NCBI GenBank assembly: GCA_029262065.1 | Contig: JAJDAC010000048.1 | Span: forward strand, 186,001 to 250,000 | Length of the DNA stretch: 64,000 nucleotides | Direction: 5' to 3' | Source: Candidatus Krumholzibacteriota bacterium | Lineage (GTDB): Bacteria; Krumholzibacteriota; Krumholzibacteriia; JAJRXK01 | In this document: positions 1 to 64,000 of the stretch, piece after piece | Layout of the letters: every line of letters starts with the position of its first letter | How positions within the stretch are numbered: the stretch's first letter is position 1 | Made by a program: the position numbers and the translations under genes | Notes under the pieces: model-generated | What the model saw: the letters and a program-made list of their open reading frames with translations, nothing else | What the model was told of the DNA's origin: nothing | Database searches by the model: none

Positions 1-55
1 TCAACGCGAGCGAAAGAGTGCAGGCCGGCCGCAGCCGGCTCGAAAGGCGATTCAT
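1..55 (-). CDS. Start of an exported protein (partial, cut by window edge)
   Basis: An ATG at 55 on the minus strand opens a frame that runs off the left edge. The visible 18 residues (MNRLSSRLRPACTLSLAL) are a short basic stretch leading into a hydrophobic one, as at the start of a signal peptide. A Shine-Dalgarno AGGAGA lies at 65-70, 9 bases from the ATG. Function cannot be told from this fragment. Confidence 0.5.
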   Translation of the reverse strand, partial: MNRLSSRLRPACTLSLAL

Positions 56-151
56 GGGCAAATGTCTCCTGATGAGCGGATTGGCGTATCGAGGGGCTTG
101 GTTGAACCCTAGTGCCGCAGTCGGCAGCTCACAAGGGAGAAGGCATCCAGG

Positions 152-202
152 GGGGCACTGGGATAGGACAACCCGGGGGGCACCGGGATAGGAACAACCC
201 GG
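152..202. repeat. Two-copy tandem repeat of about 25 bp
   Basis: Two adjacent near-identical copies (152-176 and 177-202) of GGGGCAC(T/C)GGGATAGG followed by ACAACCCGG differ by one substitution and one inserted A. They lie in the gene-free stretch between the window-edge gene and the terminator of the vanZ operon. No role is apparent; a local duplication is enough to explain them. Confidence 0.6.
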
Positions 203-225
203 AGGGGAGGGGGGTTCCGGGCACG

Positions 226-259
226 AAAAAGCCGGGTGCACTCGCCAGGCACCCGGCTT
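226..259 (-). terminator. Intrinsic terminator of the mqnE-vanZ operon
   Basis: On the minus strand a 10-bp stem (250-259 with 229-238, core GCCGGGTG/CACCCGGC) encloses an 11-base loop and is followed by a T-run (the A-run at 226-230 on the plus strand). It lies about 90 bases downstream of the vanZ stop codon in the direction of transcription. Textbook rho-independent form. Confidence 0.8.
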
Positions 260-350
260 GCCTCCGTAGGATCCGGGCGGATCGGGAGGTGTCCCACGAA
301 ACGACCTTCTCGCCGGGTCGTTCCGCGTTAGTGGTATACGCGCGAAACCG

Positions 351-770
351 TCAGTGGGTTTCGGTGGTAGACCGTGGCTTCGCATAATTGTGACAAGTGG
401 CAAGTAGAACGGCGCCGGCCGCGTTCAGCGTCATGTCGATCAGCGAAAAGAACCGACCTGGTACGTAGTACTGGTGCACCTCATCCAGGGCACCGTAGAC
501 AGAGGCAACGATGACGGCAATGACGAGGTGCCGGCGCGTCGTGCTCGACCAGGCGGACATCGCCCGCACGAGCAGAAAAGTAAGCCCGGCGTAGGCGGGG
601 ATGTGCAGCAGGTTGTGCCACCGCGGTTCCAGCAGCATCATGCGCCGACCCAGCACGTCCTGTGTGTCATCGGGAATGGAAGACAGGGCGAACAGTCCGC
701 CCATATAGGCCAGGGCCAGGACCGTCCATCCGGCCCGCCAGGCTCGTGCCGGTTCAGGCGAGCGCGCCAT
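351..770 (-). CDS. VanZ-like family membrane protein
   Basis: This 139-residue protein has about four membrane segments. The family signature DEVHQYYVPGR is followed by a D...N..G stretch (residues about 95-115), which is diagnostic of the VanZ-like superfamily. Family members are small integral membrane proteins; the name comes from teicoplanin resistance in enterococci, but most homologues have unknown roles and no antibiotic link should be assumed here. The start codon overlaps the end of mqnE by 17 bases, so the two are translationally coupled. A terminator follows at 226-259. Confidence 0.8.
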   Translation of the reverse strand: MARSPEPARAWRAGWTVLALAYMGGLFALSSIPDDTQDVLGRRMMLLEPRWHNLLHIPAYAGLTFLLVRAMSAWSSTTRRHLVIAVIVASVYGALDEVHQYYVPGRFFSLIDMTLNAAGAVLLATCHNYAKPRSTTETH

Positions 771-1974
771 CCTGCAAATCCGCGCCGGCCCAGGCGGGCC
801 CCTGCCAGCTGCCCTCGGTGCGTACGAGTTCGCGGTGCTTGGGGTCGATGGGGCGGTACAGCGTGTCCCGCTCCACCGGAACGCGTCCGGCTTCGGAGAT
901 GAACGTGCACAGTTGCTCGCGCGTCATGCCCTTGCCGGCCTTGCCGCCGGCGGCGTGGGTGATGCGTTCGTCGACGATGGTGCCGTCGAGGTCGTTGGCG
1001 CCGAAGTGCAGCGCAACCTGAGCGATCTTCTGCGTCAGCATGACCCAGTACGCTTTGATGTGCGCGAAGTTGTCCAGCATCAGCCGACTCACGGCAATGA
1101 CCTTCAGGTCGTCGAAACCGTCGGTGGCGGGCATGTGGCCCTCGAACGGCGTGTTCTCGGGGTGGAACGCCAGCGGAATGAGGCAGTCGAACCCCTGCGT
1201 CTCGTCCTGGAGTTCGCGCAGCTTGATGAGGTGGTCGACGCGTTCCTCGAACGTCTCGACGTGTCCGTATAGAATGGTGGCGTTCGTGCGGAGGCCCTTC
1301 AGATGGCAGATCCTGGCCACCTCGAGCCAGCGCTCCCCCGTCATCTTCTTCTGCGCAATGATATCACGGGCGCGCGGATGGAAGATCTCGGCGCCACCGC
1401 CGGGGCAGCTGTCCAGGCCCGCTTCCATGAGCTCGTCCAGCGTGTCCTCCACGCTTTTCTTGTTCAGTTTGGCCAGCCAGTCCACCTCGACCATGGTGAA
1501 CGCTTTCAGGTGCACCTTCGGAAAGGCTTCCTTCAGGGCGCGCAAGATGTCGAGGTACACGTCGTACTTCCACTGCGGATGCAGTCCACCCACGATGTGG
1601 AATTCGCGTACATCGGGCGTGTAGTCACGGCGCGCCACGTCGACCGCTTCCTGCGGTGAGTACGCCCACGTGCCCGGCGCGTTGGGAATGTCCTTGTATG
1701 CGCACAACTCGCATCCCACGAAGCAAACGTTGGTGGGATTGAGGTGACGATTGGTGTTCCAGTAGGTGACCCGGCCGTGCATGCGTTCGCGTACCAGGTT
1801 GGCCAGTCGGCCCACGGTGAAGACATCCGAGCTCTCGAACAGCCGGACGCCGTCGTCGAGGTTCAGGCGTTCGCCGGCCTCGACCTTGGCCACGACGGCC
1901 GACAGATCGACATTGGCGGAAGGGTTCTTCGCGGGGCGCTCGCGCGGGACATCGGTGCGGGGCTTCTTCGACAT
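754..1974 (-). CDS. mqnE: Aminodeoxyfutalosine synthase (radical SAM)
   Basis: A 406-residue radical-SAM enzyme of the futalosine route to menaquinone; it joins 3-enolpyruvylbenzoate carbons to adenosine from SAM to give aminodeoxyfutalosine. The cluster-binding cysteines are C84, C88 and C91 (CX3CX2C) in HLNPTNVCFVGCELC. Other MqnE-type segments are the GGLHP motif, the KAFT-xVE stretch and SCPGGGAEIF. An ATG 105 bases upstream (2079) would add 35 residues without homology and lie in the intergenic region, so 1974 is preferred, although no strong ribosome site is seen. CofH (F420 synthesis) is the nearest alternative family, but the HPQWKYD and PGGGAE context fits MqnE. mqnA, mqnC and mqnD are not in this window. 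Overlaps vanZ. Confidence 0.88.
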   Translation of the reverse strand: MSKKPRTDVPRERPAKNPSANVDLSAVVAKVEAGERLNLDDGVRLFESSDVFTVGRLANLVRERMHGRVTYWNTNRHLNPTNVCFVGCELCAYKDIPNAPGTWAYSPQEAVDVARRDYTPDVREFHIVGGLHPQWKYDVYLDILRALKEAFPKVHLKAFTMVEVDWLAKLNKKSVEDTLDELMEAGLDSCPGGGAEIFHPRARDIIAQKKMTGERWLEVARICHLKGLRTNATILYGHVETFEERVDHLIKLRELQDETQGFDCLIPLAFHPENTPFEGHMPATDGFDDLKVIAVSRLMLDNFAHIKAYWVMLTQKIAQVALHFGANDLDGTIVDERITHAAGGKAGKGMTREQLCTFISEAGRVPVERDTLYRPIDPKHRELVRTEGSWQGPAWAGADLQDGALA

Positions 1975-2099
1975 GTGCCAAGTATAGGTAGCGTGAGCGG
2001 GGCCAGCAAGCAGGGTCTGCCGCTGGGACAATCGGCCAACCGCCCATGGCATAGGCAGTTGGTAGCCCCTGGCCGACATCGCGTGCTAATCTGCCTCCA

Positions 2100-4271
2100 A
2101 TGGAATCCTCGTTGAACGACAATCAGCCCCCAGCCGTGCCCGCGGCGCGTAGCGGTCGCCGGTTCGACCTGCTCGCGGCCGCCCCCCTGTTGGCCTCGAA
2201 CCTACTGTTGGCCGGTCCGTTCCTGGTGGCCTGGAACAATCCCGCCGAAATGATCTTCGGGTTCTCGTCGTTGGTGACCCGGCTGTTGCCCGCGTTCCTG
2301 ATCGTGACCGCTGGTCTGTGCCTGGTGGGTTGGGCGCTGCCCGCTCGCGCGTATCGGATCTACCTGGGCCTGCTGTTCGCACTGGCCCTGCTGACGTGGT
2401 TGCAACCGGCGGCATTCATGGCCAACTACGGCGTATTCGACGGACGCGGGCTCAACTGGGCGGCGGCGAGCTGGCGCGGGTGGATCGATGTGCCGGTGTG
2501 GATCGTCACCGCGCTCTTGGTCGTGCGAATGGGGTCGCGTTGGCGCGAGGGTCTCAGGTGGGCCTGCCTGGTCCTGTTGGTGACGGTGCCGTTGGTTCCG
2601 GTGCTCACCACAATGGCGGCGGGCGATCGCAGCTGGGGCAGCTTCTGGCGCGGACCGGGCGAACCCAGCGTCGAGGTTTTCGGGTACTCCAGTACCAGCA
2701 ACGTCATCCATCTCATACTGGATAGTTTCCAGACCGACGTTTTTCTCGAGCTCATGGACGAGCAGGGCTGGCACGATGAATTCGACGGTTTCGTGCTGTT
2801 CGAAGACAACCTGTCGATCGCGTCGCAAACCTCGCTGGCGGTTCCGGCCATCATGAGCGGTCTGCCCTATGACGGCACGACCGATACCGAAGAGTATTTT
2901 CGCCGCGCGGTGGAACAGGGTTCGATCACCAACAAGCTGGTTCATGCCGGCTACATGGTGAACATGATCTCGTACATAAGTCTTCAGGCGGGCGCACATA
3001 CCAACTACATGCGCACGCCGATTGATCACGGCATTCCCCGCCACCAACAACGTACCCGCGAGGCTGCATTCGCCGTGGACGTCGCCTGGTTTCGGGCCGT
3101 TCCGCATGTGCTGCGACGCACGGTCTACAACGACGGCGACTGGCAACTCGTGCGACGGTTGGCGCAATCGCCCAGCGCGCGTTCGTTTCACCACAAAGCG
3201 TTTCTGCGCGACTACATCGATCTCTTGTCCCCCGTGACGGCTGCGCCCGCGTACCACTTCATGCACCTGATGCCACCCCATCCGCCCTACGCGACCTTGG
3301 CCGATGGGAGCTTCGCCGGCGAAACGTTGCCGTATACGAGAGAGAACCATCTGCACGAAGCACGGGCTATCCTGGCGATGTTCCTGAGTTGGATGGAGCG
3401 CCTGCGCGAACTGGGCCTGTACGATTCCTCGCTTATCGTCTTGCAGGGCGACCACGGAACCGACCATGAAGCCACCTGGAACGGGAACGCGGTTGTGCTT
3501 CCGGTTGGTCGAGCAGCCGGCTTGCTGGCCGTAAAGCGGGTGGGCGCCAAGGGTCCGTTGCAGCGCTCGACGGTAGCCACGTCCACCGCCGATGTGGCTG
3601 CGACGCTCATGGCCGAACTGCGCCAGCCGGCCGCGCCCGGCGTTTCGGTGTTCGAGCGCACCGAAGAAGGCGCCCAGCGCGCCCGTTCCTTCTATACATA
3701 TCTGCAGTCGGGCGAGAGCTTGTCCCGTTTCGATGTGCGCGGGAACGTATTCGATGCGACCGCCTGGAGTGGCCCGTTTCTCGGAGAAAAGGTCGCACTG
3801 TCGCGAAAATACGATTGGGGATCGTTCGTCACCTTCGGTGCCGGTGGCAACGCGGAGTCGTACGTCGGCGACGGGTGGAGCAGCTCCATGAGTGCGGAGC
3901 ACCGTTGGACCAGTGGCAGTCGGGCCCTGTTACACTTCGAAGTCGAGCCGACCCAAGAAAACGTCATGCTGAAGTTTCTGTTCGCGCCGTTTGTCGACGA
4001 GGTGAACGCGCCGCAGCAGCGGGTGGTGGTACTCTGTGACGGTCACGAAATCTCACGTTTCACGGCCACCGAACACAAGGCCGCGGTCATGACGTTGAAA
4101 CTGGTCCCCGGTTTGTTCGACGATGGAGAGTTCACACTGGAATTCCAGTTGCCCGATGCCGTAAGTCCTCGTTCGGTGGGTCGTGGGGGCGATGAACGAC
4201 GGCTGGGGATATTTCTGGCCCGCCTGGTCATGTATCCAGAATCGAAACCGCCGCCCGGGGTTGGTGGCTGA
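2100..4271 (+). CDS. LtaS/sulfatase-superfamily membrane enzyme, copy 1
   Basis: This 723-residue protein has five predicted membrane helices (about residues 24-44, 59-80, 85-107, 131-145, 153-173), the topology of lipoteichoic-acid synthase and OpgB-type enzymes. An extracytoplasmic alkaline-phosphatase/sulfatase fold follows. The first metal-site aspartate is D208 (LILDSFQTD). The probable nucleophile is T244 in SQTSLAVPAIMSG, and the DHG motif is at 451-453. A C-terminal beta-rich region of about 200 residues follows the catalytic part. Relatives transfer phosphoglycerol or phosphoethanolamine or hydrolyse sulfate esters; the substrate here is unknown. First gene of a run whose members overlap by 1 to 4 bases: its TGA shares one base with the ATG of the next gene, a close paralogue. 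Confidence 0.75.
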   Translation: MESSLNDNQPPAVPAARSGRRFDLLAAAPLLASNLLLAGPFLVAWNNPAEMIFGFSSLVTRLLPAFLIVTAGLCLVGWALPARAYRIYLGLLFALALLTWLQPAAFMANYGVFDGRGLNWAAASWRGWIDVPVWIVTALLVVRMGSRWREGLRWACLVLLVTVPLVPVLTTMAAGDRSWGSFWRGPGEPSVEVFGYSSTSNVIHLILDSFQTDVFLELMDEQGWHDEFDGFVLFEDNLSIASQTSLAVPAIMSGLPYDGTTDTEEYFRRAVEQGSITNKLVHAGYMVNMISYISLQAGAHTNYMRTPIDHGIPRHQQRTREAAFAVDVAWFRAVPHVLRRTVYNDGDWQLVRRLAQSPSARSFHHKAFLRDYIDLLSPVTAAPAYHFMHLMPPHPPYATLADGSFAGETLPYTRENHLHEARAILAMFLSWMERLRELGLYDSSLIVLQGDHGTDHEATWNGNAVVLPVGRAAGLLAVKRVGAKGPLQRSTVATSTADVAATLMAELRQPAAPGVSVFERTEEGAQRARSFYTYLQSGESLSRFDVRGNVFDATAWSGPFLGEKVALSRKYDWGSFVTFGAGGNAESYVGDGWSSSMSAEHRWTSGSRALLHFEVEPTQENVMLKFLFAPFVDEVNAPQQRVVVLCDGHEISRFTATEHKAAVMTLKLVPGLFDDGEFTLEFQLPDAVSPRSVGRGGDERRLGIFLARLVMYPESKPPPGVGG

Positions 4272-6430
4272 TGAGCGTGAACGCCACCACGCGACGGAGT
4301 CGGTTGTTCGACCTGGTTGCCGCCGCAATGCTGTTGTCCGCGAATCTTCTGCTCACCGGACCACTGCTGGTGTACTGGCAGAACCTGGGCGAACTGACCT
4401 TCGGTTTTTCCGTTCTGGCCCCGTTGTTGGTGCCGGTGTTCCTGCTGGCGGTGGCCTTGTTGGTGGCCGTCGGCTGGTCGCTGCCCACGCGCGCCTATTG
4501 GGTGTTCCAGGGTCTTCTTTTTGCGCTGGCGTTGCTCACGTGGGCGCAGGCCGCCTTCCTGATTCCCAACTACGGCGTTTTCGATGGTCGCGGTCTGGAT
4601 TGGGAATCCGCCGGCTGGCGGGGTCGTCTCGATGTGGCTTTGTGGTTGGTGGTATCGGTTCTATGTCTGCGGTTCGTGCGTCGCGCCCGTCTGGGCCTGC
4701 GGGTAGCCTGCCTGGTGCTTCTGGTGCTGGCACCGGCGGTACCACTGGTGACCGACCTGGCCGGGGACGAACGCTCGTGGTCGGATTTCCACAACGAGCC
4801 CACGTGGACGGACCACGGAATCTTCCAGTATTCCACCAATCAGAACGTGATCCATCTGATTCTCGACAGTTTTCAGACCGATGTGTTCCTGGAGCTGGTG
4901 GAAGAACAGGGCTGGCACGACGAGTTCGATGGTTTCGTGCTGTTCGAGGACAATCTTTCCATCGCTTCGCAAACCTCGTTTGCGGTGCCGGCCATCATGA
5001 GCGGGATTCCGTTTGATGGGAGTGTCACCACCGAACAGTACTACCAGGCCGCCATCGACGAGGGGTCGATCTCCAATGCCCTGGTGGACGCGGGCTACGC
5101 GGTGAACCTCATCACTCATCTGAACATGAAGGAGAGCGCCTACACCGCGTACCTGAAGGCTCCGGTAGAACATGGTATGTCGCAGCGCAAACAGCGCACG
5201 CGCGAGGCTTCGTTCCTGGTGGACGTGGCGCTGTTCCGGTCGGTGCCTCACATGTTGCGCGGTACCATCTACAACGCCGGAAACTGGCAGCTGACGCGCG
5301 TCCTGGTGGAGCCGCCCAGCGTGCGGACGTTCCATCAGAAAGCGTTCCTGCGCGACTACCTCGATCTGATCTCTCCCACCCTCGATCAGCCGGCCTATCA
5401 TTTCATGCATCTGATGCCGCCCCACCCGCCGTATGCCACGTTGGCCGACGGAAGTTTCGCGGGCGAGACCCTGCCGTACACGCGTGAGAATCACGTACAC
5501 GAGGCCCGGGCAATTCTGAAATTGTTCCTGGAATGGTTGGACGAGTTGCGCAAGCGGGGACTCTACGTTTCTTCGCTCATCGTACTGCAGGGCGATCACG
5601 GTACCGATCACGCGCCGGTGTGGAACGGCCAACCGGTGGAACTGCCGGTCGGTAGATCGGCGGGGCTCCTGGCGGTCAAACGGGTCGGGGCCAAGGGAGC
5701 TTTGCAACGCTCGACAGTGGCCACGTCCACGGCCGATGTTGCGGCCACGCTCATGGCCGAACTCGAACTGCCGGCGGCGCCGGGCGTCTCGGTGTTCGAG
5801 CAGACTCTCGAAGGCGCCCAACGTGTACGTCGGTTCTACACCTACGAAGTAGCGTCGGGCGGAGAGGCTTCCCTATCGCGATTCGATGTACGCGGCGACG
5901 TGTTCGACCCCTCCGCCTGGGAGGGGCCGTTCAGCTCCGACATGGTTGCGCTATCTCCTCACTACGAGTGGGGAACGGTTCTGTCGTTTGGTACGGGCGG
6001 CAACGCCGATCCGTACCTCAGGCAGGGTTGGAGCAGCCCCATGAGTCCTGAGTACCGATGGACCAACGGACCGCGCGCCACGCTTCAGTTCGAGGTGGAT
6101 CCGCCCGGCGAATCGGTGGTGGTGCAGCTGGTGTTCGCGCCGTATGTCGATCCAAAGTTGTTGCCCAGGCAACGAATCACCGTGCTGTGCAACGGTCATG
6201 AAGTCACCAAGCACGAGGGCACCGAACACAAGGCTTCCATCATGGTGATGAAGGTGGCCGAGCGGGCGTTTGGGTCGGGCCAGTTGACGTTGGAGTTCGA
6301 TCTACCCGACGCGGCCAGCCCGCGATCCCTTGGTCGCGGTGGTGACGAACGGCAGTTGGGTATTTTCGTGTCGCGCATGGTCATGTTTCCAGAATCGAAA
6401 CCGCCGGTCACCGAAAAGGCCGAGCGTTGA
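4271..6430 (+). CDS. LtaS/sulfatase-superfamily membrane enzyme, copy 2
   Basis: This 719-residue tandem paralogue of the preceding gene is nearly colinear over its whole length, including the five N-terminal helices, LILDSFQTD, SQTSFAVPAIMSG, HLMPPHPPYATLADGSFAG and LQGDHGTDH. The catalytic blocks are almost identical while the membrane region and the C-terminal beta domain differ more. This points to an old duplication with separate substrates or partners rather than a recent one. The ATG overlaps the previous stop by one base. The stop codon is overlapped by the TTG start of the ABC ATPase, so enzyme and importer are probably made together. Confidence 0.75.
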   Translation: MSVNATTRRSRLFDLVAAAMLLSANLLLTGPLLVYWQNLGELTFGFSVLAPLLVPVFLLAVALLVAVGWSLPTRAYWVFQGLLFALALLTWAQAAFLIPNYGVFDGRGLDWESAGWRGRLDVALWLVVSVLCLRFVRRARLGLRVACLVLLVLAPAVPLVTDLAGDERSWSDFHNEPTWTDHGIFQYSTNQNVIHLILDSFQTDVFLELVEEQGWHDEFDGFVLFEDNLSIASQTSFAVPAIMSGIPFDGSVTTEQYYQAAIDEGSISNALVDAGYAVNLITHLNMKESAYTAYLKAPVEHGMSQRKQRTREASFLVDVALFRSVPHMLRGTIYNAGNWQLTRVLVEPPSVRTFHQKAFLRDYLDLISPTLDQPAYHFMHLMPPHPPYATLADGSFAGETLPYTRENHVHEARAILKLFLEWLDELRKRGLYVSSLIVLQGDHGTDHAPVWNGQPVELPVGRSAGLLAVKRVGAKGALQRSTVATSTADVAATLMAELELPAAPGVSVFEQTLEGAQRVRRFYTYEVASGGEASLSRFDVRGDVFDPSAWEGPFSSDMVALSPHYEWGTVLSFGTGGNADPYLRQGWSSPMSPEYRWTNGPRATLQFEVDPPGESVVVQLVFAPYVDPKLLPRQRITVLCNGHEVTKHEGTEHKASIMVMKVAERAFGSGQLTLEFDLPDAASPRSLGRGGDERQLGIFVSRMVMFPESKPPVTEKAER

Positions 6431-7182
6431 ACGACAGGTCAGACCCAATCCTCCAGGCGCGCGATGTCCACGTGCACTACACGGGGGGCGTGCACGCGCT
6501 GAGAGGAGTTTCGGTGCACGTGGCGACCGGTGAAACGGTGGCTCTGGTGGGCGAGAGCGGCAGCGGGAAGAGCACGTTGTTGAAGACCTTCAATCGACTG
6601 GTCGAACCAACCCAGGGCGAAGTCCGCGTACGCGGCGAAGCCGTGGATGCGGGGCGGCCCGAGGAGCTGCGTCGCAGCATTGGCTACATCCAACAGGAGT
6701 CCAGTCTTCTGCCCCACTGGACCGTGGGTCGCAACGTTGGGTTGGTACCCCGGCTCTTGGGTTGGCCCCGCGAACGCGTGGAAGTGCGAACCCAGGAACT
6801 GCTGGCCCTGGTTGGGTTGGAGCCGGCCGCGTACGTCGATCGGTACCCGCTGCAACTGTCCGGCGGCCAGCGTCAACGCGTGGCGTTCGCCCGTGCGCTG
6901 GCCGGAGAGGCCAAGGTCGTGCTCATGGACGAACCGTTCGGTGCGCTCGACCCCCTGATACGTCATGACATGCAACGCGAGTTCTCGCAATGGCGCGAGC
7001 GCCTGGGTATCAGCACGCTCATGGTCACGCATGATCTGCAAGTGGCCGCGCGGCTGGCCGATAGAATCGCGGTCATGCGCGACGGTGAGATCCTACAGGT
7101 CGGCAGTGCTCGCGAGCTGAGTGAGGCTCCGGCCACTTCGTACGTGCAGGACCTGCTGCGTCGCGGAGAGGTAACGATCTGA
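6427..7182 (+). CDS. ABC transporter ATP-binding protein, OpuCA/ProV type
   Basis: A 251-residue ATPase of the quaternary-amine (glycine betaine, choline, carnitine) importer family. It carries Walker A GESGSGKST (42-50), signature LSGGQ (144-148), Walker B VVLMDEP (164-170) and switch histidine in VTHD. Family members often carry a C-terminal CBS pair that senses ionic strength. This protein ends at the catalytic domain, so CBS-type osmotic gating is absent. The start is a TTG overlapping the preceding TGA (TTGA); no other start fits the homologous N-terminus. The permease/binding protein follows with a one-base overlap. Confidence 0.85.
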   Translation: MNDRSDPILQARDVHVHYTGGVHALRGVSVHVATGETVALVGESGSGKSTLLKTFNRLVEPTQGEVRVRGEAVDAGRPEELRRSIGYIQQESSLLPHWTVGRNVGLVPRLLGWPRERVEVRTQELLALVGLEPAAYVDRYPLQLSGGQRQRVAFARALAGEAKVVLMDEPFGALDPLIRHDMQREFSQWRERLGISTLMVTHDLQVAARLADRIAVMRDGEILQVGSARELSEAPATSYVQDLLRRGEVTI

Positions 7183-8789
7183 TGCGGTCAGTCAAGGGTG
7201 CGGTCGCACGGTGGGTGGGGTTGGCCTTTGCGTGGGTCGGATTGGCCTTGGTCATCTTGATCGCGGGTGCCAGCTCGGCCAGGGCCGACAAGGTGGTCGT
7301 GGGTTCGAAGAACTTCTCCGAGAGCCGGCTACTGGCCGAGATGTTCGCGCAGCTCATAGAGAGCCGTACAAGTCTGCAAGTAGAGCGTCGTTTCAACCTG
7401 GCCGGCACGGCGATCTGTTTCGGCGCATTGGAATCGGGCGACATCGATCTCTATCCCGAGTACACCGGCACCGGATTCGTTACGCTGTTGAATCTTCCGG
7501 TCGCCTCGGGACCCGATGCATTGTCGCCGGCCCAGGTGTTGGCCGTGGTGCGACGTGAGTTCCGGGCGCGTCACGACATGGAGTGGTTGGGTCCTCTTGG
7601 TTTTGAGAATGCCTACGAGGTGGCGGTCACCCGCGCGGTCGCCGAGCGTTTCAAGCTGGTCACCATTGGCGACCTGGCCAACGTCGATGCCCGCCTGCGG
7701 TTCGCGTTTGGCTACGAGTTCATGGAACGCGAAGACGGTCTGGTGGGATTGCGTAGGGTCTACGGTCTGCAGCCCCAGGATCTCACGGGCATGCAGCAGA
7801 GCCTGAAGTACCAGGCGGCCGGTGATGGCCGCATCGATGTACTGGATGTGTACACGACCGATGGGTTGATCCTCGTACACGACCTGGTGATTCTGCAGGA
7901 CGACCGTGGCGTGTTTCCGCCCTACGCCGCCGCACCGTTGGTACGGGGTGCCACGCTGCGCGAGTATCCCGAGCTGGCCGTGGCGCTGGGCGAGCTGACC
8001 AGTGTCCTGGACGAATCCGGCATGCGGGAGCTGAATCGACAGGCCGAGGTGGACCAGGTCCCCATCGAAACGGTGGCCGCGACATTCCTGGCCAACCTGT
8101 CGGGTGAGAATGCGGTCCACGAAATTCCCACGGACTCCGACCGGGATCTTTCGTTCTTCGCCTACCTGTGGGCGCAGCGGGGCGATCTACTCGGCCAAAC
8201 CGGAACCCATCTGTTGCTGGTGGCCATCGCATTGGTGTTGGGGGTGCTGGTAGCCTTGCCCTTGGGACTGTTCCTGCACCGGCGTGCATCCAGCGCCGAA
8301 ACTGTCATTCGCGGCGTCGGCGTGTTGCAGACCATTCCGTCCATCGCTTTGCTGGCGTTCATGATTCCCGCCCTGGGGGTGGGTGCCAAGCCGGCCGTCG
8401 CCGCGCTGTTCCTGTACTCGCTGTTTCCGATTCTGCGCAACACCTACACGGGGGTGAGCGGCGCCGATCCCAACGCAGTGGAAAGCGCGCGCGCGTTGGG
8501 CATGACCTCGGGCCAGGTCATGCGCTCGGTACGGTTGCCCTTGGCCGCGCCGATCATCATGGCGGGCCTGCGCACGGCGGCGGTCATCAGTGTTGGTACG
8601 GCTACCCTGGCCGCGTTCATCGGCGCCGGGGGGCTGGGTCAACCCATCGTGTCGGGGTTGCAACTGAACGACACGCGCATTGTGCTTAGCGGCGCGATCC
8701 CGGCGGCTCTGCTGGCTCTCGCGGTGGACGCGTTGCTTGGCGGGCTTGAGCGCCGGCTGCGACCCAAGGGGTTGGCGGGTTCGAAGTAA
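7182..8789 (+). CDS. Fused substrate-binding protein and permease of quaternary-amine ABC importer
   Basis: This 535-residue protein has a signal or anchor helix (residues about 12-30). An OpuAC/OpuCC-type binding domain follows (about 35-305, starting VVVGSKNFSES, with the DLYPEYTGTG segment typical of these proteins), then a BPD_transp_1 permease (about 325-535) with the coupling motif AARALGM-like ESARALGMTSGQ. Together with the upstream ATPase it makes a complete importer. Likely ligands are betaine, choline, carnitine or ergothioneine-like compounds; the binding-pocket aromatics were not resolved. Here the binding domain precedes the permease, whereas in many fused homologues it follows. 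Last gene of the operon; it converges on the VCBS gene at 8822. Confidence 0.82.
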   Translation: MRSVKGAVARWVGLAFAWVGLALVILIAGASSARADKVVVGSKNFSESRLLAEMFAQLIESRTSLQVERRFNLAGTAICFGALESGDIDLYPEYTGTGFVTLLNLPVASGPDALSPAQVLAVVRREFRARHDMEWLGPLGFENAYEVAVTRAVAERFKLVTIGDLANVDARLRFAFGYEFMEREDGLVGLRRVYGLQPQDLTGMQQSLKYQAAGDGRIDVLDVYTTDGLILVHDLVILQDDRGVFPPYAAAPLVRGATLREYPELAVALGELTSVLDESGMRELNRQAEVDQVPIETVAATFLANLSGENAVHEIPTDSDRDLSFFAYLWAQRGDLLGQTGTHLLLVAIALVLGVLVALPLGLFLHRRASSAETVIRGVGVLQTIPSIALLAFMIPALGVGAKPAVAALFLYSLFPILRNTYTGVSGADPNAVESARALGMTSGQVMRSVRLPLAAPIIMAGLRTAAVISVGTATLAAFIGAGGLGQPIVSGLQLNDTRIVLSGAIPAALLALAVDALLGGLERRLRPKGLAGSK

Positions 8790-8821
8790 CCTCCCCCGGG
8801 GCGCAACCGGCTATTCGTTGC

Positions 8822-11068
8822 TCAATAGGCGAGAACCATCTTGCGCGTCAAGCTTGTCTCCTGCGTCTCGAGTGAATAATAGTAGACGCCCGATCCCACC
8901 GGTTTTCCACGGTCGTCCTTGGCGTCCCAATCGACGTGGAAATCACCGGCGGTCACGAACTCATCGTAGAGCAACCGCACGCGGCGGCCGTTCGCATCGA
9001 ACAGGCTTACGCGCACCTGCATATCGCGCGGTATCGACACCAGGATGCGAGTGGATGGGTTGAACGGGTTGGGGAAGTTTTGTCCGAGAGTCGGTCGTTG
9101 CGGCAGGGACGTCGCAAGGCCGGAGTAACGGACGTCGAGGGAGTGGGTCATCGCTTCGTCACCGTTGTCCAGCTCCATGGCGATGTAGTACCGGTACGTC
9201 GTGTCCACGGCCACGTTCTCGTCGAACGCCGAGCCGTGTCCGCCATCCAATTCGTACGGCAACTCCACCAGGGTAGGCGGTTCGTCCCCGGTCGCGCGAA
9301 AGAAGCGCATGGCTCCGACCATCCAGGGTTCGGTAACCCAGTTCAGGTGCACGCCGTGGACTTCCTCGTGCCCCGACGCCTGGGAAAACGCGGCCGGCGC
9401 CGGTTTCGCCAACCCCGTCCCTTCCAGGAGGCGGTTGAACGAGTTGATGCGAACGCCCGCGAACACTTCTTCCCGGTTGCCCGTCCACACCACCTTGACT
9501 TCGTCTATTTCGGAGTGTGGACCCAGCCCGAACTCCTGTTCCAGGCTGTTTTGGCCCATGAAGCCCGATCCGGCCTGGACCTCGCGCATCTGGGTCACGC
9601 CGCCCGCGGTCACGTACACCCGGCAGCCGATGGCGTCGCGATTGCAGCCGGTGCCATCACCGCGCGGACCTTTTCCCTGAAGACGCAACGACACCCAGCT
9701 GTTTCCCATGCGGTCGGTGTCGTTGCGATAGAGCAGAGTATGCCCCTCGGTCATTTCCACGCCAGGGATGGGTGCGGGATCGTAGTACGAGATGTTGGTC
9801 ACGAAGATGTCGACGTCTCCGTCCCGGTCATAGTCGGCGGTGGCCTGCGCCCTTCCGAACTGGGTGTCGGCCACCCCCGCCTCCAGCGTGATGTTGGTGA
9901 ACTTCCAGCCCGACTCCGCTCCGTCGTTGCGCCACAGGCGGTTGGGAATTTCCAGTGGCTGTGGATCCGGTCCACCCTCGACCCATCCGCCCACCATGAA
10001 CAAGTCGAGGTCACCGTCGTTGTCGGCGTCGAACCAATCGGCTCCCCACGAGTTCAGCGGAAACGATACGCGGGCCTCTTGTCCTCGCTCGCGCCAGTTG
10101 TCGGTGCGTTCGGTCCACTGGCCGGGGTTTTCCCATAGTGCGTTGCGACGGAAGTTCGTGACGTACACATCAAGGTCGAGGTCGTTGTCATAGTCGCCAA
10201 TGGCCACACCCATGCCCATGCTCAGTGCGTAGGTTTGGTCGCGCCCGCCCGCGATCTTGGTTTCATTGGCCACTTCCGTGAATGTGTAGCCCGATTCCGC
10301 TCCGTCGTTGCGGAACAGGAAATCGCGCATCAGATCATTCACCACGAAGATGTCCTGGTCGCCGTCGTTGTCGTAGTCGAAGAACATGGGCATGCAGCCG
10401 TAGCCGTGTTCGGGTTCCACGATCTTGCGTGAATTGGCAAACGCGCCACCGCTCAGGTTCTGCAACAACAGATCGCTCGCGAACAGGTAGTTGGCCAGGT
10501 ACACGTCGATGAATCCGTCGTTGTCATAGTCTCCGTAAGCCGCACCCATGCTCAAAGGACCGTCCCAGCTGGAGGGGGCGGTGCCGGGGGGGAAGAACAA
10601 GCCTTGGAGACCAACGGAGCTGGTGACACGGCTGGCGCCGAACCGGTGTCCACGCATGAATTCAGGCTCGGCCAGATGGTTGGCGTAGAACAAGTCGGGG
10701 AACGAGTCGTTGTTCACGTCGGCGGCCACGACACTGTTGACCACCGCGGGAACGCGAACTCCCAGCGCCTCTGACACGTCGGTAAACGTGCCATCGCCGT
10801 TGTTCAGGTAGCAGTGGTTGCCAGGATCCGTCCCGTTGGTGACGATCAGATCGGGCCACCCGTCGTGGTTCATGTCAAGCCACGCGGCACCCTGGCCAAC
10901 CCCATTCTGGAAGGGGTTGCCGCTCATATCCACGTAGCCCAAAGGGTTGTGAACTGAGCGCACTCCCGCCATTAGCGAGAGTTCGGTGAATTTGATCTCA
11001 GCCGATACAACCAGTGGCGAGAGTCCCGTGGCGAGCAGGACAAAAGTCACAACGCTGAGTAAGCGCAC
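8822..11068 (-). CDS. Secreted VCBS/FG-GAP repeat protein with ASPIC/UnbV and FlgD-like C-terminal domains
   Basis: This 748-residue protein begins with a signal peptide (residues about 1-23, ending VVSAEIKF). FG-GAP/VCBS repeats with DYDNDGxxD calcium-binding loops recur across residues about 40-440 and form a seven-blade-like propeller. An ASPIC/UnbV region follows (GCRVYVTAGGVTQMREV...). A fibronectin-like stretch leads to a C-terminal FlgD-like domain that begins LGQNFPNPFNPSTRI and contains the WDAKDDRGKPVGSGVYYY core. This C-terminal type is used as a sorting or anchoring tail in FCB bacteria. Function unknown; probably surface adhesion or glycan/protein binding. It is a paralogue of the gene just upstream (11126-13483). 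Confidence 0.8.
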   Translation of the reverse strand: MRLLSVVTFVLLATGLSPLVVSAEIKFTELSLMAGVRSVHNPLGYVDMSGNPFQNGVGQGAAWLDMNHDGWPDLIVTNGTDPGNHCYLNNGDGTFTDVSEALGVRVPAVVNSVVAADVNNDSFPDLFYANHLAEPEFMRGHRFGASRVTSSVGLQGLFFPPGTAPSSWDGPLSMGAAYGDYDNDGFIDVYLANYLFASDLLLQNLSGGAFANSRKIVEPEHGYGCMPMFFDYDNDGDQDIFVVNDLMRDFLFRNDGAESGYTFTEVANETKIAGGRDQTYALSMGMGVAIGDYDNDLDLDVYVTNFRRNALWENPGQWTERTDNWRERGQEARVSFPLNSWGADWFDADNDGDLDLFMVGGWVEGGPDPQPLEIPNRLWRNDGAESGWKFTNITLEAGVADTQFGRAQATADYDRDGDVDIFVTNISYYDPAPIPGVEMTEGHTLLYRNDTDRMGNSWVSLRLQGKGPRGDGTGCNRDAIGCRVYVTAGGVTQMREVQAGSGFMGQNSLEQEFGLGPHSEIDEVKVVWTGNREEVFAGVRINSFNRLLEGTGLAKPAPAAFSQASGHEEVHGVHLNWVTEPWMVGAMRFFRATGDEPPTLVELPYELDGGHGSAFDENVAVDTTYRYYIAMELDNGDEAMTHSLDVRYSGLATSLPQRPTLGQNFPNPFNPSTRILVSIPRDMQVRVSLFDANGRRVRLLYDEFVTAGDFHVDWDAKDDRGKPVGSGVYYYSLETQETSLTRKMVLAY

Positions 11069-11125
11069 AATATTTCTCCAGTTTTAGTGCCTCTCCCATG
11101 CGCGGACGTGAACTGGCGAGTGTTG

Positions 11126-13483
11126 TCAGCGCAGCAGGTTCAGCTTTCTCGTCGTCGTCTCTTCCTCCGTCTCCAGGGTGTAGAAGTAGATTCCGCTGGC
11201 GACCGAACGGCCTTGGTCGTCGGTGCCATTCCAGACAATGGGGTTCAGGCCGGGCTCGGCCATCCCCTCGTAAAGGGTAGACATCAGTCGTCCCCTGGCG
11301 TCATACAGCTTCAGGCTAACCTGCATGCGGCGGGGCAATTCGAAGCGAATGACGGTGCCGGGGTTGAACGGGTTCGGAAAGTTCTGTTGCAGTACGGGCC
11401 GCCGTGGCGTGCTCGTTTGCGAAGGCTCGTACGTCGCGAATGCGGTCGCGCTGACGGTGCTGTTGCCCTGGGGGCTGAGCAGGACGATTCGGTATCCGTA
11501 GCGCGTTCCCGCCTCGGCGGTGGTATCCACGGCCATCCCTTGGCCGGCGTCCTGGGTGACGTCGATTTCGATCGGTATGAGCTGCGCGTCGTCTTCGAGG
11601 CGGCGGAACACTCTCACGGATTCCACCGGAAAGCTCGGCGCTCCCCACCACTGCAGCTCGATGCCGTCGGTGGTCGACCGGGCGTCGAAGCGGCTGAGAG
11701 CCACGGGCCAGGCAATGGCTTCGCCAGCGCCTTCCACCAGCCGATAGAAACCGTCGATGTTGCATCCGGTGAAGTATTCTTCCACGCCGCCCGTCCACAC
11801 CACGCGAACTTCTTCGATGGTGGATGCCTGCCCCAGGCCGAACTCCACTTCGATACTGTCCATGCCCATGTAGCCGTTGCCGCCCATCACCGAGCGCATC
11901 TGCGTGGCGCCGTCGGCGGTCACGTAGACCTTGCAGCCGATACCGTCGCGATTGGTTCCCACGCCGGTGCCGTCGTCGCGGGGGCCGCCACCCTGCAGTT
12001 GAAACATCACCCAGCGGTGGTCGCTTGGGGTATCGTTGCGGTAGAGCAGCGTGTGCCCCAGCGTGGGCTCGATGCCCGCGCCCGGCGCGGGGTCGAAGTA
12101 CGTGTTGTTGGTCACGACCACGTCGAGGTCGCCGTCCCGGTCGTAGTCGCCCACGGTTATGCCGCGACCGATTTCCCGGTTCACGTTGCCGTCTTCCAGG
12201 CGCTCGGCCCCGGCCACCCCGGCGGCGTCAGAAATATTCGTGTACGTGTAGTCGGGTGCGCCGTCGTTGCGGAAGAACTGGTTGGGCAGGTCGAACGGTT
12301 GCGGCGTGATGCCACTCTCTACGTGCCCGGCCACCACGAACAGATCCAGGTCGCCGTCGTTGTCGGCGTCCATGAAGCTACAGCCCCACGAGTTCCAGTC
12401 GAAGTCCACACCCTTGGCCCCGGCCACTTCGCGAAAGCGGGCAATGGGGTTGGTGGCCCAGTCACCCGGATTCTGGAACAGGGTGTTCAGGCGATAGTTG
12501 GTGATGTAGATGTCTTCGTCCAGGTCGTTGTCGAAGTCACCGATGGTCGTGCCCATGCCCATGACCTTGTTGTCCCAGAACTGCGCGCCGCCCGAGATCT
12601 TCAGCTGCCCCGCCACTTCGGTAAACGCCCAGTTGTTTTCCGGCCCTTCGTTGCGGAACAGGAAGTCAACCATGGTGTCGTTGGCCTGGAAGATGTCCTG
12701 GTCGCCGTCGTTGTCGAAGTCCCAGAAGATGGCCTGGAAGCCAAAGCCTGCGTTGTTCTGATCGATCAGGTCGGTGCGGATGAAGCGCGCGCCGCCCAGA
12801 TTGCGCAGCAGCATGTCGGGGGCAGTCAGCTGATTCACCAGGTACATGTCGACGAATCCGTCGTTGTCGTAGTCGCCGAAGATTCCGCAGGCTCCCTGCG
12901 GTCCGTCCCACTGCTCGGGCGCGGTTCCCGGTGCATAGAACAACTCGCGCAGCCCCAACGCGCCACTGCTGCGGTTCAACGAAAACTGATTGCCGATGGC
13001 AATGTCGGGTTCGGCGAAGTGATTCGTGACCCACAGTTCCGACAGTCCGTTGTTGTCGATGTCGGCGGCGACCACCGAGTTGCTTACCGCGCCCGCGCGC
13101 ACGTCCATGGCGTCGGACACGTCGGTAAACGTGCCGTCGCCGTTGTTCAGGAAGAAGTAGTTGCCCGGCGTAGTGCCGTTGGCCACGACCAGGTCGAGCC
13201 AACCATCGCGGTTGATGTCGACCCAGGTGGCGCCCGGTCCGATGTGATCCTGAAAGGGATTGCCGCCCAGGTCGTAGTAACCCAGCGTGTCGTGCGTGAA
13301 GCGCACGCCGGCGTCTTCAGAAACTTCCGTGAATACGATGGCCGGTTGGGCGGATCCAGGAACGGCAAACATGGAGAGTTGTAGCGCGACAGCCAGAACG
13401 ATGCATGCGCCAACCAAGCCTCGGCGAGCGAAGCCGGACACGGCGACGCGAATCGCGCAGACGGATAGGTGCAAGCAGCTCAC
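11126..13483 (-). CDS. Secreted VCBS/FG-GAP repeat protein with ASPIC/UnbV and FlgD-like C-terminal domains, paralogue
   Basis: This 785-residue protein has the same architecture as 8822-11068: signal peptide (about 1-45, hydrophobic run GACIVLAVALQLSMFAV then GSAQ), many D-x-D-x-DG loops in VCBS repeats, ASPIC/UnbV block (GCKVYVTADGATQMRSV) and FlgD-like tail starting LQQNFPNPFNPGTVIRFEL. The two proteins align along most of their length and sit head to tail 57 bases apart, so they arose by tandem duplication and are probably co-transcribed. The long opposite-strand frames across both genes are shadows caused by the repeated GC-rich DxDxDG codons. Confidence 0.8.
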   Translation of the reverse strand: MSCLHLSVCAIRVAVSGFARRGLVGACIVLAVALQLSMFAVPGSAQPAIVFTEVSEDAGVRFTHDTLGYYDLGGNPFQDHIGPGATWVDINRDGWLDLVVANGTTPGNYFFLNNGDGTFTDVSDAMDVRAGAVSNSVVAADIDNNGLSELWVTNHFAEPDIAIGNQFSLNRSSGALGLRELFYAPGTAPEQWDGPQGACGIFGDYDNDGFVDMYLVNQLTAPDMLLRNLGGARFIRTDLIDQNNAGFGFQAIFWDFDNDGDQDIFQANDTMVDFLFRNEGPENNWAFTEVAGQLKISGGAQFWDNKVMGMGTTIGDFDNDLDEDIYITNYRLNTLFQNPGDWATNPIARFREVAGAKGVDFDWNSWGCSFMDADNDGDLDLFVVAGHVESGITPQPFDLPNQFFRNDGAPDYTYTNISDAAGVAGAERLEDGNVNREIGRGITVGDYDRDGDLDVVVTNNTYFDPAPGAGIEPTLGHTLLYRNDTPSDHRWVMFQLQGGGPRDDGTGVGTNRDGIGCKVYVTADGATQMRSVMGGNGYMGMDSIEVEFGLGQASTIEEVRVVWTGGVEEYFTGCNIDGFYRLVEGAGEAIAWPVALSRFDARSTTDGIELQWWGAPSFPVESVRVFRRLEDDAQLIPIEIDVTQDAGQGMAVDTTAEAGTRYGYRIVLLSPQGNSTVSATAFATYEPSQTSTPRRPVLQQNFPNPFNPGTVIRFELPRRMQVSLKLYDARGRLMSTLYEGMAEPGLNPIVWNGTDDQGRSVASGIYFYTLETEEETTTRKLNLLR

Positions 13484-13565
13484 CAGAACTCCCAGAGGGG
13501 CGAAGGGGGTATATCCCCTATAAAGATATCACGCGGGGGGAAACGCGGGCAACCCGGTTGGGCTG

Positions 13566-13601
13566 GACGCGTCTACCGACGCGTCTACCGACGCGTCTAC
13601 C
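13566..13601. repeat. Three perfect 12-bp tandem repeats
   Basis: GACGCGTCTACC occurs three times in a row without mismatch, followed by a degenerate fourth unit. Because 12 is a multiple of three it could be read in frame, but no gene covers it. It lies between the zinc-ribbon gene stop and the start of the VCBS gene at 13483, within the upstream region of the latter. Confidence 0.85.
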
Positions 13602-13620
13602 ACGCCGCCGACCGACGTGT

Positions 13621-13806
13621 TTACCAGGGGTCGGAGCAATCGGTGAAGAAGTGGCAGCGAGGACAACGGCTCTTGCACTCCTTGTCCCAGAGTTGGGCGC
13701 TGCAATTGGGACAAACGCGCCGAAAGTCAGTGGTAGCATCGCATTGCGCCGATGCCGGTACTTGTGGTGGCTGGGTGGTGGGGTGAAAGTCCGCGTTCTC
13801 TGCCAT
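13621..13806 (-). CDS. Small zinc-ribbon protein
   Basis: A 61-residue protein with two CxxC knuckles, CPNC (33-36 region) and CPRC (48-51 region), plus further cysteines close by; this spacing suits one structural zinc ribbon. An excellent ribosome site GGAGGA precedes the ATG by 5 bases, and the gene begins 18 bases after the O-methyltransferase stop, so it is the third gene of the def operon. There is no membrane segment. Function unknown; such short ribbons are often adaptor or metal-trafficking proteins. The good ribosome site and cysteine pattern argue that it is real despite its size. Confidence 0.7.
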   Translation of the reverse strand: MAENADFHPTTQPPQVPASAQCDATTDFRRVCPNCSAQLWDKECKSRCPRCHFFTDCSDPW

Positions 13807-13824
13807 CGGGTCCTCCGCTGTCAG

Positions 13825-14463
13825 CTAGCGCAGCCGCACGTGCAGTCCCACCCCGTCGCGCACCGGCATCAGCGAACTCAGAAAATCGCCGTCGTTCCAC
13901 ATGCGCTGGGTGTACTCACGAATACCACGCGTCGAGGCATCGTCCACACTCTCGTCGGCCACCTTGCCCGACCAAACCAGATTGTCAATGACGATGCAGC
14001 CGCCCACGCGAACTCGCTTGCGCATGACGTCGTAGGCCCAGGGGTAGCCGTCTTTGTCCACGTCGCAGAACACGATGTCGAACGGTTCGGGGTCGTCCAG
14101 ATCGGTCAGGATCTCCATGGCGTTGCCCACGTGGAACCGCACCTTGTCCACCACGCCCGCTTCGGTGAGAAACGCGCGGGCCCGTTCGCTGTTCTTGGCG
14201 TCGCCGTCGGTGTGGTGGATCACTCCGTCCGGGGGCAGGTTCAGCGCGAACCACAGCGTGCTGTAACCAAAGCCGCTGCCCAGCTCGAAGATGCGTTTCG
14301 CCTGGGTCATCTGCACGATCTGTTGCAGTAGGCGCCCCACCTGGGGGCCGACGATGGGAAAGCCAGCGGCTCGGCCCTCCTCGCCCATGCGCGCCAGGAC
14401 GCCGTGGCCGGGATGCGCCAGGTCTTCCAGATACGTTTCAAGTCTGTCGTCGTGAATGGCCAT
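13825..14463 (-). CDS. SAM-dependent O-methyltransferase (caffeoyl-CoA/COMT type)
   Basis: A 212-residue class I methyltransferase of the O-methyltransferase family 3. The SAM-binding loop is FELGSGFGYST, followed by an acidic HTDGD after strand 2. The FCDVDKDGYPWAYD block and VIDNLVWSGKV are the metal-binding D...DN pattern typical of the family. The N-terminus of the family fits the ATG at 14463 (MAIHDDRLETYLEDL). A longer frame from 14523 would overlap the def gene by 20 bases and adds a non-homologous tail. The acceptor is unknown; relatives methylate small catechol-like molecules. Middle gene of def - methyltransferase - zinc ribbon. Confidence 0.8.
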   Translation of the reverse strand: MAIHDDRLETYLEDLAHPGHGVLARMGEEGRAAGFPIVGPQVGRLLQQIVQMTQAKRIFELGSGFGYSTLWFALNLPPDGVIHHTDGDAKNSERARAFLTEAGVVDKVRFHVGNAMEILTDLDDPEPFDIVFCDVDKDGYPWAYDVMRKRVRVGGCIVIDNLVWSGKVADESVDDASTRGIREYTQRMWNDGDFLSSLMPVRDGVGLHVRLR

Positions 14464-14503
14464 GGTGGTCTTGTAGCCCGTCTGTCGTGTTGTTGTTGCC
14501 CGT

Positions 14504-15064
14504 CTATTGGTCGATGTACACACCGTCTTCTTCGGCCTGTTGTACCCAGTGCCGATCGAACTCTTCCTGGTAGGACAGCTCGCGCGTGTCGTCGAGGCGG
14601 TCGATGAACAGCTTACCCAGCAGATGGTCGCACTCGTGTTGCATGACCACGGCCGCGAATTCCTCGAGCACCATGCTCACCGCACGACCCTCGCGATCCA
14701 GCGCCTCCACCTGGATGCGGTTGGGCCGGCTTACCTTGCCTCGCAGGCCGGGAATGCTCAGGCATCCTTCCCACATGGAGCTGGTGTCTTCGGTGAGCGC
14801 CGTGATGGTGGGGTTGATGAGGGCTTCCAGCGGCTCGCCGTCCGCGTCGAGCAGGCCGGCGTCTTCGTGGAACACCACCACCTGAACGCTCTCGTGCACC
14901 TGCGGCGCGGCCAGGCCGACACCCTCGTACTCGATCATGGTGTCGAGCATGCTGTCGATGAAATCCTGGAAGTCGGGATGGGCGATCTGGGCCGGGTCTA
15001 CCGCATCGGCCACCCGTCTCAGCACGGGGTGCCCCATGCGGGCCACCTTCAACAACTGGCGCAT
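14504..15064 (-). CDS. def: Peptide deformylase
   Basis: A 186-residue metallo-deformylase that removes the N-formyl group from new polypeptides. All three motifs are present: GVGLAAPQV (48-56), EGCLSIPGLRG (99-109, metal ligand C101) and QHECDHLLG (142-150, ligands H143 and H147, catalytic E144). Length and spacing are normal for type I enzymes. First gene of a three-gene minus-strand operon; a conserved translation or fmt partner is not adjacent. Confidence 0.95.
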   Translation of the reverse strand: MRQLLKVARMGHPVLRRVADAVDPAQIAHPDFQDFIDSMLDTMIEYEGVGLAAPQVHESVQVVVFHEDAGLLDADGEPLEALINPTITALTEDTSSMWEGCLSIPGLRGKVSRPNRIQVEALDREGRAVSMVLEEFAAVVMQHECDHLLGKLFIDRLDDTRELSYQEEFDRHWVQQAEEDGVYIDQ

Positions 15065-15257
15065 TCCTGCCTCCTATCCGGAATCGGGTCGTGCCCAAAT
15101 GTAGCGCGTTGCGGCCGCCTCCGCAGGCGTTAGGTTTGGAAAGTTGAAAGTTTTTAAATCCCGATCCCGGTCACGGATGACCACTTGATGGATCCCAGAC
15201 CCTCGTGGATCCTAGCGCCGGAATAGCGGAGTCGGAATGTCACCTCAGGAGGATTTC

Positions 15258-16082
15258 ATGCGCGCAATGTCGCGAACCAATTGGATGGGCTGGACGCTGG
15301 TAGTCGGCCTGATGATGCTGGGCTTGGTGGCGGGTTGCTCCAAGTCGGATGCACCGACGGAAAAGCCGGCCAAGCCGGTACCGGCGGCAACGCCCGGTTC
15401 GACTACCACGGACGATCCCGAACCCATCGACCCCACTACGGTGGCCAAGGTGAGTGGCGTGGTGGAGGTAACGGGGACGCTTCCCGACTTTGAACCGCCA
15501 AAGGTGCGCGGTGACTCGCATTGTGAAAAGGGCCACGAGGCCTCGGACGCCGTCGACCTGCCTCTCGTGGTAAACGACGGCAAGTTGGCCAACGCGTTCG
15601 TCTACATCAAGAGCGGGCTCGAGGCCTACGAGATTCCGGCGCCCACCGGCGAGACGGTGTTGGACCAGCGCGATTGCATCTTTCAGCCCCGCGTGGTGGG
15701 CGTGCAGCTGGGGCAGCCCGTCACCATGCTGAACAGCGATCCCGTTCTGCACAACGTGCACACCAAGCCGGATGAGAACAAAGGCAAGAACATCGCCATG
15801 CCCAACCAGGGCGCCCGCCGTGACTTCAACTTCAAGAAGCCCGAGGTCATGGTGCCGGTCGTGTGCGACGTGCATCCCTGGATGCGCGCGTTCATTGGCG
15901 TAGTGGAGCATCCGTTCTTCGCGGTGACCGACATGTCTGGAAACTTCGAGATCAACGGCGTGCCACCGGGCACGTACACGGTCGAGGTGTGGCACGAATT
16001 GTTGGGTACTGCGCAGGCGCAGGTGACGGTGACCGCCAGCCAAGATGTGGTGATGAGCGCGATCGTGTTCGGCGCTTCCTGA
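15258..16082 (+). CDS. Lipoprotein with cupredoxin-like and carboxypeptidase-regulatory-like domains
   Basis: A 274-residue envelope protein. The lipobox LVAGC gives lipid attachment after about 27 residues. A Pro/Thr-rich linker follows, then a region with HNVHT and VPVVCDVHPWMRAFIGVVEHP, the His/Cys/His/Met pattern of copper-binding cupredoxin folds. It ends in a short Ig-like module (GNFEINGVPPGTYTVEVWHE) of the carboxypeptidase-regulatory type. The ATG at 15258 is chosen because AGGAGG (15247-15252) lies 5 bases upstream; a start 21 bases earlier has no ribosome site. Probable role in periplasmic copper or electron transfer; this is inferred, not shown. A terminator follows at 16146. Confidence 0.72.
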   Translation: MRAMSRTNWMGWTLVVGLMMLGLVAGCSKSDAPTEKPAKPVPAATPGSTTTDDPEPIDPTTVAKVSGVVEVTGTLPDFEPPKVRGDSHCEKGHEASDAVDLPLVVNDGKLANAFVYIKSGLEAYEIPAPTGETVLDQRDCIFQPRVVGVQLGQPVTMLNSDPVLHNVHTKPDENKGKNIAMPNQGARRDFNFKKPEVMVPVVCDVHPWMRAFIGVVEHPFFAVTDMSGNFEINGVPPGTYTVEVWHELLGTAQAQVTVTASQDVVMSAIVFGAS

Positions 16083-16145
16083 GGGGAATGTTCTTCGCGG
16101 TTGGAGTTTGAGACGACCATGCGTGGTTGTTGGTAGAAAAGAGGA

Positions 16146-16178
16146 GGGCCACCGGCATTGCCAGTGGCCCTTCTTCTT
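16146..16178 (+). terminator. Intrinsic terminator
   Basis: A 7-bp GC-rich stem GGGCCAC/GTGGCCC (16146-16152 with 16164-16170) with an 11-base loop is followed by TTCTTCTT. It lies 64 bases after the lipoprotein stop codon. An A-rich stretch upstream of the stem may also let it act on the convergent gene at 16214. Confidence 0.75.
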
Positions 16179-16213
16179 GTCGCGATCATGCTTGGCCGGG
16201 AGCTTGGCCGTTG

Positions 16214-16801
16214 TCAGCTGGTAGGAACGTCCGCGGCTGCTGACTGGACCCACCGCCAGTACCATATGTCGCCGGCCGGATCGGCGAACCATACCTCGAA
16301 CAGGTCGTCCGGGTCGGCGCTGTCCACGGTCTGAAACAAGAGCGTGTATTCTTCGGCGTCGTTCAGGCCACGCAGAACCTGCATGGTGCTGCCGATCACG
16401 TCGACGCACTGCAACGGTTGTGGAATCAGTATGTCGAACCCGCACGTCGGCAGATTTTCGCCGCCGGGAAACATCGGCGATCCCGTCCAACATCTCAATG
16501 ACCACAGCTGGTTTCGGTTGCCCTCGGTCCAGGTTGCCTGGAGCGCGCCGTCGGTGCTGGCGGTGGTGTTGACAAACAGACCACTGCTTAGCGCGTTGCA
16601 CACGCGGGCGGTCAGATCGACCACCAGCAACTGCGAAACCCGGCTTGGGCTCTTGCGCGCGGCGTAGTCCCGGAGCTCTTCGATCGTGTCGATCTTGTCG
16701 GCGATGGATCGCGTTGAGAAATCCGGAACGTCTGGTTCCGCTACGTCGCAGCCCATGGCCACGAGTGCAAACGCGGTGAGGATATATAAGGCAGTATTCA
16801 T
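16214..16801 (-). CDS. Putative lipoprotein of unknown function
   Basis: This 195-residue protein begins MNTALYILTAFALVAMGC, a short basic-free signal followed by a Cys at residue 18. The lipobox is imperfect but acceptable, and it is followed by an acidic linker. The mature part has several cysteines (GxxRCWTG, LPTCGFD, QCVDV) that could form disulfides in the periplasm, and is rich in Trp towards the C-terminus (VWFADPAGDIWYWRWV). No family was recognised. The frame continues 330 bases further upstream, but that part covers the terminator of the neighbouring gene, so the ATG at 16801 is preferred. Confidence 0.6.
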   Translation of the reverse strand: MNTALYILTAFALVAMGCDVAEPDVPDFSTRSIADKIDTIEELRDYAARKSPSRVSQLLVVDLTARVCNALSSGLFVNTTASTDGALQATWTEGNRNQLWSLRCWTGSPMFPGGENLPTCGFDILIPQPLQCVDVIGSTMQVLRGLNDAEEYTLLFQTVDSADPDDLFEVWFADPAGDIWYWRWVQSAAADVPTS

Positions 16802-16970
16802 GGGGCTTGCTCCCGATTGGGTGCTCGCTGGACTGTCGTCCTTGCGAGAGATAGGCAAACCCGCCACTGCATCTGTCTGAAAGTGTTGCATTTCCGGCGG
16901 TTTGTTGGGAATAGGGTGCTTTCCTACCAACTGTTCACCGTCGTGCATTCGCGCGGGAAGCAAGGGCACG

Positions 16971-17011
16971 AAACAAGAAAGCCACCCACGCATCGCGCGG
17001 GTGGCTTTTTT
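16971..17011. terminator. Bidirectional intrinsic terminator
   Basis: Stem GCCACCC/GGGTGGC (16981-16987 with 16999-17005) is flanked by a T-run on the right (17006-17011) and an A-rich run on the left (16971-16980). On the minus strand it ends transcription of the PuuD-like gene, whose stop lies about 20 bases away. Confidence 0.75.
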
Positions 17012-17031
17012 CCGGTCGGAGAGGCGAAGTG

Positions 17032-17787
17032 CTAGAAGCCCTTCACCGTCTTCGATTTCTCGTACAACATTCGAACCACGAGCCAACCTACCAGGACCAC
17101 GATGGACAGATAGTATGGCTTCGCCGCCCACGTGGCGTGCTGGCTGATCATGGCGAAGACCAGCGGAACCGACATGTAGGTGTTGTGCTTGCTACGCATG
17201 CCCGCCAACGCGGCCAGGTCACCGTCGGGCGCCTGTCCATGTTTGATGGCCGTGATGATCTGCTGCTGCGCGGGCCAGATGCGATACCACACGTTGAAGG
17301 CCATGGCCGATCCGAACATGGCGCCCAGGTGGATGGTGTAGCCACGGAAGCTGAATCCGGCCCACATGTCGAACAGGTAGACCGCGCTACTGGCGAGGAT
17401 CCACATGACGATGAAGCCGGCATTGGCCTGAGATTTCAGAACGCTCTTGTAAAGGGCGTCGTAGATGAACACACCCAGGAAGGTGAGTGCGATGGCGACG
17501 TACGCGGCGACGTTCCAGCCACCCTCTTCGAACACGATACCCGAGTGGTAGTACACCAGCACCAGCAGCACCGCGCCCGTGATCCAGGTGTACGCGGCAC
17601 CCCAACGAAACCAGTACAACGTGCGTGGCAATAGTTCGGGAACGACTTTCTTCTTGGTGTCAGCATCCATGGTGGCAGCGAAGGCGCCGTTCACCCAGTT
17701 GAAGAAATACAGGAGTCCGATCCACAGGATGCCCGCCACGACGTGCACCCAACGAAAAAGGGACTCGACCAGATTCATCGTATCCAT
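17032..17787 (-). CDS. PuuD-like (urate hydroxylase family) membrane protein
   Basis: A 251-residue integral membrane protein with seven to eight helices, starting MDTMNLVESLFRWVHVVAGILWIGLLYFFN. This matches the membrane domain of the PuuD/DUF989 family, including the histidine in WVHVVAG and the FNW motif. True PuuD urate oxidases carry an additional C-terminal cytochrome c domain; it is missing here and no purine-degradation genes are nearby. The name therefore describes homology, not proven urate oxidation. The start at 17787 is supported by GGAGAGGG 8 bases upstream. A bidirectional terminator follows the stop. Confidence 0.7.
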   Translation of the reverse strand: MDTMNLVESLFRWVHVVAGILWIGLLYFFNWVNGAFAATMDADTKKKVVPELLPRTLYWFRWGAAYTWITGAVLLVLVYYHSGIVFEEGGWNVAAYVAIALTFLGVFIYDALYKSVLKSQANAGFIVMWILASSAVYLFDMWAGFSFRGYTIHLGAMFGSAMAFNVWYRIWPAQQQIITAIKHGQAPDGDLAALAGMRSKHNTYMSVPLVFAMISQHATWAAKPYYLSIVVLVGWLVVRMLYEKSKTVKGF

Positions 17788-17909
17788 AAATGAAACCCTC
17801 TCCGGAGTTTGTGCCTGGGGGGGCGGCCGTTGCATGGGGCCGGCCCGGCGACGGTTGGCACATTAGGCGCAAGTTGGTGGTTTGGCCAACCTCAAGTGGG
17901 GGGCCGCTT

Positions 17910-18031
17910 GGGCTTGGGGGACATCGGCGCGCTTGTCCTCGGCCTGGCCTGGCTGGGGGTGGGGAGTTGTCATGGGGTTGGGTGGGGGCCGGGCCGGCCT
18001 GCGGGAAAGCGCGCCGAGGTCCCCCAAGCCC
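17910..18031. repeat. Long hairpin A (24-bp arms)
   Basis: The arms 17910-17933 and 18008-18031 are complementary at 23 of 24 positions and enclose a 74-base loop. The loop, read on the plus strand, is similar (about 70 percent by eye) to the loop of hairpin B read on the minus strand. Shared blocks are GTCCTCG, CCTGGC, GAGTTGTC, GGCCGG and TGCGG. The arm sequences of A and B differ strongly, yet both pair almost perfectly. Confidence 0.85.
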
Positions 18032-18119
18032 TTCGCTCTATTGAGGCGGGTCTTGAGGTGGGTTGGTCTGGCCGGGGTTCGCGTTGGGCGGAGGCGGGTG
18101 GGGTGCTGGTTATGACGGG

Positions 18120-18322
18120 CTGGATTTGGGCCGCACGAGTTCGTTAGAAGCGCGGCCTCAGCCCGCTGCGGGCACCGGGTGGGTGTGCGAACACGGGTGC
18201 GAAGAACGTGGGAGAAGCTGCACGCGGAACGAAAGAGCCAGCGGGTCTCCCCGCCGAGCCCCTCGAGGCCCCCGCAGCGGCTGAAGTCGCGCTTCTAACG
18301 AACTCGTGCGGCCCAAATCCAG
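18120..18322. repeat. Central inverted pair with 35-bp perfect arms
   Basis: Bases 18120-18154 and 18288-18322 are perfect reverse complements over 35 bases, beginning CTGGATTTGGGCCGCACGAG on the left arm. Similarity continues inward for about 18 more bases with two substitutions and one indel (the CAGCC(C)GCTGCGGG part). The centre is unique. The inner part resembles REP-type sequences in many GC-rich genomes. Confidence 0.9.
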
Positions 18323-18410
18323 CCGCAAAGCCCAGGCACCCAGGCCGATCTCAAACGTCGAAAACCGAAACCAGGGGTTATCTACTCAAACAGCGACACG
18401 AGCAAAGCGA

Positions 18411-18532
18411 GGGGATCGAGTGATCCCGGGGCGTGTATCCGCAGCCGGCCGGCCGCCAGACACGCTCCAAGACAACTCAACCTACCCGGCCGAGCCAGGC
18501 GAGGACACACGCCCCGGGATCACTCGATCCCC
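18411..18532. repeat. Long hairpin B (26-bp perfect arms)
   Basis: The arms 18411-18436 and 18507-18532 are perfectly complementary over 26 bases (GGGGATCGAGTGATCCCGGG start on the left arm) around a 70-base loop. The whole unit is the inverted, diverged counterpart of hairpin A, has the same 122-base length, and ends 20 bases before the ferredoxin stop codon. Confidence 0.9.
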
Positions 18533-18552
18533 CGCGGCCCACCCCCCGAAAC

Positions 18553-18813
18553 TCACGTCCCATCATCCCCAATAGCCTCAACCGGACACTCATCCAAAGC
18601 CTCAACACACTGCTTCCGCTCTTCCTCGGTCTCCGGCTGGCGAATCACGAAGGAGTACCCTTCGGCATCGTTGCGATCGAAGTTGGAGGGCGCCGTTTGG
18701 CGGCACAGGTCGCAATCGATGCATTGCGCATCGACATAGAATTCGCCAATCGCATTGTCGGCGAGCTTTTCGGTCACTTCGGCCAAAGGTGGCTCCAGAC
18801 TGGTAAACGACAT
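18553..18813 (-). CDS. Single-cluster ferredoxin
   Basis: An 86-residue soluble electron carrier with one iron-sulfur site. The first three ligands lie in CIDCDLC (CxxCxxC, about residues 31-37) and the fourth in DECPVEAIG near the C-terminus. This is the Fer4_13/15-type pattern for one [4Fe-4S] (or [3Fe-4S]) cluster. It is acidic, as usual for ferredoxins. Transcribed away from the thioredoxin lipoprotein gene, with a 205-base divergent region between them. The partner is unknown. Confidence 0.88.
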   Translation of the reverse strand: MSFTSLEPPLAEVTEKLADNAIGEFYVDAQCIDCDLCRQTAPSNFDRNDAEGYSFVIRQPETEEERKQCVEALDECPVEAIGDDGT

Positions 18814-19018
18814 AGACTATTGGCCATACCCAGGCACCGGCACGATACGGCCGTGGCCAAATGGGCGCAACTTCCCCTACCCCTGCGGGTTTCCTGCCAT
18901 TTTCGGCTGCCACGGACGTGGGCGGGCAATTTCCGGATTGCAGGGGGCTACGCCGGGATGCGGGCTCGCTTCATGCATGGTATGTTTGACCAATCGCCCC
19001 CCGTTGAAAGTTGGATTC

Positions 19019-19567
19019 ATGCGTCGCCCGTTTCATGCTGTTCTCGCTGTGTCGATTGCCCTGTGGCTGCTCGCCGTGGCGGGCTGTGGGTCGAAAGACA
19101 CCGGCGAAGTCGACCAAGCCGCCAGCGAAACCACCGAAGTGGTTACGCCTTCCAACCCCGAAGGCGATCGGGCCAATACGGCCCCGTTGGACCTGGCGTC
19201 CGACAAGCCAGCCGATCCCGCGACCATTGCCATGGGCGAAACGGTCGACCTGGCGAGCCACCTGTCCAACGACCGCATCACCGTGTTCGACTTCACCAGC
19301 AAGTACTGCGGTCCCTGTCGCCAGATCGCTCCCTACCTGGAGCGCCTGCACAAGGAACGCAGCGACATCGCGGTGGTGAAGGTCGACATCAATCGACCCG
19401 GCACGCGTGGTATCGACTGGCAGTCGCCGGTCGCGCGGCAGTACGGGTTGCGATCCATACCTCACTTCAAGGTGTTCGACGCCGCGGGCAACCTCATGGC
19501 CGAGGGTCAGGCGGCCCAACCTCTGGTGTTTGGTTGGATCAATGAGCTCCAGACCGCCGGTCGCTGA
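19019..19567 (+). CDS. Thioredoxin-fold lipoprotein
   Basis: This 182-residue protein has signal peptide and lipobox LAVAGC (about residues 15-22), an acidic low-complexity linker to residue 75, then a thioredoxin fold. The active site is SKYCGPCRQIAPYLERL and the cis-proline is in LRSIPHFKVFD. It should act in the periplasm as a thiol-disulfide exchange or reductase protein tethered to a membrane. The ATG at 19019 is chosen because it begins the signal peptide; the upstream extension has no coding character. The next gene overlaps its end by 26 bases. The ferredoxin diverges upstream. Confidence 0.82.
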   Translation: MRRPFHAVLAVSIALWLLAVAGCGSKDTGEVDQAASETTEVVTPSNPEGDRANTAPLDLASDKPADPATIAMGETVDLASHLSNDRITVFDFTSKYCGPCRQIAPYLERLHKERSDIAVVKVDINRPGTRGIDWQSPVARQYGLRSIPHFKVFDAAGNLMAEGQAAQPLVFGWINELQTAGR

Positions 19568-19970
19568 CGAAGCCCAACTGAAACAACTTCGCATGGTGTG
19601 GGTGGTCTTTCTGGGTACGACCATCACCATGATTCCGCTGGCCCTGTTCGTGGGTTCCGGCGAGTACGACCTTACCGACGATATTGTCCCATGGACCGCC
19701 GCATTCCTCTGCGTGTTGGCTGGTATTCAACTTCTTACCGTGTTCCTGCTCAAGCCCATGGTGGCGGGCATGTGTGGCGGCAAGTACCAGACCTACTGCG
19801 TGTTGAGGTGGGCGATGTTGGAAAGCATTTCCGTGTACGGGCTGCTGCTGATTCTCATGGGCATGACCTGGTTGGTGCCCGGGATACTCATGGTCGCGGC
19901 GGTGGGAGCGATGTTCCTGGTCATACCATCGGCCGAGGAAGCCGATTCCTTCGCCGAGCTGGCTCGCTGA
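19542..19970 (+). CDS. Four-helix membrane protein of unknown function
   Basis: A 142-residue protein with four hydrophobic helices (residues about 17-37, 49-71, 85-106, 108-129) and a cytoplasmic acidic tail ending AEEADSFAELAR. The frame is open further upstream, but the ATG at 19542 gives a protein without the low-complexity Arg/Pro stretch, and it overlaps the thioredoxin lipoprotein by 26 bases. No family was recognised. Coupling to a periplasmic thioredoxin suggests an envelope role. Confidence 0.65.
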   Translation: MSSRPPVADEAQLKQLRMVWVVFLGTTITMIPLALFVGSGEYDLTDDIVPWTAAFLCVLAGIQLLTVFLLKPMVAGMCGGKYQTYCVLRWAMLESISVYGLLLILMGMTWLVPGILMVAAVGAMFLVIPSAEEADSFAELAR

Positions 19971-19991
19971 AAGTCGGTTCCGTTCCCCGGT

Positions 19992-21572
19992 CTACTGACG
20001 TCGCAACAACATCAGGGTCACGTCGTCCGACGGGGGTTCTCCCTCCAGGAAGTCATTGACCGCGGTGATGATGCGCCCGCTCACTTCGGCCAGGTCCCCG
20101 GTCTGATATTCCTTCAGGATTTCGAGCATGGGTTCGACCTCCAGCATTTCATCGCCGTCGCGGGTGGCTTCCACGATGCCATCGCTGTAGATGGTCAACA
20201 GGTCCCCCGGATCGATCTGCGCGTACAACTTTTCTATGGTGAAGCGGTCGATCATCGCGATGGGTAGACCCGACGCGGGAAGCTCTTCGACGTCGCCGTT
20301 GGCTCGCACCAGAATGGGCGGGTTGTGGCCCGCATTGATGTACTCGATCGCGCCGGTGGCCGGATCCAGCTCAGCCAGGAACAGCGTAATGAACTGCTCG
20401 GCGGCCAGACTCTCGAATAGCTGGTGATGTAGCTGGCGGGCGAACACCAACAGGTCGGGGGCCAGATCCGACAGAGTGCGCAGCAACACCATGCACGCGC
20501 TCATGGCCAGTGCCGCGGGCATGCCCTTGCCGGCCACGTCGCCCAGGGCGATCAGCAGGTTGCCGTTGGGGCGATGAAGCACGTGGTACAGGTCGCCGCC
20601 CACCGCGCGACACATGACCTGGTGCGCGTGGATCTGATAGCCCTCGGCCATGTCCAGGTGTTCAGGAATCAGTTGCTGCTGAATACGGGCCGCGGCCTGT
20701 ACCTCGCCCTCCAGCGTGAGGTTGCGCAGCTTCACGGCCACCGCGTTGGCGGTGGCGGTAATTACCTGCAGGTCTTCGGCCGAGAACTGCACGCGGGGGT
20801 CGGCCGAGTCGATATACAGAATGCCTCGCACCCGCTCGTTGTCGAACAGCGGCGCGGCCATGGCCGACCGCAGGTCCAGCGCCACGATGCTCTCGTTGCC
20901 GCTGAAATTGGGATCATTCAGCACGTTGGCCACCAGGACCGATTCGCGCCCTTTCAGCACCTGATTCAGAATGGACGTGCTCAAACGCAGGCCACCGGTG
21001 CCTTGATCGTTGCGGCTCCAGTCGGCCTTTACCCGTACCTGGGTTCCTTCGCCGTCGTCTTCCAGCAGTACCACGCGGTCGGCGGGCACCAGGTTCGACA
21101 CGAAGTCGCAAGCGGCCGCCTCTACGCCCGTGGCGTCCGAAGCCGACGCCAGCAATTCGAACAGGCCCGACAGCATGCCCATGATGCGCTTGCGGGCTTC
21201 TTCGGAGAACGCCTCGCCGTGCCGGTATGAGATTTCGGAGTTGAGGTCTTCACTCGAGACCAGGGACGAAACATCGCTGTCGGCCTCGTCGGCGCGCCGA
21301 AGGCCCACACCCGCGAAATACACGGTGGAGCCGGGACGAACCTCGACTTCTTCCGAGTTCACGACCACGCCGTCGACGTTGGTGCCGTTGGTACTACCCA
21401 GGTCGCGCACGAACAGCTGGTCGCCGTCGACGCGAAGCACTGCGTGGTGCTTGCTGACGCTGGAAACGGAGATCTGAACCGCGGAATCGGCGGCCCGCCC
21501 GACGGAATGGTCACCGTCGGCCAGGTCGAGCTGGCTCGTTTGTCCTTGGGAATTCAGTTCGAACATGGGCAT
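19992..21572 (-). CDS. FHA-GAF-SpoIIE (PP2C) phosphatase regulator
   Basis: A 526-residue signalling protein with three domains. The FHA domain (about 1-95) carries the phosphopeptide-binding set GRAADS, SKHHA and STNGT. A GAF-type sensor (about 145-285) is followed by a SpoIIE/RsbU-class PP2C phosphatase (about 300-525) with GDVAGKG, INAGHNPP and YSDGIVEA metal-binding motifs. RsbU-type enzymes dephosphorylate STAS anti-sigma antagonists; a STAS protein is encoded at 61672. The FHA domain suggests recruitment to threonine-phosphorylated partners, and a Ser/Thr kinase is encoded at 59224. Both links are inference. Monocistronic, divergent from ccmH. Confidence 0.85.
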   Translation of the reverse strand: MPMFELNSQGQTSQLDLADGDHSVGRAADSAVQISVSSVSKHHAVLRVDGDQLFVRDLGSTNGTNVDGVVVNSEEVEVRPGSTVYFAGVGLRRADEADSDVSSLVSSEDLNSEISYRHGEAFSEEARKRIMGMLSGLFELLASASDATGVEAAACDFVSNLVPADRVVLLEDDGEGTQVRVKADWSRNDQGTGGLRLSTSILNQVLKGRESVLVANVLNDPNFSGNESIVALDLRSAMAAPLFDNERVRGILYIDSADPRVQFSAEDLQVITATANAVAVKLRNLTLEGEVQAAARIQQQLIPEHLDMAEGYQIHAHQVMCRAVGGDLYHVLHRPNGNLLIALGDVAGKGMPAALAMSACMVLLRTLSDLAPDLLVFARQLHHQLFESLAAEQFITLFLAELDPATGAIEYINAGHNPPILVRANGDVEELPASGLPIAMIDRFTIEKLYAQIDPGDLLTIYSDGIVEATRDGDEMLEVEPMLEILKEYQTGDLAEVSGRIITAVNDFLEGEPPSDDVTLMLLRRQ

Positions 21573-21736
21573 GCGCAGACCTCAGGAATCTTGGGGCCTT
21601 CAAGGCTAACCTCCATGGAGGCGGCCGACAATCCCCTACGTGGGGGCGGGGCCACAGGGCTCGCGTTTTTGGTCGGATGTGCTAGCGTTTGGCCAGATGC
21701 CATGGTTTTCGCGACCCCTCGACCAAGAGGTTCGAC

Positions 21737-22288
21737 GTGTCCATTTCTACCTGGAAGTTCCCGATCGTGGTTGGGCTGCTGCTCGTCACCCACGTCGTCG
21801 GGCCTGGCGCGACAACCGAGGTGCTGGCGCAAGCCGACCCCCCGGCCCAGGCCCCCGCGGGCGCGGGCCTGACCGAAGACCAGATCAACGAAGCTTCGCG
21901 CCGCATTCAGATGAATCTGATGAGCCCGTTCTGCCCCGGACAGAGTCTGCGCGAGTGCGGCTCGGGAGAGGCGCGGACGCTGCGCGAACAGGTGCGCGAA
22001 TGGGTCATCGAGGGCCGCTCCGAGTATTGGATCCAGGAGCAGCTGGTGGAGAAGTACGGTCAGGTGATCCTGTCGGCGCCCCGGTTCGAGGGCCTGAACA
22101 TTCTGGCCTGGCTCATGCCATTGATCCTGGTGCTGGTCGGCGGCGTGCTCGTGACCTGGTTCCTGCGCAACCAGAAGGGGCTGAAGCTCATACCGGCTGA
22201 CGAAGGCCCCGCGCCCGCGGCGGACTATCGTCCCAGCCCGGAAATCGAGCGTCGGCTGCAGGACGAGCTGGACGCCAGGTCGAGCTGA
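21737..22288 (+). CDS. CcmH-family cytochrome c maturation protein
   Basis: A 183-residue membrane-anchored protein. It has an N-terminal signal helix, a periplasmic helical CcmH/CycL domain (about 45-115) with the REQVREWVIEGRSEYWIQEQLVEKYG block, and a C-terminal membrane helix (LAWLMPLILVLVGGVLVTWF). CcmH reduces apocytochrome haem-binding cysteines through an LRCxxC motif. Here the two cysteines are in FCPGQSLRECGS, seven residues apart rather than two, so it belongs to a divergent branch. A GTG at 21737 with AAGAGG 6 bases upstream is preferred over an ATG 48 bases earlier. Other ccm genes are absent from the window. Confidence 0.75.
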   Translation: MSISTWKFPIVVGLLLVTHVVGPGATTEVLAQADPPAQAPAGAGLTEDQINEASRRIQMNLMSPFCPGQSLRECGSGEARTLREQVREWVIEGRSEYWIQEQLVEKYGQVILSAPRFEGLNILAWLMPLILVLVGGVLVTWFLRNQKGLKLIPADEGPAPAADYRPSPEIERRLQDELDARSS

Positions 22289-22291
22289 TCC

Positions 22292-22675
22292 ATGGAATTC
22301 GACCTCCGATTCTTCCGCTTGGCCTGTGTGTTTGGGTTCCTCGGCGTAGCCGCCGGTGCGTTCGGTGCACACGCGCTGGCCGATCGCGTGACCCCCGAAC
22401 GGCTCGATGTATTCGAGACCGCCGTGCGCTATCAGTTGCTGCACGCCGTGGTGTTGCTGGTGGTGGCGGCGGTGGCCCGGCGCTGGCCCGGATCCGCGGC
22501 CAACTGGGCCGGCTGGTTGTTCGTGGCCGGCATCGTGATCTTCTCGGGGTCGCTGTACCTGCTGGTGCTCTTGGACGTATCCATGTTGGGAGCCATTACG
22601 CCGCTGGGCGGCTTGGCGCTGCTGGCGGGTTGGACCAATCTGGGCCTGTCCACGTTCTACAAATCGGGCGACTAG
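22292..22675 (+). CDS. DUF423 family inner-membrane protein
   Basis: A 127-residue protein with four membrane helices. The family signature FGAHAL occurs near the first helix and ALLAGW-type motifs at the end; overall length fits DUF423 (YgdD-like). Function unknown in all bacteria. It starts 4 bases after the ccmH stop, suggesting co-transcription, and its stop codon overlaps that of the convergent uracil-DNA glycosylase gene by 4 bases. Confidence 0.85.
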   Translation: MEFDLRFFRLACVFGFLGVAAGAFGAHALADRVTPERLDVFETAVRYQLLHAVVLLVVAAVARRWPGSAANWAGWLFVAGIVIFSGSLYLLVLLDVSMLGAITPLGGLALLAGWTNLGLSTFYKSGD

Positions 22676-23361
22676 CCCCCATCCACCATCTTTCTGGCCT
22701 TTCGAAACACCGCGTGCCACATGGCTCGCGTGAGTCGACCGGTATTCGTGTTCTGCCGGCTGGGGTGGTAGCTCTGTAGCACGGGAGCGCCGGCGGGCAG
22801 TTCCACCACCTGATTGTGCGCGAACGTGGGCTTGGGTTTGGGAACCTGGCCGCCCAGCGCGGGCAGCGACTTCAAATAGCTATCCCAGGCAATGCGACCC
22901 AGAACCAGTACCACGGCCGGTTGCAGCAGTTCGAGTTCTCGTATCAGATACGGCCGACAGGCGTCGAGTTCGGTGGTGGTGGGCTTGTTCTGCGGCGGTG
23001 CGCAGTGAGCCGACGCGCTTACCACGCAGTTGGTGATGACGAGTCCGTCGTCTTTGTCGCGCGAGGCGGCTTGGTTGGCGAAGCCAAACCTGTGCAGGGC
23101 TTCGTAGAGCCAATCGCCCGAGCTGTCGCCCGTGAACATGCGGCCGGTGCGGTTGGCGCCGTGGGCGGCGGGAGCGAGTCCCAGAATGAACAGCCCGGCG
23201 GGAGCGGTTCCGAACGAGGGTACGGGACGTCCCCAGTACTCCTGGTCGGCGTACATGCGACGTCGCTTCGCGGCTACTTCGGTGCAGTGCTCGCGCAGGC
23301 GAGGGCATTGCTCGCATTCCACGATATCGCGTTGAATCGCCCGCCAACGACGTACGCTCAT
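22672..23361 (-). CDS. Uracil-DNA glycosylase, family 5 (UdgB-like)
   Basis: A 229-residue base-excision repair enzyme with an iron-sulfur cluster. Cysteines in CEQCPRL near the N-terminus and two further ones provide ligands. Active-site motif 1 is GLAPAAHGANRTGRMFTGD, which is diagnostic for family 5 because the catalytic Asp/Asn position seen in families 1 and 4 is Ala. Motif 3 is SYHPSRQNTNTG. It removes uracil and often hypoxanthine from DNA. The start at 23361 (MSVRRWRAIQRDI) is preferred; an ATG 45 bases upstream adds non-homologous residues and would sit in the divergent promoter region. Confidence 0.85.
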   Translation of the reverse strand: MSVRRWRAIQRDIVECEQCPRLREHCTEVAAKRRRMYADQEYWGRPVPSFGTAPAGLFILGLAPAAHGANRTGRMFTGDSSGDWLYEALHRFGFANQAASRDKDDGLVITNCVVSASAHCAPPQNKPTTTELDACRPYLIRELELLQPAVVLVLGRIAWDSYLKSLPALGGQVPKPKPTFAHNQVVELPAGAPVLQSYHPSRQNTNTGRLTRAMWHAVFRKARKMVDGG

Positions 23362-23433
23362 GCTGGCACTCCCGCTGTGGTAGAATATTTCCGTTGGCCC
23401 ATCCACTCTCTATCTCGCCCCTTGTGTAACACC

Positions 23434-26400
23434 ATGTCCAGCTTCTTTCGCGGCTTGAAACACGTCGCATTGCGTCGCGCCATGCCCTGGGGTAGAGCCA
23501 CCGGCGTAACAATGACCGTGACCCTGGCCCTGGCTCTCATCCATGGCTCGGCCACCGCCATGGTTTCCATGTCGCCAGAGCTGAAGAAAGACCTGCGTTC
23601 CCACGGTACGTACGAGGTCGTACGTGACCGGTTGATTCGCGCGCGCGCCAGCGAGTATTTCGTCAATGCGCCCAAGGCCGACGTGCCCGAGCGGGTACCG
23701 GGCAAGATGTCGGTGTGGAACGCGTTGTTCATCCTGGTGGATTTCTCTGACAAGCCGGCCACCGGCAACTACGACCAGCCCCAATGGGAATCGCTGTTGC
23801 TGAGTGAAGGAACGCATGCCACGGGGAGCTTGAAAGACTTCTACCTGGAGAACAGCTACGGCGATTTCATCATTCAGGGAGAAGTAGCCGGTTGGTATCG
23901 CATGCCCCAGCCGCTCAGCTACTACTGCAACAACGACGGCGTTCCCGATACGGCCGATGACCATGGCTTCGGGCCGGGCCCCAACAATGCGCGGCAGCTG
24001 TATATCGATGCCGTGGCCGCGGCCGACGCCGATGTGGATTTTTCGCAGTACACCAACGGCGGAACGGGCGTGCGTGCGGTGTTCATCATCCACGCGGGTC
24101 CCGGCGCGGAAACCACGGGCGATGCCAGTGACATCTGGAGCCATTTCAGCAGCGGGGTGGCCCCCACCAACGACGGCGTGAACTGTACCAGCTACACCTT
24201 CCAGCCCGAGTTGCAGGGCGGTGGCCAGGCAACCATGGGAGTGTTCGCGCACGAATTCGGACACAGCCAGGGTGGCTTGCCCGACCTGTACGATATCGAC
24301 GACAGCAGTTCGGGTCTGGGTCGTTGGTCGGCCATGGCCGCGGGCTCGTGGAACAACGGCGGCCGCTCGCCGGCGCACTTTGACGGTTGGTCGAAGCGGG
24401 CCATGGGTCTGGTGGACTACACGAACGTGACCGTCGACACGATGGGCTGGACACTCGCACCAGCTACTTCGACGCCCTCGGTGCTGCGGGTTCAGACTCC
24501 GTCGCATGCCCCCGGGGAGTTCCTCGTGGTGGAAAACCGCCGCCGTACCGGGTTCGACACGTTCTTGCCGTCGGAAGGGTTGTTGGTCTACCACGTCGAC
24601 GCCAATCAGAACGGCAACAACCTTGAAACGTGTGGACCGGGTCCGTCGCACCCGAAGGTTCGGCTGATCCAGGCCGATGGTCTGTGCGATCTGGAGAACA
24701 GCGTCGGCTTCGGCGACAGCGGCGACCCCTATCCTGGGTCTACCGGCAATACGGTATTGGGCACCATGACCGTTCCCGACGCGCGCACCTACTCGGGTGA
24801 CAAGTCGGGAGTGCGGCTTTCCAACATCGCAAACGTAGGCAGTGATGTTCAGTTCGACGTGGAGCTGAGCGAGATCGTTTCGGTACGTGTGCCGCTGGAC
24901 GTGTCCACATTGGAACTCGCTCTGTCGTTGCTTGGCGACGGCGACAACATTCTGCTGCGTTCCAATGAAGTCTCGTCCGGCCACTTCGTGCTGGGCCGAG
25001 GTGTCAAGGTTGAGGGTGGGTACGATCCGACCTACACCACGCAGGACCCTGGCGCTCCGTCGTCGATCGTCGATCTGGGTTCCAGTAGCCCGCTATTTCG
25101 GATCATCAACGCTACCGGAACCGTTCATCTGGACAATGTGTCGTTGTCGGGCGGCAAGGGCTACCGCGATTTCGAACCCGAGGCATGGTTGGGTGGAACC
25201 ATCTACGCGGAAGATTCCAACCTCATGCTCACGCGCGTGAACATGAGCGGTGGCCAGGCCGGTCCCAACGATACGTTGCCCTCGTACGGTGGGGCAGTAG
25301 CCGTGGTGGGGGGAACGCTTCACGTCGAAGACTGCGCATTGCAATCGAACACCGCCAAGGAAGGCGGGGCGGTCTACGCGTTGGGCGCCGATGTGAACGT
25401 CGTGGGCTGCACGTTTGGCGCAACGAGCCTCGCGTTGCCGATTCCGGCGATCACGCAGCGCGGTGGGGCTCTGTTGGTATTGGGTGGTTCGCTTTCGGTG
25501 CAGAACACACTGTTCACCGAACGCGTCGGGGCTCACGCCGGCGGTGCGGTGTACGTGGACGCGGCGCCGGTTCAGTTGCACGACAGTACATTCAATGCGT
25601 GCGACGCCTCGGCCGATGGCGGTGCCTGGCACCAGACCGCGGGTTCGATCGTGGCCAGCGGCAACACGTTTGTTGGCAACACCAGTGGCGGGTCGGGCGC
25701 GGGCGCGCGCCTGGACGGCGCGTTGGTCGACTGGCGAGGTGGTGTTTTCGAGGGCAACGACGCCGCCGTGGGTGGCGGCGGGTTGAATCTGAACGCGCCG
25801 CAGGCGGGAAGTCGCGTGGGCTCGGTGGTCTTCGTGCAGAACCATGCGCAGGTCGTGGGCGGTGGTGCCACGGTGACCGGGGGCGACATCACGCTCGAGC
25901 ACCTGGTGTTCTACGGCAACACAGCCGACGTGGTGGGCGGCGCGGCTCAGGTCGCCACGGCGCAGGCCGTGGTGCGGAACAACATCTTTCAGGAGAATTC
26001 CAACGCGCTGTTGTTCTCGTCCGGCGTCCCAACGGCGCTCGACTGGAACGTGTACTGGAACAACACGGGCAGCGACGTCTCCGGGGCCGCGATGGGGGCG
26101 AACTCGGTAGACGCCGACCCGCGCTTCGTCGACGTGGCCACGGGGGACTTTCATCTGGGAGCGCAGAGCCCGGCCATCGACGGCGGTGACCCGGCCGCCG
26201 CCGCCGATTTCGACGGCAGCGCGCCCGATGCTGGCGTCTTCGGCGGAACCGATGACGATGGCGATCGCCCCGGTCGCGTGATGGGCGTGCAGGGGAGCGC
26301 CCAGGCCAACGATGACCTGGTAAGCTGGACCTTGCCCTCCCAAGGCACGCCCACCGTCAGCGCGCACGTTTTCGGTCTGCTGGATGAAAGCATTTCCAAC

Positions 26401-26835
26401 GCCACGTTCTTGGCCGCGGTCGCGGCCCCCATGACATCATGGCTACACGTATCGCCTACGCCGGGTCTGAGCTACCGCGTACAGGCGGTCGATGCCAATG
26501 GGCGCGCCGGTAGCTACGGCCAAGAATCGGTTGCGTCGGACGTTCCCGCATATGGACGGCGACTGAACGTGGGGCAGCCGTTTCCCAACCCGTTCAACCC
26601 GCGTACTTCCATTCGCTACGAACTGGATCGAACCTCGGCCGTGCGAGCCGCGGTGTTCGACATGCGTGGCCGGCAGGTGCGCGAGCTGTTCCAGGGAGTT
26701 GTTGCCGCCGGTGCACACGAATTGGTGTGGGACGGAGCGGACACCGGTGGTTCGGCGGTAGCGTCTGGTGCGTACCTCCTACGCATCGAAGCCGCTGGCG
26801 CAGTTGCGTCGCGCCCGTTGATCTTGCTCAAGTAG
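23434..26835 (+). CDS. Secreted M6-like metalloprotease with beta-helix and FlgD-like C-terminal domain
   Basis: This 1133-residue protein has a signal peptide (about 1-45). An immune-inhibitor-A-like (M6) protease domain spans about 75-480, with zinc site HEFGH at 273-277 followed by GLPDLYD and the YHVDAN segment. A right-handed beta-helix region of chlamydial-Pmp or pectate-lyase style (about 500-935) is rich in GGAVY and GNT turns. A short Fn3-like part leads to a FlgD-like C-terminal domain starting VGQPFPNPFNPRTSIRYEL. It probably digests extracellular protein while anchored through the tail. The open frame extends 618 bases upstream across the glycosylase gene, but the ATG at 23434 begins the signal peptide. 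Confidence 0.85.
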   Translation: MSSFFRGLKHVALRRAMPWGRATGVTMTVTLALALIHGSATAMVSMSPELKKDLRSHGTYEVVRDRLIRARASEYFVNAPKADVPERVPGKMSVWNALFILVDFSDKPATGNYDQPQWESLLLSEGTHATGSLKDFYLENSYGDFIIQGEVAGWYRMPQPLSYYCNNDGVPDTADDHGFGPGPNNARQLYIDAVAAADADVDFSQYTNGGTGVRAVFIIHAGPGAETTGDASDIWSHFSSGVAPTNDGVNCTSYTFQPELQGGGQATMGVFAHEFGHSQGGLPDLYDIDDSSSGLGRWSAMAAGSWNNGGRSPAHFDGWSKRAMGLVDYTNVTVDTMGWTLAPATSTPSVLRVQTPSHAPGEFLVVENRRRTGFDTFLPSEGLLVYHVDANQNGNNLETCGPGPSHPKVRLIQADGLCDLENSVGFGDSGDPYPGSTGNTVLGTMTVPDARTYSGDKSGVRLSNIANVGSDVQFDVELSEIVSVRVPLDVSTLELALSLLGDGDNILLRSNEVSSGHFVLGRGVKVEGGYDPTYTTQDPGAPSSIVDLGSSSPLFRIINATGTVHLDNVSLSGGKGYRDFEPEAWLGGTIYAEDSNLMLTRVNMSGGQAGPNDTLPSYGGAVAVVGGTLHVEDCALQSNTAKEGGAVYALGADVNVVGCTFGATSLALPIPAITQRGGALLVLGGSLSVQNTLFTERVGAHAGGAVYVDAAPVQLHDSTFNACDASADGGAWHQTAGSIVASGNTFVGNTSGGSGAGARLDGALVDWRGGVFEGNDAAVGGGGLNLNAPQAGSRVGSVVFVQNHAQVVGGGATVTGGDITLEHLVFYGNTADVVGGAAQVATAQAVVRNNIFQENSNALLFSSGVPTALDWNVYWNNTGSDVSGAAMGANSVDADPRFVDVATGDFHLGAQSPAIDGGDPAAAADFDGSAPDAGVFGGTDDDGDRPGRVMGVQGSAQANDDLVSWTLPSQGTPTVSAHVFGLLDESISNATFLAAVAAPMTSWLHVSPTPGLSYRVQAVDANGRAGSYGQESVASDVPAYGRRLNVGQPFPNPFNPRTSIRYELDRTSAVRAAVFDMRGRQVRELFQGVVAAGAHELVWDGADTGGSAVASGAYLLRIEAAGAVASRPLILLK

Positions 26836-26908
26836 AGACGCAATCTGCACCGTTGGGCCCAATGTCGCGCGACGATGCCCGGTACGGGTGCGTGTTGCCA
26901 CAGCGGTC

Positions 26909-26947
26909 GCCCCGCGTGCCCATACGATCGCGTGCGGGGGCATTTCT
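26909..26947 (+). terminator. Possible terminator after the M6 protease gene
   Basis: GCCCCGC (26909-26915) pairs with GCGGGG(G)C (26934-26941) with one bulged G, followed by ATTTCTTT. It lies 74 bases after the protease stop. The loop is long (18 bases), so this is only moderately convincing. Confidence 0.45.
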
Positions 26948-27047
26948 TTAATCATTTATAAATAAACAACTTACGATAAATTGCGCTGAGCGCGTCGTGT
27001 CCGGAAAGGGCGGCCCGTGCCTTGCAATGGGGGACACTTCGTCTGGC

Positions 27048-27149
27048 GGCGGCCCGTTACCATAACGTCGCGAGGATGAGCAATAGGGTCGTCGCTGGAC
27101 ACTACTTTCCCCGGGCTTAGCTGGGGGCAAGGAACGCTGTAACGCCGCC
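27048..27149 (+). promoter_or_regulatory. Structured leader of the pilT-like gene
   Basis: GGCGG (27048-27052) and CGTTAC (27055-27060) pair with GTAACG (27139-27144) and CCGCC (27145-27149), an 11-bp stem with a two-base bulge closing a 78-base domain. It ends 20 bases before the start codon and just ahead of the ribosome site. Possible riboswitch or translational control element; the sequence does not match the c-di-GMP-I consensus as far as can be seen. Confidence 0.35.
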
Positions 27150-27169
27150 ATCGCGCCTCCGGAGAAACC

Positions 27170-28768
27170 ATGCCCAAGCTGGATCGATTCCTTTCCGCGC
27201 TTACCGAGTATCGCGCGGAAGCGCTCGTACTGGAGCAAGATCAAGCCCCCGCCTTCCGCTTTCTTTCGGGAACCAAGACCGTCAGCAAGCAAGTACTGAG
27301 CGTCGATAAGGTGCTTGGATTGCTGAAGGAACTGGTGCCGCCGCAGGCCCTCGAAGAATTCCGACGCGATGGCACTTCGAGTTTCCTCTACCAGCTGGGT
27401 GAGACCGCGTATTCGGGAATCATCGAGCAGGACGCGGGGAAAGTCGTCGCGACATTGTGGGAGGCAGCGCAAACCGTAGCCGAAGAACAGGGGACACCAT
27501 TGAGCGCACCGACATCTTCCGAACCCATCGCCGCCCCCGCGGTACCGGTGACGGGAATCGCTCCGACAGCGACTCCTGCTCCGGCCGCCGCGCCCAGGGC
27601 GGCCGCGCCACCCGCCGGTGGAATTTCCCTGCCCTCGCTGGACGAAATGGGCGCCGACGACCTGATCCCGGACGATCTTCCGCCCAACTACCGGGCCGAC
27701 ATGGAAAAACTGCTGCGCGGCATGATCGATCGCGGCGCCAGCGATCTGCATCTTTGCTGTGGCAATCACCCCGGACTGCGCATTGACGGACAGGTTCAGT
27801 ACGACGACACCTGGCCCGAGCTGCACGCCGAAGAGCTCTATCGCATGTTGTTTTCCATTACGCCCAAGCGTAATCGCGACGAGTTCATCAAGACCCACGA
27901 TACCGATTTTGCCTACGCCATCGAGGGTCTCAGCCGCTATCGCTGCAACCTGTTCTTCGATCGCAAGGGCCCGGGCGCCGTGTTTCGCGCTATTCCCAAC
28001 GAGATCATCCCCGCCGAGAAGTTGGGGCTGCCACCGCTCGTGCACGAGCTGGCGCTCATGAACAAGGGTCTGGTACTGGTAACCGGTCCGACCGGTAGTG
28101 GTAAGTCGACGACCCTGGCCGCGATTCTGGACATCGTGAACCAGAAGCGGAACGATCACATCCTCACGATCGAGGATCCCATCGAGTTCGTGCATCCCAA
28201 CAAGGGCTGTCTGGTCAATCAGCGCGAGGTAGGTGTTCACACCAATTCGTTCAAGACCGCTCTGCGCGCGGCGCTGCGCGAAGATCCCGATATCATCCTG
28301 GTGGGTGAGCTGCGCGATCTGGAAACCGTGGCTATTGCCATTGAAACGGCCGAGACCGGCCATCTGGTGTTCGGCACGCTGCACACCACCACCGCGGCAA
28401 GCACCGTGGATCGAATCATCGATCAGTTTCCTCCCGATCAGCAGGCGCAGATCCGCGTGATGTTGAGCGAGAGTCTGCAGTGTGTGATTTCCCAGACCCT
28501 GTGCAAGAAGAAGGGCGGCGGACGTGTCGCCGCGCTCGAGGTGTTGTTGGGCGTACCGGCCATCAGCAATCTCATTCGTGAGGGCAAGACGTTCCAGATC
28601 GAGGGCACCATGCAGACCCAACGCAAGGCGGGGATGCAGACGCTGAACGATCACCTCATGAAGCTGGTCAAGGACGGTCTGGTGGAACCACGTGAGGCGT
28701 ACCTGAAGTCCGTGCAGAAAGACGCCCTTCGGGACATGTTTGGGCGGAACGGAATCTCCCTCGACTGA
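27170..28768 (+). CDS. PilT/PilU-type pilus retraction ATPase with N-terminal extension
   Basis: This 532-residue protein has a C-terminal 360 residues that form a PilT-class secretion ATPase: GASDLHL (start of the family domain), Walker A GPTGSGKST (306-314), Asp box LTIEDPIEF, Walker B-like ILVGELRDLETV, His box HLVFGTLHTTTA and the PilT-type AISNLIREGKT. PilT drives retraction of type IV pili for twitching. Unlike normal PilT (about 350 residues) it has a folded-looking N-terminal region (1-105) and a Pro/Ala-rich linker (about 112-150). The start has CCGGAG 7 bases upstream. No other pilus gene adjoins it. Confidence 0.88.
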   Translation: MPKLDRFLSALTEYRAEALVLEQDQAPAFRFLSGTKTVSKQVLSVDKVLGLLKELVPPQALEEFRRDGTSSFLYQLGETAYSGIIEQDAGKVVATLWEAAQTVAEEQGTPLSAPTSSEPIAAPAVPVTGIAPTATPAPAAAPRAAAPPAGGISLPSLDEMGADDLIPDDLPPNYRADMEKLLRGMIDRGASDLHLCCGNHPGLRIDGQVQYDDTWPELHAEELYRMLFSITPKRNRDEFIKTHDTDFAYAIEGLSRYRCNLFFDRKGPGAVFRAIPNEIIPAEKLGLPPLVHELALMNKGLVLVTGPTGSGKSTTLAAILDIVNQKRNDHILTIEDPIEFVHPNKGCLVNQREVGVHTNSFKTALRAALREDPDIILVGELRDLETVAIAIETAETGHLVFGTLHTTTAASTVDRIIDQFPPDQQAQIRVMLSESLQCVISQTLCKKKGGGRVAALEVLLGVPAISNLIREGKTFQIEGTMQTQRKAGMQTLNDHLMKLVKDGLVEPREAYLKSVQKDALRDMFGRNGISLD

Positions 28769-28824
28769 TCTGGTTCGCGGACTGTATTTGTTCTTGCACG
28801 AACCCCAAGCGGCACAGTAACTTA

Positions 28825-28863
28825 GCCGGGCTCCCCCGCCGTTTATCCCAGGGAGATCCCGGC
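28825..28863 (+). promoter_or_regulatory. Leader hairpin that covers the mrpE ribosome site region
   Basis: GCCGGG-CTCCC (28825-28835) pairs with GGGAG-AT-CCCGGC (28851-28863), 11 base pairs with a two-base bulge and a 15-base loop, ending 4 bases before the mrpE ATG. The only purine-rich Shine-Dalgarno candidate (GGGAG) is inside the stem, so folding should limit translation of the first antiporter gene. Confidence 0.45.
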
Positions 28864-28867
28864 TCGA

Positions 28868-29461
28868 ATGTCGTCAACGCCCGCACCTGTTTCTCGCCCC
28901 GGCCCGCGCCGTTGGCTCTCGGTTCTCGAGGCCATCGCGTTGGCCGTGTTGTGGGTACTTTTCTCGGGAAAGTTCGATGCCCTGCATCTGGGCTACGGCG
29001 TTCTTTCGATCATCATGGTCATGCTGCTCACGCGACACCTGGTAGGTTCGCGGCGCCATGTAGAAAACGAATTCGTCGAGCGAATGAGCTTGGGGCGAGC
29101 CATCGTCTACCCGGCCTGGTTGCTTTGGCAGATCCTCATGGCCAATCTCCACGTGGCCAAACTCATCCTGAGTCCCAATCCCGACATCGATCCCGTGTTG
29201 CTCCATTTTCGTTTCCCCGCCGACGGTGCGGTGGCGAAGGTAACCCTGGGCAACAGCATTACGCTAACGCCGGGCACGTTCACGCTGCGCATCCGTGGTG
29301 ACGAGTTCATCGTTCACTCCATCGATAGGCCTTCGGCGTCGAGTCTGTATTCGGGTGCGATGCAGGACCGGGTGCTGACCGTATTCGGTTACCCCGCCGC
29401 CGGTGCTCCCGCGATCGACGAGCGATACACGTTCGAGCCCGACGACGGGTCAGAAGCATGA
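28868..29461 (+). CDS. mrpE: Na+/H+ antiporter subunit E (MnhE/MbhA family)
   Basis: A 197-residue protein with two or three N-terminal helices, the family block VYPAWLLWQILMANLHVAKLILSPNPDIDPVL and a cytoplasmic domain containing GNSITLTPGTFTLRI, all typical of MrpE/MbhA. It is the first gene of an 11-gene antiporter operon in the order E-F-G-(DUF4040)-(MbhE)-B-C-D, which is the gene order of archaeal Mbh-type modules. Overlaps mrpF by 4 bases. A hairpin at 28825-28863 may regulate its translation. Confidence 0.88.
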   Translation: MSSTPAPVSRPGPRRWLSVLEAIALAVLWVLFSGKFDALHLGYGVLSIIMVMLLTRHLVGSRRHVENEFVERMSLGRAIVYPAWLLWQILMANLHVAKLILSPNPDIDPVLLHFRFPADGAVAKVTLGNSITLTPGTFTLRIRGDEFIVHSIDRPSASSLYSGAMQDRVLTVFGYPAAGAPAIDERYTFEPDDGSEA

Positions 29462-29730
29462 CCGACATGGTGGTGCTGGCCACGTTCCTCTTGACCGTTG
29501 CGATTCTGCTACCGTTCTACCGCGTATTGCAGGGACCGACCGTGTTCGATCGCATGTTGGGCGTGGGCATGATCGGCACAAAAACGGTCATGTTGATCTG
29601 CCTGGTGGGTTACCTGTATGGCCGCCTCGATATGTTCGTGGATATTGCGGTGGCTTATGCCATGTTGAATTTCATTGGCGGTGTGGTCGTAGCCAAGTAC
29701 CTCGATCGTACCGGGGGCGCGGCCCAATGA
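29458..29730 (+). CDS. mrpF: Na+/H+ antiporter subunit F
   Basis: A 90-residue protein with three helices and the family pattern YRVLQGPTVFDRMLG...D.AVAYAMLNFIGGVVVAKYL found in MrpF/MbhB. Small accessory membrane subunit of the antiporter complex. Start overlaps mrpE and stop overlaps mrpG (ATGA). Confidence 0.88.
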   Translation: MTDMVVLATFLLTVAILLPFYRVLQGPTVFDRMLGVGMIGTKTVMLICLVGYLYGRLDMFVDIAVAYAMLNFIGGVVVAKYLDRTGGAAQ

Positions 29731-30035
29731 TCGCTGAAGTCGTAAGCAACATCCTTTTGCTGTCGGGAGTGGCGTTCTCGCTGCTGGGCAGCGTCGGCGT
29801 GATTCGTCTGCCCGATTTCTATACCCGGGCGCACGCGGCTACCAAACCCGACACGCTCGGCCTCATTCTGGTCATGGTGGGCTTGGCCGTGCGACAGGGC
29901 GTGGACATCAACAGCGCCAAGCTATTGCTCATCGTGGCGATCGTGGCCATGGCCAACCCGGCCGGCGCGCACGCATTGGGACGTTCGGCCATTCGCACCG
30001 GACTGCAGCCTTGGTTGAAGCGGGAGAAGCCGTGA
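29727..30035 (+). CDS. mrpG: Na+/H+ antiporter subunit G
   Basis: A 102-residue protein with three helices; the MnhG/MbhC signature GSVGVIRLPDFYTRAHAATKPDTLG is complete. The ATG at 29727 overlaps the mrpF TGA by three bases; the frame is open upstream but without homology. Stop overlaps the GTG start of the DUF4040 gene. Confidence 0.9.
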   Translation: MIAEVVSNILLLSGVAFSLLGSVGVIRLPDFYTRAHAATKPDTLGLILVMVGLAVRQGVDINSAKLLLIVAIVAMANPAGAHALGRSAIRTGLQPWLKREKP

Positions 30036-30280
30036 CGCCCACCGTTCTCATCTTCGGCTTCTTCGTAATTGCCACCGTGGCGGCGTTGGTGGCGCTGGAA
30101 GTGCGCGACTTGCTGGCCGCATCCGCGGTGCTTTCGGTGTTCAGTTTCGTGGTGGCGTTGTTGTACGTGTCGTTGGGTGCGGTCGACGTGGGTTTCAACG
30201 AAGCCGTGCTGGGCGCGGGAGTCACCGGTGTGTTGTTCCTGGTGGCCGTGTACCACACCGAGCGGAGGTCGGGCGATTGA
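30032..30280 (+). CDS. DUF4040 antiporter subunit (MbhD-like, MrpA C-terminal part)
   Basis: An 82-residue protein with three helices containing EVRDLLAASAVLSVFSFVVALLYVSLGAVDVGFNEAVLGAGVTGVLF. This is the DUF4040 domain, which in classical Mrp systems is the C-terminal part of MrpA and in Mbh/Mbs complexes a separate subunit D. The GTG at 30032 has GGGAGAAG just upstream and forms GTGA with the previous stop. Helices of this subunit line the proposed sodium path in Mbh structures (known for the family). Confidence 0.82.
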   Translation: MTPTVLIFGFFVIATVAALVALEVRDLLAASAVLSVFSFVVALLYVSLGAVDVGFNEAVLGAGVTGVLFLVAVYHTERRSGD

Positions 30281-30582
30281 AAGCGATGGTCCAGGTCCTG
30301 CTCATCCTGCTCGGCGTGGTGTTGGCATACGCCGGCACCGGCTTGCCCGAGTTTGGTGACCCGCATTCGCCGGCGTCCCAGCACGTATCCAATCACTACA
30401 TCGAACACGCGTACCACGATTCGCATACTCCCAACATTGTTACGGTGATGATCGCCGACTATCGGTCGTTTGATACGTTCGGCGAGACCGTGGTGGTATT
30501 CACCGCGGGCATGGCCTGCTTGTTCATACTGCGCGGCTTGCGCCGGCGCGACGAAGAAGGCGATCCCGTTGATCACGCGTAA
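30277..30582 (+). CDS. MbhE-like antiporter subunit
   Basis: A 101-residue protein with two helices flanking the conserved VTVMIADYRSFDTFGETVVVFTAG segment. This matches MbhE and the very C-terminal part of MrpA, where DxRGxDTxGE is the family mark. Start is probably TTG at 30277, overlapping the preceding stop as TTGA; an ATG at 30286 is possible. In frame with the order of Mbh operons. Confidence 0.8.
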   Translation: MKAMVQVLLILLGVVLAYAGTGLPEFGDPHSPASQHVSNHYIEHAYHDSHTPNIVTVMIADYRSFDTFGETVVVFTAGMACLFILRGLRRRDEEGDPVDHA

Positions 30583-31006
30583 GGACAGCGTCATTCTGGA
30601 CGTCGTGACGCGGATCATGGTGCCTTTCATCCAGATCTTCGCGTTCTACGTGATTTTCCACGGTCACTACAGCCCCGGTGGAGGCTTCCAGGGGGGCGCA
30701 CTGCTGGCGGGCAGTGTGTTGTTGCAGCGTATCGTATTGGGTCGTGACCGCAGCCTGCCGGGGTTCCCTGTGAAGTGGGGCGTGCCGTTTGGTGTGATCG
30801 GTGTGTTGTTGTTCTTCGGCACCGGTCTCCTGGCCCAGGTCATGGGTGGAAATTTCCTGCAGTACGACGCCCTGCCGTTTCCCATGGATGAAGTGTGGCT
30901 GCGCAATACCGGCATCCTGCTCGTGGAAATCGGCGTGGCGTTCGCCGTCATGGGCACGCTCATTGCCATCTTCGACGAGCTGTCCGGCGCGGGAGAAGAA
31001 GCCTGA
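30569..31006 (+). CDS. mrpB: Na+/H+ antiporter subunit B
   Basis: A 145-residue protein with four helices and the MnhB signature FYVIFHGHYSPGGGFQGGALLAGS. A TTG start at 30569 (MITRKDSVILDVVTRIMVPF) with a GAAGAAGG site 8 bases upstream fits the family N-terminus and overlaps the previous gene by 14 bases; the frame's first ATG 99 bases earlier would add unrelated sequence. The ATG of mrpC overlaps its stop by one base. Confidence 0.87.
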   Translation: MITRKDSVILDVVTRIMVPFIQIFAFYVIFHGHYSPGGGFQGGALLAGSVLLQRIVLGRDRSLPGFPVKWGVPFGVIGVLLFFGTGLLAQVMGGNFLQYDALPFPMDEVWLRNTGILLVEIGVAFAVMGTLIAIFDELSGAGEEA

Positions 31007-31386
31007 TGGACCTCGAGGCCCTGATCACCGGTCGTTGGCCCTACCTGTTCACGGTGGTGCTTTTGATCATTGGTCTGCGCGGCATGCTGTTGAAGAGCAA
31101 CTTCGTGAAGAAGCTCATTGGCATGAACATCTTCCAGGGTGCGATCATCCTGTTCTACGTGGTGCACGCCTACAAGTTGGGCGCCACCGTTCCGGTGTTC
31201 GACAAGCATCTGGGTGAGCACGCGGACCTGTACATGAATCCCATACCCCACGGCCTCATGCTCACGGCTATCGTGGTGTCGGTGGCGACCACCGGCGTGG
31301 CGCTGGCGCTTCTCATTGTGATCCATCGACGATACGGGACGCTCGAAGAGGGCCTATTGTTGGAGAAGCTGCGCCAAGATGATTGA
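31006..31386 (+). CDS. mrpC: Na+/H+ antiporter subunit C (NuoK-like)
   Basis: A 126-residue protein with three helices, homologous to MrpC/MbhG and NuoK: GLRGMLLKSNFVKKLIGMNIFQGAIILFYV and DPIPHGLMLTAIVVS-like NPIPHGLMLTAIVVSVATTGVAL. The acidic ligand Glu typical of NuoK is not obvious. Overlaps mrpB by one base and mrpD by 8 bases. Confidence 0.88.
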   Translation: MDLEALITGRWPYLFTVVLLIIGLRGMLLKSNFVKKLIGMNIFQGAIILFYVVHAYKLGATVPVFDKHLGEHADLYMNPIPHGLMLTAIVVSVATTGVALALLIVIHRRYGTLEEGLLLEKLRQDD

Positions 31387-32884
31387 TGCCCACCTGCCCA
31401 TTCTGGTGCTCATTCCGCTGTTCCTTGGCGCCGTGCTGGTGCCGGCGGTGGGCATGTCGCGACGATCCTTGGCGTATCCGACCGCCTTGCTGTCGTTGGC
31501 CGCCACGCTGGGCCTCGCCTGGCGGCAACTGGTGGTCGTCATGGACAGTGGCACTATCCGATACCGCGTGGCCGGTTGGGAGCCGCCGTACGGCATCGAA
31601 CTGTATGTAGATCTGCTCTCGGCGTTCGTCGTGCTGATCATTGCCGTCATCGCCATGTTGGTGGTGGTTTACGCCGGGTCTGCCGTCAAGCGCGAGATAC
31701 CGGGGCAGGAAGTCGGGTTCTTCTCGGTCATGCTCATCATGCTCATTGGTCTCAATGGCATGGTACTCACGGGCGACTTGTTCAACCTGTACGTGTTCTT
31801 CGAAGTCAGTTCGCTCAGCGGCTACGCACTCATGGCCGTGGGCGGACGCAAGGCACCCGTCGCGGCTTTTCGTTACCTGATCCTGGGAACCGTGGGCGCG
31901 TCGTGCTACCTGATGGGCGTGGGCTATCTGTATGTGCTCACGGGCAGCCTGAACATGATGGACGTGGCGTCGTTGGCGCCGCAGTTGTCGGAAAACCCGG
32001 CCTTCCTCATTTCAGCCGTGCTCATGGTGGTGGGATTGGGCCTGAAGATGGCCCTGTTCCCCATGCATCTGTGGCTGCCCGATGCGTACACCTACGCCAG
32101 CAGTACGGCCACGGCCATCATTGCTCCGGTCATGACCAAGGTCAGTGCCTACGTGCTCATTCGCATGCTGTACTTTGTGTACGGGATGGAGCGGCTGGAG
32201 ACCGTCATACCGCTGGGTAGTGTGATTACCTGGTTGGGCCTGACCGGCGTGGTCGTAGGTTCCATCATGGCCATTGCGCAGAAGGACGCCAAGCGCATGC
32301 TGGCCTACAGCTCGGTAGCGCAAGTGGCCTACATCGGTGTTGGCATTGGCCTGGGCACGCCACTGGCGCTCGTGGGTGCATTGCTGCACGTGATGAACCA
32401 CGCGGCCATGAAATGCTGCCTGTTCCTGGTAACCGGCAGCGTGTTTCGCCAGACCGGTAGCACTCGCCTGGATAGCTTCAACGGTATTGGCCGGCGCATG
32501 CCGCTCACGTTCCTGGGATTCACCGTGGCCGCGTTGGCCATGGTGGGCATTCCTCCGACCAATGGATTCTTCAGCAAGTGGTACCTGGTACTGGGCGGCT
32601 TGCAGAAAGACGCCTGGGCGGTGGTGATCGTGGTCGTCTTCAGCGGGCTGCTTACCGGTGCGTACTTCTTCCGGCTTCTGGCGCGAATCTACACGAAACC
32701 TACCGACGGGCAGGTTGAGACCACCGCCATCGGCGAGCCTCCGCCGGCCATGGTGGCGCCCGTTCTGTTGCTGGCCGCCATGTTGCTGTTGCTGGGCCTG
32801 TTCAACCACTGGGTCGTGGGCAACATCATCGAGCCGGCCTTGCCGGCTGCATTGACCGAACGCTTCTCGCAGGCGGGGTTCTAG
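31379..32884 (+). CDS. mrpD: Na+/H+ antiporter subunit D, first copy
   Basis: A 501-residue antiporter-like subunit of the NuoL/M/N family with about 14 helices. Key charged residues of the proton channel are visible: Glu in NLYVFFEVSSLSGYALM, Lys in GLKMALFPMHLWLPDAY, and Lys in AQKDAKRMLAYSSVAQ. Closest type is MrpD/MbhH. First of three such large subunits in this operon. TAG stop is followed immediately by the GTG of the second copy. Confidence 0.88.
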   Translation: MIDAHLPILVLIPLFLGAVLVPAVGMSRRSLAYPTALLSLAATLGLAWRQLVVVMDSGTIRYRVAGWEPPYGIELYVDLLSAFVVLIIAVIAMLVVVYAGSAVKREIPGQEVGFFSVMLIMLIGLNGMVLTGDLFNLYVFFEVSSLSGYALMAVGGRKAPVAAFRYLILGTVGASCYLMGVGYLYVLTGSLNMMDVASLAPQLSENPAFLISAVLMVVGLGLKMALFPMHLWLPDAYTYASSTATAIIAPVMTKVSAYVLIRMLYFVYGMERLETVIPLGSVITWLGLTGVVVGSIMAIAQKDAKRMLAYSSVAQVAYIGVGIGLGTPLALVGALLHVMNHAAMKCCLFLVTGSVFRQTGSTRLDSFNGIGRRMPLTFLGFTVAALAMVGIPPTNGFFSKWYLVLGGLQKDAWAVVIVVVFSGLLTGAYFFRLLARIYTKPTDGQVETTAIGEPPPAMVAPVLLLAAMLLLLGLFNHWVVGNIIEPALPAALTERFSQAGF

Positions 32885-32885
32885 C

Positions 32886-34375
<1,490 letters not shown>

Positions 34376-34379
<4 letters not shown>

Positions 34380-34603
34380 AGCTGAAAACTCCCAGTACGC
34401 GCGGTTGGATCGTAGCCGGCGCCACCGCCGGCATAGCGGTAGCGTTGCAGTATGTGTTGCCACTCGAACACCACGGCGGTTGGTGGGAATCCATTCCGGC
34501 ATGGTGGGCGGTATTCGGCGGCGTGGGTTGCGCGGTAATCGTCTTGGTGAGCAAGTGGCTGGGCAAGGTGTTCCTGCAGAAGCCGGAGAATTGGTATGAG
34601 TAG
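34376..34603 (+). CDS. Small two-helix membrane protein of the antiporter operon
   Basis: This 75-residue protein has helices at about 11-30 and 40-60, and ends in a basic/aromatic tail KWLGKVFLQKPENWYE. The GTG start forms GTGA with the preceding stop, and its stop overlaps the next ATG, so it is firmly embedded in the operon. It is a likely assembly or structural subunit; no named family recognised. Confidence 0.7.
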
Positions 34604-36716
34604 TCGCCGATTCTCAATGCGCCCCTTGCACTGGATCGTGCTGGGATTGTTCGTGGCCGCCCTGGGAGTGGCCATGCCGCGCATTGCTGCGTTCACCAGC
34701 TCCACAGGATCCGTTGCTTCCAGCGCCTGGGCGGCTGATCCGGATCCCGTTCCCCACGATGATCCACCGGCCGCTGCGCACGATAAAGCGGGCGACTCAC
34801 ACGGTAACGCGGGCGACTCACACGGTAACGCGGGCGACTCACACGGAGACACGTCGGCTGCGCACGGCGATGCGGACGGTTCGCACGGCGATGGGCACGG
34901 CGATGGGCACGGCGATGGGCATGGCGATGGGCATGTTGGCTTGGCGGTGTTCGAGAAGCCGGCTCCGGTGAACAGCGACGGTGTGGTTCCTCCCGCCATT
35001 CTCATGATTCTGGGCGCGCTGTTGGTGGCGGCGTTGCCGAAGTTGCTGCGTGGCCCGGTGGCGGTGTTGGTTCCCGCCATCACGTTGTGGTACGTGATGA
35101 CCCGGTTGGAGCCGGGCATGTTGGTAACGTTCGACTTCCTGGACTACACACTCCACGTGGCGCGGGTGGATCGGCTTTCGATCATCTTCGCCATGATCTT
35201 CTCGCTCATTTCCACCATTGGCGGGGTGTATGCCCTGCACAATGGCGATCGACGTCAGCAGGTTTCCGCGTTGTTCTATGCAGCGGGCGCTCTGGGCGTC
35301 ACTTTCGCCGGCGACTACTTCACGTTGTACGCGTTCTGGGAACTCATGGCCGTGGCCTCGACCATGTTGTTCTGGACGCGGGAGCGTCCCGATTCCCTGG
35401 CCGCGGGCAATCGCTACATTCTGGTGCATCTGGCCGGGGGCACGTTGCTGCTGGCCGGCATTCTTCTGCATCTGGGAAACACCGGGTCCATCTTGTTCGA
35501 GCACTTCGATCCGGGCACCGGGGGGACCGCGGCCTGGCTCATCTTGTTGGGTATGGCGGTCAACGCGGCCATTCCTCCGCTGGGTGCCTGGTTGCCCGAT
35601 GCGTATCCCAAGGCCACGATCACGGGCGCCATTTTCTGCAGTGCGTTGACCACCAAGACCGCCGTCTACGCGTTGATCCGTGGATTCTACGGCTGGGAAA
35701 TACTGGTGCCCGCCGGCGTGATCATGGCTTTGTACGGCGTCGTGTACGCCGTGTTGGCCAATGACGTACGCGAGTTGCTGGCGTACCACATCATTTCGCA
35801 GGTCGGGTACATGGTGGCGGGAGTGGGGCTGGGGACCGAGCTGGCCGTCAACGGCGCGGTGGCCCATGCGGTGTGCCACATACTATATAAGAGTGTGCTG
35901 TTCATGGGCGCGGGCGCGGTGATCCACACCACCGGGCGCGAGCAGTTGAAGGACCTGGGTGGGTTCGTATCCCGGCAGAAACTGATATTCGCGTTGTACA
36001 TGATAGGCGCCTTTTCGATTTCCGGTTTTCCGCTGTTCAATGGATTCGTTTCCAAGTCCATGGTTACCGCGGCGGCCCATGAGGTTCATCAGAACTGGGT
36101 GTTCATGGGGCTGATGTTGGCGTCGGTGGGTACGTTCCTGCATACCGGCCTGAAGCTTCCGTACAACGTCTGGTTCGGTGAGGACAAAGGCATCCAGCCC
36201 ACCAAGGCTCCTCTGAACATGGTGGTGGCGTTGGCCACCGCGGGGTTCTTCTGCACCTTGCTGGGCGTGCGCCCGGGCCTGTTGTACCAGTACTTGCCGT
36301 TCGCGGTGCATTGGGAGCCGTACACCGCGGCTCACCTGGTCGAGATGATCCAGATCCTCCTGTTCACGTTCTTCGCGTTCTACCTGTTCATACCCAAGTT
36401 GGGCGGTAGCTCGTCGATCTCCATGGACACGGACGCGATCTACCGAAAGAGCCAGCCGGTGTTCCGGGCCTTGTTCGTGACGGCGGTGGGTGCCTTTTTC
36501 GATACCGTGCAAGAGAAGTCTATCGCACTGGCTGAAGTGGTCAAACGCTGGGTAGGCGACCCCACCGACGCGTTGCCTGGCGCGTTGCCACGTGTCGCCA
36601 CGGACGAAGCGGGCTACGACGAAGATCGCAATCGCCGCCCGCTGGGAGTCTCGCTCACCCTCACCATGGTCGTACTGTTGGTGCTGGCGGTATGGGTTCT
36701 GGTGGCCGCCCGGTAA
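34596..36716 (+). CDS. Proton-conducting antiporter subunit, third MrpD-like copy, with His-rich N-terminal insert
   Basis: This 706-residue protein carries an N-terminal helix (about 10-30), then an Asp/Gly/His-rich periplasmic-type segment (about 45-115) built from repeated GDSHGNA and GDGH units. A NuoL/M/N-family domain follows with YAFWELMAVASTMLFW, VNAAIPPLGAWLPDAYPKATITG and SALTTKTAVYAL. The usual Lys of TM7 is absent and the normal HAWLPD is GAWLPD, which marks the deltaproteobacterial-type 'subunit D' branch rather than MrpA. The His-rich insert could bind Ni, Zn or Cu. Last gene of the operon. Confidence 0.8.
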   Translation: MSSRRFSMRPLHWIVLGLFVAALGVAMPRIAAFTSSTGSVASSAWAADPDPVPHDDPPAAAHDKAGDSHGNAGDSHGNAGDSHGDTSAAHGDADGSHGDGHGDGHGDGHGDGHVGLAVFEKPAPVNSDGVVPPAILMILGALLVAALPKLLRGPVAVLVPAITLWYVMTRLEPGMLVTFDFLDYTLHVARVDRLSIIFAMIFSLISTIGGVYALHNGDRRQQVSALFYAAGALGVTFAGDYFTLYAFWELMAVASTMLFWTRERPDSLAAGNRYILVHLAGGTLLLAGILLHLGNTGSILFEHFDPGTGGTAAWLILLGMAVNAAIPPLGAWLPDAYPKATITGAIFCSALTTKTAVYALIRGFYGWEILVPAGVIMALYGVVYAVLANDVRELLAYHIISQVGYMVAGVGLGTELAVNGAVAHAVCHILYKSVLFMGAGAVIHTTGREQLKDLGGFVSRQKLIFALYMIGAFSISGFPLFNGFVSKSMVTAAAHEVHQNWVFMGLMLASVGTFLHTGLKLPYNVWFGEDKGIQPTKAPLNMVVALATAGFFCTLLGVRPGLLYQYLPFAVHWEPYTAAHLVEMIQILLFTFFAFYLFIPKLGGSSSISMDTDAIYRKSQPVFRALFVTAVGAFFDTVQEKSIALAEVVKRWVGDPTDALPGALPRVATDEAGYDEDRNRRPLGVSLTLTMVVLLVLAVWVLVAAR
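34788..34850 (+). repeat. Three 21-bp in-frame tandem repeats (GDSHGNA units)
   Basis: Three copies of a 21-bp unit starting GCGGGCGACTCACACGGTAA, two perfect and one with two changes at its end, encode the His-containing heptads. In-frame slippage can change copy number without breaking the gene. Confidence 0.9.
34884..34931 (+). repeat. Four 12-bp in-frame tandem repeats (GDGH units)
   Basis: CACGGCGATGGG is repeated four times (the last copy has C to T at the third base), encoding HGDG tetrapeptides just before the membrane domain of the antiporter subunit. Confidence 0.9.
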
Positions 36717-36786
36717 GAGAGTTTCGACACCAGCGCCACGGGCCCTCGCCAAATTGGTCACGATCGCCGTTCGCGTTCCCCTTGGT

Positions 36787-39700
36787 TCACCGCGTCAGCG
36801 TCAAGGTCCTGGTCTCCCGCAGCGACCCCGCGGTCAGTTTCGCCACGTAACTTCCTGCCGATACTCGTTGCCCCGCGTCGTCGCGGCCGTTCCACGTGAT
36901 CGTGTGCGTGCCCGCCGACATGGTTTGGTTCTTCAGTTCTCGCACGAGTCGGCCACGCAGGTCGTACAGCCTCAACTCGACCCGGGTGGACCCGGCCAAG
37001 CGGAAGCTCAAACCGGTTCGGCCGTCGAACGGATTCGGGCTGGCGCCGTAGAACGCCGTAGCTTCGCCGGGGGTGGGGGCGGCGGTGGCCTGCAATTCGA
37101 CCACCGCCTCGGTCGAAAACGCCGAACTTGTGTAGGCGCTGTCGACAGCCTGGACACTCCAGTACAACCGGGGGGCGGAAAGCCCGGAGATGTCCAGTTT
37201 CTTGAAGGGGAGGGTGCCCGCGTTGCCCGCGGCCGAGAGTCGGCGTTCCCCGGTGTTGACGTCGGCCATGGCCGAAAGAATTTCCTCGCCGCCGGGCGTG
37301 GTCCCCACGCGTACGTTGTACGTAAGCATTCCCGTGCCGGTGTGGTCATCGTTTGACAGTGTCCACGTCAGGTACAGGTTGCTGCCAAGCATGGTGAACG
37401 TGGGGTTCGTGGGAACGGTGGGAGCTGCGTTGGTGGACTTCTCGTTGTTGCGGACGATCCGGGTGTGTACCTGGGTCTCGACCTGGGCGTTCAACAAGAG
37501 GTCAAGGTCGCCATCGCCGTCGTGGTCAGCCAGTTCCGGCCGATTGAAAGCCGCGGGAAGAGGCTCGGCTTGCAGTGTGTACACTCCCTGGTCATTTCGG
37601 AAGATGCGGGCGGGCCCCGTGGGGCACATGTTGGAGCCGCTGGCCACCACCAGATCCAGATCGCCATCGTGGTCGAGATCGCCGGCCGATGGAGTCCCGC
37701 TGAACGGATCGTCCAGTGCGACGGCGTTGGTAGGATCTTCGACGAACGTTCCGGACTGGTTTCGGTACACCACCGACGGCGTTCCCTCGCCGTGGGAAGT
37801 GGCAACAACGTCCAGATCACCGTCGCTGTCGTAGTCTATCCAGTCGCCGACCTTACCGAAACCCGGATCGGCGAACTGCGCGATGTCGGTGAATACCGAC
37901 CCGCCGTCGTTGCGGTAGATGCGGTGGTCGCCGGTGTCACCCACCAGCACGTCCAGGTCGCCATCGGTGTCCATGTCCCCGAACCGGGCGTAGTCGCGCA
38001 CGGGCGGCACGAGCCCGCGGAACGCGAAGCTTCCCGCTTGGTTTTCGTAGATGCCCAATGCGGAGAACAGCAGATCCAGGTCTCCATCGTTGTCGTAGTC
38101 GCCCCACTGCACGGTGTTGGCGCTGGATGTCGTGGTGTTCGGAATCCCGACCATGGCGTTCGTGAACACACCCGCGTCGTTGCGGAATACGGAGTTGGGC
38201 GCCCCGATGCCGGGCGACTTGTTGAAGACCCGGCCGCCGATGACCAGATCGAGATCGCCGTCGTTGTCGTAGTCACCCAGCTGGACTTCGCCGCCGCCGC
38301 TCGTGATGGGGATCACGTCGAATACATCCACGATGATGGCGGTCGTGACCTGGTTGTCGAATATTCCCGAGGCAATGACTTCGAATTCGCCGTCGTTGTC
38401 GATGTCGCCCCATGCGAATTTCGCGATCTGCCAGACTCCAAGCTCGATTTGGGTTACGAACGGTAGGAAAAGGTGCTGCTCGGCCGCAAAGCCAGAGCGC
38501 GCGAAGGCGGTGTCCACGGCCTGTACGGTCCAGTACACGTCGCCGTCGGGAATGTGGGCCGAGTTGATGGTGCGGAACAGGTCGGCCGGGTGGGCGACGG
38601 TGCCCATTTCCGCCAACAGCGGCGTACCGTCGGGGAGAGCGTTGGCGCTCAGGATGTCGCTTCCGCCGGGGGTGCTGCCGACCCGCAGGTCGTAGGTCAG
38701 CCCGGAGGCGGGCGTCTGGAAATCGCTGCCGCTGCCCCACGACAGATCGACCGACATGACAGTTTGTACGGCGTTGAGACCGGTGGGAGGCGTGGGCGGC
38801 GTGTTGGCGAGAAACCAGTCGTTTCGAAACAGTTTGGTCTGCCGCTGGCCGGCGGAGTCGAGTCCAATGGCAATGAGGTCGAGATCGTTGTCGCCATCGT
38901 AGTCACCCCAGGCCACCGAGGACTGCTTGAGGCGTACCAGCTCGCCGCCGGTGGAAAAGCTGCTGCCGTCGTTTTGCCGGATCTCGCCGACCAGCTGCAC
39001 GCTGTCTTCGCCGAACAGCGCAACGTCCAGATCGCCGTCGTTGTCCACGTCACCCACGGCGATGTCGCCGTTGCTGACGTCGTGATTCAGGGGAAACTCG
39101 GTGAAGTCGCCGTCGTCGATTGCCCAGTACGACGACAGGTTGGTGCCGTTGGTTTGTTGGCCCATGGTCAATAGATCCTGGTCGCCGTCATTGTCCATGT
39201 CGCCAAACGCCAATGCCGACCGGGTGACCGGCGTGAGCTGATCTTCATCGGCTCCAATGAAGTCGATTCGTGCTTCGCCGTTCTCTTCGTAGGTGAAAGC
39301 AAGAGCGTCGAGGCCAATGCCTCTGGCATCGGCGGCGACGAGGTCACCAGGGATCACGGGCGTTGGGTCGGCTTCCGCGCCGACGTACTCGGTGCCGTCG
39401 AAAAACATCGAGCAAAGCCCGTTTTCGGTGATGGAAAGCGTGTCGGCGCGCGGTCCGCCGTAGAAGTGCATCCAGCTGACCGCGCCGGTGCCCGCCACGC
39501 AAAGTTGCTGGGCCTCGATCAGGGTTCCGCTGTCGTTGCGAAAGATGACCCCCCGCGGCGTTGGGCCGCCACCGGTGAACAGCAGATCGACGTCGCCATC
39601 GTGGTCGTAGTCGTTCCAGTCGCCGTCGCTGCCGCAGGTGCTGACGGGGAGCGTCTGGCCCTCGCTGAAGAGGCCGTTCTGGTTCTGGTAGATCCTGGCG

Positions 39701-39954
39701 ATACAGGAGCCGTCGACGAGTTCCCCCGTGATGAACACATCCAGGTCCCCGTCGTTGTCGATGTCCACCCAGGCGACGTCGCCGTCGTAGACGTTGGGTA
39801 TGCCGGTGGTCACCTCCGTGAAGGAGATGCTCGCGACTGCCACCGACGCGGACAATTGGATCGCGATGGCTACGACCGAGAGCAGCGTCCAGCCGGGAAC
39901 CGGCGTGGCTGGCGTTGCAAGGCGAGGCAACTGGCGAGGGTTTGAAGCAAACAT
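36787..39954 (-). CDS. Large secreted VCBS/FG-GAP protein with FlgD-like C-terminal domain
   Basis: A 1055-residue protein with a signal peptide (hydrophobic run LLSVVAIAIQLSASVAVA) and many VCBS repeats with DxDxDGDxD loops. They form two propeller blocks separated by fibronectin-like segments of paired Thr/Pro-rich character (PPTPPTGLNAVQ and APTVPTNPTF). A C-terminal FlgD-like tail starts AFYGASPNPFDGRTGLSF and ends RETRTLTLTR. It lacks the ASPIC/UnbV block of the 8822/11126 pair. The ATG at 39954 with GGAG about 10 bases upstream is chosen; an ATG 171 bases earlier gives a non-signal extension. Surface-exposed; ligand unknown. Confidence 0.78.
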   Translation of the reverse strand: MFASNPRQLPRLATPATPVPGWTLLSVVAIAIQLSASVAVASISFTEVTTGIPNVYDGDVAWVDIDNDGDLDVFITGELVDGSCIARIYQNQNGLFSEGQTLPVSTCGSDGDWNDYDHDGDVDLLFTGGGPTPRGVIFRNDSGTLIEAQQLCVAGTGAVSWMHFYGGPRADTLSITENGLCSMFFDGTEYVGAEADPTPVIPGDLVAADARGIGLDALAFTYEENGEARIDFIGADEDQLTPVTRSALAFGDMDNDGDQDLLTMGQQTNGTNLSSYWAIDDGDFTEFPLNHDVSNGDIAVGDVDNDGDLDVALFGEDSVQLVGEIRQNDGSSFSTGGELVRLKQSSVAWGDYDGDNDLDLIAIGLDSAGQRQTKLFRNDWFLANTPPTPPTGLNAVQTVMSVDLSWGSGSDFQTPASGLTYDLRVGSTPGGSDILSANALPDGTPLLAEMGTVAHPADLFRTINSAHIPDGDVYWTVQAVDTAFARSGFAAEQHLFLPFVTQIELGVWQIAKFAWGDIDNDGEFEVIASGIFDNQVTTAIIVDVFDVIPITSGGGEVQLGDYDNDGDLDLVIGGRVFNKSPGIGAPNSVFRNDAGVFTNAMVGIPNTTTSSANTVQWGDYDNDGDLDLLFSALGIYENQAGSFAFRGLVPPVRDYARFGDMDTDGDLDVLVGDTGDHRIYRNDGGSVFTDIAQFADPGFGKVGDWIDYDSDGDLDVVATSHGEGTPSVVYRNQSGTFVEDPTNAVALDDPFSGTPSAGDLDHDGDLDLVVASGSNMCPTGPARIFRNDQGVYTLQAEPLPAAFNRPELADHDGDGDLDLLLNAQVETQVHTRIVRNNEKSTNAAPTVPTNPTFTMLGSNLYLTWTLSNDDHTGTGMLTYNVRVGTTPGGEEILSAMADVNTGERRLSAAGNAGTLPFKKLDISGLSAPRLYWSVQAVDSAYTSSAFSTEAVVELQATAAPTPGEATAFYGASPNPFDGRTGLSFRLAGSTRVELRLYDLRGRLVRELKNQTMSAGTHTITWNGRDDAGQRVSAGSYVAKLTAGSLRETRTLTLTR

Positions 39955-40179
39955 GGATGCATCTCCGGATTCGGGTACATCCATTGGTTCGCAATCGGGG
40001 CCCCTCGACTGCCAGGCGGACCCAAGAGAAACACCGAGATTGCATGAATTGCGTGGCAGTTCCTGGTCCCAGGAACCGAACTGATAGTCAGCCAGGGGGA
40101 TTGGCCCTGGACCAACATTTGCCAAATTCAGCCAGAGCTACCGTTTCACGGCACTTTGGCGGCCATCGGGAGGCCTACC

Positions 40180-42003
40180 ATGCGTTCGAAACTCGCACCC
40201 ACTGTATCTCGGCGGTTCTCGGGAGCTGCTTTCACCCTGACCGTGGCCTTCACTTTGACCACGGCGTTGGTCCTTTCGGTGGCCGGCGAGTGCCTGGCCA
40301 AGGGCTTCATAGAGTTCCGGGGTCAGCGGTACTACCCCACGCTGGGCGGAATGCAGGGCGAAGTTGGGATTGGCTTCGACCCGGTGAACAACCAGGTGCT
40401 TTCGGTGGCCGAGACCGATGTGTGTGGCAACCTGGTCGCCAACCGCGCCGGCAACAACGGCGTGTCCTGGGACCCGATCAACCAGGAATTCTGGATGATC
40501 AACGCCAATCGGCAGGTCTATACATTCGACGCCAACAACGACCCCGCCGTGATATTCGAGATTCCCCAGACGTTCAATGTACCAGGCGTGGGTTCGCAGA
40601 CCCTGCACAGCCCGCAGGGTCTGGCCGTCGATATGAACCACGTGTACGTGGTGGATTTCGGCCCCAACATCGGTGAAACCAACTCGAACCAGTGGTTCAA
40701 GTTCATGCGCGACGGCACTCCGGTGGCCTCGAGCGCCTCGACCGACTTCAACGCCAGGCTCCAGGACCACACCGACTCGTTCGGCGACGCGACCGTCGAC
40801 GGCATCGTTTGGATCCCACCCGGTTCTCCCATGGACAGCGGGCTCTTCTACGTGGCCGTGGAGCACACCGGCATCATGGTGCTCGATGAGAACGGTTTCT
40901 TCGTGGACAACTTCCTGTGGACCGAAAACGGTCTGGTCTACGGCGAGCACGTGCCGTTCGCATTTGCGGGCATCACGGTGGATCCGAGCACCGGTGACCT
41001 GTACTTCGTCGAGAACGCGGGACAGCTGACGCACGTATGGGTGCGCCTGGAAGATGGCCCCCAGGCGATCGTCCACGGCATCGCTGGATCCAGGATCCTC
41101 GGTCCCGATACGCGTTGCCCCCGCAATGGTCTATTCGCCGCAGTATCCAGTTACTTCAGCCTGACCTATCGCACGGTTGACGGGATGCTGTGGACGAACG
41201 CGTTCAACTCGGGAGAGATGTTCACCATCGATCCCTTGACGCGGAAAGAAACCTCGATGGGGACGGTGCCGGGTATCACGGACGCGTGGGGCATGGGCTA
41301 CGACGAGGAGCGTGATCTCATCTACGTGTATCAGGAGTTCCCCAGCACGCTCTGGGCACTCGATCCGAATACGCTGCAGCCCACCGTTCTGAATCCCGAT
41401 CCTGGTTTCGTACGCGAGTTGGCCTTCAACAAGGACGACAACTTCATCTACGGCGTCGACAGTGGTAACCCTGGCACCTTGGTGCGTTTCGACCGTGACA
41501 CGGGCGATCGAACGGAAGTGGGTCCCACGCAGTATGTCTCGGGTATCGCCTACGACCCGTTGGCGGGCAAGCTGGTTGGGATTTTCCAGGGCACGCTGTA
41601 CAACATCGATCCTGCCACCGGACAGGCCCAGGTGCGAGCGCAACTGCCCTCGAACAGCGGTTGGGAAGGCCTGGCGATCATCCCGGCGGCCGAGGTCGTC
41701 ACGTCGGCCGAACCCACGTTGGCGAATCCGTCGCTGGTGCTCAGCGCGTACCCCAACCCGGTGTCCAGCCGCAGCCAGCTGGCTTTCGAACTTCCGCGCG
41801 CCGCGCACGTTCGCGCCACCGTGTATGACGTGGCCGGCCGCCGCGTGACGGACCTTCACAACGGTCAACTCGATGCCGGTCAGCAGATGCTGTTCTGGAA
41901 CGGACGCGATCGTTCGGGCGGCCGCGTCGCCAGCGGCACCTACTACGTGGAACTGCAGACCCCCTGGAACCGAGGTTCCACGAAGGTCACCGTATTGCGC
42001 TGA
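40180..42003 (+). CDS. Secreted beta-propeller protein with FlgD-like C-terminal domain
   Basis: A 607-residue protein with a signal peptide (about 1-40, ending GECLAK). A long region (about 45-515) is made of repeats with the pattern GIxxDPxTGxLYxV and QGLAVDMNHVYVVDFG, which look like NHL/SMP-30-type propeller blades. The C-terminal sorting module begins LSAYPNPVSSRSQLAFEL and contains WNGRDRSGGRVASGTYYVEL. Start at 40180 has GGGAGG 6 bases upstream. Diverges from 39954 with a 225-base shared upstream region. Terminator at 42019. No enzymatic residues could be assigned. Confidence 0.75.
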   Translation: MRSKLAPTVSRRFSGAAFTLTVAFTLTTALVLSVAGECLAKGFIEFRGQRYYPTLGGMQGEVGIGFDPVNNQVLSVAETDVCGNLVANRAGNNGVSWDPINQEFWMINANRQVYTFDANNDPAVIFEIPQTFNVPGVGSQTLHSPQGLAVDMNHVYVVDFGPNIGETNSNQWFKFMRDGTPVASSASTDFNARLQDHTDSFGDATVDGIVWIPPGSPMDSGLFYVAVEHTGIMVLDENGFFVDNFLWTENGLVYGEHVPFAFAGITVDPSTGDLYFVENAGQLTHVWVRLEDGPQAIVHGIAGSRILGPDTRCPRNGLFAAVSSYFSLTYRTVDGMLWTNAFNSGEMFTIDPLTRKETSMGTVPGITDAWGMGYDEERDLIYVYQEFPSTLWALDPNTLQPTVLNPDPGFVRELAFNKDDNFIYGVDSGNPGTLVRFDRDTGDRTEVGPTQYVSGIAYDPLAGKLVGIFQGTLYNIDPATGQAQVRAQLPSNSGWEGLAIIPAAEVVTSAEPTLANPSLVLSAYPNPVSSRSQLAFELPRAAHVRATVYDVAGRRVTDLHNGQLDAGQQMLFWNGRDRSGGRVASGTYYVELQTPWNRGSTKVTVLR

Positions 42004-42018
42004 CGGCGGCAGTTCCGA

Positions 42019-42057
42019 GAGGCCGGCGTACCCCGGTGCGCCGGCCTCGCTTCGTTC
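42019..42057 (+). terminator. Intrinsic terminator after the propeller gene
   Basis: Ten-bp stem GAGGCCGGCG/CGCCGGCCTC (42019-42028 with 42039-42048), a 10-base loop, then GCTTCGTTC. The U-tract is poor but the stem is very strong and lies 16 bases after the stop codon. Confidence 0.7.
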
Positions 42058-42189
42058 ACAAGCATTTACAGAGTAGCAACTTACCGAATTTGAGCCGTCT
42101 AGAGTGACTTTCCTCCCCAGGACCCTGTCCAGGGATTACGAGCCGTCGATTCTCGTTTTCCATGTACCGGCTCGAGGAGGAACCCCGCG

Positions 42190-42894
42190 ATGAACTTTCT
42201 GAATTCAATGAAGGGTGTGCGATCTGGCCTTCCCCTGGGCCTCGCACTCTCGTTTGCGTTGGCCGCGAGTCCCTTTGGGACGCAGTCGGCTCACGCACAA
42301 TCTGCTAGCTCTTCTCGCATGGAAGGCACCCAACTGGATGGCTTCCGTCTTGATATTGGTACCGCCAATCCCAGCAAAGCCGAGTGGGCGCCGGCGTTCG
42401 GGTTGACCTCGAACCTGGGCACCTTGTTTCACCACAACCTCGATGTGACCGCCGGCGTGCGATACTGGAAGTCCAACGTGGACGTGAGCAGCTTCGGCAG
42501 CGACGTTTCCGGATCGCTTCGGGACTACAGTGGCGCCGTGGCGTTGAACTATCACTTCATCGAGGTCGAGGGCATTCGCCCGTACGCACTCGGCGGACTA
42601 TCGATGCACTACCTTCAGGCGAGGCTCCCGGGCAACGCGATTCTCGAGGACGCAATGTCTGGCCTGGACCTGGGTTTGGACCTGGGCCTGGGTATCGCAT
42701 CCAAGAGTCCCGGCGTAGGATTCCGTGCCGAGGTTCGTCGTCAGTACGCCGACAATTCGGGTAACTGGTCGTTCTCGCTCGGTATGGGCTGGTGGCCCGG
42801 TAGCAACGCGGCGATGCGTCCGACCTACCAGGACCACCGCTCGACCGACTACCAGGAAGAAGACGAACTGCCCAGCCGAGGCGAAATCATCTAG
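42190..42894 (+). CDS. Outer-membrane beta-barrel protein
   Basis: A 234-residue protein with a signal peptide ending SAHAQ (about residue 36). Alternating hydrophobic strands include FGLTSNLGTLFHHNLDVTAGVRYW, VALNYHFIEV, IRPYALGGLSMHYL and GVGFRAEVRRQYA, as in eight-stranded OmpA/OmpX-like barrels. A soluble acidic tail ends SRGEII. AGGAGG lies about 9 bases before the ATG. Terminator at 42956. Specific function unknown. Confidence 0.72.
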   Translation: MNFLNSMKGVRSGLPLGLALSFALAASPFGTQSAHAQSASSSRMEGTQLDGFRLDIGTANPSKAEWAPAFGLTSNLGTLFHHNLDVTAGVRYWKSNVDVSSFGSDVSGSLRDYSGAVALNYHFIEVEGIRPYALGGLSMHYLQARLPGNAILEDAMSGLDLGLDLGLGIASKSPGVGFRAEVRRQYADNSGNWSFSLGMGWWPGSNAAMRPTYQDHRSTDYQEEDELPSRGEII

Positions 42895-42955
42895 GCGGCA
42901 GCCGGAATTAGCCGGCAACCAGATCGGCCGACTTCCACGGACGGAACCTGGCCAA

Positions 42956-42988
42956 GGGCGCGCTTTCTGAGGAGAGCGCGCCCTCTTG
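42956..42988 (+). terminator. Intrinsic terminator after the beta-barrel gene
   Basis: Nine-bp stem GGGCGCGCT/AGCGCGCCC (42956-42964 with 42975-42983), followed by TCTTGCT. It overlaps the region just before the HNH gene stop (42989) and so separates the convergent genes. Confidence 0.7.
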
Positions 42989-44263
42989 CTATGGGGGGTG
43001 TCGCAATTTCTCCTCTTGCTCGTGGTGGATCTTGTGACACGCCGAACACAGCGTGATCAGATTTGCAGGATCGTTAGGGCCGGCTTCCACCCGTTGCGTG
43101 AGGTGATGCACCTGCAGGAACCGAGTGTGGGTACAAGCGGGCGTAGAACACTGATTTCCGTCGCGAGCCAGAACCAGGCGCCGAATACGCGGTGGAATGG
43201 CCGATCGGTTGACGCCGTCGGGTCCCACCACGGTATTGTCGCAGCAAACTGCGGCGGCCGCCGCGGCGTCGAGTTGCTTGGTTCCTCGCACTGTCGGTGT
43301 CGACAGACGTTTGCAGTCTTCGCATTTGTGGATGACCACCTGGTAGGGCGCGATGGTTCGATGGGGAATGGTCGGCGCATCCGATGGGACCCGGGTCCCA
43401 TCGGTAGAATCCTCTTTCGTCAGATCCGTGCTCGCTGCCGGCGCTTGGCAAGCCAGCCGCGGGGTCGATGTTTCGGTGAGCGCGTCCAGGGCCTCCAGCA
43501 AGACGTCCGCCGGTTCGCTTCGGATGCCGTGCTGGCGGATTCGTTCCATCAATCGGTCGTATCGCGCCAGCTGATGCGGTTCCAGTTCGAACGAAACCCG
43601 CACCGGCGGATCACCCGGAGGCGGCGCGAGGTTACCAACAGTCACCTGGTCGATTGGCAATTGCGCGACCGGGGCCGTTTCAGTTGGTGACTGAGTCGCT
43701 TCGGTTCCGGCTGCCCCGGCTTGATCTGTTCGTTGCTGGGCGTCTTTCGCCTGGATGGTTCGTTGCTTGGCTTCTCTTGCCAAAGCGGCTCGCTGCTTCG
43801 CTTCTTTCGCCTGGGCTTGCAGTTCGCGCCGACTGCATGTCTTGGCGCGTTCAACCCATTGTTGTTCGTTTTCGGTGGTTGCGACGCGACCTACTTCCCG
43901 CGCCTTGGTCCACTCGAGTTCGCCGCTTGCTACCGCTTTTTTCAGCGCGGGGAATCGTTGGACGACTTTGGCCAGCCGTACGTACTGGGCGGCACGGCTT
44001 TGGGAGAACTCGAGTGCCTCCGTGGCGAAGAGCCAGATAGAGGAATAGCCGAGTTCATGGAACAGGCGACGATGTAGGATTTCAGCGAACCAGAGCACCG
44101 AATTCTTCTGCTCTTCTTCGATGCGGGCAAGCGACTGCTTCAGCGCGTCCAGCGCTTGGAACGCCGATGCGCTTGCGATGGCGGCAGTTTGCACGATGAT
44201 CCGATCCGGGAGGCGAATCGTGATCGATGTTGCGGGCAGGCCCCTGTAACGGAAGTCCCGCAA
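42989..44263 (-). CDS. HNH endonuclease (DUF222/13E12-like architecture)
   Basis: A 424-residue protein. Its N-terminal helical half contains ALKKAVASGELEWTKAREVGRVATTENEQQWVERA, as in 13E12/DUF222-type nucleases. The middle part is a Glu/Lys/Ala/Gln coiled stretch (EAKQRAALAREAKQR...). A Cys-pair region (HKCEDCKRL) is followed by the HNH domain: CSTPACTHTRFLQVHHLTQRVEAGPNDPANLITLCSACHKIHH, with zinc-binding cysteines and catalytic HH. The start is uncertain; the N-terminal residues MRDFRYRGLP are encoded inside the 16-bp repeat array, and a GTG about 24 codons later is an alternative. Such genes are often multicopy and mobile. Confidence 0.78.
   Translation of the reverse strand: MRDFRYRGLPATSITIRLPDRIIVQTAAIASASAFQALDALKQSLARIEEEQKNSVLWFAEILHRRLFHELGYSSIWLFATEALEFSQSRAAQYVRLAKVVQRFPALKKAVASGELEWTKAREVGRVATTENEQQWVERAKTCSRRELQAQAKEAKQRAALAREAKQRTIQAKDAQQRTDQAGAAGTEATQSPTETAPVAQLPIDQVTVGNLAPPPGDPPVRVSFELEPHQLARYDRLMERIRQHGIRSEPADVLLEALDALTETSTPRLACQAPAASTDLTKEDSTDGTRVPSDAPTIPHRTIAPYQVVIHKCEDCKRLSTPTVRGTKQLDAAAAAAVCCDNTVVGPDGVNRSAIPPRIRRLVLARDGNQCSTPACTHTRFLQVHHLTQRVEAGPNDPANLITLCSACHKIHHEQEEKLRHPP
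43381..43404. repeat. Perfect 24-bp palindrome inside the HNH gene
   Basis: The 24 bases are identical to their reverse complement (half-site CCGATGGGACCC). The inner 15 bases GGACCCGGGTCCCAT recur once at 44427-44441, in the intergenic region between the HNH gene and its upstream neighbour. It could be a binding or cleavage site, or chance in GC-rich DNA. Confidence 0.6.
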
Positions 44264-44324
44264 AGCGGAAGTCCCGCAGAGCGGAAGTCCCGTGTAACGG
44301 GAGTCCCGTGTAGCGGAAAGTTAA
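44245..44324. repeat. Five 16-bp tandem repeats at the start of the HNH gene
   Basis: Units at 44245, 44261, 44277, 44293 and 44309 follow the pattern NNNARCGGRAGTCCCG; the last is degenerate. The 16-bp period is not a multiple of three, so the array was not built as coding sequence although the first units overlap the annotated N-terminus. There are no spacers, so it is not a CRISPR array. Confidence 0.85.
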
Positions 44325-44447
44325 GGGCAAAGAAGAGGGGATAGCAAGTCAACTGGACCTGCTATCCCCATGTTTGCGAAAAACGTCCAAGTTGTGGACA
44401 GCGATCCGTAGATTTGACTCCAAGGCGGACCCGGGTCCCATGTTGAG

Positions 44448-45083
44448 CTACCGGTACAGACCCTTGATTCTCGAGAACGACGCGCTGGAAACCGGCACTG
44501 CATTGCTGCTGCCGGCGATGTTGTCGAAACCCACGTCTGAGACGAGACCCTCGCCGCGCCAATCCGGAATGGGATTGTGCAGAATGCGTAGAGCAGTTAC
44601 CCCGCCCAGCGTGGCATTGAGGTCCGTTCCGCCCAGAACGGACGTAGCGGTCCCCAACACGAATCGAAAATGATACCACTGGCCGTCGGCCGGCAGACTC
44701 CGCCCCGAGGTCGCGAACCTTCCACCAAGACCATCGAAGGCAAGGCGCATCGTCAGGCCAGTCGCGCCGAAGTTGACCATGTCCAATTCGACGGCCGTGA
44801 CGCCGGCTGCGTTGTAGTCACCGTTCCAGTCGGACGACAGGTTGAAGATGACCTGCCGTCCACTTGAGCCGACTCCGTCGGATTGGTTGGACAGGAAAGC
44901 GTCCCCAGCCCCGTTGGGTCCACCGTCGCTCACCACGAACGGCTGGTTGCCGATGGAAGCACCGCCCTTGGTCCAGTTGCCCGTGCCGTTGCCGAAATCG
45001 TTGATGACCCCCAGCGAGATCGCGTGGGCGGGCGCGATCGCAAGGACGAGCGTGGTACACAACACCAATATCTGAAGTTTCAC
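44448..45083 (-). CDS. Small secreted protein, paralogue 1 of 3
   Basis: A 211-residue protein with a signal peptide (VKLQILVLCTTLVLAIAPAHA). The mature domain of about 190 residues is beta-rich and resembles a carbohydrate-binding or LamG-like sandwich: DFGNGTGNWTKGG, GDAFLSNQSDG, WNGDYNAAGVTAVELDMVNFG, LRILHNPIPDWRGE. The tail SFSRIKGLYR is shared with two paralogues downstream. GTG at 45083 is preferred over ATG 36 bases earlier, because AAGGAG precedes it and the paralogues also begin GTG-Lys. No family was identified. Confidence 0.7.
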   Translation of the reverse strand: MKLQILVLCTTLVLAIAPAHAISLGVINDFGNGTGNWTKGGASIGNQPFVVSDGGPNGAGDAFLSNQSDGVGSSGRQVIFNLSSDWNGDYNAAGVTAVELDMVNFGATGLTMRLAFDGLGGRFATSGRSLPADGQWYHFRFVLGTATSVLGGTDLNATLGGVTALRILHNPIPDWRGEGLVSDVGFDNIAGSSNAVPVSSASFSRIKGLYR

Positions 45084-45154
45084 GGAGAGCTCCTTCGAAT
45101 AGAGAGGGGGCTCGTCCATTGTAGAAGCCAGCTGGCAAGAAGTGCAGTGAAACT

Positions 45155-45199
45155 CTGCCGACGCCCTACGGTCACAAGTGCGGGAGCGGCCGTCGGCAG
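45155..45199 (-). terminator. Possible terminator between secreted paralogues
   Basis: Nine-bp stem CTGCCGACG/CGTCGGCAG (45155-45163 with 45191-45199) with a 27-base loop, then a short T-rich stretch on the minus strand. It lies 15 bases after the stop of the gene at 45214. Confidence 0.4.
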
Positions 45200-45213
45200 A
45201 CCAAGAAGTAGGA

Positions 45214-45861
45214 TTAGTTGCCGAACAGGCCCTTTACGGCCGAGAACGACGACGATTCGGTAGCCACCGGCCCGCCCACCGCCTTGATGTTGTCCACGCC
45301 CAGCGTCGACTCGAGGATGTCGCCCAGCCAGGCCGCGCTGAACTGGGCGGTCAGCAGTCGCACCGTGTTCACATCGGCCATGGTTGCGGCCACATCGCCG
45401 AAAATGGCCGAGAGGGCGCTGGGGTCCACGCTGAATACTGCGTGGTACCACTGACCGTCGGCGGGAAGCTCGAACGCGTCGGTCGAGCCGGCTCGCCCGG
45501 CATCGCCGCCGAACGCAAACCTTATGTACATGGTGGTGGTGCCGAAGTTGGCCAGGTCGCATTCAATGGCCGTGACGCCGGCCGCGCCATAGTCGCCGGT
45601 CCACTGATTCTGGTTGTACATGATCTGACGCGAGCCCGGCCCAAATTGGCCCACAGCTATGTTCTGCAGATAGCTGTCGCCAGCCCCGCCCGGTCCGCCG
45701 CCGGCGATCAGCGTGGGCGGGTTGGGCGAAGGAAAACCCTCGATCCAGTCGGCCGTCGTGCCATCGAAGGTATCGATCTGGCCGGCCGTAACGGCGAACC
45801 CAGGGACGTGGGAAGCGATGAGCAGGAGCGCGGTTGCCAGAGTCACGAGCGCGAATTTCAC
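45214..45861 (-). CDS. Small secreted protein, paralogue 2 of 3
   Basis: A 215-residue protein, homologous to its two neighbours: signal peptide VKFALVTLATALLLIASHVPGFA. The IDTFDGTTADWIEG, GDSYLQNIAVG, WTGDYGAAGVTAIECDLANFG and LPADGQWYHAVF blocks correspond to the same positions in the others. It lacks the LRILHNPIP stretch (LRLLTAQFSAAW instead) and ends SFSAVKGLFGN. GTG at 45861 with GGAG 9 bases upstream is preferred; an ATG 9 bases earlier overlaps that ribosome site. Function unknown. Confidence 0.68.
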   Translation of the reverse strand: MKFALVTLATALLLIASHVPGFAVTAGQIDTFDGTTADWIEGFPSPNPPTLIAGGGPGGAGDSYLQNIAVGQFGPGSRQIMYNQNQWTGDYGAAGVTAIECDLANFGTTTMYIRFAFGGDAGRAGSTDAFELPADGQWYHAVFSVDPSALSAIFGDVAATMADVNTVRLLTAQFSAAWLGDILESTLGVDNIKAVGGPVATESSSFSAVKGLFGN

Positions 45862-46055
45862 GGGTGCCATCTCCGTTGTGGTGTCAGTGGTGTCACATGG
45901 AATTTGCCGACAGGTCTTCTAGTATATAACAACGATTGGGCGTTATCCCAAGAATCCCCGGCGCGGCAGTGTGGATGTGTGATCCGCCGTAGGTGAGGAT
46001 AAGGCGCAACAGAGCCGATAGTGCCGTGAGGGATCCAGGAGTTCCCAATGTGTCG

Positions 46056-46679
46056 TCAGCGGAACAGGCTCTTCACGCGCGAGAAGGACACGGATTCCAC
46101 GGGTACTGCGCTGTCGCTGGCGGTGATGTTGTCGAATCCGGCCTGGGCCACCAGCTCTTCGCCGCGCCACGCCGGTATGGGGTTGTGCAGAATGCGTAGC
46201 GTGATCACGTTTGCCAGTGTAGCGGGCAGGTTGTTCGTTAGTTCGACCCAGGTTGCGTTGGTCAGCGAGAACTCGTAGCGACGCCAGACGCCGTCCGCGG
46301 GCACGGTCCGGCCCGACGTACAGAAGCGGCCGCCGCCGCCGCCGAGCGCTACTCGCATCGTCAACGCCGTGGTGCCGAAGTTGGCAATGTCCATGGCAAT
46401 GGTTGTCACGCCGGCCGCGGTGTAATTGCCTGTCCACTGCATCTCGTTGAAGATGATGAAGCGACCATTGGAACCGTTTCCGTCCGAACTGTTGTTCAGG
46501 TATCGATCGCCCGCACCCTGAGGGCCGCCGCTGGTGACCACGTTGGGTTGGATAGCCGGGCCACCTTTTTCCCAGAACCCATTGTTGGTCTGGAAGTCGT
46601 CTACCTGACCCAGCGTGATGGCATGGGCCGAACCTGCCAGAAAAACCAGAAGCAAGATCGCGATGGTGAAGATTTTCAC
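46056..46679 (-). CDS. Small secreted protein, paralogue 3 of 3
   Basis: A 207-residue protein starting GTG-AAA (MKIFTIAILLLVFLAGSAHA signal). It shares DDFQTNNGFWEKGG, GDRYLNNSSDG, WTGNYTAAGVTTIAMDIANFG, LRILHNPIPAWRGEELV and the tail SFSRVKSLFR with paralogue 1. An AGGAG site lies 11 bases upstream. The three genes run in the same direction and were made by tandem duplication. A beta-sandwich binding protein is likely; ligand unknown. Confidence 0.7.
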   Translation of the reverse strand: MKIFTIAILLLVFLAGSAHAITLGQVDDFQTNNGFWEKGGPAIQPNVVTSGGPQGAGDRYLNNSSDGNGSNGRFIIFNEMQWTGNYTAAGVTTIAMDIANFGTTALTMRVALGGGGGRFCTSGRTVPADGVWRRYEFSLTNATWVELTNNLPATLANVITLRILHNPIPAWRGEELVAQAGFDNITASDSAVPVESVSFSRVKSLFR

Positions 46680-46700
46680 GAAAAGTCGTTCTCCTAATCT

Positions 46701-47237
46701 CTAGCCCTCGGCAAACAACACGCCGCCTTGCTCGAGAGCCAATAGTTTCTTTTTGCGCCACAGGCCGCCTGTGAACCCAGTGAGTTTTCCGTCGGCGCCG
46801 ATCACGCGGTGACACGGCACAAGTACGGGGATAGGATTGGCGCCGTTGGCCGCGCCTACCGCGCGCACGGCGCCCGGTGACCCAACTATCTTGGCGATGT
46901 CGCCGTAACTGCAGGTCTGTCCGTAGGGAATGGTCTTCAGTGCATCCCAGACCGCCCGTTGGAAGTCGGTTCCACCGGGGTCGAAGGCACCGTCGTAGTC
47001 AGCCGCGGTGAGGCGTTCACCTGCAAAATACGAGCCCAGCCAGGTGCGAATGGGCTCGGTGATCACACGATCGCGCTCCGGTGGTTCGGCCATGGCCAAG
47101 GCCTGTAGGCGGGCCGGAAGGTATTCCAACCAAGGGCGATCCTCAGCGGTCCATACGATGGCCGCCAATGCCGTGTCGTTCATCACCACGGCCATGGATC
47201 CGGCAATGGAGTCCACGATGTCATACCGTAGCATCAT
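46701..47237 (-). CDS. ogt: Methylated-DNA-protein cysteine methyltransferase
   Basis: A 178-residue suicide DNA-repair protein that takes the alkyl group from O6-alkylguanine. The active-site block VLVPCHRVIGADGKLTGFTGG contains the acceptor Cys, and YGQTCSYGDIAKIVGSPGAVRAVGAANGANP is the helix-turn-helix/arginine-finger region. The start at 47237 (or 47234, the adjacent ATG) follows AGGAG by 4-7 bases and overlaps the end of the symporter gene by 17 bases, giving translational coupling. Confidence 0.92.
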   Translation of the reverse strand: MMLRYDIVDSIAGSMAVVMNDTALAAIVWTAEDRPWLEYLPARLQALAMAEPPERDRVITEPIRTWLGSYFAGERLTAADYDGAFDPGGTDFQRAVWDALKTIPYGQTCSYGDIAKIVGSPGAVRAVGAANGANPIPVLVPCHRVIGADGKLTGFTGGLWRKKKLLALEQGGVLFAEG

Positions 47238-48693
47238 CGCGCTCCTGCTTTCCGAGTAGGGAGACCCCAACCACGAGCAGGGCAGCGATGGCTACGCCGC
47301 TCACGCGTTCGGTGAAGTACTCGTTCAATCCCAGGAGATTCCAGAGAACCACCGTGAGCGTGCCGCCGATCATGCCGGTCAGTACGCCGTACCCCGTGGT
47401 TCGTTTCCACCAAAGCGTGAGAACCAAACCGGGAGCAAACGCGGCGGCCAAACCCGACCACGCAAAGCTCACCATCTTTCTTACGGTGTCAGTGCTTTCC
47501 ACCGCCAACCAGAACGCCACCAATCCAATGACCACGGTGGCTATCCTGCTGAATACCGCGAGCGATTCTGGCGAGCGCGAACGCTTCAAGGTCTTGTGGT
47601 AGATGTCTTCGCTCAACGTACTGGTGGTGACCAGAAGCTGGCTGTCGGCAGTGGACATCATGGCGGCAATGGCACCGGAGATCATGATCCCAGCCAACCA
47701 ACCGGGAAGGATGTCTTGGGCCATGAAGGGCATGATGCGCTCGGGGTCGTCGAAGAAGTCGCGTCCGTAGGCGCCGCTGCCCACGATGCCAATGAGCGTG
47801 GCGCCCCAGAGCGCGGGCACGGCCCACCAGGTAGCAATGACTTTACTGGTGCGAATGTCGTCCACCGAACGAATCGCCATGAAGCGAGTCAGAAGGTGGG
47901 GCTGACCCATGTAGCCGAGTCCCCAACTCAAGCCCCCGACAATACCCAGGAAGGCCTGCCCCAATGGCTTGCCCCCGGTCATGCTCAGCAAGTTGGGATC
48001 ATCAGCGCGGATGTTGTCGAGCAATTCGGTGCCGCCCAGCATGAACCATCCCAGAATAGGTAGGGTCACACACGTGAACACCATGATGATGCCCTGTACC
48101 AGGTCGGTCCAGGCCACGGCCACAAAACCGCCCATGGCCGTATAGAACAGCACGATGATTGCACCCACCACCATACCCATCGTTACCGTGCTCACGGAAA
48201 GGCCCAGCGTGTCCTTCACCGACAAGAGAAGCTCACCGAACGTTTCGTCCAGAACCTTCCCCGCGCCGTTGAACTGCGACGCCACGTAGAACGTGTAGAA
48301 GAACACGATGATGAGCGAACTGGCGATGCGTATGAACTCGTGCGTTTCCGGATAGCGGCTGCGGAAGTAATCGGGAATCGTGAGCGAGTCGTAATGGCCA
48401 ACTTCGCGCCGCAGCTTCTTGGCCACGACCGTCCACGAAAGGAATATGCCCGTGGCACAACCAATGGCGGTCCACAGTTCGATGAAGCCGGCCATGAACG
48501 CGGTGCCGGGAACTCCCAACAGCAGCCAGGCACTTTCGCCGCTGGCGCGTTCGCTGAATGCGATGACCCACGGACCGAGCTTGCGATCGCCCAAAATGAA
48601 CCCGGCCTGGGTGGAAGTGCGTCTGTACGCGACGATTCCCACCGACAGCACAACCATCAGGTAGACGACGAACCCAATCATGACCGCGCTCAA
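47221..48693 (-). CDS. putP: Sodium/proline-type symporter (SSS family)
   Basis: A 490-residue protein with 13 helices of the LeuT-fold sodium:solute symporter family. PutP-type blocks include FSERASGESAWLLLGVPG (substrate/sodium site), SRYPETH, WTDLVQG, GYMGQPHLLTRFMAI and GAIAAMMSTADSQLLVTTSTLSED (second sodium-site helix, TM8/9). The most probable substrate is L-proline. Start: TTG at 48693, 8 bases after GGAGGT and overlapping the stop of a 31-residue peptide gene as TTGA; an ATG 12 bases later has poor spacing. Coupled to ogt downstream. Confidence 0.87.
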   Translation of the reverse strand: MSAVMIGFVVYLMVVLSVGIVAYRRTSTQAGFILGDRKLGPWVIAFSERASGESAWLLLGVPGTAFMAGFIELWTAIGCATGIFLSWTVVAKKLRREVGHYDSLTIPDYFRSRYPETHEFIRIASSLIIVFFYTFYVASQFNGAGKVLDETFGELLLSVKDTLGLSVSTVTMGMVVGAIIVLFYTAMGGFVAVAWTDLVQGIIMVFTCVTLPILGWFMLGGTELLDNIRADDPNLLSMTGGKPLGQAFLGIVGGLSWGLGYMGQPHLLTRFMAIRSVDDIRTSKVIATWWAVPALWGATLIGIVGSGAYGRDFFDDPERIMPFMAQDILPGWLAGIMISGAIAAMMSTADSQLLVTTSTLSEDIYHKTLKRSRSPESLAVFSRIATVVIGLVAFWLAVESTDTVRKMVSFAWSGLAAAFAPGLVLTLWWKRTTGYGVLTGMIGGTLTVVLWNLLGLNEYFTERVSGVAIAALLVVGVSLLGKQERDDATV

Positions 48694-48785
48694 GAGGAGT
48701 TACCTCCGCGCAGGTACGCCCACAGCGAAATGCCCAGCAGGGCGACGGCGGGGACGATGAGCCAGAATAGGGTCCAGAACGGCAT
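48690..48785 (-). CDS. 31-residue single-helix membrane peptide, probable symporter accessory subunit
   Basis: The ORF encodes MPFWTLFWLIVPAVALLG... ending YLRGGNSS: one hydrophobic helix (about 5-24) with a positively charged C-terminal end. The TGA overlaps the TTG of the symporter gene by three bases, and the symporter's ribosome site lies in its last codons, so the two are coupled. Several symporter families have such tiny partners (for example MetS with NSS transporters, and 'symporter small accessory protein' beside SSS members). No strong ribosome site is visible before its ATG, which lowers confidence. Confidence 0.55.
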   Translation of the reverse strand: MPFWTLFWLIVPAVALLGISLWAYLRGGNSS

Positions 48786-48905
48786 GGGGAGATTCTAGCG
48801 GTGGGGCGGGGAATGACCAGTCTGAAGAAACTTGGCGTTAATCCTCGATAGAGTCATTGGCTGATGCGGGATAGCGTTGAAACTAGTCCGCTAGCGGACC
48901 AGAAA

Positions 48906-48925
48906 CACCCGGGTAACATACTAAA
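48906..48925 (+). promoter_or_regulatory. Intergenic motif, copy 1
   Basis: CACCCGGGTAACATACTAAA lies 112 bases before the start of the secreted protein gene at 49037 and 120 bases from the symporter peptide gene, in an otherwise AT-rich divergent region. It shares CACCCGGGTAA and the spacing of the downstream A/T bases with 52654-52673 and 62884-62903. Possible regulator-binding site or promoter element. Confidence 0.45.
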
Positions 48926-49036
48926 AATAAATGAGATAGATTCCAGTTCTATTTCCCACGTCAAGCCTGGCCCGTCTAATGCAGTAGGAAACTTGCCCAC
49001 TATCTGTTTTCAACCCCCCCTCCGGGGCCAAGACCA

Positions 49037-52000
49037 ATGACCGTTCGCCTATCTCTGTCTTGCATAATTCTCTTTTGGGCGTCTCTTCTTCCTCCGCAGC
49101 CATCGCATGCCGATGGTTGGTCCGATGAGTTCGGTGTCCCCGGATCTGACGAAAGTGTTTCTGTGCTCTGCGAGTTCGAAGGCGACCTGATCGCCGGCGG
49201 ACGGATCTATCAGATGGACCATGTTTTGGCAGGGGGCGTTGTTCGGTGGGACGGAGTGCAGTGGCATTCGATGGGTTCCTCGAGGAGGGCGGACGTCCAT
49301 GATCTGCATGTTCATGCAGGCGTGCTCTACGCCGCTGGCAGGATGGACTTCGAAGGCACAAGTCGGACCGGTGTTTTCCGCTGGGATCGCACTCACTGGA
49401 CGCTCATTTCGGACCCTGCGCTCATGGGCGAAACTCGGTGCCTCGAAACGTATGGGGGCGACTTGTACGCTGGAGGCGGTGGGAGCACCACCGATCCTGC
49501 CATGTTGTTCGGCATCGCCCGGTGGGACGGCTCAAGTTGGCAATCTGTCGGCAGTGGCGTCACATTCGATCCCGATTCAGGCTACCAAGAGGTCGATTCG
49601 TTGGTGCTGTTTGAAGGCCGGTTGATCGCCGCGGGAGGGTTCAACATGATCGGGGGCGTGACCGCTCGGCGCGTAGCTGCCTGGGACGGGTCGGGTTGGG
49701 AGGCGTTTGGAGATGGGTTCAGCTCTACCACACCGTCGATCGACTGGTATGTTCGCGTAAGAACTGCTCTTGTCATCTCCGGAACTCTCTATGTTCAAGG
49801 AGACCTCAACGACTTCCCGTTGCCGGGTGAATTTGAATCCATTGCCCAATGGACTGGAACAGAGTGGGTGCCGGTGGGAAACGCAGCCGCCCTGGATTTG
49901 TCCGAGGGAATGGTGAACTTCCCCGGAGATCGATTGGTTGCGGCTCGCTCGCTCGGAGATCCATTCGACACGCAACTCATGGAGTGGAACGGAATCGAGT
50001 GGATCCATTTTGCAGACGCCTTCGGTGCCCGGAGCAGTAGCCCCCACCATCGCATCATTCGCGACGCCAACTTCTATGACGGTCGGCCGATCATTGTAGG
50101 CGCATTTGGCGGTGTCGAAGACGCGGTAACAAGTGGAATCGCGGCGTTGGGAAGCGAAGGATGGGAATCCATCGATCCAGTGGCTGCAAGCGGTCAGGGA
50201 ATTCGATCCGAAACCATTTCTACTCTGGCTACATATCTTGGTCAACCAACTACGACGGGGCGGAAGCCAGTGCCAGGCGAGGGTCTTGGGCCTCCGAACG
50301 TTTTGCACTGGGTCGACGGGCGTTGGGTACGTCTCGGGGAGTTGGCGCCCCAGAACCGTTGGGACGCCCGCATGGTGCAATGGCGGAGGAACCTGGTCAT
50401 CGCGAGTAGCAGAGGGTACATCGCGGGCCAGGAATTCGGTCGACTGGCGAAGTGGAACGGTGATCGTTGGAGCTCTATCGATGTAGAAGGGGCGAATTTC
50501 TCAGGTGGCGAGTTCGGCGAACTCCTGAGTTACAAGGGCAACCTTGTGGTGACTGGCAGTTTCCGCTACGAAAACTCGTTCGAGGGATTCATGTTGTACG
50601 ACGGTGACACTTGGTCGTCGGATCGGGTGGATGCTCCCGGCGACCCTTATGGTCAAACGTTTTCCGCCGCGGCGATTGTTTGGGACGACAAGCTTGTCAT
50701 GTCCGGACGCGTACACCTGGATGACGGTGGCAATCTTGAGGGTATCGTGACGTGGGACGGAACCAGTTGGGCTGAGTTACCGTGGCCGTACGGAGGTCTC
50801 GCTCGTTGTTTCGCGGTCGCCTGGGGAGACCTCTTCGCCACCGGGAGCTTCAGGGACGAAACGACTGGAGAAGAGGGCGGACTCGTCCAGTGGGACGGCA
50901 CAGAATGGAGTCTTTTGGAGGATCACCCATTCGCCTATGGGGCGGATCTCATTTTCGAGCATTCGGGCAATCTTTTCGCCACTGGACACACGGCCGATTC
51001 CACACAGCCCCTCTACTACTTCGACTCGGTGAACTGGCACCCCTTCGGTGATTTTCACCCTTACATCGGAGAGCAGCCTCACTCTGCTGTTTCCATCGGA
51101 GATAGTTTTTGGCTGGCTGGTTCGATGACTCGCGTTGATGACCGTTCATCCTACGCCATCGCACGCTACGACGGCCGATTCCCCCAGCTGGTTGCATTGC
51201 TGGACTTGCACGTCGGCTCGGGCGGCGCTCCTGTTTTCGGAGCAACCGGGATCGTGCCGGTAAAATTGAAGAACTGGCGGCCAAGAAATTCCGGCGTTGG
51301 ATCGTTTGGCCGTGTTTCGCTGACACTCACGTGGGATGAACGAGATCTCGAATTTGAGTCGGCCCAGTTTGATCAACGGTTCAAAGATTGGAGCATCTCC
51401 AAGCACGTCGAACCCGGGCGGATGGAAATAGACATGGTCGGTGTTAACCCGGAGAGGCTCGATCTTGGCAATGTTCCGGTAATGAACTGTCGGTTCCGGA
51501 GGATTGGCATTCGTTACGAGGCTCCGGTAGAGGTCGAATCTGCGCGCGTCTTCAGTGCCGGCGGGAAAGAGATAGGAGTGCTTATCGACCGTGGCGCAGT
51601 TTGGAATGACTGTGACAAGGGTGATGTTGTCGACGATGATGTGATCGATTTGGATGACGTCATGAGCGCAATCCTCTATATGACGGGTAGTTACCTGAAC
51701 GTGATGCAGCAGTGCGCAGCTGACGTTGACTATGACGGTAGCGTGGACATTGGCGACGCGGTCGTGCTGATGCGCGAGATTCATGGGCTGGGCACCATCT
51801 TGCGCAAAGAAGCGACGACAGTAGAAATACTTCCAAGAAGCGGCGGGTCCACGGAGGTTCATATCACTGCTGCTGCCGCCCGGTTCGAAGCGTCGGTCCC
51901 AGACGGCATTGAGATCGGTGCCACATCGCCGAGTGGCTTGGTTGCCGTTTCAGGACCTAATGGGGATGGTCGGTATGAAGTGATCGCCGTAGATAGCGAG

Positions 52001-52423
52001 GGTCCACTGACGATTCATATTCGATCTCAGAGTGCGGATATGGGCCATGTGATCATCGACAAGCTCCGTGTGGCGACGATCGACGGCGCGGTTTCCGAAG
52101 TGCCGGGCGAGTGGTTTTCGATACTGACCAATACCGCGCCTGCTGTTAGAACAATGTTTCATGGCGTGTCCCCAACGCCGTTCAACGCGCGCACCTTCCT
52201 GAAATTTTCGTTGGCAGAGGCGAGCCCGGTGCGGTTGCAGGTATTCGATACCGCAGGACGATTGGTAACGACCCTCACTGACGAAATTCTCCCCGCCGGA
52301 AATCACGAGCTGATGTGGAACGGGACAGACTCGCGCGGAAACGAAGTGGGGAGCGGAGTGTATTTGGTTCGCACTGAACTTGATGGCCGCGTAGAGACGG
52401 CCAGCGCAGTCCTTGTGAAATGA
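49037..52423 (+). CDS. Large secreted protein with propeller repeats, dockerin-like and FlgD-like domains
   Basis: A 1128-residue protein. After a signal peptide (about 1-25), a long region (about 30-720) repeats a 50-60 residue pattern GLVQWDGTEWSxL...GGxLFATG / ARYDGxxW, like delta-60 or kelch-type propellers. A cohesin-like segment (about 725-850) leads to a dockerin-like pair of EF-hand loops, GDVVDDDVIDLDDVMSAIL and DVDYDGSVDIGDAVVLM. The FlgD-like C-terminus is VSPTPFNARTFLKFS...MWNGTDSRGNEVGSGVYLV. The domain order and visibly lower GC than the neighbours suggest possible acquisition. Monocistronic; function unknown. Confidence 0.72.
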   Translation: MTVRLSLSCIILFWASLLPPQPSHADGWSDEFGVPGSDESVSVLCEFEGDLIAGGRIYQMDHVLAGGVVRWDGVQWHSMGSSRRADVHDLHVHAGVLYAAGRMDFEGTSRTGVFRWDRTHWTLISDPALMGETRCLETYGGDLYAGGGGSTTDPAMLFGIARWDGSSWQSVGSGVTFDPDSGYQEVDSLVLFEGRLIAAGGFNMIGGVTARRVAAWDGSGWEAFGDGFSSTTPSIDWYVRVRTALVISGTLYVQGDLNDFPLPGEFESIAQWTGTEWVPVGNAAALDLSEGMVNFPGDRLVAARSLGDPFDTQLMEWNGIEWIHFADAFGARSSSPHHRIIRDANFYDGRPIIVGAFGGVEDAVTSGIAALGSEGWESIDPVAASGQGIRSETISTLATYLGQPTTTGRKPVPGEGLGPPNVLHWVDGRWVRLGELAPQNRWDARMVQWRRNLVIASSRGYIAGQEFGRLAKWNGDRWSSIDVEGANFSGGEFGELLSYKGNLVVTGSFRYENSFEGFMLYDGDTWSSDRVDAPGDPYGQTFSAAAIVWDDKLVMSGRVHLDDGGNLEGIVTWDGTSWAELPWPYGGLARCFAVAWGDLFATGSFRDETTGEEGGLVQWDGTEWSLLEDHPFAYGADLIFEHSGNLFATGHTADSTQPLYYFDSVNWHPFGDFHPYIGEQPHSAVSIGDSFWLAGSMTRVDDRSSYAIARYDGRFPQLVALLDLHVGSGGAPVFGATGIVPVKLKNWRPRNSGVGSFGRVSLTLTWDERDLEFESAQFDQRFKDWSISKHVEPGRMEIDMVGVNPERLDLGNVPVMNCRFRRIGIRYEAPVEVESARVFSAGGKEIGVLIDRGAVWNDCDKGDVVDDDVIDLDDVMSAILYMTGSYLNVMQQCAADVDYDGSVDIGDAVVLMREIHGLGTILRKEATTVEILPRSGGSTEVHITAAAARFEASVPDGIEIGATSPSGLVAVSGPNGDGRYEVIAVDSEGPLTIHIRSQSADMGHVIIDKLRVATIDGAVSEVPGEWFSILTNTAPAVRTMFHGVSPTPFNARTFLKFSLAEASPVRLQVFDTAGRLVTTLTDEILPAGNHELMWNGTDSRGNEVGSGVYLVRTELDGRVETASAVLVK

Positions 52424-52477
52424 TTTGTGGGGGAGCCGAATCATACATCGACGTCCTCGCTCCCCGAACAGGGTCAG

Positions 52478-52577
52478 AGATAGCCTGCGCCAGGAAGTCA
52501 GGGTTCCCGACGCTCGAGCTGGCTCGAAGATAGCCTGCGCCGGTAAGTCAGAGCTTCCCGAGGCTCGAGCTGTCTCG
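52478..52577. repeat. Two-copy 50-bp tandem repeat
   Basis: Two adjacent 50-bp copies beginning AGATAGCCTGCGCC (52478 and 52528) differ at about seven positions. Each contains a TTCCCGA.GCTCGAGCTG.CTCG part in which CTCGAG is self-complementary. Unknown role. Confidence 0.8.
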
Positions 52578-52653
52578 GCACCCAGTCCGGGATTCGGATA
52601 GGTACGGACATGGAAGTACCTCCAGATAAGGAACCGTAGTTGGTGACAAGGTT

Positions 52654-52673
52654 CACCCGGGTAATTTACTGAA
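52654..52673 (+). promoter_or_regulatory. Intergenic motif, copy 2
   Basis: CACCCGGGTAATTTACTGAA, preceded by GTT so that GTTCA and TGAAC at the two ends are also inverted. It lies 63 bases beyond the stop of the S8 protease gene, in a convergent region with no gene start, which argues against a simple promoter role. Confidence 0.45.
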
Positions 52674-52735
52674 CGGCTTAGGTACAAACATCCCAGTAGA
52701 GACGAACATCCGCCGGACCTGATCCCGGGGCGCCG

Positions 52736-55180
52736 TCAGCCGTCGCTCGGAGGGATGCCAATGATGGGCCCAGGGTTGAGGTCATCCAGGTTTACTGCGA
52801 TAGGAACCTGAACTCCCGTGACGATAGCGTGGCTTCGCCCCAACAGTTCCGGTCGGTCCGCCTGGTTGATTCGATACTGGCTAGCCGTGAGCCGAAACAC
52901 CGAGCCAACCCCGGCCAGGCCCAGGCCACCCCACGGGGTGGACACCTTAAAAGTAACCGTCCCACCGGCAGCGATGGCCAGGTTCTCCATCACGAACGAA
53001 CCGAAACCTTCTTCGAGAGGATCCCAGAACTCTCTCCAATTCCGGGTGACTATCGTGTCGTCGATCGAGCGTAGGACCTTGTTGCGCACCGTCTCGTAGT
53101 TCAGCCCGAAACCACTCCACTGGAGCGTGACATCTCGTCCATCGGGAAGATCGCAGTCGATGCGCAAGGTCATGGTAGCGTCTTCCAGCTCCAACCCGTT
53201 CACATCGAACTCGATCACGGCGGTGCCCGCGCCGTAGACGAAAATGTTCTGAACGTTTCGGTAACGATAGGAATACAGCCGCATGCGGAGTTGACGATAT
53301 CGCGTTTCGTCGATCGTCCTATGAAACGCCAGCGATGTGTAGTACGAGTCGGGCAGGTCTTGCAGTTCGTGAGGTTCCACAATCGCCATGAAATGAGCGC
53401 CGTCCGATCCCGCTGGGGCGGTCCAAATACACGGCGCCAACAATTGATATTTTCCGGGCTTCACCGGACTCGTGCTCTTCAAAATGCTTTCTGGTAGCAG
53501 CGGGTTCCAGTCGCCGAGCCGATGATACGTAGCTGGAGAACCCCAGTAGAGTTCTGCTGCCACACTATGGGCAACGCTCGAACGGTTGTGTACCCGCACA
53601 TAGATAACGTATGTCTCTCCGGCAATAACCGGGTCCGATACCGACAGATCGTCCGTAGAAGGACTCGAGCCTGCTGGCAGCACCTCGTCTTCCGGTTTGC
53701 GTTTTACGATAATGTCCGGGCTAATGTAGTGAAATGGGCCGTAAACGGGCGTGCCGAACACAGGACTGCCCTCGGTGTCAGGGGCGCCATCCCGTACGTA
53801 GGTCAGTGGGAGAAAGGTGCGTAGGACGTTTTGGCAAATCTCTTTCAAGTCGGGAAGTTTGCCAATTGAAGAACCCTGCGGACCTACGCCATATCTCGCT
53901 ACTACATCGCGCATATTGGTTGGGGAAATCGGAACTCCGAAAGGATGTTCCGGAGTAGCGGTTACTGCGCGGTGGGTTCCTTGCACGACGGCTGCGACGC
54001 CAGCAATCATGGCCGCCGCGGAAGACGTGTCATAGAAGTCTTTCCAAGTATAGCTCCTACTTCGCTCCACATTCGTGTACTCACTGATCACCGTTCCCAC
54101 GCAGTTTCCCCAACCTTGGCAGTTCACGCGACTGCCATAGTTGGAACGGGCCACTCGCTCCCCCGTTCGCCAGTCGCCTGCTCCCACGATGATCGAGCCC
54201 GAATCGTCATCGCTCAAGTCTTGCGGTAACGGATCCCCGGCGTTTCCAGCTGCGGATACCGTAATTACACCGAACTTGTTCTTGGCGACTTGAATGGCAT
54301 CTCGAATATCTGACTCCAGCTCGATCGGCATGAAGCCATCATACGTCTGCCACTGCAAGAGAATGATCTCGCCCTCTACCAGAGGAACGAAGTCGGAGTT
54401 CTCAGTTCTGACCAGCCCAAGCGCACGGTCGATGGCCCAAGTGGAACCGTCCTCATCGTAGGAGTTGGGCACGTAGGTCTTGTTGGAAAAAAGTAGTGTG
54501 CTTACCCGGTAGGCGATTCCTGATACTCCCTTGTCATCCCGAATTGCCCCGATGACACCCATGGTCCTGGTCCCGTGGGTTGCGGCCGATCCCAGCTCCA
54601 ACGAGTCGGTTGCCGAGATGAATTTGGGCAGATCCTCATGGTTCTCAGCCGACCGGTCGACTACGCAAACACGGATTCTGTCACCGGCCCCTCCCGGGAC
54701 CCTCCATGCATGGCGCGCGTCGACGCCGTTGGTGTCACCTCCTGACGGACCCAAGTAGACCTGTTTCGTGGGGCACTCCACTGATTCGCTGGCATCGTCG
54801 GGGCCGTCAGTGCCACCGTCGTCGGCCGACTGGCCCAGCGTCTGGAATCCGAGTGAAAGCGTAGCCTCATCGACCGCAGGATCCGATTCAAACTCGTCGA
54901 CGATTTGTTCGATCTTGCTCGGATCTTCTTGCAGACGCACCCTCGCGAAGAAGGCGAGGGACGGGTGAAGATCCAAACCCAATCCGTCGCCGGACTTGGT
55001 CGCCTCCAGTCGGCGCGTCATCCGGGGAAAGCTCTGGAAGAGCCTTCCCTGGTACTGGTTCACCTTGTCGTAGAACGACGTGTTCTCGCGCGCCGGGAGC
55101 AGTTGGCCATCGACCCACACCAACTGCACGCCGCGTCCGAACCGGAGAATGATCTCCTGGGTGTTCGCTTCCCACCGCAT
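52736..55180 (-). CDS. Subtilisin-like S8 serine protease of the CHAT cassette
   Basis: An 814-residue protein with a complete S8 catalytic set: D175 (VCVVDRSAEN), H202 (ATHGTRTMGVIGA), oxyanion N313 (SAAGNAGD) and S386 (DTSSAAAMIAGVAA; the usual GTSxAxP is DTSSAAA). An N-terminal region (1-150), possibly a prodomain, precedes it, and beta-rich domains (about 480-814) follow. No signal peptide is seen, unlike the two genes upstream in the operon, so it is either cytoplasmic or its start is misjudged. The ATG shares one base with the TGA of the preceding lipoprotein gene. Last gene of the sigma-kinase-CHAT operon; likely effector or processed target. Confidence 0.8.
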   Translation of the reverse strand: MRWEANTQEIILRFGRGVQLVWVDGQLLPARENTSFYDKVNQYQGRLFQSFPRMTRRLEATKSGDGLGLDLHPSLAFFARVRLQEDPSKIEQIVDEFESDPAVDEATLSLGFQTLGQSADDGGTDGPDDASESVECPTKQVYLGPSGGDTNGVDARHAWRVPGGAGDRIRVCVVDRSAENHEDLPKFISATDSLELGSAATHGTRTMGVIGAIRDDKGVSGIAYRVSTLLFSNKTYVPNSYDEDGSTWAIDRALGLVRTENSDFVPLVEGEIILLQWQTYDGFMPIELESDIRDAIQVAKNKFGVITVSAAGNAGDPLPQDLSDDDSGSIIVGAGDWRTGERVARSNYGSRVNCQGWGNCVGTVISEYTNVERSRSYTWKDFYDTSSAAAMIAGVAAVVQGTHRAVTATPEHPFGVPISPTNMRDVVARYGVGPQGSSIGKLPDLKEICQNVLRTFLPLTYVRDGAPDTEGSPVFGTPVYGPFHYISPDIIVKRKPEDEVLPAGSSPSTDDLSVSDPVIAGETYVIYVRVHNRSSVAHSVAAELYWGSPATYHRLGDWNPLLPESILKSTSPVKPGKYQLLAPCIWTAPAGSDGAHFMAIVEPHELQDLPDSYYTSLAFHRTIDETRYRQLRMRLYSYRYRNVQNIFVYGAGTAVIEFDVNGLELEDATMTLRIDCDLPDGRDVTLQWSGFGLNYETVRNKVLRSIDDTIVTRNWREFWDPLEEGFGSFVMENLAIAAGGTVTFKVSTPWGGLGLAGVGSVFRLTASQYRINQADRPELLGRSHAIVTGVQVPIAVNLDDLNPGPIIGIPPSDG

Positions 55181-56055
55181 CAGTTGCCTGGAGGATCAAC
55201 TGGCCATGCAGGATCATGCTTCAGGCCATGATTGGTTCCTGGCGCCGGCGTGATGATGGCGACCCGGTCGATCTTACCGGTCTCGAAGTGGTCTACGTCA
55301 TCCAAGTATGGATACGGAGGACTCCCTTTCACTTTCTCAATATAGACATCAACGGAAATCCTGTTGTGCAACTCAAAGTCGTAGCTGCTGATGACGAAGG
55401 GCTCGGGGCCATGATCCTGCTTGACCTTGACCGTATATCCGTTCACACCTTGCCAGTACGTAAGAATATGCCGCGCCGGTTTCTGGAGGGTCGCGTCGGT
55501 AACGTCACGGAGAAAACCGTGTAGGAGCCGATTGCGCAGGCATCCGTCCTCGAACAGATCGGCGTTGCACTTGGCCGGGAAGGCACAAAAGCACTGGTCG
55601 GCCGACGCGTTTGGATACAACAGCAGAGCATGTACTGGATCGAGCGGCTGCTTCCAGTCATTCTTTTCCGATACGAGATTGATCCAGGTGAACTGTGATG
55701 GTGTGTACTCCTGTACCATGTCCTCGCCTGAGTAGAGCTGCACGTACTTCACGATGCTCTGCGGTTCGATCCCCTCGTCGGGTTCGTAGACGCCTATCTG
55801 GAACAATACACCGCTCCAGTATGGCCGGCTTGTGTTCTCAGTCTCTTCCTCTGAAAAGTAGTCGGGATCTCCGCCAGCGAACGTGTTGTTCAGCGTCATC
55901 CAGGCCACGCTGTTTTCGTCTTGTACAAACAGTTCTGCTTTTGGCTTGCACCCGCCGATCGTCAGGAGCAAGGCCGCGAAGGCTGAGAATAGCCACAGCG
56001 AAAGAGAAGATAACCTGTCGTTACGTAGAGGAAATACGGACACCATCTGGGACAC
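55180..56055 (-). CDS. Lipoprotein of the CHAT cassette
   Basis: A 291-residue protein with an N-terminal helix and lipobox LTIGGC (Cys at residue 36), so it is a lipid-anchored envelope protein. The mature part begins KPKAELFVQDENSVAW and contains four closely spaced cysteines in SADQCFCAFPAKCNADLFEDGC that may form disulfides or bind metal. No family was recognised. It sits between the exported CHAT protease (13-base gap) and the S8 protease (one-base overlap) and is therefore a probable sensor, anchor or substrate in their pathway. Confidence 0.7.
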   Translation of the reverse strand: MSQMVSVFPLRNDRLSSLSLWLFSAFAALLLTIGGCKPKAELFVQDENSVAWMTLNNTFAGGDPDYFSEEETENTSRPYWSGVLFQIGVYEPDEGIEPQSIVKYVQLYSGEDMVQEYTPSQFTWINLVSEKNDWKQPLDPVHALLLYPNASADQCFCAFPAKCNADLFEDGCLRNRLLHGFLRDVTDATLQKPARHILTYWQGVNGYTVKVKQDHGPEPFVISSYDFELHNRISVDVYIEKVKGSPPYPYLDDVDHFETGKIDRVAIITPAPGTNHGLKHDPAWPVDPPGN

Positions 56056-56068
56056 CTTTCGGTTTCAA

Positions 56069-59000
56069 TCACTGCCATTTACCGTTCGATACGAACGCCG
56101 CCCAGTAGAAGGGATGGGTACTTCGTTTCTTCTGGCGGCGCTCCTGAAGTACCAACATCGACGCTTGGTGAACGGAATCAACAACGTCTCGTTTTCTCAC
56201 GAGTCTTTGGGTATACAACTGGGTCATCCACTCGAGGGTGGCCTGATCATCCACCGACCACAGGCTCATGATGACCGTACGGACACCTGCCGTGCGAAAC
56301 GCGCGTTGTAGTCCAAGCACGCCTTCACCGGATTGAATTGTTCCCAGGCCTGTTTCACACGCGGACAACACCGCCCACTCGACCGACGCCAAATCCATAC
56401 TCACGATTTCTTGCGCAGTGAGCACGCCGTCATCTTCCCCGGCGACGGCGGTTGCTCGTTGATTGGCGCCGGCCAACGCAAGTCCCGACAGCCGGAGCGA
56501 CATCAACGGTGTGGGAGAAGGTGATGTGCGTGCTGGGCCGAACGTGCCGATCCCCCTCTTGTCGGCATATTCCATTGCGCACGAGCTGGACAGAAAGAAT
56601 CCGTGGGTGGCAAGGTGGATGTATCGGTGACCCGGAGCGCGCCTCTTAAACGCGCTCTCTGTGGCCCTTGCACCTTCGAGGATGTCCACGGGGGATTCGC
56701 CCGGTGACATCGATTCGCGCCAAAGCCTTGATACTTGCTCTACCTCGCGCAGCGTGAAGGGTAGCGGAGAAAACAGAAATTCACGCCAGGATCGACAACT
56801 GGTTCGAGCCCCCCGTAGCGCAACCTGCACCGCAGAGTTCGTGGCTTTCTGCGGGTTTTCTGCCAGATCGAAATCGGCGCCGCCGATTGCCAGCAAACCG
56901 GTCCCCAGATTGGAGCTTTCGCCGCGTAGCAGTTCGCGCTCGCTGGTGAGCCGATGGAATTGAATGTTCCCCTCAATGAGAAACGTGTTCTCCTCAAGGG
57001 GGAGCGCACCCAGGTTGACCAAATGGAGAGCACCGTCGGGAACCACAAACAGACGAGTGACGCCGGCCAGGCGCGCGGCTACGGGATCCCAGATTACCTC
57101 CCGCAGTTGCTGGCCGGGCCGGCGGTGGCTGTTTTCGTCATCGGCCGGAGGGGATCGAATTTCCTCAAGCCAGTTGTGAATCAGCTTCTCCAACTTGTTG
57201 GCAGGGCCCATCGGAAACCCTAGAAAGTCATCGCGCGTCAGTAGGAGTGCCATGTATGCCGATTCAGGGTGCGCTTCGTTTGGGTTTCTTGCTGCGAGCG
57301 GTTTCGCGACGTTGGTAAATTGCACCCACGCCATCATTGCCGATCCGGGCGGTAGTCGAGACTGGATGTCTTTCAGCGACGCCGACGCAGGCGGCTGGTG
57401 GCCAGATCGTGCACTGGCTCTGGCCACGGCCAGCTCGGCCTGCTCGCGTTCCCGACGCGCCTGTCGGAGAGCTTCTTGGTAGTCCGTGGGGCGGCTGGCG
57501 TCGGGTCCGCGTACGACCAGGTTTGCATAGCGCCGGCTCGCGGCACGGAGCGTTAGGATCAGTTCGCTCGAATCGTCTTGCTCTCGCAGTGCTTCGTATC
57601 GCGTAGCCAATTCCTCCAACACGAGAGAGCGGGATTGGGCCACTGCGTCCCACGCCCGTTCGATTCGGTCGGGCGTGGGTTCGACCTGAATCGCAGATAG
57701 AATCGCGTCGAGTCCGGATTCGCGTGTCGCGGCGTAGCGCAGCGCCTCGCGCTCTGGTTGATCGAGCGCCGTGAGGGCCAGGTGCTCACGCGAGCTTTGT
57801 TCGGCGGCCAGAGCGTCGCGCATGCTTTCGTCGATGTTGCCTCGGCGCAAGTGGAGAAGGGCCGATTGCACCCTCGCCTCCGCGACCCAGGGATGGTCAT
57901 CCCCCAAGATGCGCCGCCGTAGCGACAGCGCTTCGTCGATGAGGGGCTGAGCCGTATCCAGATCGCCTCTGGCCAGATGAACGGCACCTAGCTTGAGAAG
58001 CATGAGAGAAATGTCAGGATTGTCGTCGCTCAACGTTTCACGGTATATCGATGCTGCGTGCTGGTAGGAGTCAAGGGCTGCTCCCAGGTCTCCCGTGGAG
58101 TTGTGAACGTCGCCAATCAATCGCAGAATCGAAGCCACCTCGGCGTGAACTTCGCCCACGCGACCGATCTTCAATTCTAGTGCTCTTTCGAACTGTCCAA
58201 GTGCCTTGTCGGTTTCTCCAGACAGATGAAACAGTTCCGCCATGTTGGTAATAAGCCTGGCTACGAGAGCCTCGTCGCCGTCAGCGTGAATATGCAGAAG
58301 GTTTTGGTACAGTTCAGCTGCTGAATCGTAGTCGCCCAGGTTCCGTAGTACTCGTCCCAGGTTGTTCTGATAGTCGGCAAGGTCGGGGTGCGTGGAATCG
58401 TAGCTTTCACGCGCAATTTCGATCGCCAGCTCGAGTTCCGTGCGGGCGCGGGAGTACTCGCCCATGTCGTCCAGCAAGTTGCCAAGCCCGTTGCGTAGAA
58501 GGGCGATGGCCGGGTGCCGATCGCTCTGGAACGCAACTTCTGCGTGCCCGAGCGCTCGTGTGTAAGCATCCAGGGACTCTTCCAGGTACCCCGTCGCCCG
58601 CGCGCACCTTCCGACGTTGTAGAGGTCCCGGGCCAGGTTGCCACTGGGAACTGGCTCTGTCGCTTCGAGTCGAGCTACGATGCTGCGGTAGACCGGTAGC
58701 GCCTGGTCGAACTTCCCCTGGTCGTAGTAGACGTCAGCCAGATCGGAAAACACCCGCCCCAATTTCGGATCGTCGGGAAGTTGTTCAGCGAAGGAATTGG
58801 CTCGCTCGAGGACTGTGATCGCCTCCTCGAAGTCGCCGCGCTCGCGGTAGATCGTTCCTATGCGACTAAGGCTCAGAGCCAAACCTTTGCCGATAGGAAA
58901 GTTTTCTCTTATGGCCACGCTGCGCCGCGCCCAAGCGAGTACTTCATCTTCGCCAGCGCGCCGGGCACCCAACGAAGCTTCGACCAGAAGGTCGAGTACA

Positions 59001-59221
59001 TCTGCGGTCTGCTGCCCGGAAGACCCAGGCTGATCTACCTCGTTCAACAGTAGCCGAGCACTGTCGGATGCACCCTCGTAGTCACCCGCGTCGAGGAGGG
59101 CCCGAGTTGCACCAAGTGTTTCGGAAATGTCCGCGGAAGCTTCCGTCGCGACGAAAATAATCGGACAGATGCTCAAGACAGCCAGGCCGATAGCCACGCG
59201 GGATGGTCCACGCTTCCCCAC
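56069..59221 (-). CDS. Exported TPR-CHAT caspase-like protease
   Basis: This 1050-residue protein has a signal peptide (about 1-30: VAIGLAVLSICPIIFVATEASA). Roughly ten tetratricopeptide repeats (about 35-480, each with the A..L..G.Y..A pattern) lead through a helical linker to the C-terminal CHAT peptidase domain (about 720-1050). The caspase-type dyad is present: H873 in HLATHGFF and C955 in LSACETGLG; the family end HPFYWAAFVSNGKWQ is intact. CHAT proteases are usually cytoplasmic executioners of conflict or death pathways; an exported one is notable. It starts two bases after the kinase stop, and the lipoprotein gene follows after 13 bases. Confidence 0.9.
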   Translation of the reverse strand: MGKRGPSRVAIGLAVLSICPIIFVATEASADISETLGATRALLDAGDYEGASDSARLLLNEVDQPGSSGQQTADVLDLLVEASLGARRAGEDEVLAWARRSVAIRENFPIGKGLALSLSRIGTIYRERGDFEEAITVLERANSFAEQLPDDPKLGRVFSDLADVYYDQGKFDQALPVYRSIVARLEATEPVPSGNLARDLYNVGRCARATGYLEESLDAYTRALGHAEVAFQSDRHPAIALLRNGLGNLLDDMGEYSRARTELELAIEIARESYDSTHPDLADYQNNLGRVLRNLGDYDSAAELYQNLLHIHADGDEALVARLITNMAELFHLSGETDKALGQFERALELKIGRVGEVHAEVASILRLIGDVHNSTGDLGAALDSYQHAASIYRETLSDDNPDISLMLLKLGAVHLARGDLDTAQPLIDEALSLRRRILGDDHPWVAEARVQSALLHLRRGNIDESMRDALAAEQSSREHLALTALDQPEREALRYAATRESGLDAILSAIQVEPTPDRIERAWDAVAQSRSLVLEELATRYEALREQDDSSELILTLRAASRRYANLVVRGPDASRPTDYQEALRQARREREQAELAVARASARSGHQPPASASLKDIQSRLPPGSAMMAWVQFTNVAKPLAARNPNEAHPESAYMALLLTRDDFLGFPMGPANKLEKLIHNWLEEIRSPPADDENSHRRPGQQLREVIWDPVAARLAGVTRLFVVPDGALHLVNLGALPLEENTFLIEGNIQFHRLTSERELLRGESSNLGTGLLAIGGADFDLAENPQKATNSAVQVALRGARTSCRSWREFLFSPLPFTLREVEQVSRLWRESMSPGESPVDILEGARATESAFKRRAPGHRYIHLATHGFFLSSSCAMEYADKRGIGTFGPARTSPSPTPLMSLRLSGLALAGANQRATAVAGEDDGVLTAQEIVSMDLASVEWAVLSACETGLGTIQSGEGVLGLQRAFRTAGVRTVIMSLWSVDDQATLEWMTQLYTQRLVRKRDVVDSVHQASMLVLQERRQKKRSTHPFYWAAFVSNGKWQ

Positions 59222-59223
59222 GG

Positions 59224-60846
59224 CTACCGCTCCACACTCCGGTACCGGAACGCGTACGCCCGCACCGATCCCTCTCGCGCCGACTCGAACGCCAACTCCG
59301 CCGCACGATCCGCCGCCCCCTCAAGTAGTTCCGTTCCGCTCTCCCGTCCCACCGAAAACCCTCCCGCGCCCCTGAGTGTCGAAACGAACGAATCATCCTG
59401 CACCATCAACGGCGAACCGGCCCGAACCGCCGGCAACGATGCGAGCGCGGCCACCACCGACTCCACCGGGTTGGGAGACACCAGCGCGAGAATGGTCTCC
59501 GAGCTCGCACTCGAAGTGATATTCCAGTAGACCGGCGTTCCGTCCACCGGCCCCGGTAGTGCGAGCGCCTTGCTTGCATCCACGGGATTGGTCAGGTCGT
59601 ACGCTGGGTTAGGAAACAACACGTAGGCGCGACCTTCGGAGTCATAATTCACCACGTACACGTGGGCTTGCTTGCTCGCTTCCAGTTCGAGAAACAACTG
59701 ATCGCCTACGTGCACGGTTGACCCGGCCTGCAGGGTTTGGTTCGAGCCTCCCCCTCCGTAGAGTTTGAGGGTGGTTTTCACCTCGAACGGAGCCAGGACA
59801 ATGCTGCCAATCCACACCGCGGCGATGATTCCCGCCGCCGCCGCGGCCATCCACTTCAGGGGAATCGAGCGTTGGGGTTTACTGGGTTTATGGGGCGTTC
59901 TCGCCGTTCCCATGGCCGCCATGGCTTCGCCCGCGGTTGCAAACCGGTTTTTGGAATCGGGTGCCATCAAGCGTTCCACCAATTCGACAAAATCCACCGG
60001 AAGGTTGGGGCGGCTATCTACCAGCCTCTTGCGGTTTCCTTCTCGATGGTTGTATCGAGTCTCGGCGAAGTTCGCTCCGTCCACGGGGTACTCGCCGGTA
60101 ACCAGGAAAAACAGAACAACACCCAGCGCGTACAGGTCCGACGAAGGCGTAGCTTCCTTGTGCTCGAACAATTCGGGACTCATGAATTGCCGCGTGCCGG
60201 CCACTCCTTCTGAAGCCACCTCCATGTCACGCACCAATCCAAAGTCCATGAGCACGTAGTTGCCGTCGTGCGATCGCATGACATTGCTGGCCTTCACATC
60301 GCGGTGAACCAGTCCCTCTTTGTGCACGGCCGCTAGCGCCTGACACACCTGGCGTCCGACCACCAGGGCCTCGTCAGCACCGAAGAGCCCGTGCGATCGA
60401 GCGTATCGGTCGACGTTTTCTCCGGGCACCAGATCCATCCACAATCCCCATTGCCCGTCGTTCTGTTCTACTCCATAGGCCCTCACTACATTGGGATGAT
60501 CCACGCGTGCTAGTTTGCGCGCTTCGTCGAGGGCGAGCTCACCGGCTTCACCGTGCGCGCCCGCCTTCACCAACTTCAGGGCTACTTTCTTGTCCAGCAT
60601 GGGATCGAGCGCGAGATAGACGTCGCCTCCTCCTCCGTTGCCCAGTCTGTCCAGGATGCGCAGCTTTCCCCACTTCCAGTCTTCGGTGGCTGTGTCTTCG
60701 AACACCGCCCGTACTGCTTCGATGGCCTCCATCGCGCGCAGTTGCGGAACCAACGCTGGCGCTTGGTGACTCTCGGCTTCCCAGTTCACGGTCTCACGCG
60801 ACGACACGGATTCGGCCACGCGTGCGAGCGGATCATTGTTCTTCAT
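59224..60846 (-). CDS. Transmembrane Ser/Thr protein kinase with DUF4384-like sensor domain
   Basis: This 540-residue protein has a Hanks-type kinase domain (about 60-310): glycine loop LGNGGGGDVY, K91 (VALK), HRDVKASN (181-188), DFG (201-203) and GTRQFMSPE. All catalytic residues are intact. A Pro/Lys juxtamembrane linker, one helix (332-352) and an extracytoplasmic domain of about 185 residues follow. That domain carries HVYVVNYDSEGRAYVLFPN, the DUF4384 pattern seen beside CHAT and TPR proteins. It should sense an envelope signal and phosphorylate cytoplasmic targets. The start overlaps the sigma gene by 14 bases; this sigma factor is the obvious target. Confidence 0.9.
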   Translation of the reverse strand: MKNNDPLARVAESVSSRETVNWEAESHQAPALVPQLRAMEAIEAVRAVFEDTATEDWKWGKLRILDRLGNGGGGDVYLALDPMLDKKVALKLVKAGAHGEAGELALDEARKLARVDHPNVVRAYGVEQNDGQWGLWMDLVPGENVDRYARSHGLFGADEALVVGRQVCQALAAVHKEGLVHRDVKASNVMRSHDGNYVLMDFGLVRDMEVASEGVAGTRQFMSPELFEHKEATPSSDLYALGVVLFFLVTGEYPVDGANFAETRYNHREGNRKRLVDSRPNLPVDFVELVERLMAPDSKNRFATAGEAMAAMGTARTPHKPSKPQRSIPLKWMAAAAAGIIAAVWIGSIVLAPFEVKTTLKLYGGGGSNQTLQAGSTVHVGDQLFLELEASKQAHVYVVNYDSEGRAYVLFPNPAYDLTNPVDASKALALPGPVDGTPVYWNITSSASSETILALVSPNPVESVVAALASLPAVRAGSPLMVQDDSFVSTLRGAGGFSVGRESGTELLEGAADRAAELAFESAREGSVRAYAFRYRSVER

Positions 60847-61441
60847 CGCCCACCCCCATCAGCTTGGCCAGGTGTTCCAGTCCGCGACGAACCACGGCAC
60901 GGGCTGCGTTGGCGGTGGGGGAGTCCAGCGCGAGCGCAATGCGGTCGTAGTCAAAACCAAGTTCCACGTGCATGAACACCGCTTGTCGGTGTGAATCCGA
61001 CAGCTCGAGCATTCCGCGTTCGTAGGCCTCCAGTACCGACGCTCCCACGGCGTGTTCCAGTGGCGAAGGTTCGGCCGACGGGTGGGGGACCGCACCGGTC
61101 AGACGCTGTCGCGTCTTCACGCGATTGATGTGGTCGATCAGTCGCCGGATGAGGATTTGGCGCAGGTACGCCAGAAAGGCCCCTTCACGTCGTACTTCGA
61201 AGCCTTCCAGATTCGACAGGGCGCTCAACAGGGAGTCGTTCACCAGATCGCCGGTATCAGCGGTGTCGCGGGCCCACGGCGGTAGTCGCTTCGAAGCCCA
61301 CCGTGTGAGAATCGGCAGATATCTGGTCACGAGGCGATCGCGAGCGCTACCGTCTCCCTCACGAATTTTCTCGATGAGGTGCGCCGTGGTTTCCGCGGCT
61401 GTCTGGGATAGGTCCGCGGCGTTGTGGGTTTTCCGCGCCAT
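60833..61441 (-). CDS. ECF RNA polymerase sigma factor, kinase-associated (ECF43-like)
   Basis: A 202-residue sigma factor with regions 2 (about 30-110) and 4 (about 125-195: LELSDSHRQAVFMHVELGFDYDRIALAL). In the promoter-melting region 2.2 the usual acidic DAED segment reads DTADTGDLVNDS (residues 59-70) and includes T60 and T63. In the ECF43 group phosphorylation of a threonine here by a linked kinase activates the sigma factor; this is known for EcfP/PpkT, and transferred here by inference. No anti-sigma gene is present. The ATG at 61441 is chosen because an upstream frame extension (to 61675) is Arg-rich non-homologous sequence. Heads the operon with the kinase. Confidence 0.85.
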   Translation of the reverse strand: MARKTHNAADLSQTAAETTAHLIEKIREGDGSARDRLVTRYLPILTRWASKRLPPWARDTADTGDLVNDSLLSALSNLEGFEVRREGAFLAYLRQILIRRLIDHINRVKTRQRLTGAVPHPSAEPSPLEHAVGASVLEAYERGMLELSDSHRQAVFMHVELGFDYDRIALALDSPTANAARAVVRRGLEHLAKLMGVGDEEQ

Positions 61442-61671
61442 GCTCTTTCGACCACCAGGGTCCAGGGGAGCAATCGAGGCTGGACCAGGCGAGTATACAG
61501 GATGGCGCGCGGCGTGGGGATTACTCTTACGTTTGAGAGTTTCGCGGTATCGCGGCCGATTACGAACCCGCGCCCGATTCCGGTGACGGCGATTCAGTGC
61601 CCGATTGCGACCGAACGTGCGGGGCCCATGGGCACGGCGACCCACGGCCGCCGCACCCTGAATGACGCGAC

Positions 61672-62037
61672 TCATGCCACTGCCGACTTGGGCGCGTCCG
61701 CGCTCATGACCGCCAGTGCGTCGCCGGTGGTTTCATACACGTCGATGTGTTGCGCAAGGTGCACCAGGTAGAACACCTGGTTGATGCGTCGGGTCGCTTC
61801 GGCGATGACCAACGTGCCGTTCGCCTTCTGCATCGTGTCGTACGCGCGGATGAGGATTCCGACTCCGCAGCTGTTGATGCGACGGGTCTCGCCCATGTCC
61901 ACCAGAACGCGAACTCCTCCGTCGTCGAGCACCTGCTGAATCGATTTCTCGAACCGACCGGCATCGGGACCGCCGAGCAGGTCTCCCTGCACCGACAGCA
62001 CCACTACATCACCGTTGATCTTCTTCTGGATCTTCAC
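61672..62037 (-). CDS. STAS-domain anti-sigma-factor antagonist-like protein
   Basis: A 121-residue single STAS domain: LSVQGDLLGGPDAGRFEKSIQQVL, then INSCGVGILIRAYD, which holds the conserved phospho-acceptor serine position (S after N), and a C-terminal extension. Such proteins bind anti-sigma factors and are controlled by kinase/SpoIIE-phosphatase pairs; a SpoIIE protein is encoded at 19992 and the Ser/Thr kinase 2 kb downstream. It lies 230 bases upstream of the sigma gene on the same strand, so co-transcription is possible but unproven. Confidence 0.85.
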   Translation of the reverse strand: MKIQKKINGDVVVLSVQGDLLGGPDAGRFEKSIQQVLDDGGVRVLVDMGETRRINSCGVGILIRAYDTMQKANGTLVIAEATRRINQVFYLVHLAQHIDVYETTGDALAVMSADAPKSAVA

Positions 62038-62208
62038 GGCATCGTCCTTCCCCCCGGGGTCTAGGCCCAGGTGTAGTGGGAGATAGCAGGGGATGAATGT
62101 CGGACCAGTCAGGGTTGCTGGTTCCGATACCCCTCAAAACGGACGAGGCAGTGGATTTGCACGGTGGGAATCGTGAAATTCTTCGAATTCGCGTGATACG
62201 AAGAAGAA

Positions 62209-62580
62209 CTATCTCTCGACGTACTGAACGCCTTCAAGCCCCTCGAAATCAACGTCCTGAGTCCACAACGTGGCTCCGTGCGCGCGGGCGGTCGCCAGCA
62301 TGACGCTGTCGGCCATGGGTATCCTGTTCTCGTGGCTGATCTTCGCGGCTGCGGTTGCGAGCATCGGTGTGAGGTTGATGGTTCGCGCTTGGCGCATCAA
62401 CGCGGTAGCCCGCAGAGCATCACTCTCGTTGCGTTGCTGAAGAACCCGTCTGAACACTTCGTACAGACTGAGTGTGGGAACAATCAGGTTTTCGGTGTCG
62501 AGAATCGGCGGAGTGAAGAAGTTCGCGTTGCTACCGTCGGCGAAGTACTCCAGCCATCCAGACGAGTCGACGACGTTCAT
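62209..62580 (-). CDS. vapC: PIN-domain toxin, VapC family
   Basis: A 123-residue ribonuclease toxin with the four acidic metal ligands of PIN domains: D5 (NVVDSSGW), E41 (SLYEVFRR), D91 (PMADSVMLATAR) and D109/D111 (WTQDVDF). VapC toxins cleave tRNA or rRNA sites. Start overlaps the antitoxin stop by 4 bases, the standard VapBC arrangement. Confidence 0.92.
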   Translation of the reverse strand: MNVVDSSGWLEYFADGSNANFFTPPILDTENLIVPTLSLYEVFRRVLQQRNESDALRATALMRQARTINLTPMLATAAAKISHENRIPMADSVMLATARAHGATLWTQDVDFEGLEGVQYVER

Positions 62581-62798
62581 TGCCGATCGTCTTCGCGCTC
62601 AACGAACGTATCGATGCCACGGAGAAATCCCCGTACCTCTTCGATGGGCTGAAGCGGAACGAGTTCGATGCGGCCGTCGTAGACCATGGCCTCGATTTTC
62701 TGACCGGGGGTGAGTCCGAGTGCTTCACGGATCTCTTTGGGGATCACTACCTGGAATTTGGGGGAGATGGTAACTGTGCTCAACGGCGTTTTCTCCAT
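62577..62798 (-). CDS. vapB: AbrB/SpoVT-type antitoxin, VapB family
   Basis: A 73-residue antitoxin with the swapped-hairpin AbrB fold: TVTISPKFQVVIPKEIREALGLTPGQKIEAM then a C-terminal toxin-binding tail. It binds its own promoter with VapC and neutralises the toxin. ATG at 62798 begins the conserved domain; the frame opens 24 bases earlier but inside the promoter/operator. Just upstream are an inverted repeat and a strong promoter. Confidence 0.9.
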   Translation of the reverse strand: MEKTPLSTVTISPKFQVVIPKEIREALGLTPGQKIEAMVYDGRIELVPLQPIEEVRGFLRGIDTFVEREDDRQ

Positions 62799-62804
62799 CG
62801 ATGA

Positions 62805-62868
62805 GTTATTCGTATAACACATTCGTTATCGATGTAAAAAATGTATGTTCTTGTGATGCAAGTGTCAA
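62805..62868 (-). promoter_or_regulatory. Promoter and probable operator of vapBC
   Basis: On the minus strand TTGACA (62868-62863) and TACATT (62845-62840) are 17 bases apart, a good sigma-70-type promoter. Between it and the ATG lies GTTATACGAATAAC (62818-62805), an inverted repeat (GTTAT/ATAAC) that fits an antitoxin operator. The site is markedly AT-rich. Confidence 0.65.
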
Positions 62869-62883
62869 CCCGCGACCCTGGTT

Positions 62884-62903
62884 CACCCGGGTAACTCATT
62901 GAA
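62884..62903 (+). promoter_or_regulatory. Intergenic motif, copy 3
   Basis: CACCCGGGTAACTCATTGAA, preceded by GTT as in copy 2. It sits just behind the vapBC promoter (15 bases from its -35 hexamer) and 88 bases from the ArsC-family gene stop. Shares core and tail spacing with 48906 and 52654. Confidence 0.45.
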
Positions 62904-62991
62904 AATATTGTGATTACAATTCCACCGGGGTTTTGCTCAAGGGCAGCCCAATAGACAGGAATGTCGGCGATCTTGGGGATGGAACGTCAGG

Positions 62992-63360
62992 TCACCCTCC
63001 CAGAATCCCCAGCACGTTCTCCGGCGGCCTCCCAATCACCGCGCGCTTCCCGACCACCACGATAGGCCGCTCAATCAGCACCGGATTCTCATGCATGATC
63101 TTGCACCACTCCCGGGCCGAGCGCCGATCTCCACGAGTAAGCGCCAGCTCGGCGAAGGCCTTCTCCTTCACGCGAATCAGCTGCATGGGTTGCAGCTTCA
63201 GCATGTTGCACAGTTCGGCGATGCGATCGGCCGAAGGTGGTTCTTTCAGGTAGTCGATAACGGTAACGTCGTGACCCTCAAGCAGCGCAAGTGTCGCGCG
63301 GCTCTTGCTGCAGCGCGCGTTGTGATAGATCGTCACCTTGTTCTTCACTACGTCGGACAT
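62992..63360 (-). CDS. arsC: ArsC-family arsenate reductase
   Basis: A 122-residue glutaredoxin-coupled (thioredoxin-fold) ArsC/Spx-family protein. The active site reads HNARCSKSR with C17 (the usual HNPxCSKSR has Pro where Ala stands here); the later IVVVGKRAVIGRPPENV block contains the conserved RPP motif. Reduces arsenate to arsenite in typical members. No ars operon is adjacent, so a general thiol role (YffB-like) is possible. Precedes the Nramp-type gene on the same strand by 11 bases. Confidence 0.85.
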   Translation of the reverse strand: MSDVVKNKVTIYHNARCSKSRATLALLEGHDVTVIDYLKEPPSADRIAELCNMLKLQPMQLIRVKEKAFAELALTRGDRRSAREWCKIMHENPVLIERPIVVVGKRAVIGRPPENVLGILGG

Positions 63361-63371
63361 GTCGAACTCCT

Positions 63372-64000
63372 CTAGTTTCCACCGCGAATGATTTCGGTGT
63401 AGACCACCAAGCCCACCGTGATCGTCAGGGCCACAATTCCCAGGATCGCGAACGCCACGTGCCCGCGCGAGGGGCGCATTGCGGCGTCATCGACCAGTCG
63501 GGTCACCGCGTACGTGTTGGCGGCGAAATACAACGGGCTCAATACAAAAGTGACTGCCGCCAACAGGGTGATCAGGCGCGGTGGGTCTGGCACCAGCTTC
63601 ACGACCACCAACGACAGTACGGTCATTCCCACCAGGAATACCCAATACAATCGACCCTTCGTGGCGTGATCGGGGTTGTCTTCGTCGCGAATGTGCTGCA
63701 CCGCCGCGGTCAGCGTGCGCGGCATTCCATCCATGACGGTGTAGGTTGTAGAAAACATGGCGAAGAACGAAACCACGAAGAAAACGGGCGCCATGTAGCT
63801 GCCCAGCATTTCGGTGTACAGACGGCTGAGCGTTTGCGCGGTCTCGGTCCCCTCGGGTACCAACCCGGCGGGCTTCAACGCCACCGCGCCCAGGCTCAGG
63901 AACATGATTCCCACGACCACGGAAATGGCGTAGCCCAGTCGCATGTCGAACAGGCTGCTCTTGAACACGGCCAAGTTCGCGGACGGGTCGGCGGTGCGCC
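63372..64000 (-). CDS. Nramp-family divalent metal transporter (partial, C-terminal part)
   Basis: The frame is open to the window edge, reading RTADPSANLAVFKSSLFDMRLGYAIS at its visible start, so the gene begins beyond 64000. At least five helices are visible, with FFVVSFFAMFSTTYTVMDG (the TM 6/8-like region of Nramp/LeuT folds), SPLYFAANTYAV and TEIIRGGN. The best fit is a divergent Nramp-type (manganese/iron) transporter of the kind found in FCB and planctomycete genomes. Substrate residues (DPGN, MPH) lie outside the window and cannot be checked. Confidence 0.6.
   Translation of the reverse strand, partial: RTADPSANLAVFKSSLFDMRLGYAISVVVGIMFLSLGAVALKPAGLVPEGTETAQTLSRLYTEMLGSYMAPVFFVVSFFAMFSTTYTVMDGMPRTLTAAVQHIRDEDNPDHATKGRLYWVFLVGMTVLSLVVVKLVPDPPRLITLLAAVTFVLSPLYFAANTYAVTRLVDDAAMRPSRGHVAFAILGIVALTITVGLVVYTEIIRGGN

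Follow-up and report, generated by a model that had tools for sequence, protein, structure and literature searches.

A stretch of 64,000 nucleotides from a Candidatus Krumholzibacteriota bacterium (hereafter the window) carries, between a membrane-protein gene and a ferredoxin gene, two similar hairpins in opposite orientation with a further palindrome between them. An earlier note on this DNA proposed a structured RNA and a mobile palindromic element among the possible explanations. We asked what kind of element the region is, whether it has relatives, and what keeps its arms complementary.

The hairpins of the window

The features of the region are listed below; the three hairpin types and the covariance models R2 and R3 are described in the following section.

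17032 to 17787, minus strand: flanking gene outside the element, a membrane protein with a Urate_ox_N domain (Pfam PF06181, E 2.7e-42)
17852 to 18584, no strand: whole imperfect palindrome holding three hairpins, its left half aligned with the reverse complement of its right half
17896 to 18046, plus strand: hairpin A, type I, derived; stem 17910-17934 / 18007-18031 from the inverted-repeat scan; R2 E 2.3e-18 (training sequence)
18118 to 18324, no strand: central hairpin, 46-nt arms 18118-18163 / 18279-18324, 96% complementary, with a 115-nt loop; contains the "35-bp box"
18397 to 18545, minus strand: hairpin B, type I, derived; stem 18411-18440 / 18503-18532; R2 E 1.4e-17 (training sequence)
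18553 to 18813, minus strand: flanking gene outside the element, a ferredoxin (Pfam PF13370, E 2.6e-21)

The order within 17852-18584 is A on the plus strand, the central palindrome with its 46-bp arms, and B on the minus strand, with A and B each 86 nt away from the central element. The two outer hairpins were recovered at the coordinates given earlier, 17910-18031 (outer arm 25 nt) and 18411-18532 (outer arm 30 nt), at 122 nt each. A, B, and the central hairpin were the only inverted repeats scoring at least 20 in the 64-kb window, where Markov shuffles reached a maximum of 15, and the minus-strand fold of the region lay 16 standard deviations below its shuffles (20 shuffles). Hairpin A aligned with the reverse complement of B at a global score of 76 (maximum 42 among 2000 shuffles) and with same-strand B at a score of 1; the two hairpins are homologous and inverted relative to each other.

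The 24 stem pairs shared by A and B included 15 identical pairs, 9 altered on both sides, and none altered on one side only. The arms had been described as differing in roughly half of their bases while still pairing; the pairing is kept, but the difference amounts to about 38% of the shared pairs (9 of 24). The internal loops of A and B are now largely paired, and both are therefore regarded as derived copies. What had been taken for a separate 35-bp box between the hairpins turned out to be the stretch over which the two 46-nt arms of the central hairpin match perfectly. Each of these arms can be aligned with the 5' half of the C33 hairpin of the same genome, and the central palindrome may, tentatively, consist of two 5' half-cores that meet head to head, a likeness that is suggestive only.

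The stop codon of the ferredoxin gene lies about 20 nt from hairpin B. The Urate_ox_N gene was also located in genomes G008 and G004, with surroundings different from those of the window site. Elsewhere in the window, the minus strand encodes two adjacent long proteins that, by eye, carry FG-GAP-like repeats and a C-terminal FNPFNP-type sorting segment (8822-13483), and one protein joining FHA, GAF, and SpoIIE phosphatase domains (19995-21572).

Copies, core, and genomic placement

Approximately 1.1 Mb of the source genome was scanned for inverted repeats in the same way as the window and contained no further hairpin cluster apart from one pair at C8, which makes hairpins of this kind rare there. 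The C8 pair has the inner motif common to A and B on different stems. At the DNA level, a search with the whole region identified no homologue in 80 genomes of the class, plasmids, or phages, and structure models were thus needed. A first covariance model built from A and B found more hairpins, and eight aligned hairpins then gave model R2, which identified 16 hairpins at nine loci in the source genome (E 7e-25 to 0.0013), with eight of these being training sequences that match by construction and the other eight new. A type II hairpin at C28, added by inspection, brought the total to 17. The region is thus not a single local duplication without other copies, the outcome that the earlier note had named as counting against it. 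Near-identical recent copies were not seen at separate sites of the source genome.

Inverted pairs of constant polarity, the left hairpin on the plus strand and the right on the minus strand, were present at eight of the nine loci. The spacers between paired hairpins vary and are not conserved, and they lend no support to transposition of the pair as one unit. The exception, C35 (L133, 4751-5031), is a nested palindrome in which a type III hairpin lies within an outer palindrome; the 3' arm of the latter is the 5' core half in reverse complement. Each hairpin consists of a conserved imperfect core and a long stem, the sequence of which varies between copies with its pairing kept; hairpins measure about 100-190 nt across the family, the two window copies being roughly 150 bases long. 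The core reads 5' CTAGTCC-T-CGC ... GC-T-GCGGAAAC 3' in typical copies of the source genome and GCTCRRACAGTCC-T-CGCG ... CGC-T-GCGGAACTCGC elsewhere. Three variants have the common core C-TARN-C / G-AANC-G:

Type I: CGCTAGTCCTCGC...GCTGCGGAAACGCTC
Type II: GCGCTAAGCCGCAC...TTTGCGGAACCGCGC
Type III: TCACTAAGCTTCGC...GGCTGCAGAATCGTTC

A core-pattern search with one genome per species returned 57 stretches, and in many of them 10-28 bases pair without interruption beyond the core. Carriers by this pattern included CP070677 (titled Latescibacterota), Coriobacteriaceae (about 14 copies in one genome), Eisenbacteria, Krumholzibacteriota, Gemmatimonadetes, Myxococcales, Bdellovibrio, Oligoflexia, and Omnitrophota; a few matches (e.g., those in Rhizobium and Micrococcales) lack a convincing stem. 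The strict type I core had no match in the 84,980 genomes in which it was searched. The core was not found in viral contigs. In the DNA-level searches, a 17-mer match to a viral contig fell within what looks like a phage coding sequence and was put down to chance. Three loci of Coriobacteriaceae and Olsenella (L200, L210, and L212) have shorter members of about 87-90 nt, inverted beside a longer or equal one.

Model R3, built without sequences from the source genome, matched hairpin B (18403-18538, E 4.8e-5) and the C8 (2.3e-6) and C33 (2.4e-5) hairpins in that genome. Its further matches were hairpins of Coriobacteriaceae, Gemmatimonadetes, Myxococcales, Bdellovibrio, Omnitrophota, and Eisenbacteria, so that one model connects the window with a wider family. 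The distribution in the class is patchy, with carriers accounting for 15 of 80 genomes in a set that includes members titled Krumholzibacteriota and Latescibacterota. Genome G015 had 30 matches (a few being the same hairpin on the other strand), G012 had 25, G037 had 10, and G022 had none; G015 and G022 are of the same genus and would suit a study of when copies were gained or lost. At two possible orthologous loci (L187 and L175), similarity is confined to the hairpin, making them unusable for timing compensation.

All nine loci of the source genome are intergenic, four of them between convergent genes and none, where both neighbours are known, between divergent genes. Among foreign copies with both neighbours called by a simple gene caller, 14 were convergent, 19 co-directional, and 3 divergent. 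At clpX-lon, the distance from the ClpX stop codon to the Lon motif is 589 nt in the source genome versus 68-268 nt in ten relatives, a comparison of one locus with relatives at family level or beyond, and the gap (L130, G000:C33:71500-81500, about 4771-5300) is filled by two hairpins of different types. This pair was inserted or grew there and, by the difference in length, behaves as an insertion. Part of the type III hairpin at clpX-lon is repeated in tandem. No direct repeat longer than 5 nt that could be a target-site duplication was identified at the outer ends of seven pairs, the true ends of which are known only approximately. In G037 (C45; L144 and L236), family hairpins flank the L21/L27 genes, with two tandem copies downstream; an autonomous unit made of a gene between two hairpins was considered there and rejected, as the enclosed genes encode, by eye, ribosomal proteins L21 and L27.

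The region thus pairs two large extragenic hairpin-forming repeats, inverted relative to each other, around a third palindrome, and we consider it probable that it is a palindromic insertion element. Of the options raised at the outset, a mobile palindromic element of the REP/MITE type fits best, given copies at nine loci, intergenic placement, and the clpX-lon insertion. Against it, the analysis identified neither a cognate transposase nor a gene family particular to the copies, and saw no target-site duplication and no recent near-identical copies at separate sites of the source genome.

Covariation and alternative explanations

In the eight-sequence alignment (A3), 24 of 37 pairs had two-sided changes and 90% of the cells pair, with none of 500 shuffles matching any measure. 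The independent alignment A4, comprising 17 hairpins (15 from chromosome CP070677 and 2 from other class members), had two-sided changes in 17 of 33 pairs, again with none of 500 shuffles comparable. Slid versions of the alignments also fell far below the real covariation, and the shuffle controls leave relatedness in. The proposal that structure is conserved above stem sequence therefore extends to further copies, in which significant covarying pairs were found, contrary to the absence of covariation that would have spoken against it. The paired changes had also been read as the mark of selection. Structure is indeed kept, but selection is not proven, since both paired changes can arise in one step by template switching from one hairpin arm to the other (PMC8794818); the changes may come from selection, template switching, or both.

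The strong covariation would also be expected of a structured RNA at gene 3' ends, formed by transcripts running into the hairpins and serving as an mRNA stabiliser, a processing site, or a regulator, and the position of the hairpins, mostly next to the 3' ends of genes and seldom between divergent ones, agrees with it. Mismatches divide the evidence. The arms of the source genome have G.U and A.C mismatches at 22:19, without preference, which speaks against selection on a core-strand RNA. In 50 foreign hairpins, A.C exceeded G.U at 53:21, equivalent to a G.U preference on the opposite strand; these counts are not independent, many being one position common to the CP070677 copies, and the excess persists elsewhere, leaving room for an RNA role on the other strand. 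However, two-sided changes far exceed one-sided changes, hairpin A of the window is antisense to, and upstream of, a gene, and an RNA would not account for the constant inverted pairing. Rfam, searched at a permissive E value with the window region and 17 loci, returned only tRNAs at gathering score and weak miRNA and sRNA matches far below it. With no clear support from these data for the structured RNA that the earlier note had allowed for, we regard this explanation as unlikely.

Still less probable, in our judgement, is that the hairpins are ancient palindromes with no function of their own, the arms of which stay complementary mainly via template switching at stalled replication (quasipalindrome correction). 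The absence of one-sided changes between A and B, the conversion of their internal loops to paired bases, and the outer C35 palindrome, made of the core of one arm and its reverse complement, are all in keeping with this mechanism, which is documented (PMC8794818). It explains neither the dispersal to many loci nor a cross-phylum core whose mismatches are fixed, since template switching would be expected to remove them; with mismatches conserved across phyla, template switching does not suffice by itself. Bidirectional intrinsic transcription terminators between genes are very improbable, for although the hairpins lie near stop codons and often between convergent genes, T-runs of at least 5 come after the stem in just 3 of the 58 hairpins and A-runs of that length before it in none, the stems and loops are far longer than in usual terminators, and the conserved core would go unexplained.

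Relation to known repeats and possible mobilisation

The palindromic insertion element favoured here has its closest parallels among small extragenic repeats. REP, BIME, and REPIN sequences are short, tagged, extragenic imperfect palindromes, often arranged as inverted homo- or hetero-dimers with variable spacers, and lie mostly downstream of genes, between convergent or co-directional genes (PMC3733652). The present family is likewise dispersed and extragenic, with inverted pairs (8/9 loci) and a bias to gene 3' ends (14/19/3). In contrast to REPs of 20-40 bp, its hairpins are about 100-190 nt and about four times longer than REP/BIME dimers, and the conserved core lies inside the stem, unlike the GTAG end tag; aligned heads read GGTGGGCCGG-like, with GTAG in 1 of 8. 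Unlike for RAYT-associated REPs, no Y1/RAYT partner was found for it: RAYT (Y1_Tnp, PF01797) was absent from the source genome, with five control genomes positive, and from 11 of 12 relatives, including the richest carrier, G015. RAYT was accordingly rejected as the mobiliser for the source genome and G015, and the element, departing from REPs in size, tag, and transposase, was not filed among them.

CGTC-tagged REPs are repeated palindromes present in several phyla without a dedicated transposase (PMC3733652). The family resembles them in both respects, no dedicated transposase having been found, but these REPs are small with a CGTC end tag, and alignments A2-A4 have neither that tag nor that size. 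TIRtrons are RAYT-like genes flanked by long inverted repeats with a GGGGWSAS motif (PMC3733652). Like those repeats, the hairpins are long, partly self-complementary, and arranged as dimers, and the stem of hairpin D (C8; L087 6880-7024) begins GGGGACAG, which fits GGGGWSAS; however, most copies are without this motif, and no tyrosine transposase was found in the source genome. By eye, the conserved core is unlike the RYYYAAC/GTTRRRY of integron attC sites. MITEs such as ERIC or Correia/NEMIS are intergenic palindromic repeats of about 100-160 bp. The family is similar to them in length, intergenic position, and palindromic form, whereas MITEs are conserved in sequence throughout and the stems here vary with pairing kept. 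PMC2229807 reviews small mobile sequences. No published description of the family was found, and the papers listed in a literature search with the motif string were unrelated.

An all-against-all comparison of hairpin-adjacent genes identified no specific family common to the copies, only widespread families and small clusters. The element would be non-autonomous and mobile, spreading to places downstream of genes where it is tolerated. The fixed imperfections of the conserved core suggest that it may be recognised as folded single-stranded DNA or as a cruciform, and either selection for the fold or template-switch copying between the arms, or the two together, could keep the arms complementary. 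We tentatively raise the possibility that large hairpin DNA elements of this kind make up a class spanning phyla, with a conserved imperfect core, a varying but always paired stem, and a putative enzyme recognising folded single-stranded DNA.

A core common to Krumholzibacteriota, Coriobacteriaceae, Gemmatimonadetes, Myxococcales, and Bdellovibrio, present up to about 30 times in a genome, would be expected to have a binding partner that is conserved as well, and the core motif offers a direct handle for finding it. The family also provides a clean test case for distinguishing selection on the fold from template-switch homogenisation of the arms.
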